A stretch of DNA of 32,240 bases, taken from Bacillota bacterium. GTDB lineage: Bacteria > Bacillota > Dethiobacteria > DTU022. Position 1 is the first letter of the stretch, and every line of letters begins with the position of its first letter. Where the stretch lies: positions 1 to 32,240 of the forward strand of contig VGTO01000016.1 of assembly GCA_016874655.1 (NCBI GenBank), read 5' to 3'. The position numbers were made by a program, and so were the translations under genes. The notes beneath the pieces were generated by a model. The model did not search any database, was not told where the DNA came from, and saw only the letters and a program-made list of their open reading frames with translations. This document shows positions 1-32,240 of the stretch, in pieces.

Positions 1-249
1 GCTACTGCCGGTTCAGGAGACCTGCTGACCGGTTTGATCACATCCTTTATTGCCCAGGGAATATGCCCGGAAAAAGCGGCCATGGCGGGAACTTACATCC
101 ACGGCCTGGCCGGAGACCTGCTGCCTCCGGGGCGCGGTCACAGTGCCAGGGATATATTAATGCAGTATAAGCAAGCTTTTCAATTGCTTGAAACGGTTGA
201 TTTGGTTTTGCCCGGCAACCCATTTTTATCAAAGCTTCGCCCACTTTAA
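1..249 (+). CDS. nnrD: NAD(P)HX dehydratase, C-terminal fragment
   Basis: The reading frame is open from the first base and stops with TAA, so this is the 3' end of a gene that starts outside the window. The opening residues ATAGSGDLLTGLI match the conserved G(T/S)GD-x-L-(A/T)G nucleotide-binding signature of the ribokinase-like NnrD/YjeF C-terminal domain. That domain dehydrates ATP- or ADP-dependently the hydrated, damaged forms of NADH and NADPH. The following helix (AAMAGTYIHGLAGDLL) is also typical, with the usual Ala-Gly-His-Gly-Ala/Leu-Ala-Gly-Asp pattern. Only about 82 residues are present. In many Bacillota the bifunctional Nnr gene lies near alr, and alr is found three genes downstream, which supports the call. 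Whether the missing N-terminal epimerase domain is fused cannot be seen. Confidence 0.87.
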   Translation, partial: ATAGSGDLLTGLITSFIAQGICPEKAAMAGTYIHGLAGDLLPPGRGHSARDILMQYKQAFQLLETVDLVLPGNPFLSKLRPL

Positions 250-270
250 TTATTTACAGGGGGTTTTATC

Positions 271-1509
271 ATGCTCGAATGTATGATGACTGCTGAACAA
301 AAAGCTTTGCGTGATGAAGTGCGCGCCTTTGTAAAAGAAGATGTCGATAAACAGCTATTAAGGGATATGGACGAAGATAAGATCCGCTACCCCAGGGAAT
401 ATCTGCAGAAAGCGGCAGCCCGTAGCCTACTGGGTTTACGTTTTCCGGAAAAATATGGGGGCAGGGGGTTGCCCTGGACTACAGAAATAATTGCGCTTGA
501 AGAGGTAGGTGTTCTTGGTACCTCGCTGGGTTGTCTCTACTCTCTGGTCAGCATAGTTGGGGAAGCGATTAACAAATTTGGTTCTGAACAGCTAAAAGAA
601 AAATATTTGAAACCGACTATTGAAGGTAAACTGACTACTGCGGAGGCGCTTACCGAGCCGCGGGGCGGTTCCGACTTTTTTGGCGCTACCTGCACGGCCA
701 GAAAAGATGGTAACCGCTACATCTTAAACGGTCAGAAACGTTTTGTGGTCGGCTCTGAAGGCGCCGACTACTTTATGGTTTATGCCCGTACCGATCCGGC
801 TGGTCCCCCACATAAATCAATCAGCGCCTTCATTGTTGATCGCTGTCCAGAAGTAAAAGCGGAGTACCTCTATGGGCTGATGGGCACCCGGGGCGGGGGA
901 ACTGGCCGTCTTGTTTTTAATGATGTTTCAGTGCCGGCTGAAAACTTACTGGGAGAGGAAAATGGAGGCTCGGCCATCTTTTACCAGATGATGATCCCAG
1001 AGAGAATGACCAGCTCCGGCGGGGCGCTTGGCATGGGCCGCGCTGCCCTGGAAGTGGCTGCCCGCTACAGCACCCGTCGTAAAGCGTTTAACACCGAGAT
1101 TAAAAACTTTCAGGCCGTCAGCTTTAAAGTGGCAGACAGTATCACCCTGCTTGACACTGCTCGCGGCATCGTCTATCTTGCCGCCTGTGCAGTGGATGCC
1201 GGCGATCAGGCCGGGCGTTCCCGTCGCTTGGTATCGGAAGCAAAAAAGGTTGCGACAGAAAATGCCTGGATAATAGTTAATAATGCGATGCAAATTATGG
1301 GCGGAATCGGTTATACTAATGTTTATCCGATCGAAAAAATGCTCAGGGATGTTCGCCTGATCATGATCTGGACCGGTACCAACGAAATCATGGATCTGAT
1401 CATTCAGCATGAGTACTACAAAGAGCTCGCTGCAGAAGGTTATAAGGCACGCGATATTGAACTTGATGCTGCCGAAGCCGATCAGGTTGACGAAAAAATC
1501 TACGAGTAA
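271..1509 (+). CDS. acyl-CoA dehydrogenase family flavoprotein
   Basis: This 412-residue protein has the full acyl-CoA dehydrogenase fold: an N-terminal helical domain, the FAD/substrate signature around residues 122-135 ([14 protein letters not shown]), a middle beta domain, and a C-terminal helical domain with the GGIGYT motif near 344-349. It should oxidise an acyl-CoA to the trans-2-enoyl-CoA and pass electrons to ETF. The glutamate used as catalytic base in short- and medium-chain enzymes (the E of YEGT) is replaced by Thr368 in IWTGTNE. Glu244 in IPERM aligns by eye with the alternative base position used by isovaleryl- and long-chain acyl-CoA dehydrogenases, so activity is probably kept. 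The ATG follows an AGGGGG-type ribosome site. It is 21 bp after nnrD and 34 bp before hom. Substrate is unknown; chain length or branching cannot be read from sequence alone. Confidence 0.9.
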
Positions 1510-1543
1510 GCAATAATTAAAGCAAAAGGGAGCCTGGTATTAA

Positions 1544-2833
1544 ATGGGGAAACAAATGATAAAGGTAGGCCTGATCGGCCTGGGAACGATTGGCGGTAGT
1601 GTCGTAAAGTTATTTGAAAACAACTTAAGCAACATTAATAAAAAAAACGATCTGCAGCTGGTCCTGGAGCGGGTTGCCGAACGCGATCCTGAAAAGCTAA
1701 AAAGCTTAAAAATACCGACCGAAAACAAGCTATCCGATGCTTTTAAATTGGTAAAAGACCCGGAGATCGATATTGTCATTGAACTGATTGGCGGGATCGA
1801 GCCCGCTCGGTCGCTGATCAGGGAAGCTCTTGAAAACGGTAAATATGTGGTTACAGCCAATAAAGATTTAATTGCTACTCACGGCGACGAGCTGCTGGAA
1901 CTGGCCCGCTCCAAGAACTTAAATATCTTTTACGAGGCCAGTGTGGGTGGCGGTATTCCCCTGATTCGTCCTTTAAAATACAGCCTGGTCGGCGACCGGA
2001 TCAAAAGGGTCGTTGGCATACTAAACGGAACAACAAACTATATCCTGACCCGCATGAGCTACGAAGGGCTCGAATTTGACGCTGCCCTGGCTCAGGCTCA
2101 GGAAAACGGTTTTGCCGAAGCAGACCCCTCAAGCGACATTGAAGGTCGCGATGCGTCTTATAAGTTGATGATCATGGCCGGCTTGGCCTTCGGTTGTTCG
2201 ATTGATCCAGCCCGGGTTTACGTGGAAGGCATCACCGGCATTACTGCCGGTGATATCAACTATGCCCGTGAAATCGGATGTGTCATTAAGCTGCTGGCCA
2301 TCGGTGAAGAGTTGCCTACCGGCATTGCCCTGAGAGTGCATCCGGCAATGATAGCCCAAAGCCACCCCCTGGCCTCGGTGAACAATGAATTTAATGCCGT
2401 TTTTATCGAGGGCGAAGCGGTTGGCGATGTTATGCTCTATGGCCGCGGAGCAGGTGGTAGCCCAACTTCCACGGCCATTATGGCGGATGTGGTTGAAGCG
2501 GCCCGATGCAAAAGCGGCCATGCGGTATGCAGCGTTGTTGAAAATAAAACTACCGGCACGGTCTATGTGCCAATCGAAGAGTTAAGCAGCCGCTTTTATC
2601 TGCGTTTTCTGGCTGAAGATCGCCCGGGAGTGCTCGCTGCCTTCTCTAAAGTTTTTGGTGACCATCAGGTCAGCCTGGATATGGTCATTCAGAAACGCCG
2701 AGTGGGAGATCTGGCAGAGATCGTTCTGGTTACTCACCTTGTAAGCGAAGCTGCTTTTCGAACAGCACTTGACCAGGTTATGAACCTGGTGATGATCAGG
2801 CCTAACCCCAGCACCATCCGCTTAATGCTTTAG
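1544..2833 (+). CDS. hom: homoserine dehydrogenase
   Basis: The 429-residue product reduces aspartate semialdehyde to homoserine with NAD(P)H, the branch point to threonine and methionine. The N-terminal Rossmann motif is GLGTIGG (residues 12-18). The family motifs follow: TANKDLIA near 104-111, GILNGTTNYILT near 158-169, and the catalytic GRDASYK with Lys207. A C-terminal ACT domain starts near residue 351 (FLAEDRPGVLAAFSKVF), so feedback inhibition by an amino acid, usually threonine, is expected. Length and domain order are those of the common bacterial monofunctional enzyme. I keep the ATG at 1544 because an AAAGGGAG site lies about 11 bp upstream; a second in-frame ATG at 1556 lacks a well-placed site. 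Thr genes (thrB, thrC) that often accompany hom are not in this window. Confidence 0.96.
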   Translation: MGKQMIKVGLIGLGTIGGSVVKLFENNLSNINKKNDLQLVLERVAERDPEKLKSLKIPTENKLSDAFKLVKDPEIDIVIELIGGIEPARSLIREALENGKYVVTANKDLIATHGDELLELARSKNLNIFYEASVGGGIPLIRPLKYSLVGDRIKRVVGILNGTTNYILTRMSYEGLEFDAALAQAQENGFAEADPSSDIEGRDASYKLMIMAGLAFGCSIDPARVYVEGITGITAGDINYAREIGCVIKLLAIGEELPTGIALRVHPAMIAQSHPLASVNNEFNAVFIEGEAVGDVMLYGRGAGGSPTSTAIMADVVEAARCKSGHAVCSVVENKTTGTVYVPIEELSSRFYLRFLAEDRPGVLAAFSKVFGDHQVSLDMVIQKRRVGDLAEIVLVTHLVSEAAFRTALDQVMNLVMIRPNPSTIRLML

Positions 2834-2848
2834 GATTGAGGGAGAATT

Positions 2849-4036
2849 ATGGGTTCAATTTATTCCGCCCGTCCTGCCTGGGTTGAAATTAACCTGGATC
2901 ACATCGCTCACAATATCGGCCAGTTCAGGCAGCTGGTGGCTCCCCAAACGCAGATCATGGCCGTTGTCAAAGCCGATGGTTACGGCCATGGGGCGGTGAT
3001 GATCGGTAAAACCGCGCTTGCCGCCGGTGCAGAAAGCTTAGCTGTTGCTTTTGTTGAAGAGGCCATTTATCTGCGTCAGGCCGGTATTGATGCGCCGATC
3101 CTCCTGCTAGGTTATACCGATCCGGTGCAATTTGCCGCCCTGATGGAATATAAACTTACCCCAACCGTTTTCGATTTCCCAACCGCGGCTGATTTTTCAA
3201 AGCAGGCACTAACTGCAGGCGTTGTTTTACCCCTTCATCTAAAAGTCGATACGGGGATGGGACGTGTTGGCATCCTGCCGACAGAGGCGGCCTCCGTTAC
3301 AGAGCAGATTGCAAGCCTTCCTGCATTAAAAATTGAAGGGTTCTTTACCCACCTTGCTTCAGCTGAAGACGAGGATCAGGCTTACACCAAAGAGCAGCTA
3401 AACAAGTTCAACCAGGTTATAGAAATCCTGAAAGCTAAGAACATCAGCATTCCCCTGATTCACGCTGCCAACAGCGCGGCAGCGCTTAAGCTACCTGGTG
3501 CCCACTATAACCTGATTCGTCTCGGTCTTGCTCTCTACGGGCATTACCCTGCTCTCTCCTTAAGCGAGTGCAGCCTGGTTTTAAAACCTGCTCTCACCTT
3601 CAAAAGCAGAGTGGTAATGGTTAAGAAATTGCCGCCGGGCAGTTGTATCAGTTACGGCTGCACTTACAAGACATCAGCTGCTGAACTAATTGCTACTGTC
3701 CCTATAGGTTACGCTGATGGCTATAGCCGCTTGCTCTCAAATCAGGGAGAGGTATTGATCCGTGGGGTGCGGGCTCCGGTTGTGGGCAGAGTCTGCATGG
3801 ATCATTTGATGGTTGACGTTACTCATATTCCGGGGACGCAGCGCGGCGACGAAGTAATTTTATACGGCAAGCAGGGAGCGGAGGAAATCACGATCGAAGA
3901 AGCGGCCGCTTTAAGCGGTACCGTTAACTATGAGCTTCTTTGTGCGGTGGATAAGCGGGTTTCACGCTTTTATTACAGGGATAGCCGTTTGGTCGCCATT
4001 CATGATTTTATTGAGAATCAAAATTTTGATCATTAA
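2849..4036 (+). CDS. alr: alanine racemase
   Basis: A fold-type III PLP enzyme of 395 residues that interconverts L- and D-alanine for peptidoglycan. The PLP-binding lysine is Lys41 in AVVKADGYGHG, and the second catalytic base is Tyr269 in SYGCTYKT. The active-site CMD motif (316-318) and the Y-A-D-G-Y-S-R stretch (288-294) are also present. The gene starts 15 bp after hom behind a GGGAG site, so it looks co-transcribed. Its last 29 bp overlap the convergent flavoprotein gene; the overlap includes a 14-bp perfect palindrome. Length is normal for the family, and no truncation is seen. The association with nnrD upstream is common in Gram-positive genomes. Confidence 0.97.
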   Translation: MGSIYSARPAWVEINLDHIAHNIGQFRQLVAPQTQIMAVVKADGYGHGAVMIGKTALAAGAESLAVAFVEEAIYLRQAGIDAPILLLGYTDPVQFAALMEYKLTPTVFDFPTAADFSKQALTAGVVLPLHLKVDTGMGRVGILPTEAASVTEQIASLPALKIEGFFTHLASAEDEDQAYTKEQLNKFNQVIEILKAKNISIPLIHAANSAAALKLPGAHYNLIRLGLALYGHYPALSLSECSLVLKPALTFKSRVVMVKKLPPGSCISYGCTYKTSAAELIATVPIGYADGYSRLLSNQGEVLIRGVRAPVVGRVCMDHLMVDVTHIPGTQRGDEVILYGKQGAEEITIEEAAALSGTVNYELLCAVDKRVSRFYYRDSRLVAIHDFIENQNFDH

Positions 4037-5138
4037 ACCACAGCTGATTTTCAATCAGCCGGGCGATTTGCGGTGGTACTGCTGAAGGGTATAATAGCGA
4101 TTGCGCCTGCAGCATTACTGTTCCCGCCAGGGTTGGCAAAAAGTAGCGGCGAAAATGATGTTTAAAGAGACGGTTATAGTAAACAGCGGCATCCTGGCCC
4201 GCTGTTTTTGCTTCTCTGATTGCCTGCACGGCAAGCCTGGCACTTTTGAAGCAGTTATAGAGCCCCTCTCCTGAAAAAGGCTCTATTAGGCCGGCGGCGT
4301 CGCCGATCAACAGCAGGTTTCCCTTTGCCACTTTGCTCACCGGGCCCAGAAAGGGAAGGGGCCAGCTTTTCAGCGTACCTTGTTCTGGGATCGAGCCGAA
4401 AAGCTGAGTATAAGCCTTAAACAGCGCTTTACGGCCGCAAAGGCCGCCAACGCCGCGGTTAAGCCAGCCTTTGCCATGAAAAGCCCAACCTATACCGCCT
4501 CGAAAAGGCAGTGGGAAGAATTCCAGCTGTGGCCAATTATCTGCTGGATCAGCCCGAAGCTCTTTTTCTGGTATGATCTCAGCCAGCCCCCAGCCGCAGA
4601 TCTTTTTTCGCCAACTGCGATCTACGCCCCCGAGCTCGGCGCAACGGCCTAATGCCCCGTCGGCGGCGATTAAGTAGCGGGTGCTGATGGTGCTTTGCTC
4701 TCTCTCTTTGCGGAAGTGAATTAAATAATCGGTTGTCCGCTGATCTGCTTCTGCGTCGGCAGTCTCTATCCCTTTAAGAGCGGCTTCCTCGAGCAGAACA
4801 GCCCCTTTTTGGCTGGCGTAGGCAGCCAGAAGCTGATCAAAAGAACTTCGCTGCACCAGGTAGCCCAGGAGTACAGTCGAATTGTGGCTGTTACTTTTAT
4901 TCTTTTTGATGATGGAGAGGTGGTAAACGGGTTCGGCATTGCCAGGAGGCAGATAGAAATCTTCAGGCAGCAAAGTTAGCGCACGTGCAGAGATAAACCC
5001 GCCGCATAGTTTTTGGCGTGGAAAACTTATCTGCTCAATGATGGCCGTTTTCAGGCCGGCTTCAGCCGCTGTGGTGGCAGCAAGCGCTCCGGCAGGGCCG
5101 GCCCCCACCACTACCAGATCGTAAGAGTCATTTTTCAT
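4008..5138 (-). CDS. geranylgeranyl reductase family FAD-dependent oxidoreductase
   Basis: The 376-residue protein begins with a dinucleotide-binding motif GAGPAGALAA (residues 12-21). It carries the second FAD motif LLIGDAAGLIEPFSGEGL in the last third, diagnostic of the PHBH/geranylgeranyl-reductase flavoprotein superfamily. The CGG motif near residue 45 (KLCGGFIS) is typical of the geranylgeranyl reductase subgroup. Members reduce prenyl chains or other polyunsaturated groups; some act as general FAD-dependent oxidoreductases, so the substrate here is open. No transmembrane segment is obvious. The start ATG has no good Shine-Dalgarno sequence, and a TGATAAAAT extended -10-like element lies only about 5 bp before it, so a very short leader or an unnoticed different start is possible. 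It converges on alr with 29 bp of coding overlap. Confidence 0.82.
   Translation of the reverse strand: MKNDSYDLVVVGAGPAGALAATTAAEAGLKTAIIEQISFPRQKLCGGFISARALTLLPEDFYLPPGNAEPVYHLSIIKKNKSNSHNSTVLLGYLVQRSSFDQLLAAYASQKGAVLLEEAALKGIETADAEADQRTTDYLIHFRKEREQSTISTRYLIAADGALGRCAELGGVDRSWRKKICGWGLAEIIPEKELRADPADNWPQLEFFPLPFRGGIGWAFHGKGWLNRGVGGLCGRKALFKAYTQLFGSIPEQGTLKSWPLPFLGPVSKVAKGNLLLIGDAAGLIEPFSGEGLYNCFKSARLAVQAIREAKTAGQDAAVYYNRLFKHHFRRYFLPTLAGTVMLQAQSLLYPSAVPPQIARLIENQLWFNDQNFDSQ
4017..4030. repeat. 14-bp perfect palindrome in the convergent alr/flavoprotein overlap
   Basis: ATCAAAATTTTGAT reads identically on both strands and lies inside the 29-bp coding overlap of the two convergent genes. It therefore encodes the same tetrapeptide Gln-Asn-Phe-Asp near both C-termini. 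It could act as a weak bidirectional transcription stop, but it is AT-only at the centre and has no GC-rich stem, so that is speculative. Confidence 0.6.
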
Positions 5139-5325
5139 AACTCATTTTATCATGTTAGAGTAAAATAACGACTCCAGCTAGCCGGTACTGCTCAGCATCC
5201 TTATTTTTTAAAAGATTTTATTTTTTCGTTGATGAAGATAGTTAATTATTGGGGTCGATGTGTTACGATAGCCTCATCAATACCCTTTTCAGATTGGAGA
5301 AAAATTTTGCAAGGAGGCGATCAAA

Positions 5326-5547
5326 CTGGCCTGGATTCCCTATTTGATTATAGCGTTGGGTATCATCATGCTGCTCTTAATACCCTTTCTCGTACACATC
5401 ATTCGCACTGATCCAATGCGGGTAGTACGCTCGGTATGGCACGAAGCCGTTACTCCCAAATTTGCAGAAATGATTGGCATTCTGGTCGTGCTGATTGCCT
5501 TTATCGGCGGTCTGTGGGCAATCTTTAAGGGGCTTAGACTCCTTTAA
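5326..5547 (+). CDS. small two-helix membrane protein, unrecognised
   Basis: I do not recognise this family. About 73 residues form two hydrophobic helices, one at the very N-terminus (from IPYLIIALG to about HIIR) and one in the C-terminal half (ILVVLIAFIGGLWAIF), joined by a short charged loop. This is the layout of a small integral membrane protein. The start is unusual. A near-perfect AAGGAGG lies at 5311-5317, and the best-spaced codon in frame is CTG at 5326 (8 bp). The first common start codon in frame, TTG at 5344, is 26 bp away, which is too far. I therefore choose CTG with modest confidence. It ends 18 bp before the next gene and is probably co-transcribed with it. Confidence 0.62.
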   Translation: MAWIPYLIIALGIIMLLLIPFLVHIIRTDPMRVVRSVWHEAVTPKFAEMIGILVVLIAFIGGLWAIFKGLRLL

Positions 5548-5565
5548 GAACGGAGTTGGTTGAGA

Positions 5566-6402
5566 ATGAGAATCATGAAGTTTTTGTTCTTTATGTTCTT
5601 CGGTTTGATCATCTTAATTATTGCCAGCTATGCTATTCCGCTGCCTGCTTCCATGCCTCAGGCCTGGTCAGGTGATCGCAATCTTTTCACCGCTCTGGCA
5701 GCATTATTCTATGGACTGATCAGCCTGGTCTGGCTTTATATCTTTATTGTCCGCGGCGCCTGGAGAAATGCGGGACAAACTATAACTGAATTGGCAACCC
5801 TTGGTTTTTCATTAAAAGAAAAGAATCTGTTCCTGAGGCGTTTAAAAACTATTCCTGGCATAAGGCCGGCTGAAGTGACGATCAGACCGGCATATCGCTT
5901 AGAGCCCTGGCGTGTGGAAATAAGGGTTGAACCTGCCTATGATGGCTATCTGGCCATGGGCATTCGAAAGCCGTTACTGGTAAAAAGAGATATGACAGAA
6001 TTACTAATTGATTCTTTTCCGTACAACGAGATGCAAATTCTTGCTGAAGATGAGGCTGCTGCAACTCTTTTCCTTACTGCCCCGGCAGTGGAAGATCACT
6101 TTGCAACATTTATTAATCAGCTTGGAGCAGTGAGCGGCTGGGAAATCTATTTTGAACCCAAACGAGTTTGGGCATCAATCCGCACCTATCATCTAATCAC
6201 CTGGCAGGTTACCGAGTGGGTGGAATCACTCTTACAGCTACCCGCACTAAAGCCGGTCAGGGAGGGGCATGAACTGGTGCAAGAATACTGCGAAAAGTAC
6301 GGCTCTGATCAGGACGAGGATAGTGTTGAAGCAGCAAAGAAAATCTTAAAAAAAGTTCCTTTCTCGTTGTCTGAAAAGTCCACTGAACTGCGAGAAGAAT
6401 AA
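5566..6402 (+). CDS. membrane-anchored protein of unknown function
   Basis: No family is recognised. The product has about 278 residues, counted from the ATG at 5566, which is 9-10 bp after an ACGGAG site; a TTG six bases earlier is too close to that site. Two hydrophobic segments occupy the first 60 residues (FLFFMFFGLIILIIASYAI and LFTALAALFYGLISLVWLYIFIV). They are followed by a roughly 210-residue soluble part with mixed alpha/beta composition and a strongly charged C-terminus. By the positive-inside rule the long tail is probably cytoplasmic. With the preceding two-helix protein it forms a small membrane unit just upstream of the two-component/HtrA genes. A link to envelope sensing is only inferred from this location. 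Confidence 0.75.
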   Translation: MRIMKFLFFMFFGLIILIIASYAIPLPASMPQAWSGDRNLFTALAALFYGLISLVWLYIFIVRGAWRNAGQTITELATLGFSLKEKNLFLRRLKTIPGIRPAEVTIRPAYRLEPWRVEIRVEPAYDGYLAMGIRKPLLVKRDMTELLIDSFPYNEMQILAEDEAAATLFLTAPAVEDHFATFINQLGAVSGWEIYFEPKRVWASIRTYHLITWQVTEWVESLLQLPALKPVREGHELVQEYCEKYGSDQDEDSVEAAKKILKKVPFSLSEKSTELREE

Positions 6403-6464
6403 TGATGAGTGAAAAAACCTACCTTATTGACACCAGTGCTATTTTCAAAAGATATGCAGAATAA
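6402..6464 (+). pseudogene. relic of a PIN-domain (VapC-like) toxin N-terminus
   Basis: Overlapping the stop of the previous gene (TAATG), a 20-codon frame reads MMSEKTYLIDTSAIFKRYAE and then stops. The segment YLIDTSAIFKRY is what the first strand and helix of a PIN-domain ribonuclease look like, including the first metal-binding aspartate followed by T/S-A/N-I/L. None of the other PIN acidic motifs follows in any frame before the response regulator gene. It is best read as a decayed fragment of a VapC-type toxin gene, without a recognisable antitoxin. The match is short, so a chance resemblance remains possible. Confidence 0.5.
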
Positions 6465-6571
6465 CCCGCTCAATGCGTAGATTTTGCCGCAAATTTATGG
6501 CAGTTACTCATTAGCTTTATAGTTTATTATGAATTAGAATGGTAGAAGTAAAACAGGGAGGCAGTTTTAAG

Positions 6572-7276
6572 GTGAACGAGCTGATTTATATCGCTGATGA
6601 TGAAACCAATATCCGCGAAGTGGTTAAATCATTTTTGGAAAGCGAAGGATACCGGGTTACCGCTTTTGAAGACGGCGACCAGCTCCTGGCTTCTTTTCAG
6701 GAAGAACCATGCGACCTGATCATCTTAGATATCATGATGCCCGGCTCCAGCGGTTTTGATGTCTGCCGTCAGATTCGCCAAACAAGCACTGTGCCAATCA
6801 TTATGCTGACTGCCCGCGATAGTGACCTTGATTATGCCACTGGTATTAACCTTGGCAGTGATGATTACTTTACCAAACCTTTTTCAGCGATGTCTTTAGT
6901 GATGAGGGTTAAGGCTATCTTTCGCCGTGTTGAATATGAGAGAGCCGCTAGCAATAGAGCCAGTGATAGTTTGTTAACCTTTGCCGACCTGGAGCTTAAC
7001 CAGCAAAGCAAAAAAGTACTACTCGCTGATAAACCGGTAGAACTGACCCCCAATGAGTATAATCTGTTGGCGTACCTCCTGGAAAACAGCGATCGGGCTG
7101 TATCCAGGGAAGAGCTGCTCAATAACATCTGGGGCTATACCTGCGAAGTCGAGACAAGGGCGGCCGATGATACAGTGCGCAGGTTGCGCAAAAAAATAGC
7201 GGATGGAAAAGTTGTTATTGAGACGGTGTGGGGTTTTGGCTTTCGCTTAAAGGAGAAATCGGCAAGTGACAAATGA
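6572..7276 (+). CDS. OmpR/PhoB-family response regulator (CssR-like)
   Basis: A receiver domain occupies residues 1-120, with acidic pair D9/D10, phospho-acceptor Asp53 in LIILDIMMP, the T of MLTARD and the K of TKPF. A winged-helix DNA-binding domain follows (from about 140; LTPNEYNLLAYLLEN, then AADDTVRRLRKKI and the wing VETVWGFGFRL). The frame is open from an ATG at 6539. However, GTG at 6572 is 10 bp after a strong AGGGAGG and places the first strand at the normal position, so I use it (234 residues). The kinase gene overlaps its end by 11 bp. With kinase and HtrA downstream, the trio resembles CssRS-HtrA of bacilli. The assignment to secretion or envelope stress comes from context, not from the sequence of the regulator itself. 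Confidence 0.93.
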   Translation: MNELIYIADDETNIREVVKSFLESEGYRVTAFEDGDQLLASFQEEPCDLIILDIMMPGSSGFDVCRQIRQTSTVPIIMLTARDSDLDYATGINLGSDDYFTKPFSAMSLVMRVKAIFRRVEYERAASNRASDSLLTFADLELNQQSKKVLLADKPVELTPNEYNLLAYLLENSDRAVSREELLNNIWGYTCEVETRAADDTVRRLRKKIADGKVVIETVWGFGFRLKEKSASDK

Positions 7277-8687
7277 TGCAAGGCGCAGAATCAGTATCCG
7301 GACCAGGATAACCCTTTTAATGTTTGGTTACATTGCTGCTGTCTTTTTCGTGGTTCTGGTTGTCTTTAACCTGCTGGTTCATGAATATATTAAAAGCATC
7401 GTCAACGAACAGCTGAAGGACTTTTTGCAGGCGGCTGAATACGGAAGAGCGCTGCAGGGAGAGACGCCGCCACCTGGTGAACAGCTGCAACCCGATCAGT
7501 TTATCATTATGCCCTCCGGCATCAGAAAACTGCCCCGCGGGCCTGTCGGCAAAACAGAAGCGATCATCATCTCTGAAAACTACGAGCTGATTTTCCCCGC
7601 CGTTGACAACGTGATGTTTTTTGACATCGAAGAGATCGTCAACCTGGTGAGTGAGCTTGAAGCCTCGCAGGTTAATTTAACGAACAAACAGATCACTCAG
7701 ATTAAAGTTTCGGGACGTGAATTTTACCTGGTGGCGATCCCGGTGCAAGGGGCATTCTTCAGCGGCACCGGTTACATGATACCCTATATTGATATGACCA
7801 CCATTACAGCTTTTGCCGGTCGCATTAATACGGTTCTGTTTGTGGTAACCGGACTGGCTTTTGTCTTTGCCTCTATTGTCGCCGCCTTTCTCTCCGGTGT
7901 AATTGCCAAGCCGATTCGTGAGCTAACCCGTTTTGCCAGACGCATCGGCAAGGGTGATTTTACGCAAAGCACCGTAAACTATCAGGAACTTGAACTGGCT
8001 GAACTGGCCGACAGCATGAATACGGCAGCCAGGCAGCTGGACAACTTCGATCGCGAGCAAAAAACATTCTTTCAAAATGTATCGCACGAACTCCGCACTC
8101 CGCTGCAATCGATTCGGTGTAGTGCGGAAGGTATTGAACACGGCATTCTGCAGCAGCAGTTGGCCAGCAAAGTCATTATCTCTGAAACCGATCGCTTAAG
8201 CGAGATGGTTGAGGATCTGCTTTACCTTTCGCGCATTGACAACCTTTCCCGCGATGACGACCTGCGCACCGCCTGTGATCTGCGCGAATTACTTTCCAAC
8301 TGTGCTGCACGCCAAGGCAGCGTGGCAGCAGAAAAAGGGGTGTGTTTTGTTTTTAATTTTGCTGCAGACCCGTTAATTTGCATCTGCTCAGAAAAACACC
8401 TGACCAGAGCTTTTACCAACATCATCTCCAATGCAATCAGGTATGCCCGTGAGGCGATTACCATCAGCTGTCGGCAGGAGAAAGGCCAGACCATCATCGA
8501 GATTATTGATGACGGTAAAGGAGTTTCCGATCAAGACCTGCCCTTTATCTTCGAGCGCTTCTACAAGGGTCGTGGCGGTAAACATGGCATCGGCCTGGCT
8601 ATCGTGAAGACCATTATTGAGCAGCACCGGGGCCAGATCAGTGTAAAAAGCGATAGTAGCGGAACTGCATTTACCATTACCCTCTAA
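7266..8687 (+). CDS. membrane sensor histidine kinase (CssS-like)
   Basis: The 473-residue kinase has two membrane helices (about 15-38 and 188-212) enclosing an extracytoplasmic domain of about 150 residues. A HAMP linker follows, then a HisKA domain with phospho-acceptor His274 in SHELRTPL, and a HATPase domain with N box (TNIISNAIRYA), G1 box (DDGKGVSD) and G2 box (KHGIGLAI). It should autophosphorylate and pass phosphate to the regulator encoded just upstream. Start is GTG at 7266, 10 bp after AAAGGAG and overlapping the regulator stop, which suggests translational coupling. The extracytoplasmic sensor has no motif I can name. HtrA immediately downstream suggests misfolded exported protein or envelope damage as the signal, by analogy with CssS. 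Confidence 0.93.
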   Translation: MTNDARRRISIRTRITLLMFGYIAAVFFVVLVVFNLLVHEYIKSIVNEQLKDFLQAAEYGRALQGETPPPGEQLQPDQFIIMPSGIRKLPRGPVGKTEAIIISENYELIFPAVDNVMFFDIEEIVNLVSELEASQVNLTNKQITQIKVSGREFYLVAIPVQGAFFSGTGYMIPYIDMTTITAFAGRINTVLFVVTGLAFVFASIVAAFLSGVIAKPIRELTRFARRIGKGDFTQSTVNYQELELAELADSMNTAARQLDNFDREQKTFFQNVSHELRTPLQSIRCSAEGIEHGILQQQLASKVIISETDRLSEMVEDLLYLSRIDNLSRDDDLRTACDLRELLSNCAARQGSVAAEKGVCFVFNFAADPLICICSEKHLTRAFTNIISNAIRYAREAITISCRQEKGQTIIEIIDDGKGVSDQDLPFIFERFYKGRGGKHGIGLAIVKTIIEQHRGQISVKSDSSGTAFTITL

Positions 8688-8803
8688 CCTCTTCAGCACT
8701 GATCTGCAGCAACGGAGAACCGCTGAATCAATTCTATCTCTGGTTCGCTGCCGCAAATTTGCATCATTTTAACCTATCCTTTTCGGGGATTGATGATTGC
8801 TCC

Positions 8804-8818
8804 TGCAGTTATACTGCA
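8804..8818. promoter_or_regulatory. inverted repeat upstream of the htrA-like gene
   Basis: TGCAG-TTATA-CTGCA is a perfect 5-bp-arm dyad in the 193-bp gap between the kinase and the protease genes, about 60 bp before the protease start. The spacer contains TATACT, a possible -10 hexamer, but no -35 at proper spacing is visible. It could be an operator or simply a chance dyad. Confidence 0.3.
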
Positions 8819-8880
8819 AATAAGCAAACATAAAGTTACAAACCAGGGCCGTTTTAATTTGAAGGGAGGCCTGGCATCAA

Positions 8881-10008
8881 ATGCATCTTGAACTTAACAA
8901 AAAAACATTATTAACCATGTTAATCGCAATAATGATAATCTCCGGCCTGTTTGGATTCGGGGGCGCCTACCTGGCCAACTTCGTTTTTAGTAAGAACGAA
9001 GCGGCCCTGATCGAATGCTACACCGAAACCGGCGAGCCAATCAGTTTTGTGTCTGAGACAGGTGTTAGTCTGGGCATGCTATATGATAACTGCACCGATT
9101 TAAGTGTTCCTGAGGTTTATAGTCGCAATGCGGATAGCGTGGTCGAGATCAGAACCGAAACCGTGCAGTCGGCGGGCAGGATGGGCCAATATGTCTTTTC
9201 AGGCGCCGGCAGTGGCGTGATTATCACTGCCGACGGCTATGTGGTGACCAACAACCACGTTATCAATGGTGCCCAGACCATTATCGTCCGCCTGAACAGC
9301 GGTGAAAACTATCAGGCCTCGCTGATTGGCCGTGATTTCAGAACTGATATAGCGGTGCTTAAAATCGATGCAAGCGGGCTTAAGCCGGTTGTTTTTGGCG
9401 ACTCAGGCAAGTTAATTATTGGCGAGCAGGCCATTGTGATCGGCAATCCGCTGGGTGAACTGGGTGGCACCGTCACCGAAGGGATTATATCTGCCCTTGA
9501 TCGCGATATTGTTGTTGATGGTGAAAGCATGAGCCTTTTGCAGACTTCGGCAGCGGTTAATCCTGGCAACTCGGGCGGCGGGCTTTTTAACGATCGCGGT
9601 GAGCTGGTCGGCATTGTCAACGCAAAATCGGGCGGTTTCGGCGTTGAAGGATTGGGCTTTGCCATCCCCGTAAATACGGCCGCTGGTGTCATTGAACAAA
9701 TTATCAACTTTGGGTATGTGCCCGGAAGGCCAATTTTAGGGGTCAGATTAATTGATATTACCGATCCCGGCACGGCTCTCTATTACCGGGTGCAGAACAC
9801 AGGTGTTTATGTCTATGAATCGATGGCCTTAAACGAACTGCAAACTGCCGATCGCATTATCAGCATCAATGGTAAGGAGGTCAGCAACACTATAGAATTG
9901 CGCAAGATTATCGATCTGTATGATGTTGGCGATACTGTAACAGTTAAGGTGCAAAGGGGCATCAGCGAACTTGAGCTGCAGATAATCTTGATCGAAGAAA
10001 ATTATTAA
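8881..10008 (+). CDS. HtrA/DegP-like serine protease with PDZ domain
   Basis: The 375-residue protein has one N-terminal membrane anchor (residues about 10-36, no lipobox), then a trypsin-like domain and a single C-terminal PDZ domain (from about 285). The catalytic triad is His126 (VVTNNHVI), Asp156 (RTDIAVLKI) and Ser231 (NPGNSGGGL). HtrA proteases degrade or refold misfolded proteins outside the membrane. A GGGAGG site precedes the ATG. Between anchor and protease domain is a linker of about 45 residues with two cysteines (C46 and C71) that could form a disulfide outside the cell. It follows the two-component genes with a 193-bp gap, so it may have its own promoter and be the regulated target. 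The pairing matches the CssRS-HtrA arrangement. Confidence 0.95.
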   Translation: MHLELNKKTLLTMLIAIMIISGLFGFGGAYLANFVFSKNEAALIECYTETGEPISFVSETGVSLGMLYDNCTDLSVPEVYSRNADSVVEIRTETVQSAGRMGQYVFSGAGSGVIITADGYVVTNNHVINGAQTIIVRLNSGENYQASLIGRDFRTDIAVLKIDASGLKPVVFGDSGKLIIGEQAIVIGNPLGELGGTVTEGIISALDRDIVVDGESMSLLQTSAAVNPGNSGGGLFNDRGELVGIVNAKSGGFGVEGLGFAIPVNTAAGVIEQIINFGYVPGRPILGVRLIDITDPGTALYYRVQNTGVYVYESMALNELQTADRIISINGKEVSNTIELRKIIDLYDVGDTVTVKVQRGISELELQIILIEENY

Positions 10009-10159
10009 AAATACGCGTCTTTCATGCCCGATCATTAACCAATCAACCTAAGGTCAATCCTGCAAAAAATCTGGTATGGAAGTACGCTTAACATATACGG
10101 GCGGTGGCGGTCGCAACCAAATAGCGGCCAACCACCGCTCACCCACACTATTATCCTTC

Positions 10160-11578
10160 TTAACGCAAGAACTTGTCAATATCAGCCGCTGCTTGTACTC
10201 CATCGGCCATGGCGCGGACCACCAATGACTGGCCGCGGGCGATATCACCGGCACAAAATATACCGTCAACGCTGGTTAAATGCCGGTCATCAACTAAGAT
10301 ATTGCCTCTTTCATCCCTCGCCAGACCGATTGCGTCAGCCAGGGGATTCGGCCCCGGCCCGCTGAACCCGAGTGACAATAATACCAGGTCGGCAGCTAGC
10401 GCAAAATCAGTATTATCGATTCGCTGGGGGGTTAAGGAGCCGTCTTCTTCTACCCAATCAACTTCACAGCAGTGTACCTTTACCACCTCGTTAGATTGAT
10501 TACCGCTAAACTCTTTAGTAGCAACAGACCAGTGCCTCGTTCCACCTTCCTGGTGGCTGCTGGAAACCCGGTCCACCACCGGCCAAAGCGGCCAGGCGTT
10601 GCCTTCACCACGTTTTTCCGGAGCCCGGGGCATAATCTCCATTTGGTAGATCGCTTTTGCTCCCTGGCGGATTGCTGTTCCGATGCAGTCCGAACCGGTA
10701 TCGCCCCCGCCGATTACTACAACATTTTTGCCCGTGGCGTTGATATCTTCTTCAGCTGTCAGTGGTTCGCCGAGAATCCTTTTATTTTGGGCTTTCAGCA
10801 AATCAAGTGCAAAGTGGATGCCTTTGAGATTCCGACCGGGAATAATCAAGTCGCGCGGTTCTTCAGCGCCTCCAGCCAGTAGAATTGCAGCAAAATGGCG
10901 CTTCAGGTAATTAAAGGAGATGTCTTCGCCAACCGCTATCCCACCCTCAAAAATTACACCCTCTTCTTTCATCAGGTTGATGCGTCGCCATATAATTTGC
11001 TTATTTAGTTTAAAATTCGGGATGCCGTACATTAAAAGCCCGCCCGGGCTGAGTGCTTTGTCGTAGACGGTTACCTCGTAGCCTTTTTGGTTTAATATTT
11101 CTGCCGCTGCCAGACCGGAAGGACCTGACCCGATAACGGCAACTTTCTCCCGGTGTTTTTTTACCAAAGGCCGCGGCTTAATCCAGCCTTTTTCAAAGCC
11201 CTTTTCGATGATTGCTTTTTCAATATGTCTGATCGAAACAGCTTCTTCATTGATGCCCAGCACACAGGAGCCTTCACAGAGAGCTGGGCAGATGCGGGCT
11301 GTAAATTCAGGAAAGGGGTGAGTGGACAGCAAAAGCTTAAGCGCTTCTTTCCAGCGTCCATTAGCAACCAGCTCATTAGTTTCTGGAATTACGTTGGCCA
11401 GTGGGCAGGCGTAAGCGTGGCAAAAAGGGGTGCCGCAGCTCATACAGCGGGAGGCTTGCAGTACAAGCTCATCGTCGCTTAGGCAGCGCTCCACTTCGTC
11501 AAAGTCTTTTAACCGCTCAGTAACGCTGCGATAGCCTGGTTCTCTGCGCCTGATAATTTGCTTTGTCTCCTTCGCCAT
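10160..11578 (-). CDS. gltD: glutamate synthase small subunit
   Basis: The 472-residue subunit takes electrons from NAD(P)H and passes them through FAD and iron-sulfur clusters to the large subunit. The N-terminal cluster-binding region has Cys45, Cys48, Cys53 and Cys58 (CMSCGTPFCHAYAC) and a second group at CPALCEGSC. The FAD motif is IGSGPSGLAAAE and the NAD(P) motif VVIGGGDTGSDC. The C-terminal CAGDIARGQSLVV closes the FAD site. It starts 18 bp after gltB behind AAAAGGAGGG at 6-7 bp spacing, so both are one operon. Length and motif order are those of ordinary GltD; related subunits in other oxidoreductases share this fold, but the adjacent gltB settles the call. It converges on the htrA gene with a 151-bp gap. 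Confidence 0.97.
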   Translation of the reverse strand: MAKETKQIIRRREPGYRSVTERLKDFDEVERCLSDDELVLQASRCMSCGTPFCHAYACPLANVIPETNELVANGRWKEALKLLLSTHPFPEFTARICPALCEGSCVLGINEEAVSIRHIEKAIIEKGFEKGWIKPRPLVKKHREKVAVIGSGPSGLAAAEILNQKGYEVTVYDKALSPGGLLMYGIPNFKLNKQIIWRRINLMKEEGVIFEGGIAVGEDISFNYLKRHFAAILLAGGAEEPRDLIIPGRNLKGIHFALDLLKAQNKRILGEPLTAEEDINATGKNVVVIGGGDTGSDCIGTAIRQGAKAIYQMEIMPRAPEKRGEGNAWPLWPVVDRVSSSHQEGGTRHWSVATKEFSGNQSNEVVKVHCCEVDWVEEDGSLTPQRIDNTDFALAADLVLLSLGFSGPGPNPLADAIGLARDERGNILVDDRHLTSVDGIFCAGDIARGQSLVVRAMADGVQAAADIDKFLR

Positions 11579-11596
11579 AGCTTTCCCTCCTTTTGC

Positions 11597-14500
11597 TTAG
11601 TTAACCTGGGGCAGCGCTCTTTTCACGGCTTTATCTTCGGAACTCATCTTGCCCAGGGCCAGCCTGTATTCCATCGGGAATACCTTGATAAAAAAGGGCA
11701 GACAGTCCTGCCAGTGTTCTAAAATATAAGCAGCTTTAGGGCTGCCTGTAAAAGTATGGTGCCTTTTCAGCAGGTTTTGCAGCTCAAGTGTATCCTCCGT
11801 ATCGCTCAAAGTCTCAAGGTCAATCAGCTCTAAATTGCTGTTGGAGTCGAGCTTTCCATACTGGTCGTAAATATAGGCAATCCCGCCGCTCATTCCGGCT
11901 CCGAAATTAACCCCTGTCGGTCCCAGTATAACAACCCGGCCGCCGGTCATATACTCGCACCCATGGTCGCCAATGCCTTCCACAACAGCAGTGGCCCCGC
12001 TATTACGGATCGCAAAACGCTCCCCGACCATGCCGTTGGCATAAAACTCACCACCGGTGGCCCCGTAGAGGATTACATTACCGCCAATTGCATTTTTAGC
12101 AGGGTTATAGTCGCCCCCACTAAAGGGTTTAAGCACAATGCGGCCGCCGGCAAGGCCTTTGCCAATATAATCATTGCCCTCTCCCTCAAGGGTTAAAGTT
12201 AAACCGCGGGCCGCAAAGGCGCCAAAACTCTGCCCGGCAGAACCTCTGAAGTTAAGGGTAATCGTATCTTCAGGCAAACCGGCGTTACCGTATCTTAAGG
12301 CGATCTGGTTCGAGATAATAGTCCCGGCGGCGCGATTGTGGTTGTAGATCGGTAAATCAATCGTTACCGGTTTTTTGGTTTCGAGTGCCTCCTGAACCTG
12401 GGGCAACAGCTGACAATCAATAGTATCGTCTAAGCTGAAGGGGTGTGGATTAGTGTAGTAAAAATCATTTCTTTCCGCTTCCGGTTTATATAATATTCTA
12501 CTTAAATCCACTGTGTGGGCTTTCCAAAAGGCAATATCATTATTTTGCTCCAGCAGATCAACCCGTCCGACCAGATCATCGACCTTTGTGATGCCCAGGT
12601 TGGCCATAATTGCCCTTAACTCTTCAGCGATAAAGAACATTAGATTTATGACATATTCCGGCTTGCCGGCATAATATTTACGCAGCTGCTCATCCTGGGT
12701 GGCCACCCCGACGGGGCAGCAGTTGGAGTGGCAGTCGCGCATCATCACACAACCACAGGCGATCAGAGCGGCGGAGGCAAAGCCAAATTCTTCGGCGCCC
12801 AGCAGGCAGCCAATCGCCACATCGCGACCGGTTTTTAAACCGCCATCAACCTGCAATCGGACCCGGTTGCGCAAACCGTTCATGATCAGGGTCTGCTGTG
12901 TTTCAGCCAACCCCAGTTCCCAGGGCACACCGGCATGTTTGATCGAAGAGAGAGGAGCTGCCCCGGTTCCGCCATCGGCCCCGCTGACTAAAATCAGATC
13001 AGCCCTGGCCTTGGCTACTCCGGCGGCGACCGTGCCAATGCCTACCTCAGACACCAGCTTCACTGATATCCGGCTTTTTGGGTTTGCATTACGCAGGTCA
13101 TAGATTAACTGCGCCAGGTCTTCAATCGAGTAGATGTCGTGGTGCGGCGGAGGCGAGATCAGGGTAACACCCGGTGTGGAATGCCTGACCCGGGCGATGG
13201 TCAGGTTAACTTTATGACCAGGCAACTGGCCGCCTTCACCTGGTTTAGCGCCCTGCGCTATTTTAATCTGAATTTCACTGGCGTTGGCCAGGTACTCGGC
13301 GGTAACGCCAAAGCGGCCGCTGGCGACCTGCTTAATTGAGCTACACCGGTTTTTCCCTTCTGCGGTTAGCTTATACCGTTCGGGATCTTCTCCGCCCTCC
13401 CCGCAATTGCTCTTGCCACCGATTTCGTTCATTGCTTCGGCCAGAGTCATGTGCGCTTCAGGGCTGATTGAGCCGAAAGACATGGCACCGGTTACAAAGC
13501 GCTTAACAATTTCTGCTGCCGGCTCTACCAGATCAAGCTCTACCTTTTCTGTTTCCTTAAAGCGAAGCAGGCTGCGTAAAGTAAACTGCTTTTCTGTCTG
13601 TCCGTTAATCAGTTCTGCATACTGCAGGTACTTACTATAATTATTGCTCTGTACCGCATGTTGCAGAAGGCTGATTGATTCCGGCGACCACAGGTGCCTT
13701 TCGCCGTCAACCCGGTAAGCATATTGCCCTCCGGCAGGCAGCAACCGGGCTTTGGCATATGTATCTTTGAAAAGCTGATAATCCTGGTAACGCAGATTCA
13801 CTTCGGCTGCAATTTCATTTAAGCCCAGACCCTGGATGCGAGAGCTGGTTCCGCCAAAGTAATTAGTGATCAGCTCATCGTTTAAACCCACGGCTTCAAA
13901 AACCTGGCCATTGCGATAGCTGCGCAGGGTCGAGATGCCAATTTTAGACATAATCTTCAGAATTCCCTTGCATAGTGCGCGCACGTAATTTTCCATCGCT
14001 TTCTGACTGGAAATACTTTTTCCCAGTAGCTGCTGATCAGCCATGTTGGCAATTGATTCAAAAGCCAGGTAGGGGTTAATTGCTGATGCCCCGTAGCCTA
14101 AAAGCAGGGCCATGTGCATAACCTCCCGCGCTTCGGCACATTCGGCCAAAATGCCTACTTTGGTGCGCAGGCGTTTGGTAACCAGGTACCTGTTTACAGC
14201 CGACACCGCCAGCAGTGAGGGGATCGGGGCCATCTGGTCATCTAAACCACGATCGGTCAAAACCAGTAAACCAAACCCTTCATTAACAGCTTCTTCAGCG
14301 CTCCGGCATAACTCATCCAAAGCCATTTTCAGGGCCGCGCCATCGCCGTCTGCCGGAAACTGTATTTTAAACTTTTTGCTTTTAAAGCCCTTTTCTTCTA
14401 AGCTGCAAAGCCTGACCAAGTCTTCATTAGATAGAATCGGGTGATTTAGCTTGATCAGGTGGGCTTGCTGGGGGGTTTCCTTTAAGATATTGTCCGGTGC

Positions 14501-16150
14501 GCCGATAAAGGTCATCAGCGACATCACCAGTTCTTCACGATGCGGATCAATAGCCGGATTAGTAACCTGGGCAAAACACTGTTTAAAATACCAGAATAGC
14601 AACTGCGGTTTTTCCGATAGAATGGCCAGCGGCTGGTCGGCTCCCATCGAGCCAACCGGTTCTGCCCGGTTAATGGCCATTTCCTTTAAAATAATGTTGA
14701 TGTCTTCGCGGGTATAGCCGAATAATCGCTGGCTGGCCAGTAAATGCTTACTGTCAATTTTAAGCGGGGCCATGGCATTAAAAAACCCGTGAATCGTGAT
14801 CTGATTTTCCTGTGTCCAGCGGCGATAAGGTTGCAGCCGCGAAAGTTTAAGCTTGATCTCCGTATTTTTAAGCAGCCTTTTTTCATCAAGATCCACCAGT
14901 AGCATCTCGCCCGGCCGCAAAGCGCCTTTTTCCTTGATTTCTTTCGCCGGAATATCGATTACCCCGGCCTCCGAGGCAAAGACCATAAAACCCGATTTAG
15001 TAACGGTGTAGCGTGCAGGGCGCAAGCCGTTACGGTCGAGGATAGCTCCGATTTTTCGGCCATCGGTAAAAACAACGGCCGCCGGACCGTCCCATGGTTC
15101 GATCAAACCGGCATGATATTCAAAGAAGCCTCTAAGATCCGGCCCTATCGGATATTTATCTCCCCAGGCCTGGGGGATCAGCATCGCCATTCCGTGTTCA
15201 ATCGATCGGCCCCCATTATAGAGTAGCTCAAGGGCATTATCTAAGTTAGCCGAGTCGCTGGCTTCGGCTTCCAGGACCGGTAGAATTTTATTAAGATCCT
15301 CACCAAAAAGCTCCGACTCAAAATTATTCTCCCGCGAAGCCATCCAGTTACGGTTGCCTTTGAGAGTGTTAATCTCGCCGTTGTGACAAAGGTAACGGTA
15401 TGGGTGGGCCAGGGGCCAGGAGGGAAAAGTGTTGGTGCTGAAGCGCTGGTGCACGATCACAAAGGTGCTTTCCATCGCATCCTCAGTTAGATCGGGGTAA
15501 AATATCTCGACCTGCTCCGGCATCAGTAAACCCTTGTAGACGATAGTGCGGCAGGAAAGACTGACTACGTAAAAGGTTTGATCTTCACTGAGCACTTCGG
15601 TAACTTTTTTTTCGGCATCTTTGCGGGCAATGTATAGCTTGCGTTCCAGTTCATGATCACTAAATCCGTTACCGTTGACCAGGCACTGGCGGATAAAAGG
15701 CATATTTTCCAATGCTACATTGCCAAGAATCTGTGGCTCAACCGGCACAGTACGCCAGCCGATCACTTTTAAATTCATCTCTTCAAGTGCCTGTTCCATA
15801 ATGCTAAAACATTTTTCTCGAAGGGCCTGATCATGAGGCAGAAAAACCATTCCAACTCCATAAGCTAAAGGTTCGGGCAGCGCCCAACCGTTTTCTGCTG
15901 CCAGGCGGCGAAAGAAACGATCGGGGATTTGAAATTGTAGTCCCGCCCCGTCACCTGTTTTATCATCAGCGCCTGTTGCTCCGCGGTGCAGCAGATTTTG
16001 AAGCACCCTAACTCCACTGCTGATTATTTGATGACTCTTTTCACCGTTGATATTAACCAGAAAGCCGAGGCCGCAGGCATCATGTTCATAAGCGGGATTA
16101 TATAAACCCGATCTTTTTTGCCGATCTACCTGGGATTTATTAGATCTCAT
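11597..16150 (-). CDS. gltB: glutamate synthase large subunit
   Basis: The 1517-residue protein makes two glutamates from glutamine and 2-oxoglutarate. A short propeptide-like stretch precedes Cys26 (HDACGLGF), the expected N-terminal nucleophile of the class II glutaminase domain, which continues to about residue 430. A central domain follows, then the FMN-binding synthase domain (SFGSISPEAH and GGKSNCGEGGEDP, then SGADGGTGAAP). The 3Fe-4S cysteines are in CVMMRDCHSNCCPVG. The C-terminal GXGXG-rich beta helix (GKGLAGGRIV, GGNVILYGATGG, TGGRVVILG) completes it. Length fits the bacterial NADPH-type enzyme. The ATG has only a weak ribosome site (GGGGCTG region), although no better start is seen. 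A promoter with an overlapping dyad lies just upstream. Confidence 0.98.
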   Translation of the reverse strand: MRSNKSQVDRQKRSGLYNPAYEHDACGLGFLVNINGEKSHQIISSGVRVLQNLLHRGATGADDKTGDGAGLQFQIPDRFFRRLAAENGWALPEPLAYGVGMVFLPHDQALREKCFSIMEQALEEMNLKVIGWRTVPVEPQILGNVALENMPFIRQCLVNGNGFSDHELERKLYIARKDAEKKVTEVLSEDQTFYVVSLSCRTIVYKGLLMPEQVEIFYPDLTEDAMESTFVIVHQRFSTNTFPSWPLAHPYRYLCHNGEINTLKGNRNWMASRENNFESELFGEDLNKILPVLEAEASDSANLDNALELLYNGGRSIEHGMAMLIPQAWGDKYPIGPDLRGFFEYHAGLIEPWDGPAAVVFTDGRKIGAILDRNGLRPARYTVTKSGFMVFASEAGVIDIPAKEIKEKGALRPGEMLLVDLDEKRLLKNTEIKLKLSRLQPYRRWTQENQITIHGFFNAMAPLKIDSKHLLASQRLFGYTREDINIILKEMAINRAEPVGSMGADQPLAILSEKPQLLFWYFKQCFAQVTNPAIDPHREELVMSLMTFIGAPDNILKETPQQAHLIKLNHPILSNEDLVRLCSLEEKGFKSKKFKIQFPADGDGAALKMALDELCRSAEEAVNEGFGLLVLTDRGLDDQMAPIPSLLAVSAVNRYLVTKRLRTKVGILAECAEAREVMHMALLLGYGASAINPYLAFESIANMADQQLLGKSISSQKAMENYVRALCKGILKIMSKIGISTLRSYRNGQVFEAVGLNDELITNYFGGTSSRIQGLGLNEIAAEVNLRYQDYQLFKDTYAKARLLPAGGQYAYRVDGERHLWSPESISLLQHAVQSNNYSKYLQYAELINGQTEKQFTLRSLLRFKETEKVELDLVEPAAEIVKRFVTGAMSFGSISPEAHMTLAEAMNEIGGKSNCGEGGEDPERYKLTAEGKNRCSSIKQVASGRFGVTAEYLANASEIQIKIAQGAKPGEGGQLPGHKVNLTIARVRHSTPGVTLISPPPHHDIYSIEDLAQLIYDLRNANPKSRISVKLVSEVGIGTVAAGVAKARADLILVSGADGGTGAAPLSSIKHAGVPWELGLAETQQTLIMNGLRNRVRLQVDGGLKTGRDVAIGCLLGAEEFGFASAALIACGCVMMRDCHSNCCPVGVATQDEQLRKYYAGKPEYVINLMFFIAEELRAIMANLGITKVDDLVGRVDLLEQNNDIAFWKAHTVDLSRILYKPEAERNDFYYTNPHPFSLDDTIDCQLLPQVQEALETKKPVTIDLPIYNHNRAAGTIISNQIALRYGNAGLPEDTITLNFRGSAGQSFGAFAARGLTLTLEGEGNDYIGKGLAGGRIVLKPFSGGDYNPAKNAIGGNVILYGATGGEFYANGMVGERFAIRNSGATAVVEGIGDHGCEYMTGGRVVILGPTGVNFGAGMSGGIAYIYDQYGKLDSNSNLELIDLETLSDTEDTLELQNLLKRHHTFTGSPKAAYILEHWQDCLPFFIKVFPMEYRLALGKMSSEDKAVKRALPQVN

Positions 16151-16186
16151 CTGCCATCAGCCCCAATCAAATATGGTTTATCGCGC

Positions 16187-16204
16187 GGAAAATAGTTATT
16201 TTCC
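16187..16204. promoter_or_regulatory. operator-like inverted repeat at the gltB transcription start
   Basis: GGAAAATA-GT-TATTTTCC is a perfect dyad with 8-bp arms and a 2-bp centre. It begins one base downstream of the predicted -10 of the gltB promoter and so covers the expected start of transcription. A repressor bound here would block initiation. No regulator gene for it is visible nearby, so which nitrogen or amino-acid regulator binds it is unknown. Confidence 0.55.
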
Positions 16205-16205
16205 T

Positions 16206-16234
16206 ATATTAGACCCATCTCCGGCATAGATCAA
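16206..16234 (-). promoter_or_regulatory. predicted promoter of gltBD
   Basis: Read on the minus strand: TTGATC at 16234-16229, a 17-bp spacer, and TAATAT at 16211-16206, about 56 bp before the gltB ATG. This is a good sigma-A type match. The -35 lies only about 15 bp after the stop codon of the preceding permease gene, so gltBD can be transcribed independently of the export operon. Confidence 0.55.
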
Positions 16235-16248
16235 GCCCAAATTCATGT

Positions 16249-17529
16249 TTACTCATATCTCAGTGCCTCGATTGGGTCGAGCTTAGCCGCTTTGCTTGCC
16301 GGATACAAGCCAAAGAACAGACCAATAGCCATTGAAAATATAAAGCTCAGGAAAATCATTGGTATAGATGCAGATGCTGCCACCCCCAAAATTAACGAGG
16401 CCAGGACGCCTAAAGCTAAACCAAGCATAATGCCTATGATGCCGCCAATAACAGTCACAATTACCGCTTCAATTAGAAACTGTAGCTGTATATGAAATGT
16501 TTTAGCTCCCAACGCTTTTCTTATGCCAATTTCTCTGGTTCTTTCGGTTACTGAAACAAGCATAATGTTCATAACGCCGATACCACCAACGATGAGAGAT
16601 ATTGCGGCTATAACAGCAACTGCCAACGTTATCGTATTAAGCGTGCTTGTCACAGTGTCGAGGATCAGGGTCAGGTTCGAAGCGGAGGCCTTCCAGTCTC
16701 TATTACCGGCGTAAACGCCATCAAAGTAACTTTGAAAGCTGTCTGTTAGTTGGGTAATATCTTCATCAGCATTCGCAACAACTGTGAATGAAGTGAAATT
16801 CTTTTCCAATACGTCCTTTTTGGCGGTAGATACGGGGATATACATAACTGTTTGCATATCTCTATCTGAAGCCGTGCTGGCAAATGGTCCATCTTGCGCG
16901 TATTCGTAAACTCCAATAATTGTGTAGATGTCAATGGAATTAGGTTTGTAAATCTTTATTGTTTTTCCGACAGTGTCCGTTCCAAGAGGAAACATATTTT
17001 CAACCAACTTATCAGATACAACGGCTACATTAGCAAAACCATCAATGTCCTGCTGTGAAATGATGCGGCCCGACAGAAGTGTAATAGTATTTGCCGTAGC
17101 ATAATCCTTATTAATGCCCAAGATCGAAACATTGGCATATAGTTCCATGTCTCTCGCAGTCGCACTACCGCCTGAATAACTTATCGATATCCCCTGAATA
17201 ACGTCTGCGAATCGGGCTTTGAAATCGCTAATCATTGTTTCGGTAATTAAATCAGATGATGTTGGTGTTTTGCCGGTAATAATGACTCCAGTAGGAGGAC
17301 GCAAACGACCAATTGCGTTTTCCTTCTCCCTTTCCTGAACCGCAATTGTTATATTGGCTGTTCCAAGAGCTGCCAGGTCTGTACTTACAGAGCTTTCCAA
17401 TGCGTTGCCAATGCTGACGATTGCAATAACCGAAGCAATACCGATGATAATTCCGAGCATCGTAAGCAATGCTCTTGTTTTATTAGTTTTAAGGGATGAG
17501 GCGGCCAACGTAACGTTTTCCCAGATCAC
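16249..17529 (-). CDS. MacB/YknZ-like ABC transporter permease
   Basis: A 426-residue type VII ABC permease. It has one N-terminal membrane helix ([21 protein letters not shown]), a MacB-type extracytoplasmic domain of about 230 residues, and a C-terminal FtsX-like domain with three more helices. The coupling region [23 protein letters not shown] is the classic MacB/YknZ signature. Such permeases do not form a channel; they transmit ATP-driven movement across the membrane to drive export or lipoprotein/peptide release, with two copies per complex. The start is GTG overlapping the ATPase stop (GTGTGA), so the two are translationally coupled. With the fusion protein upstream, the order is fusion protein-ATPase-permease as in yknXYZ, which protects Bacillus against the SdpC toxin. 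The actual substrate is unknown. Confidence 0.93.
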
Positions 17530-18236
17530 ACCGTAGACCCTCTTTCAAAAGCTGCTATGTTTGATTCATCGCCGACGATTCTGCCGTCCCTTAATGTGAC
17601 AATCCGCTGTGTCTTTTTTGCCAATTCATCGTTATGTGTAATCAGGACAATTGTCCTTTTTTCTTCTCGGTGAATTTTCATAAATAAGTCCATAACCATA
17701 TTACCTGTTTCGGTATCTAAGTTGCCGGTAGGTTCATCGGCAAGTATTATTGAGGGTTCGTTTGCAAGAGCTCTTGCGATTGCCACTCTCTGTTTTTGGC
17801 CGCCAGACAACTCATTCGGCATATGCGTCATTCTGTCTTGCATCCCCACGAGCGAAAGTAAATATTTTGCTCTTTCTCTGCGTTCTCTTTTCGGGATGCC
17901 TTTGTAAAACATGGGTAGTTCGACATTGCTGAGGGCGTTTATCTTAGCTACAAGATTGAATGTCTGAAATACAAATCCGACTTTCTCATTCCTTATTTCA
18001 GAAAGCTCGTTATCCGTCATTTCTGCGATCGGTGTTCCATCCAATATATACAGACCTTCTGTCGGGCGGTCGAGTGCCCCTATGATATTCATAAGCGTAC
18101 TCTTTCCCGAACCAGATTGCCCCACTATGGCAATAAATTCACCTTCATTGATTATCAATGATATTTTTCGCAACACTTCAAGCTCATTCGGCTCGCCGAT
18201 AAAGTATCTTTTAACAATTTCTCTTAATTGAAGCAT
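17526..18236 (-). CDS. MacB/YknY-like ABC transporter ATPase
   Basis: A canonical LolD/MacB-type ATPase. It has Walker [11 protein letters not shown]-loop FQTFN, signature [16 protein letters not shown], Walker B IILADEP followed by TGNLD, and H-loop ITHND. The frame opens seven codons earlier with GTG at 18257. I choose the ATG at 18236 because GAGGT lies 7 bp upstream and the earlier GTG has no ribosome site; the protein is then 236 residues. All catalytic motifs are intact, so two copies would form two normal ATP sites. It is between the fusion protein gene (35 bp gap) and the permease (overlap). Confidence 0.94.
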
Positions 18237-18270
18237 CTGCTCTACCTCATGTTGCACATTTGCAGGTTAT

Positions 18271-20001
18271 CTAGTTTTCATTCGGGGCGCTAAGAATAAT
18301 CAGTCCATCTTCTATTCCATTACCCGAAATTTCCGCTGATGTACTGGTCTTGATTCCGATTACCACAGGAATATCAATGGTTTCGTTACCGGTCTGCGAT
18401 CGGACAAAGGTACCATTTTCATTAGTGATAATAGCTGACAATGGCACTGCGTAAACGTTTTTCTTTGAAGTGACTATAATTTCTAGAAATGCATTCATTC
18501 CGATCCTTATGTTTTCATTTGGGTTTAAAAACTTTACCCAAATCTCAAATTCTACATTCGTCGAACCTGCTTCACTGACAGCCGTTGGCGAAATAAAGAT
18601 AATTTCACCCTCAAAAACCTCTGTATCGGTTGCATCGGTGGTAATCAATATCTGCTGTCCAATCCTTAAATCATTAAGGTTATATTCTTTTACCTTGGCT
18701 GTTATGTACAACAGATTCGTGTCTTCAATCGTAAACAGGATTCCGGATGGATTAGTGCCTTCTTTGGCATTTACAGCTGTGATTGTACCACTTTCTAAGG
18801 CAATAATAGTGGCATCTGCAAGCTGTTCAAGCAGCCTGTCAAGCACAATCTGCTGGTTTGCGACATTCGACTCACCAGTCAAGGCTTTACTCCTGGCTTG
18901 ATTTAAGTTGTTCTGAGCGTTCGTTACGCTTAGTTTTGCAGATTCAAGCGATTTCGCCGCATCAGTGACATTCCTATGGGCCGTTTCCAGTTGTGTTGCA
19001 TTATCTTCGGCGGCTTTATCCTTTGCTCTTTGCAAATCAGTCACTGCTTTGTCATAAGCTCGCTGCGCATCACGGAGAGCTATCTTAGCCGTATCTACAC
19101 TTTTCGTAGCATTTTCCACTGCTCTGTCATAGGCTCTGTTCAAATCTTCCACTGCTTTGTCGTATGCCCTTTGAGCATCTTCTACAGCATTTCTTGCGGC
19201 TGTAACTTTTGCGTCGGCCGCATCTAGAGCAGACTGATTAGAATTATCAATATCAGCTTGCTCTTTATCGTTTATCGCTTTTTCCAGATCGGCTAAATTT
19301 CTGTCAAGTTTGATTCTGGCATCATTGATTGCATTCTGATATGTATAGGCGTCAAAGGCGTATATTTCTGAGTTTAGATCGTTTTCAGCTTCTACCAGAT
19401 CTGCGTTTTTTTTGTCAAGCGTAACTTTTGCTTCAGTTATCGCATTATCGTATGCGTACGAATCAAAAGGTTCGACGACTGCCTCTTCCGCTTCCCTGAG
19501 GTCAGCAAGGCTTTTTTCATAGGCAAGCTGCTGCCTATCGCGGGATACAATGGCGGAGTCAAGCGTATTTTGTACGTTTACTATGCTGTTTTGGTTATTT
19601 TGCTTTTCTGTTTCCAGCGATTTTTTTGCGTTTTTTAAATTATTTTTGGCTTGGTTGATATCGTACTCTAAACTAGTTGTATCAATTTTTGCCAATGTAT
19701 CGCCTTTTTCGACCCTATCCCCGGTTTCCACCATAACCTCTTCCACCGGGTAGGTTAACAATAACGAATAGATATTGGTGACAATTGAACTTTCAACTTG
19801 CCCGGAGACAGAGATAGTATTTGATATCTCCGTTTTGCTTAAAGTTATCGTGTTGAGGCTATTCGCATCAGATGCTGCACGGCGACTTGTAACCGATAAG
19901 TATATGGCAACTCCTATACCTATTAGCAACAAAACGACTGCTAAGGCTATCCACTTTGCATTCTTTTTCTTTGCGTCATTTTGCTTATCGCTCTTTGCCA
20001 T
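18271..20001 (-). CDS. HlyD/YknX-like membrane-fusion (periplasmic adaptor) protein with very long coiled coil
   Basis: This adaptor subunit has an N-terminal membrane anchor (WIALAVVLLLIGIGVAIYL), a first half-lipoyl segment (VEEVMVETGDRVEKGDTLAKID), a coiled-coil region of roughly 280 residues, then the second lipoyl half (IIALESGTITAVNAKEGT) and beta-barrel parts. Typical YknX is about 380 residues; here 576, the excess being coiled coil. That region contains internal repeats: FDSYAYDNAI/FDAYTYQNAI units 37 residues apart and two DAQRAYDKAV units 36 apart. I use ATG 20001 because AAGAGGTG lies about 9 bp upstream; an in-frame ATG at 20034 has no ribosome site. It heads the operon with the ATPase and permease. 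The long hairpin suggests reach through a thick wall layer or to a distant partner. Confidence 0.9.
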   Translation of the reverse strand: MAKSDKQNDAKKKNAKWIALAVVLLLIGIGVAIYLSVTSRRAASDANSLNTITLSKTEISNTISVSGQVESSIVTNIYSLLLTYPVEEVMVETGDRVEKGDTLAKIDTTSLEYDINQAKNNLKNAKKSLETEKQNNQNSIVNVQNTLDSAIVSRDRQQLAYEKSLADLREAEEAVVEPFDSYAYDNAITEAKVTLDKKNADLVEAENDLNSEIYAFDAYTYQNAINDARIKLDRNLADLEKAINDKEQADIDNSNQSALDAADAKVTAARNAVEDAQRAYDKAVEDLNRAYDRAVENATKSVDTAKIALRDAQRAYDKAVTDLQRAKDKAAEDNATQLETAHRNVTDAAKSLESAKLSVTNAQNNLNQARSKALTGESNVANQQIVLDRLLEQLADATIIALESGTITAVNAKEGTNPSGILFTIEDTNLLYITAKVKEYNLNDLRIGQQILITTDATDTEVFEGEIIFISPTAVSEAGSTNVEFEIWVKFLNPNENIRIGMNAFLEIIVTSKKNVYAVPLSAIITNENGTFVRSQTGNETIDIPVVIGIKTSTSAEISGNGIEDGLIILSAPNEN

Positions 20002-20034
20002 CTTAGCAACACCTCTTGACTTAACATCTCGCAT

Positions 20035-20639
20035 TACGGTCTGTGACAGTGATCAGATCTTAATTATTATCGACAAGCTGATTTTCAATGTCCGTCATAA
20101 AAGGGGATACTATCTCTATTACCTACTAACCGAAAGATCGGTAGCTCCCTAAGATCAAGCTTGTGCATGCAAGATAACCCTCCAAACCTCTATTCTAATT
20201 ATACATGAAGCTTAGGCAATCTATAGAATAAGTTTATGTAAGGATTGTGAACACAGTATGAAGTTTAGAAACGGGAGCTGGACAGGGCAGTTAATGAAGA
20301 TGGCGGGGTTGCTTTTTATGTTGAAAAACCAACCGGGCCATCTGCTATTGCCGGGTTGCTGAAACGCGATTTTTTAGATACGGAACAGTCAGTTACCCCG
20401 AAGATAATGAGATTCTTAACCTCTACCGCATTAACTTATCCTAATTCCGAAGGCCGGCCCGGCCAAGAAAGTAGACATAGTTGATAAACTATTCCATGTG
20501 GAGGTTTATCCGCCACCAGAAAGAACTCACACTAGCGGCAAGCCTCAGGTTGGCTGCATTGTCTTTTCCCTCTATCTTAATGCCGTGTAATTCTGTTATT
20601 ATTGAATTATCTGGCTGGTGAGATGAGTGATTTCTCGGC
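20035..20639. other. ~600-bp intergenic region between divergent export operons
   Basis: No convincing gene is seen. A frame from 20269 to 20484 (+) stays open for 71 codons and reads like protein in places (GGVAFYVEKPTGPSAIAGLL), but it begins directly after a stop and has no ribosome site; it may be a decayed remnant. On the minus strand a 50-codon ATG frame (20489-20641) also lacks a ribosome site. A TATAAT (minus strand, about 20197-20202) and the distant dyad TATTCTA...TAGAATA around 20190-20228 may belong to the promoter of the minus-strand operon. A small hairpin (ACCGA-AAGA-TCGGT, near 20130-20143) lies in its probable leader. Confidence 0.4.
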
Positions 20640-21347
20640 ATGGACACTGGAAATAGGGAAGCAATGATCGAAGTCCGAAACCTGGTTAAAACCTACTATA
20701 CCGGTGGGAAGCCATTTAGCGCTCTGCGCTCAGTTAACTTCTCAATCTCGGCCAACGAATATGTAGGGGTAATCGGCAAATCGGGCGCCGGTAAAACAAC
20801 CCTGATCAACATGTTAAGCGGAGTCGACCAGATTACCGGTGGTGAAGTATACGTTAACGGAACCGCTGTCCATGCTCTGGGAGATGATCAGCTGGCACTT
20901 TGGCGGGGGTTGAACTTAGGTGTCGTTTTCCAGTCTTTTCATCTGCTGCCGATGCTCTCATTACTTGATAACATTACCCTGGCCATGGATTTTTGCGGCA
21001 CCTACCGCCACGGCAAATCAGAGAAAAGAGCCATGGCACTATTGGACAGCGTTGAACTGGCAGACCATGCCCGCAAGCTGCCGGCCCAGATTTCTGGTGG
21101 GGAGAAACAACGGGTAGCTATTGCCAGGGCCCTGGTCAATGATCCGGCTGTTATTCTGGCTGATGAACCAACCGGGCGGCTTGATTCGGCAACATCAGAA
21201 ACTATTTTCAGGATTTTTGATCATTTAATCGCCCGCGGGAAAACGATTGTCATGGTTTCGCACGATCGAACGCTGGCTGATCGGGTCAACCGGGTATTTA
21301 ACTTAGAAGATGGACAGATCATCAGTAATGGCGGTGAAGAACTATGA
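20640..21347 (+). CDS. ABC transporter ATPase, canonical member of an unequal pair
   Basis: A LolD/MacB-type ATPase of 235 residues. It has Walker [10 protein letters not shown] (46-54), Q-loop FQSFH, signature ISGGEKQR (151-158), Walker B VILADEP with Asp175 and Glu176, and H-loop VSHD. All residues needed for hydrolysis are present. It overlaps the second ATPase gene by 4 bp (ATGA). The ribosome site is poor for both ATG 20640 and the in-frame ATG 20664, so the first eight residues are uncertain. It is the first gene of the + strand export operon: two ATPases, double permease, lipoprotein adaptor. Together with the next gene it probably forms a heterodimeric motor. Confidence 0.92.
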
Positions 21348-22114
21348 CCGCCAGCTTAACTCCATCACACGGCCAGGGAGCCCTGATTGAAATGAACCAG
21401 GTTGGTAAAACCTTTTACAGCGCATCCGGACCTTTTCAGGCTCTTAAGGATATTGAGCTCAGTTTTTATCGGGGCGAGTTTGTGGGGGTAATCGGCAAAT
21501 CCGGAAGCGGCAAATCAACCCTGGTCAACATGATCACCGGTATAGATCATCCCACCAGGGGGAAAGTATTTGTTGACGGGATTGATATCCACGCCATGCC
21601 CGAAAGCAAACAGGCCCGATGGCGGGGCAGAAACTTAGGTGTTGTCTTTCAATTCTTTCAACTGCTGCCGATGCTGACCCTGGCTGAAAATGTTCTCTTG
21701 CCGATGGATTTTTGTAATATGTACAGTCCGGCAGAGCGCCCCGAACGAGCCTATGCTCTGCTGAAGATGGTAGGTTTGGCAGATCTTGCTCACAAGTTGC
21801 CCGGTTCAGTATCGGTTGGCCAGCAGCAAAGCGCTGCGATTGCCCGCGCTCTGGCCAATAACCCGCCGATTATCGTTGCTGATGAACCGACCGGTAACCT
21901 GGATCTTAAAACGGCCGATTCAGTTTATAATCGCTTTACGGCGCTGGCGGCAGAAGGGCGCACCATTATTATGATTACCCATGATCCTGAAATTGCCGGT
22001 CGCCTGACACGCACGGTTACCCTTAAAGACGGCGAAATAATTAACCAGTCTTCAGTGAAAACATTAACACCAGCCGGTAATACTACCAATGATCAGGGAG
22101 ATGTAAACCGATGA
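21344..22114 (+). CDS. ABC transporter ATPase with degenerate signature motif
   Basis: This 256-residue ATPase is clearly a paralogue of the preceding one (shared GVIGKSG, VFQ-F-xLLPML, MDFC). Walker [10 protein letters not shown] (51-59), Walker B IIVADEP (Asp180, Glu181) and H-loop ITHD are intact. The signature is altered to [14 protein letters not shown]: the first Gly of LSGGQ is Val158, and the usual Gln-Arg-Val after it is Gln-Ser-Ala. In a heterodimer this would weaken one of the two composite ATP sites, as in asymmetric ABC exporters. The C-terminus has an extra 25-residue tail after the H-loop region. It overlaps both neighbours by 4 bp (ATGA), so stoichiometric translation is expected. 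Confidence 0.92.
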
Positions 22115-24495
22115 GGCCCCGCTGGCGCAAAGTGATCGCCGATTGGTGGAGTAATTTATCGCGCTTTATCCTGGTAACCCTTTCATTGATGGGCGGTCTC
22201 TTTTCCATCGGCATTATCGCCGGCGGTTATGTTACAACTCTTGAAGATATGGAGAGCGGGTTTAAGGCCATTAGTCCCTCTGATGTCAGGATCAGAACTG
22301 AAGCCTTTGATCAAAGTCTGATCGATTATGTTCAGAGCCTCGAAGGAGTAGTTGCCGCGGAAGGCGAAAAGATGTTGTTCGCCCAGCTGCAAACAGCCGA
22401 TGGCGAATGGCAGGATATCATCATCCGTGTTTTACCGGAAGAAGAGCAGCAAATTAACTTAGTTGAGCTGCTGGAGGGTCGGTTACCGCAGGAGCAGGAG
22501 ATCATTTTTGATATCCACCGGACTATTGATTACGGGATTGGTGATCAGGTCACCATTCAGACTGCCGCCGGGCAAAAACGGCAGTTGCAGTATACCGGAA
22601 CAGTTCGCGATCAGACCATCGGCACCTTAAGCGGCAGCTATTTTGTCGCTCCGGTTTACGGCTATATTGCCTACGATACGCTGCCCTGGCTGCACCAGGA
22701 AAAGCACTATGAAGTTTTGCTGGTTACCGTCGACCCGCAGCTTTCAGCCGAAGATTACAAAGCGCTGAAAGATGATTTAACCGGCCTCGTGGAGCAGAGC
22801 GGTCGTTACGTTTTTACGATCACTGACCTGCGTAATAACGATCACCCAAACAGCGGTTACGTTCGTGCGGTCTCTAATTTACTGGCTCTCCTGGGGCTGC
22901 TTTCTGTTTTGCTGAGCGGCTTTCTGGTCTACAATGCTATGGCGGCCTTGTTGGCCCAGCAGATGCAGCATATTGGTATTTTAAAAGCAATCGGAGCACG
23001 CCAGGGCAGTATTATTAAAATGTATATGGTTTTCATTTTTGTCTTCGGCCTGTTGGCCCTGATTGTGGCCGTTCCTCTTTCAGCCTGGTCGGCACAAGCC
23101 CTCGGGCAATTTCTGGGGCTGCGCCTGAACTTCCGGGCAGGAGATTTGCGCCTGGTACCCTTTGCCCTGGTCATTCAAACGGTTATCGCTATTATCCTGC
23201 CACAAGCTGCAGGAATAATCCCAATCCTGAAAGCATCTAAGGTCAGCGTTCAGGAAGCGATTAATTCCACCGGTATCCAAATTGATGAATTTGGTAAAAG
23301 CCGGCTGGATCGCCGTCTGGAGAAGATTAAAAACATCGGGCGGCCACTGCTGATTTCATTACGCAATACCTTCAGACGCAAAAGCCGTCTGGTTTTAACT
23401 CTGATTACCTTAAGCCTGGCCGGGGCGGTCTTTATTGCCACCTTCAATGTGCGCGCCTCAGTTGAAAAGTATATTGATAAAGTAACAGCGTATATTCTGG
23501 CCGATGTTAACCTCGACTTTGACCGTAATTATCGCATCAACGAAATTGAAGCCATTGCTAAAACCATTCCCCAGGTCGTACTGGTTGAACCGCGTAGTGC
23601 GGCAACAGCACAGCTATTAAATGATCAGGGCGAAGCCCTTGAAACAGTAGAAATATGGGGAACTCCACCTGATTCTTCAACAATAAAGCCAATACTACTG
23701 GATGGCCGCTGGATTGTTGCTGGAGATCGAAATGCTATTGTCTTAAATGAAGCTTTCATTTCCAACTACCCCGATCTTCAAGTGGGCGATATAATTAACT
23801 TTAATATTAAGCATCGTGAAATCAGCTTTGTAATCGTCGGTTTTTTTCAGTTTATCGGCAATGACTTTTTTCTGGCTTATGCGCCGATCGATTATTTAAA
23901 TGAAGTAAGCGGTAATCGTCATAAAGCGGCTAATTACCAGGTAGTTGCCGATGTCAGCCTGGTTGAGCAGGATCGCGAAGAAGCCCTGGCCCGCACCCTG
24001 GATGAAACCTTCCGGTCAGCTGGTTTCTCAATCCGGAGCGCCTCAACCAGTAAAAGCATTCGCGGCAATGCCACGCTTGGCCTGGATACGATGACCTTCT
24101 TCCTGTTGATTATGTCCGGTTTAACGGCCTTGGTCGGCAGCATTAGCCTGACCGGAACCATGGGGATGAATGTGATGGAGCGAACCCGTGAAATAGGGGT
24201 CATGCGCGCTATCGGTGCAACCGACCGGCAGGTAATGAAACTGGTGCTGATCGAAGGAGTGATCATTGGTTTGATCAGCTGGTTTATCGGTGTTCTTTTA
24301 GCTTTTCCAATCAGTTATCTGATGTCGTATATCATCAACATGTCAATTTTTGGCGTAACCGGTGAATTTTCCATCACCATCAACGGGTTTATCATCTGGC
24401 TTGGCATTGTGCTGGTTCTTTCAGTGATTGCCGGTCTGATTCCGGCCAATAATGCCGCCAGGCTGACGATCAGGGAGGTGCTCTCCTATGAATAA
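22111..24495 (+). CDS. FtsX-like ABC permease with two fused halves
   Basis: A 794-residue permease carrying the FtsX/MacB layout twice. Half one has an N-terminal helix (FILVTLSLMGGLFSIGIIAGG), an extracytoplasmic domain of about 220 residues, then three helices after the coupling segment QQMQHIGILKAIGARQG. Half two begins near residue 415 (another helix, LVLTLITLSLAGAVFIA), has a second extracytoplasmic domain, the coupling segment VMERTREIGVMRAIGATDR, and three final helices ending in the usual A-R-L-T-I-R-E-V-L-S-Y-E tail. A single chain therefore supplies what two MacB subunits normally provide. Two different ATPase genes overlap upstream, so each half may bind its own ATPase. Substrate is unknown. 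The downstream adaptor lipoprotein suggests export or extraction from the membrane. Confidence 0.92.
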   Translation: MRPRWRKVIADWWSNLSRFILVTLSLMGGLFSIGIIAGGYVTTLEDMESGFKAISPSDVRIRTEAFDQSLIDYVQSLEGVVAAEGEKMLFAQLQTADGEWQDIIIRVLPEEEQQINLVELLEGRLPQEQEIIFDIHRTIDYGIGDQVTIQTAAGQKRQLQYTGTVRDQTIGTLSGSYFVAPVYGYIAYDTLPWLHQEKHYEVLLVTVDPQLSAEDYKALKDDLTGLVEQSGRYVFTITDLRNNDHPNSGYVRAVSNLLALLGLLSVLLSGFLVYNAMAALLAQQMQHIGILKAIGARQGSIIKMYMVFIFVFGLLALIVAVPLSAWSAQALGQFLGLRLNFRAGDLRLVPFALVIQTVIAIILPQAAGIIPILKASKVSVQEAINSTGIQIDEFGKSRLDRRLEKIKNIGRPLLISLRNTFRRKSRLVLTLITLSLAGAVFIATFNVRASVEKYIDKVTAYILADVNLDFDRNYRINEIEAIAKTIPQVVLVEPRSAATAQLLNDQGEALETVEIWGTPPDSSTIKPILLDGRWIVAGDRNAIVLNEAFISNYPDLQVGDIINFNIKHREISFVIVGFFQFIGNDFFLAYAPIDYLNEVSGNRHKAANYQVVADVSLVEQDREEALARTLDETFRSAGFSIRSASTSKSIRGNATLGLDTMTFFLLIMSGLTALVGSISLTGTMGMNVMERTREIGVMRAIGATDRQVMKLVLIEGVIIGLISWFIGVLLAFPISYLMSYIINMSIFGVTGEFSITINGFIIWLGIVLVLSVIAGLIPANNAARLTIREVLSYE

Positions 24496-24571
24496 GCGCC
24501 TGGGAACTGATAAAAATCTTGCACTGGCCGTCTGTGCCTCAATCAGTTTATGATACGGGGGGTTTAACGAA

Positions 24572-25738
24572 ATGAAAAAGCGCTTGTTTTTGGTGATCGC
24601 GGTTTTAACAATGATCATTGTTGCCGCAGGCTGTCATCTTTTGCCAACTGAAAAGGAACCGGAATCAAATCCGGTGCCGACACCGGTAACAGATGCCGGG
24701 GTGATCGCAGAAGCCAACCTTGTGCCTGCTAAATACAGCGCGCTGCGTTTTGCCTTGCCCGGAAAAGTTGCGGAAATCACTGTGACAGAAGGTGATTATG
24801 TCGAAGAAGGGCAGGTTTTAGCCCGTCTTGGCAATGTTGAATCGCTTGAAGCACAGCTGTTGGCAGCTGATTTGGCTGTTGTGGAAGCAGAACAGCGGCT
24901 AAAGGAAGTTAAGCGGTATTATGCTGATACTGATCCAATAGCTTTGGCAGAATCGGCGTTGGATGTGGCTGAAAGTCAGCAACTGGCGGCTCAAAAAGCC
25001 CTGGATGATGCCAAAATTGCCGGCTTAGAGCCACTGGAGGCACAGCTGCTGGCAGCTGATATGGCAGTCATGGAAGCCGAACAAACACTAAATGAGCTTG
25101 AAGAGCATAACGCAGATCAGGATGCCCTCGATTTGGCAGAAGCAGCTTTGGATACAGCAGAAGGTCAACAACGGGCGGCCCAAAGGGCTCTGGATGATGC
25201 CAGCACAGCCACTTACGAGCCGCTCGAGGCGCAGCTTTCAGCAGCCGATTTGGCTGTTATGGATGCAGATCAAAAACTGCGGGCATTGGAAAGAAAGCGT
25301 CGTGAACAGGATGATGTTAAGCTGGCACAGGTCGCCTATGACCTGGCTAAGGGTCAGCAGCGGGCGGCCAGAAAGGCTCTGGAGGAAGATGTAAAGCTTA
25401 CAGCCCCGTTCGCCGGTAAGGTAATCAGCATCGAACTGGAAGAAGGAGTCTATACTTCACCGGCCGAAGTAGCCTTAGTCTTAGCCGATAATTCGACCTG
25501 GTATCTGGAAACCTTCGACTTAGATGAAAATGAGGTCGTCAGGATCAGTGAAGGAGATCGGGTGGAAATACTTTTTGATGCCTTGCCCGGTCAAAGTTTT
25601 ACCGGCGAAGTTGAATCAATCAGTGAATATTTCCTTGAGCGTTTTGGTAATGTTACCTACGTGGTGAAGATTAGCCTTGCTGAAAAAGACGAGCGCCTGC
25701 GCTGGGGAATGACCGCTGAAGTCAGCTTCCCGGAGTAA
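24572..25738 (+). CDS. lipoprotein membrane-fusion (HlyD-like) protein with triplicated coiled-coil repeat
   Basis: The 388-residue adaptor starts with a lipoprotein signal peptide ending in VAAGC (Cys21 is the expected lipidated residue). Next come a lipoyl half (KVAEITVTEGDYVEEGQVLARLG, 65-87), a helical segment of about 182 residues, the second lipoyl half (LTAPFAGKVISIELEEGVYTSP) and a beta-barrel domain. The helical segment is three tandem copies of a 63-residue unit beginning LEAQL-AADLAV (residues 92, 155 and 218; the last is shortened to about 56). An AT-rich gap of 76 bp separates it from the permease, and a GGGGGG-type ribosome site precedes the ATG. It is the adaptor partner of the unequal-ATPase exporter. 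A lipid anchor in place of a membrane helix differs from the other adaptor in this window. Confidence 0.93.
   Translation: MKKRLFLVIAVLTMIIVAAGCHLLPTEKEPESNPVPTPVTDAGVIAEANLVPAKYSALRFALPGKVAEITVTEGDYVEEGQVLARLGNVESLEAQLLAADLAVVEAEQRLKEVKRYYADTDPIALAESALDVAESQQLAAQKALDDAKIAGLEPLEAQLLAADMAVMEAEQTLNELEEHNADQDALDLAEAALDTAEGQQRAAQRALDDASTATYEPLEAQLSAADLAVMDADQKLRALERKRREQDDVKLAQVAYDLAKGQQRAARKALEEDVKLTAPFAGKVISIELEEGVYTSPAEVALVLADNSTWYLETFDLDENEVVRISEGDRVEILFDALPGQSFTGEVESISEYFLERFGNVTYVVKISLAEKDERLRWGMTAEVSFPE
24845..25390 (+). repeat. three tandem 189-bp coding repeats (63 residues each, last partial)
   Basis: Units start at 24845, 25034 and 25223, each encoding LEAQ(L)-(L/S)AAD-(L/M)AV(V/M)-(E/D)A-(E/D)Q and ending with (K/R)ALDD or KALEED. 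The 63-residue period equals exactly nine heptads, so copies can be added or lost without breaking coiled-coil register. Copies 1 and 2 are most alike; copy 3 lacks the final seven residues. Third-codon differences show the duplication is not very recent. Confidence 0.88.
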
Positions 25739-25765
25739 TCACACTGCCGGGTTGATCTAATAAAA

Positions 25766-25793
25766 TATCCTATTGGATAGTGCTTGCTATAAT
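25766..25793 (+). promoter_or_regulatory. extended -10 promoter and small dyad before the YhfC-like gene
   Basis: TGCTATAAT (TG at 25785, TATAAT 25788-25793) is an ideal extended -10 element about 46 bp before the YhfC-like ATG. Just upstream, TATCC-TATT-GGATA (25766-25779) is a perfect 5-bp-arm dyad in the -35 area, possibly an operator. No consensus -35 is present, which is usual for extended -10 promoters. Confidence 0.45.
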
Positions 25794-25839
25794 AGTACAC
25801 AGCCTTTACTCTTCCGGAACTCTAAAGGAGTTGATCTAA

Positions 25840-26625
25840 ATGGTTGGCACAGCTTCAATAATAGCGATGGTTATCACCCTGATCATCTGTTTTGGCCTGC
25901 CGATCGGCCTGGCAATCTACTTCTATAAAAAAGAGGGTATTGCCCTGGTTGCGGTGGCTGTTGGTGCGCTGGTCTTCCTGGTCACCCAGGTTCTGATCAG
26001 GATTCCGATTCTTACTTACCTTTCCACCCTGCAGTGGTATCAGCAGATGGCTGCTAATCTTTTAATCATTGCCCTTTTCTTATCGTTAACCGCTGGTATC
26101 TTTGAAGAGGTAGGCCGCTATTTCGGCTTTAAGTTGTTCCTCAAAAAATACCTCTCCTGGAAAAACGGGGTTGCTTTTGGCATCGGTCATGGCGGGATCG
26201 AGGCCATTGTGCTCACCGGTTTAACCTACATCAACAACCTGGTTTATAGCGTGATGATCAACACCGGCGCCTTTGCAGAAACCATCGCCCCCCAGATCGG
26301 GCCCGAGATGGCTAACTACATTGAAACTCAGTTGGTGGAGCTGCCCTTTTACATGTTCCTGGTTGCCGGCCTCGAGCGGGCCTTTGCGATCGTGGTGCAC
26401 ATCGCCCTCTCGCTGGTTGTGCTTCTCGCAGTTACAAAAGGCAAATCCATTTATCTACTCTATGCCATTTTGTTGCACACCGCAGTTAACCTGCCGGCCG
26501 TGCTGATCCCCGGCCTGGGTTATAATATTCTCTACGCGGAACTCTATCTGCTGGTGCTGGCTGTAATTGGGATCATCTTCATCAAACGCTCCCGCCACAG
26601 CTTCCCGGAAATCAAATCTGACTGA
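25840..26625 (+). CDS. YhfC-family intramembrane glutamic protease homologue
   Basis: A 261-residue integral membrane protein with about seven or eight hydrophobic helices. The helix AGIFEEVGRYFGF carries Glu89, Glu90 and Arg93, the EExxR-type motif of the CAAX-protease/ABI superfamily. A second helix GIGHGGIEAI has His117 and Glu121. This pair of motifs is characteristic of the YhfC family, presumed glutamic-type intramembrane proteases of unknown substrate. The ATG follows AAAGGAGTTGATCTAA, a good ribosome site at about 9 bp. A separate extended -10 promoter lies in the 101-bp gap after the adaptor gene, so it may be regulated apart from the exporter. Its location next to the exporter suggests, but does not prove, a joint role, e.g. 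in peptide processing or resistance. Confidence 0.85.
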   Translation: MVGTASIIAMVITLIICFGLPIGLAIYFYKKEGIALVAVAVGALVFLVTQVLIRIPILTYLSTLQWYQQMAANLLIIALFLSLTAGIFEEVGRYFGFKLFLKKYLSWKNGVAFGIGHGGIEAIVLTGLTYINNLVYSVMINTGAFAETIAPQIGPEMANYIETQLVELPFYMFLVAGLERAFAIVVHIALSLVVLLAVTKGKSIYLLYAILLHTAVNLPAVLIPGLGYNILYAELYLLVLAVIGIIFIKRSRHSFPEIKSD

Positions 26626-26640
26626 GCCTGATAGTCTCCA

Positions 26641-26669
26641 TTGACACTTAGCTCTATATAAAGTATTAT
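26641..26669 (+). promoter_or_regulatory. consensus promoter of the Phd-RelE type module
   Basis: TTGACA at 26641-26646, a 17-bp spacer and TATTAT at 26664-26669: a near-perfect sigma-A promoter about 58 bp before the antitoxin ATG. It begins 15 bp after the YhfC-like stop codon, so the module is transcribed on its own. Confidence 0.8.
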
Positions 26670-26670
26670 A

Positions 26671-26705
26671 TATAGTACTATAAAAAGCATTTTTAAGAAT
26701 GCTTT
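26671..26705. promoter_or_regulatory. palindrome and hairpin between promoter and antitoxin gene
   Basis: TATAGTACTATA (26671-26682) is a perfect 12-bp palindrome starting one base after the -10, where an autoregulating antitoxin would be expected to bind. It is followed by AAAGCATT-TTTAAG-AATGCTTT (26684-26705), a perfect 8-bp stem with a 6-base loop ending shortly before the ribosome site GGAGGGAGG. The stem could be a second operator half-site pair or an mRNA hairpin at the 5' end. Confidence 0.55.
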
Positions 26706-26726
26706 GTTTGGAGGGAGGGATAAAGT

Positions 26727-26984
26727 ATGAAGAATGCTATTACTGCTAACGAACTGAAAACCAAAGGGGTTTCGGCCATTGATATGGTAGTAAGAGAATC
26801 TGAAGAAGCTGTGCTTACAGTCAGGGGCAAGAGTACCTATGTGGTAATGCCAATCGAAAAATATAACTATTACCGTGAGTGCGAGCTGGAAACAGCTATT
26901 AACAAAACACTTCAGGAAATCAAGCAGGGTAAGTATGTTCTAGAAACGGTTGACGAACATATCAAGAGGATCACTGATGCCTAA
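26727..26984 (+). CDS. Phd/YefM-family antitoxin
   Basis: The 85-residue protein has the Phd/YefM fold. The N-terminal DNA-binding and dimer part ITANELKTKGVSAIDMVV is followed by the strands AVLTVRGKSTYVVMPIEKYNYY, very typical of the family. The C-terminal half (residues 50-85) is a charged helix expected to wrap and block the toxin. A GGAGGGAGG ribosome site lies 8-10 bp upstream. The toxin start lies inside its last codons (8-bp overlap), the standard antitoxin-first arrangement. It should repress its own promoter, where a palindrome is present. Confidence 0.9.
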   Translation: MKNAITANELKTKGVSAIDMVVRESEEAVLTVRGKSTYVVMPIEKYNYYRECELETAINKTLQEIKQGKYVLETVDEHIKRITDA

Positions 26985-27249
26985 GATAATTTATACTGAT
27001 AGCTACATTAAAAAAGCAGAAGCGTTTCTCAAAAAACATCCCGAAATGATTGGCCAATATGAAAAAACATTAAGATTGTTAGAACTCAACCCCGGTCACC
27101 CTTCGCTTAAATTGCACAAGCTAAAAGGCAAGCATACCCAACTTTATGCGGTAGCAATAAACATTAGCTATCGCATCAGTTTACTGTTCATGATTCAGGA
27201 TAATAACGTTGTTCCAGTTAATTTTGGTCCACATGACGAAGTATATTAA
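26977..27249 (+). CDS. RelE/YafQ-like mRNA interferase toxin
   Basis: About 90 residues in the RelE/ParE fold: two N-terminal helices (YIKKAEAFLKKHPEMIGQYEKTLRLLELNP), then strands containing HKLKGKHTQLYAVAINISYRISLLF. The C-terminus ends in NFGPHDEVY, the usual G-x-H-D-x-V-Y tail of RelE/YafQ/HigB-like toxins. The open frame starts at 26950, but ATG 26977 is six bp after AAGAGGA and begins MPKIIYTDSY, the family's normal start, so I use it. It likely cleaves ribosome-bound mRNA; the exact RelE subfamily is not determined. It overlaps the antitoxin gene by 8 bp. Confidence 0.87.
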   Translation: MPKIIYTDSYIKKAEAFLKKHPEMIGQYEKTLRLLELNPGHPSLKLHKLKGKHTQLYAVAINISYRISLLFMIQDNNVVPVNFGPHDEVY

Positions 27250-27385
27250 ATTGACTATTTGAAAAGCAAGCCTTCAGCTGTACGTTAATGACCAAAGAAG
27301 ATGCTGAGAGAAAAGGGTTGTTGATAACCTTCATTACAGGACCGGACCCCAAAATCTGCATAATTGCCCCCATAATTTTAGCTAT

Positions 27386-27479
27386 GCGGAGAAAAACCTC
27401 TATATTTAGCGCATTATCTGCGGAGATTAGTTGACAACACAGAGGCTTAGTGCTATATTTGTTGCAAAATATGCGGAGA
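27386..27479 (+). repeat. three GCGGAGA direct repeats around the fic promoter
   Basis: Identical heptamers start at 27386, 27420 and 27473 (distances 34 and 53 bp). The second is five bp before the -35 and the third lies between the -10 and the start codon, followed by ATAAATA before the ATG. Copies 1 and 3 share the longer ATGCGGAGAA. This arrangement suggests operator sites for autoregulation by the Fic protein's own DNA-binding tail. The first 130 bp of the 237-bp gap (27250-27385) hold nothing I recognise. Confidence 0.65.
27431..27459 (+). promoter_or_regulatory. consensus promoter of the fic gene
   Basis: TTGACA at 27431-27436, a 17-bp spacer, TATATT at 27454-27459; the predicted start of transcription near 27466 leaves a leader of about 20 bases. 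No strong Shine-Dalgarno is present (GCGGAGAATAA precedes ATG), and the third GCGGAGA repeat doubles as the only purine-rich ribosome site. Confidence 0.8.
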
Positions 27480-27486
27480 ATAAATA

Positions 27487-28590
27487 ATGTATATTTATGA
27501 AAATCCTAATTGGCCAGAGTTTAAGTGGGAAAATGAAAATATTTTACCCCTGCTATCTGCTGTACGCTACCAACAAGGAACTATTGTAGGGAAAATGGGA
27601 GCTTTAGGTTTTGAATTAAAGAACCAGGCGAATCTTGAGATCCTAACAATTGATATCTTAAAAACGACTGAAATAGAAGGAGAGATGCTAAATCCGGATC
27701 AAGTCCGTTCTTCAATCGCCCGGCGATTGGGGTTAGAAGTATCAGGTTTAGTCAGTTCCGATAGACATGTAGATGGTGTTGTAGATATGATGCTTGATGC
27801 AACAAGAAATTATGACAAAGAGTTAAACAAAGATCGACTTTTCTCATGGCATGGTTCACTGTTTCCGGCCGGCTACAGTGGAATTAGTAAAATAGTAACT
27901 GCTAACTGGAGGGATGATGCAAAAGGGCCGATGCAAGTTGTTTCAGGTCCAGTCGGTAAAGAAAAAGTTCATTATCAAGCTCCCGCTGCAGAGAAACTTG
28001 ATCAAGAAATGAAACTATTCTTTGAGTGGTTTAACCACCTTCAGGATATTGATTTAGTAATAAAGGCAGGCATTGCACATCTCTGGTTTGTAACAATTCA
28101 TCCTTTTGAAGATGGAAACGGCAGGATAGCCAGAGCCTTAACAGATCTGATCTTGGCGCAATCCGACAAGCAACCGTATCGTTTTTACAGTATGTCTGCC
28201 CAAATACGAAAAGAAAGAACCAATTACTATAAAATGCTCGAAAAAACGCAAAAAGGGCCGCTGGATATAACCGAATGGCTAGAGTGGTTTTTGCGTTGTC
28301 TTATGCATGCACTGGAAGCTTCTGAAACAATACTTGTTAATGTTATTTTCAAGCATAAGTTCTGGCTCCAGCATGCTTCAAAGATTAACAATGCCAGGCA
28401 AAGAAAAGTCCTGAATTTGCTGCTGGATGGCTTTGATGGAAAACTAAATACAACAAAATGGGCTAGAATTTGCAAATGCTCGCAAGACACAGCCTTAAGA
28501 GATATTAAGGATTTAATGAATAAACAGATTCTAGATCAGATGCCCGGTGGCGGTAGAAGTACGAGCTATGACCTGGTGACAAAGAAATAG
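27487..28590 (+). CDS. Fic-domain AMP-transferase with N-terminal inhibitory helix and C-terminal winged helix
   Basis: The 367-residue protein begins MYIYENPNWPEFKW, the DUF4172-type N-terminus seen on many stand-alone Fic proteins. The inhibitory motif (S/T)xxxE(G/N) is present as TTEIEG with Thr60 and Glu64, which makes it class II, self-inhibited by an N-terminal helix. The catalytic loop is HPFEDGNGR with His205 and Arg213, fully conserved, so it should transfer AMP from ATP to a target protein hydroxyl. The last 75 residues (ARQRKVLNLLLDGF through KWARICKCSQDTALRDIKDL) look like a winged helix-turn-helix. No separate antitoxin is adjacent, which fits self-inhibition. Repeats flank its promoter. 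Target is unknown. Confidence 0.92.
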   Translation: MYIYENPNWPEFKWENENILPLLSAVRYQQGTIVGKMGALGFELKNQANLEILTIDILKTTEIEGEMLNPDQVRSSIARRLGLEVSGLVSSDRHVDGVVDMMLDATRNYDKELNKDRLFSWHGSLFPAGYSGISKIVTANWRDDAKGPMQVVSGPVGKEKVHYQAPAAEKLDQEMKLFFEWFNHLQDIDLVIKAGIAHLWFVTIHPFEDGNGRIARALTDLILAQSDKQPYRFYSMSAQIRKERTNYYKMLEKTQKGPLDITEWLEWFLRCLMHALEASETILVNVIFKHKFWLQHASKINNARQRKVLNLLLDGFDGKLNTTKWARICKCSQDTALRDIKDLMNKQILDQMPGGGRSTSYDLVTKK

Positions 28591-28675
28591 CAATTTTATC
28601 ATTTGCTCAAACTTTAAAGGAACTAAGGCTTGTTGAAACCTTTCGCAGACAGGAAGTAGAGGAGGCGCATTAATC

Positions 28676-29362
28676 ATGCCTGACCGGTCCACCCAGTTTT
28701 TAATCGCTGTCAACTTGATCAACATAGTGATGGCTATTATTTTTAAATGGAGCATCTATGATGTGATGCTTGTTTACTGGTTTCAAAGTGTAAGCATCGG
28801 TATCTTTACTTTCTATAAGCTTTACAGCTACCCGATTGAAAAGATTAATCAGGAGATGGAAGGCGGTAAGGCCTTGGAAGTAAATGATCTGGCTGTCACA
28901 AACCCAATAGCGGCTAAAATATTTATAGCCGGTTTTTTTGCACTGCATTACGGGTTTTTTCATCTGGTCTACATTATTTTTATTGTCGGCTTTGCCAGTA
29001 GCGAAGGGTTTCCTTTGGATCTTATTGGTGGCTTGGTTGGGGCACTACTATTCTTTGCCAACCATTTTTACTCGTACCTCGTTTATAAGGATGAAGATAA
29101 TAATTTAACAGAAACCTATAATGGAAACAGCCAAAGCTCTTCAGGGCCCAGTATTGCTGATCTATTCAGCAAACCTTACACCAGGATTATCCCCATTCAT
29201 TTAACCATTATCGCCGGAGGAGCAATCAGCCATCTCTTAACCGGAGGCCCATTCCAAAACATTATAATTCTTTTATTTTTTATGGGCTTAAAAACATTGA
29301 TGGACGTCATAGCCCACAAAAAGAAACATAAACAGATCCTATTCGCAGGTCAAGACGGGTAG
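28676..29362 (+). CDS. DUF6498-like multi-pass membrane protein
   Basis: The 228-residue protein has about six hydrophobic stretches (LIAVNLINIVMAIIF, DVMLVYWFQSVSIGIFTFY, ALHYGFFHLVYIIFIVGF, LIGGLVGALLFFANHFYSYLV, IIPIHLTIIAGGAISHLL, NIIILLFFMGLKTLMDVIAH). The YW-x(3)-S-x(2)-IGIF-x(2)-K pattern in the second helix and the HYGFFHLVY helix are those of DUF6498 proteins as I remember them. Function is unknown for the family. GAGGAGG lies about 10 bp before the ATG. The 85-bp gap after the Fic gene has no promoter that stands out, so read-through from fic is possible. The same gap has a short frame (ending ...RRQEVEEAH) that may be a leftover C-terminus. Confidence 0.72.
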   Translation: MPDRSTQFLIAVNLINIVMAIIFKWSIYDVMLVYWFQSVSIGIFTFYKLYSYPIEKINQEMEGGKALEVNDLAVTNPIAAKIFIAGFFALHYGFFHLVYIIFIVGFASSEGFPLDLIGGLVGALLFFANHFYSYLVYKDEDNNLTETYNGNSQSSSGPSIADLFSKPYTRIIPIHLTIIAGGAISHLLTGGPFQNIIILLFFMGLKTLMDVIAHKKKHKQILFAGQDG

Positions 29363-29369
29363 TCTAGCT

Positions 29370-29392
29370 GACCCCTTTGTCGACCCCTTTGT
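29370..29392 (+). repeat. two tandem GACCCCTTTGT units
   Basis: GACCCCTTTGT occurs at 29370-29380 and again at 29382-29392 (12-bp period) in the 40-bp gap between two convergent genes. Similar GACCCC-type strings occur at 30494 and 27346, hinting at remnants of a dispersed repeat family. It has no hairpin, so a terminator role is unlikely. Confidence 0.5.
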
Positions 29393-29402
29393 TCTTTGTA
29401 TG

Positions 29403-30050
29403 CTAGCTTAAATCCAGATAAGCCATCAATTTTGTCTGTTCTTCGAGAAAATAGTTTTTCAATGCTTGCCAGTCAAACTCGATGAACATCTTCGGTAAGG
29501 GTTCACTTTCAGCATCATCAAAGTAGGAGAGGCTTTTGATAATGTGGTAGTTGTTTATCTGCTTTTCTGGAAATTTCGCAGGCATGTCTTTAATAACTTG
29601 CTGAAGGCTTATATCGTGTTTAGCCAGGACATATAGATCTATGAAATCCTTGGCTGAACCGCGGTGACTTAATGCGGCAAGTTTCATTACTGCAATATCC
29701 TTTAACGATGCCAACTTAAGTGCGGGCATTTCAGATGTAGTTACTAAATCATTGAGCAAAGGGTTTGGGTAATAAAGCCAGGTTATCCGCAGGCCGCCAA
29801 ATATTCCATGTAGTGTTCCCTTCGCGGCGTCACTAATTTCGAAAGTATCCAGACCTGACAGCTGACGAGCCAGCTGTTCAGGGTCAAAGTGATCGGCACA
29901 AAACCAGTCCAGATCTATTGATTGGCGATGTCCTAAGATAAGAGCAAGAGCTGTTCCGCCGGCCAGGTAACTGCCGGGTAAAGGCAAATGGTTAACTATC
30001 AACTCTAATAAAGCCTTTCGTTTTTCGCCAAGCGTAGACCAGTGCAGCAA
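29403..30050 (-). CDS. AbiEii/AbiGii-family nucleotidyltransferase toxin
   Basis: The 215-residue protein carries the nucleotidyltransferase motif YLAGGTALALILGHRQSIDLDWF (about residues 28-50), where GGTALAL and the Asp-x-Asp pair mark the active site. The later motif VMKLAALSHRGSAKDFIDLYVL (about 120-141) matches the K-x-A-x(5)-K-D-x-x-D-L pattern of AbiEii-type enzymes. Such toxins transfer nucleotides, for MenT members to tRNA acceptor ends, and act in phage defence or as toxin-antitoxin modules. Start is TTG at 30050, preceded by GAAGGAGGAAG at good spacing. It lies within the 3' end of the upstream gene with 46 bp of overlap, so the pair is coupled. The classic AbiEi antitoxin is absent; the upstream DUF6922-like protein takes that place. 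Confidence 0.85.
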   Translation of the reverse strand: MLHWSTLGEKRKALLELIVNHLPLPGSYLAGGTALALILGHRQSIDLDWFCADHFDPEQLARQLSGLDTFEISDAAKGTLHGIFGGLRITWLYYPNPLLNDLVTTSEMPALKLASLKDIAVMKLAALSHRGSAKDFIDLYVLAKHDISLQQVIKDMPAKFPEKQINNYHIIKSLSYFDDAESEPLPKMFIEFDWQALKNYFLEEQTKLMAYLDLS

Positions 30051-30295
30051 AGCTCTTCCTCCTTCAGGTTAAAATAGTTTTGCCAGCACCTTGCAGTCTT
30101 AAGTGTAAGGTTGCGTCTTACTTTCACTGCATTTTTTATGGTTTCTCTGTCATACTGGTCAAACAGCCAGTCTAAAGCCCGATCGTTGCCTTCATTGAGG
30201 ATCCGGCTGATAATAAAGTAACGGTGCTGTTTAAGTTCGAGTTTGCCAAGTTCAACATCCCAAAAATATACCTTCAGATAATCTGGCAAAATCAA
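30005..30295 (-). CDS. DUF6922-like protein, probable partner/antitoxin of the AbiEii-like toxin
   Basis: This 96-residue protein begins MILPDYLKVYFWDVE and contains RYFIISRILNEGNDRALDWLFDQYD, then VKVRRNLTLKTARCWQNYFNL. I recall this pattern as the DUF6922 domain commonly found just before AbiEii-type nucleotidyltransferases. It is small, basic in the second half and probably acts as antitoxin or adaptor. Start is TTG, 9 bp after AAAGGTGG on the minus strand. An extended -10 (TGGTATAAT) sits about 35 bp before it. The 46-bp overlap with the toxin is unusually long and contains the toxin's ribosome site. The antitoxin role is inferred only from arrangement. Confidence 0.75.
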   Translation of the reverse strand: MILPDYLKVYFWDVELGKLELKQHRYFIISRILNEGNDRALDWLFDQYDRETIKNAVKVRRNLTLKTARCWQNYFNLKEEELCCTGLRLAKNERLY

Positions 30296-30326
30296 TTCTA
30301 AACACCACCTTTAAATAGTCGATAAT

Positions 30327-30335
30327 ATTATACCA
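30327..30335 (-). promoter_or_regulatory. extended -10 promoter of the DUF6922-AbiEii pair
   Basis: On the minus strand TGGTATAAT (TG-n-TATAAT) is a perfect extended -10; the start codon follows about 32 bp downstream. No clear -35 is seen. It is followed by ATTATCGACTATTTAAAGG, which includes the ribosome site. Confidence 0.55.
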
Positions 30336-30509
30336 TATTTTTACACAGCATATAAATATCGGCGCAAAAAGGGCAGGTACGTAATATAAGAAAAATTGAT
30401 TTTGGCAGGATTGGGCATAAGATTGGACAGCAGATGTGACATTTCAAGACCTGACTCCGTTTGCACTCTTTGTCGGTGCTGACGCCTTCTTGGACCCCTT
30501 ATGCTTAGC
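30336..30509. other. non-coding stretch with REP-like remnant
   Basis: No gene is seen between the promoter of the DUF6922 gene and the end of the PIN gene. From about 30436 to 30500 the plus strand reads GTGACATTTCAAGACCTGAC, then TCCGTTTGCACTC, TTTGTCGGTGCTGACGCC and TTGGACCCC. The phrase CAAGACCTGAC(C/T)CCG resembles termini I have seen next to REP-associated or IS200-like transposases, so this may be the scar of a small mobile repeat. The identification is from memory only. Confidence 0.35.
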
Positions 30510-30917
30510 TCAGGGTTCTTTTCTGGATACGTCGGGTAAGAGGTCAAAGTGCTTGTCATAGCTGTAGATCGTGTCTATGTTGCGGCCAAGCATGATTATA
30601 CTATTGTAGGCATCGATGTAATCAATATTTTCTGTTTGGAAGAGCTCCATAATATCGGGAAATACATTTTTACAAGGGTAGTAAAGATTTTTTATTGTTA
30701 GCAGAGGCATAGAAATCTCATAGATTTCATCCGGCTTTAAATTATAGGTTTTCGGAGATTGCAGCACCCAGATTAGTTCAGCTATGACCAGATCGGTAGT
30801 ATAAAGCTTAAGCTCTCCTTCGGCTGCACTTTGTAGAAGTTGTTGACATTTGGCTGCTTTTTCTGGATCGTCCTTAGTCAGAAAGCGAAGAAAGATATTT
30901 GTATCAATAAACTGCAT
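30510..30917 (-). CDS. PIN-domain ribonuclease toxin (VapC family)
   Basis: A complete 135-residue PIN domain: Asp5 (MQFIDTNIFLRF), Glu47 (VIAELIWVL), Asp102 (DYIDAYNSIIM) and Asp121 (YSYDKHFD) form the acidic metal-binding site, so it should be an active ribonuclease. The ATG comes two bases after the stop of the AbrB-type antitoxin gene and follows AAAAGGGG, so the two form a VapBC operon. Targets of VapC toxins are usually tRNA or rRNA; none can be predicted here. Length is normal. Confidence 0.9.
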   Translation of the reverse strand: MQFIDTNIFLRFLTKDDPEKAAKCQQLLQSAAEGELKLYTTDLVIAELIWVLQSPKTYNLKPDEIYEISMPLLTIKNLYYPCKNVFPDIMELFQTENIDYIDAYNSIIMLGRNIDTIYSYDKHFDLLPDVSRKEP

Positions 30918-30919
30918 AA

Positions 30920-31177
30920 CTAACCCCTTTTGCTTCCTTTGTCACCTGCCCACTCCCGGGCTATGCGGCGGTGATCTTCGTGGGTGCCGGCAGGTTTAAG
31001 GTTCTTCAATACACCGTAAACGTCTTCCAGGCCAACTTTTACCGGCCTGATTACTACCTCATCTCGCTCGTTGACAGCAAACTCGACCTTTTCACCATAC
31101 TCGATCTCTAATTTCTCTCTGATTACCATTGGTATTGTGACTTGTCCTTTTCTGGTTACAGTGCTATATTTTTTCAT
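30920..31177 (-). CDS. AbrB/MazE-type antitoxin (VapB)
   Basis: The 85-residue protein has an N-terminal swapped-hairpin SpoVT/AbrB DNA-binding domain: STVTRKGQVTIPMVIREKLEIEYGEKVEFAVNE in short form shows the T-x-K-G-Q-V-T-I-P signature (residues 6-16). It is followed by a charged C-terminal tail that should bind the PIN toxin. It is antitoxin-first, 2 bp before the toxin gene. AGGAG lies 7 bp upstream of the ATG, and its leader holds three GTAATAC iterons and a promoter, so autoregulation is very likely. Confidence 0.92.
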   Translation of the reverse strand: MKKYSTVTRKGQVTIPMVIREKLEIEYGEKVEFAVNERDEVVIRPVKVGLEDVYGVLKNLKPAGTHEDHRRIAREWAGDKGSKRG

Positions 31178-31178
31178 A

Positions 31179-31221
31179 GTAATACTCCTGACTTAAGTAA
31201 TACTTAGAATAAGTGTAATAC
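31179..31221. repeat. three GTAATAC iterons with 18-bp period
   Basis: GTAATAC (GTATTAC in the direction of transcription) occurs at 31179-31185, 31197-31203 and 31215-31221, exactly 18 bp apart. Copies one and two extend to a shared AGTAATACT. The third overlaps the -10, the second lies in the leader, and the first sits between ribosome site and start codon of the AbrB-type gene. They are probable operator sites of the VapBC complex. Confidence 0.85.
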
Positions 31222-31240
31222 ATTTTGATAGATGCGTCAA
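31212..31240 (-). promoter_or_regulatory. predicted promoter of the AbrB-PIN operon
   Basis: On the minus strand TTGACG (31240-31235), a 17-bp spacer and TACACT (31217-31212). The -10 overlaps the upstream-most GTAATAC iteron, a usual layout for repression. Confidence 0.6.
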
Positions 31241-31280
31241 ATTGTTAGCACCAGGCTCCAATTATGTCTCTTATACAAGA

Positions 31281-31312
31281 CAAACTCCCGCTAAAAGATA
31301 GTCGGGGCTTGT
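31281..31312. other. imperfect hairpin between divergent VapBC promoters
   Basis: The arms CAAACTCCCGCT and AGTCGGGGCTTG can pair with ten of twelve positions (including wobbles) around a loop of about seven bases. It lies between the divergent promoters of the AbrB-PIN and ribbon-helix-helix-PIN operons. No T-run follows on either strand, so it is not a standard terminator; it may insulate the two modules or be incidental. Confidence 0.3.
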
Positions 31313-31354
31313 TAAATAATTATAAGTAATGTATAATACTGGTGTATACAGTAT
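31309..31354 (+). promoter_or_regulatory. promoter and operator dyad of the ribbon-helix-helix-PIN module
   Basis: TTGTTA (31309-31314), 17-bp spacer, TATAAT (31332-31337). The dyad ATACTG-N7-CAGTAT (31336-31354) starts within the -10 and covers the predicted start of transcription, which fits repression by the ribbon-helix-helix antitoxin. Confidence 0.65.
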
Positions 31355-31377
31355 AACACGCAGGGAGGAGTTTCAGC

Positions 31378-31635
31378 ATGGAAAGAACTCAAATATACCT
31401 GACCAGGGAGCAAAAAAAGGCGCTCAAAACAATCGCTGCCCAGAAACAAACACCGCTTGCCGAGGTTGTCCGCGAAGCGGTGGAGCAGTATATTACTGAA
31501 CAAAAACCTTCTGCGGCAGAGAGGATGGAGAAGGCCAGTGGGCTCTGGAAAGACAGGCAGGAACTTGATTCAGCTGCCTACGAGAGAGAACTGCGCCAGG
31601 AACTCAACAAAAGGCTGGAAGGGTTTGAGCAATGA
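31378..31635 (+). CDS. ribbon-helix-helix antitoxin (VapB/CopG type)
   Basis: The 85-residue protein starts ERTQIYLTREQKKALKTIAAQKQTPLAEVVREAVEQYI, a textbook ribbon-helix-helix: the beta strand TQIYL contacts DNA, followed by two helices. The C-terminal 40 residues are charged and helical and should neutralise the toxin. AGGGAGGAG lies about 7 bp before ATG. The toxin gene overlaps its end by 4 bp (ATGA). The dyad over its promoter is the expected autoregulatory site. Confidence 0.92.
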   Translation: MERTQIYLTREQKKALKTIAAQKQTPLAEVVREAVEQYITEQKPSAAERMEKASGLWKDRQELDSAAYERELRQELNKRLEGFEQ

Positions 31636-32015
31636 AAACGGCTCTTTTTGACACAAACATCTTGATTGATTATTTAAAAGGCAAGCCTGAGGCAACCTCT
31701 CTTTTTAAGCAGAGTCTAGAAGAGGGACAAATCCTCGCCTGTTCTTTAATTTCAAAAGTGGAGCTATTAAGCGGCGCTCGGCCAGGCGAGGAACAGGTCT
31801 TGCGTGATTTTCTTGATGCCTTCGATCGAATCGATTTGGATGATATAATCGCCGAAGCAGCAGGACGTTACATGAACCTCTACAGAAAAAGCCATGGCCT
31901 CAATATAGCTGATGCCATTATTGCCGCCTCAGCCCTGGCGAGGGGGGCGGTTCTTTATACCTTAAACGACAGGCATTTCCCAATGAACGATATTAAGGTT
32001 ATTAATCCTTATTAA
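31632..32015 (+). CDS. PIN-domain ribonuclease toxin (VapC family)
   Basis: A 127-residue PIN protein with acidic residues Asp7 (FDTNILIDYL), Glu44 (SKVELLSGAR), Asp94 (NIADAIIAA) and Asp113 (LNDRHF). All expected metal-binding positions are filled, so it is probably active. It forms a VapBC pair with the ribbon-helix-helix gene just upstream. It is only distantly similar to the other PIN protein of the window (shared motifs, different lengths and spacing), so the two modules are not a recent duplication. Confidence 0.93.
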   Translation: MKTALFDTNILIDYLKGKPEATSLFKQSLEEGQILACSLISKVELLSGARPGEEQVLRDFLDAFDRIDLDDIIAEAAGRYMNLYRKSHGLNIADAIIAASALARGAVLYTLNDRHFPMNDIKVINPY

Positions 32016-32049
32016 GAAGTTTTATGCATGACTTGCTGCAAAACCGGGA

Positions 32050-32085
32050 TTGACAGTTTTACGTGCTAGTAATACTATGTATTAC
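32050..32085 (+). promoter_or_regulatory. promoter with overlapping GTAATAC inverted repeat
   Basis: TTGACA (32050-32055), 17-bp spacer, TACTAT (32073-32078): near consensus. The dyad GTAATAC-TAT-GTATTAC (32069-32085) has perfect 7-bp arms and covers the whole -10. Its heptamer is the same one that is repeated before the AbrB-PIN operon about 850 bp away. Confidence 0.8.
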
Positions 32086-32105
32086 GTAAGAAGGAGGGGA
32101 TTAGT

Positions 32106-32240
32106 GTGCCAACGATATCTTTAAGATTAAGCGAAAAAGATAACAAGTTGATAAAACAATATGTCTCTCTTCATAATATTACAGTATCCGAACTGTTTAG
32201 AAACGCGGTAATTGATCTGATCGAAACAGAGATTGATATT
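32106..32240 (+). CDS. ribbon-helix-helix antitoxin (RelB/DUF6290-like), cut by window end
   Basis: From GTG 32106, 8 bp after AAGGAGGGG, the frame stays open to the end of the window (45 codons). It reads MPTISLRLSEKDNKLIKQYV, then SLHNITVSELFRNAVIDLIE. The strand TISLRLS and the two following helices are typical of ribbon-helix-helix antitoxins of the RelB/DUF6290 group, usually about 75-90 residues and followed by a RelE-type toxin. The partner must lie beyond the window. The strong promoter with a dyad over its -10 supports an autoregulated toxin-antitoxin operon. Confidence 0.82.
   Translation, partial: MPTISLRLSEKDNKLIKQYVSLHNITVSELFRNAVIDLIETEIDI

Follow-up and report, generated by a model that had tools for sequence, protein, structure and literature searches.

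Three equally spaced GTAWTAC dyads as the probable autorepression operator of an AbrB-PIN toxin-antitoxin operon

In the window, by which we mean the whole stretch of 32,240 nucleotides that was analysed, three exact copies of GTAATAC are present on the plus strand at 31179-31185, 31197-31203 and 31215-31221, with a period of exactly 18 bp, before an operon that encodes an AbrB-type antitoxin and a PIN-domain toxin. Judging from the sequence and from the leaders of related operons, it is very probable that the three heptamers serve as the autorepression operator of this vapBC-type operon, with one antitoxin dimer at each heptamer and, plausibly, neighbouring dimers tied together by the toxin. 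The array is a variant of a well-known type of self-regulation.

The operon and its leader

The genes and the leader elements, ordered by coordinate, are the following.

30510..30917, minus strand: toxin gene, 135 aa, PIN domain (VapC-like); Pfam PF01850, E 1.4e-11
30920..31177, minus strand: antitoxin gene, 85 aa, AbrB/MazE (swapped-hairpin) DNA-binding domain; Pfam PF04014, E 1.5e-10; TIGR01439 lp_hng_hel_AbrB, E 7.9e-12
31179..31185, minus strand: site 1, GTATTAC, between RBS and ATG, one base from the ATG (from the sequence and the seven-leader alignment)
31185..31189, minus strand: RBS AGGAG, its last base being the first base of site 1 (from the sequence)
31197..31203, minus strand: site 2, GTATTAC, in the leader near the predicted transcription start (from the sequence and the seven-leader alignment)
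31212..31217, minus strand: predicted -10, TACACT, a consensus match with a 17-bp spacer to the -35
31215..31221, minus strand: site 3, GTATTAC, overlapping the predicted -10 (from the sequence and the seven-leader alignment)
31235..31240, minus strand: predicted -35, TTGACG, a consensus match

The initial annotation had recognized an AbrB-PIN toxin-antitoxin operon, and the matches to PF04014, PF01850 and TIGR01439 agree with this. The antitoxin gene, with its ATG at 31177 on the minus strand, is directly upstream of the toxin gene, and a gap of two bases separates them (31177-30920, then 30917-30510). In the toxin, the acidic residues D5, E47, D99, D102 and D121 are invariant among five aligned homologues; a comparison of the toxin profile with the PDB gave no sequence match. 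A PIN toxin gene with an adjoining antitoxin of the AbrB/MazE fold in one operon is the composition of a type II VapBC system with an AbrB-type antitoxin and, as is also characteristic of VapBC, a candidate operator site overlaps the promoter, since site 3, recognized as a sequence match, overlaps the predicted -10.

On the coding (minus) strand the heptamer reads GTATTAC in all three copies, and the layout is TTGACG-N13-GTATTAC-ACTTATTCTAA-GTATTAC-TTAAGTCAGGA-GTATTAC-T-ATG. The array spans 43 bp, with N11 spacers that differ from each other in sequence, in a leader that is A+T-rich. The placement of the heptamers proposed at the outset, with one on the -10, one in the leader and one in the gap from RBS to ATG, was confirmed in the sequence. 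An alternative promoter candidate on the same strand, TATACA-18-TATAAT at 31348-31319, would give a longer leader and lies inside the control region of the divergent operon. The heptamer GTA-W-TAC has dyad symmetry around the central base and, because it is palindromic save for that base, the orientation of a copy carries almost no information. The earlier description of an iterated direct-repeat operator therefore holds as regards the regular array, but not as regards the word direct, and the array is better called three equally spaced dyads than direct-repeat iterons.

GTAATAC is the sole 7-mer in the window with three equally spaced copies when spacings of 8-40 bp are scanned, and no equally spaced 7-mer triples occurred in 40 Markov versions of the window. 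The pair GTAWTAC-N9..13-GTAWTAC is confined, within the 2.13-Mb genome, to the AbrB-PIN operon. Of 398 genomes in the phylum, just one other holds the exact triple, and there it reads as a coding repeat of the Asp/Glu/Tyr type. In viral contigs at least 120 stretches matched the triple pattern. Among the matches listed, the loci that were read contain 192, of which 189 fall in open frames (coding repeats, 18 bp being six codons) and none stands before an AbrB gene.

Spacing and word in related operons

Related leaders were gathered by genome searches with the antitoxin and with the toxin alignment, covering many phyla. The toxin alignment yielded 80 loci, whereas scans of genome and viral contigs based on the antitoxin gave no hits. 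For 48 non-redundant leaders of the toxin family (leaders at least 65% identical having been removed, with no further correction for phylogeny), we computed a lag spectrum of near-exact repeats (6 of 7 positions) at lags from 10 to 28, with shuffles as the control. A repeat at lag 19 is present in 22 of the 48 leaders, as compared with a shuffle mean of 5.2 (z 8.5), and one at lag 18 in 15 of the 48 against a mean of 5.5 (z 4.4), while none of the remaining lags in this range exceeds z 2.0. For other genes on these contigs, 4-10% of the leaders have repeats at lags 18-19, and 2-15% of the A+T-rich ones. Where a leader holds at least two exact copies of GTANTAC, 11 of 13 adjacent distances are 17-20 bp, and the two that remain are 36 (2x18) and 51 (3x17); random placement gives a mean of 1.4 distances within 17-20 bp and never reached 11 in 20,000 runs.

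Within the family the spacing thus ranges from 17 to 20 bp, and the window array, at 18 and 18 bp, follows the same pattern. Other members carry other words, namely GTAAG in a large deltaproteobacterial/Nitrospirae group, TTCATTGA, CTTTAC/GTAAAG and CAGTCA, many of these members having steps near 18-19 bp. An example with a different word is the leader L143 (antitoxin start near base 1218), which has GTTCATTGA, GTTCATTGA and an inverted TCAATGAAC at 19-bp steps. The step appears to be more conserved than the word, which varies by clade, and on these comparisons a spacing of 18-19 bp is the rule within the toxin family and not an oddity. The initial annotation had called an iterated operator of this kind unusual; as regards the 18-19 bp spacing, this is overstated. 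It had also proposed an alignment of orthologous leaders as a check, with absence of the repeat and its spacing as the refuting outcome; the comparison did not refute the proposal, and related operons do keep the repeat and its spacing.

Five further leaders fit three sites at 18 bp: L043 and L044 from Bacillota, L012 from another class of the phylum, L108 from Dadabacteria and L116 from a Methanocellales archaeon. Together with the window and L009 they make up an ungapped alignment of seven leaders; these were picked for fitting, and the lag spectrum is the less biased evidence. L009 is a relic locus, in which a good 18-bp triple is intact, the antitoxin is frameshifted and no toxin was found behind it. 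All seven aligned leaders have three sites with 11-bp separations. At the 21 sites the counts per position are G 21/21, T 18, A 18, W 21, T 20, A 18 and C 16, and the central base flips freely (12 A, 9 T); L043, L044 and L012 each have one or two degenerate copies among their three. Identity between leaders is 66-80% in the sites as against 45-52% in the spacers, and the site frame scores 6.29/7 at offset 0 as against at most 3.1 at other offsets. An Actinomycetota MAG (L119) shows three exact GTAWTAC and a degenerate fourth at 17-bp steps, some 25-85 bases before the antitoxin start. For the two closest orthologues, L004 (contig C72 of G035) and L007 (C242 of G033), the contig begins inside the antitoxin gene and the leader falls outside the data. 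More toxin fragments of the family occur at contig ends (C248 of G035, C171 of G032), which suggests repeated or variable copies.

The reach of the spacing rule is bounded by a set of 18 leaders of plasmid AbrB antitoxins, mostly from Proteobacteria, which was fetched after the hypothesis had been formed. These show no peak at 18-19 bp, with lag 18 in none of the 18 and lag 19 in one. A lag-21 repeat is present in five of them; inverted GTANTAC pairs at a distance of 21 bp occur in four, and CTTAC/GTAAG inverted repeats in several. A rule of 18-19 bp for every AbrB antitoxin is therefore rejected; operator geometry varies from clade to clade, and the spacing rule belongs to the clade of the toxin. 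A related idea was that the loop residue before KGQ in the antitoxin is a code for the DNA word. In the discovery set GTANTAC goes with T-[RKQVI] loops (17/23 versus 5/56, p 2e-8), but plasmid antitoxins with VTAKGQ, VTSKGQ and LTTKGQ also carry GTANTAC. This proposal was rejected, and the association probably reflects shared ancestry.

A proposed model for autorepression

The sequence comparisons establish the sites, their spacing, the conservation of both position and spacing, and the association with AbrB-PIN operons. From this arrangement we infer a mode of working that comprises binding by the cognate proteins, bridging by the toxin, registers of occupancy and repression. Antitoxins of the AbrB fold bind DNA as dimers, and each GTA-W-TAC dyad would be read by one such dimer. 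Dimers of the PIN toxin would join antitoxin dimers in a larger assembly that has one DNA-binding head at either end, and it is because of this tie that neighbouring antitoxin dimers would be held about 18 bp apart. A two-headed complex could occupy sites 1 and 2 or sites 2 and 3; alternatively, several complexes might be chained. In this way the -10, the start site and the region transcribed first would be covered, and transcription would be blocked. Site occupancy would then report the antitoxin:toxin ratio. The cooperative loading of several complexes, which the initial annotation had suggested, is plausible and a reasonable reading of the sequence.

Few AbrB-type VapBC operators have been characterised. 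That the step is kept while the word changes suggests that the geometry of the complex, and not base reading, is the conserved constraint, and sequence alone can then serve to locate the operators of such operons. With its odd number of sites, the array lends itself to testing how a complex with two heads is loaded. More tentatively, and with considerable doubt, we can imagine that the complex in this clade acts as a molecular ruler on open-ended arrays of two to four dyads with a fixed 17-20 bp step and a clade-dependent word, that an odd number of dyads produces overlapping registers, and that a shared heptamer permits cross-talk between neighbouring TA operons with unrelated antitoxin folds.

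Neighbouring genes and alternative explanations

The interval 26727-32240 is a dense run of TA-like genes. It includes a Phd/YefM-like antitoxin with a small downstream ORF, a Fic/DUF4172 protein, DUF6922 with an AbiEii-like nucleotidyltransferase, the AbrB-PIN and RHH-PIN operons and a DUF6290 ORF truncated where the contig ends. The RHH antitoxin and PIN toxin (31378-32015) are divergent to the AbrB-PIN operon. An inverted repeat, GTATAATACTG / CAGTATAACAC, at 31331-31359 falls on the predicted -10 of the RHH-PIN operon and is likely that operon's own operator. At 32069-32085 a GTAATAC-TAT-GTATTAC dyad lies over a predicted -10, and the DUF6290 (RHH-like) ORF begins at 32106. This dyad matches the form GTANTAC-N3-GTANTAC of the CopA_SO operator (PMC8706911). 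Within 900 bp, then, one heptamer precedes both an RHH-like gene, where its step is 10 bp, and an AbrB gene, where its step is 18 bp, so that cross-talk between the two systems via the shared heptamer may be possible.

These neighbours raise the question of whether the array is bound by another regulator, either a global AbrB-like protein or the antitoxin of a neighbouring TA system such as the RHH-like protein at 32106. GTANTAC is indeed also a word of RHH-antitoxin operators, as in Shewanella, where CopA_SO binds GTANTAC-N3-GTANTAC (PMC8706911), and the RHH-style element before the DUF6290 ORF is in the same window. However, the centres in the RHH arrangement are 10 bp apart and not 18, and the 18-bp array accompanies AbrB-PIN operons across phyla, which makes another regulator improbable. 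A CopA_SO-type RHH operator was rejected for 31179-31221, where the spacer is N11, the N3 form being in another operon at 32069-32085. Plasmid replication iterons were likewise rejected, as the repeats are in a TA leader and the genes examined, which run from 26.7 kb to the end, include no Rep.

The position of site 1 between RBS and ATG, together with the weak hairpins that the dyads could form, might be taken to mean that the site at the start codon adds translational control, either through RNA structure or through a protein on the mRNA. Extra control of translation had been raised in the initial annotation; it finds no support in the 5' mRNA, which has no unusual fold (the leader folds no better than shuffles, z = 0.02), and no Rfam match was found in the window, so that RNA-level control was discarded. 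Moreover, antitoxins of the AbrB fold are known to bind double-stranded DNA (PMC3384007), and site 1 abuts the start codon because the 18-bp period runs through a short leader. We give translational control a very slim chance. Finally, in an A+T-rich leader the repeats could be functionless chance words or the product of a recent tandem duplication. The 11-bp spacers do not match each other, however, which makes recent duplication unlikely and led to its rejection; the layout recurs in distant operons of the seven-leader alignment, the Markov windows hold no equally spaced triple and the pair is unique in the genome. Such an origin is scarcely credible, and an autorepression operator remains the reading that we prefer.

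Comparison with known systems

The likeness to mazEF of Escherichia coli lies in the AbrB-fold antitoxin and in an operator where three related motifs adjoin and the complex can engage either the first pair or the last pair (PMC3920265). MazEF differs in its MazF-type toxin, its "alternating palindrome" with another word and spacing, and its two promoters. ParE_SO-CopA_SO of Shewanella oneidensis shares the repeated heptamer word GTANTAC (PMC8706911) but has a ribbon-helix-helix antitoxin and two copies at N3 spacing, with centres 10 bp apart. Plasmid AbrB-VapBC loci of Alphaproteobacteria (Azospirillum, Rhizobium, Bradyrhizobium) also have GTANTAC in the leader and an AbrB antitoxin, with a VapC-type toxin annotated downstream in most; they carry two sites, a GTAATAC followed by a GTATTAC at a distance of 21 bp, whereas the window has three at 18 bp.

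VapBC of Shigella flexneri and S. sonnei likewise combines an AbrB-fold antitoxin with a PIN toxin and has sites on promoter elements (PMC3384007, PMC11796401). In Shigella the AbrB-type VapBC forms a hetero-octamer that carries one DNA-binding domain at either end, and its two operator sites lie over the -10 and -35 (PMC3384007). Each of these sites is drawn as a pair, in contrast to the three single dyads at 18 bp that extend here from the -10 to the start codon. The 18-bp period had been singled out in the initial annotation as a non-integral number of helical turns, but this is nothing special, since the DNA-binding domains of the Shigella octamer are also a non-integral helical distance apart, rotated by 56 degrees (PMC3384007). 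If an octamer forms here, the two systems would have in common two DNA-binding heads with non-integral turns between them and, by analogy, the logic of the two-headed Shigella octamer would explain the regular step of about 18 bp.
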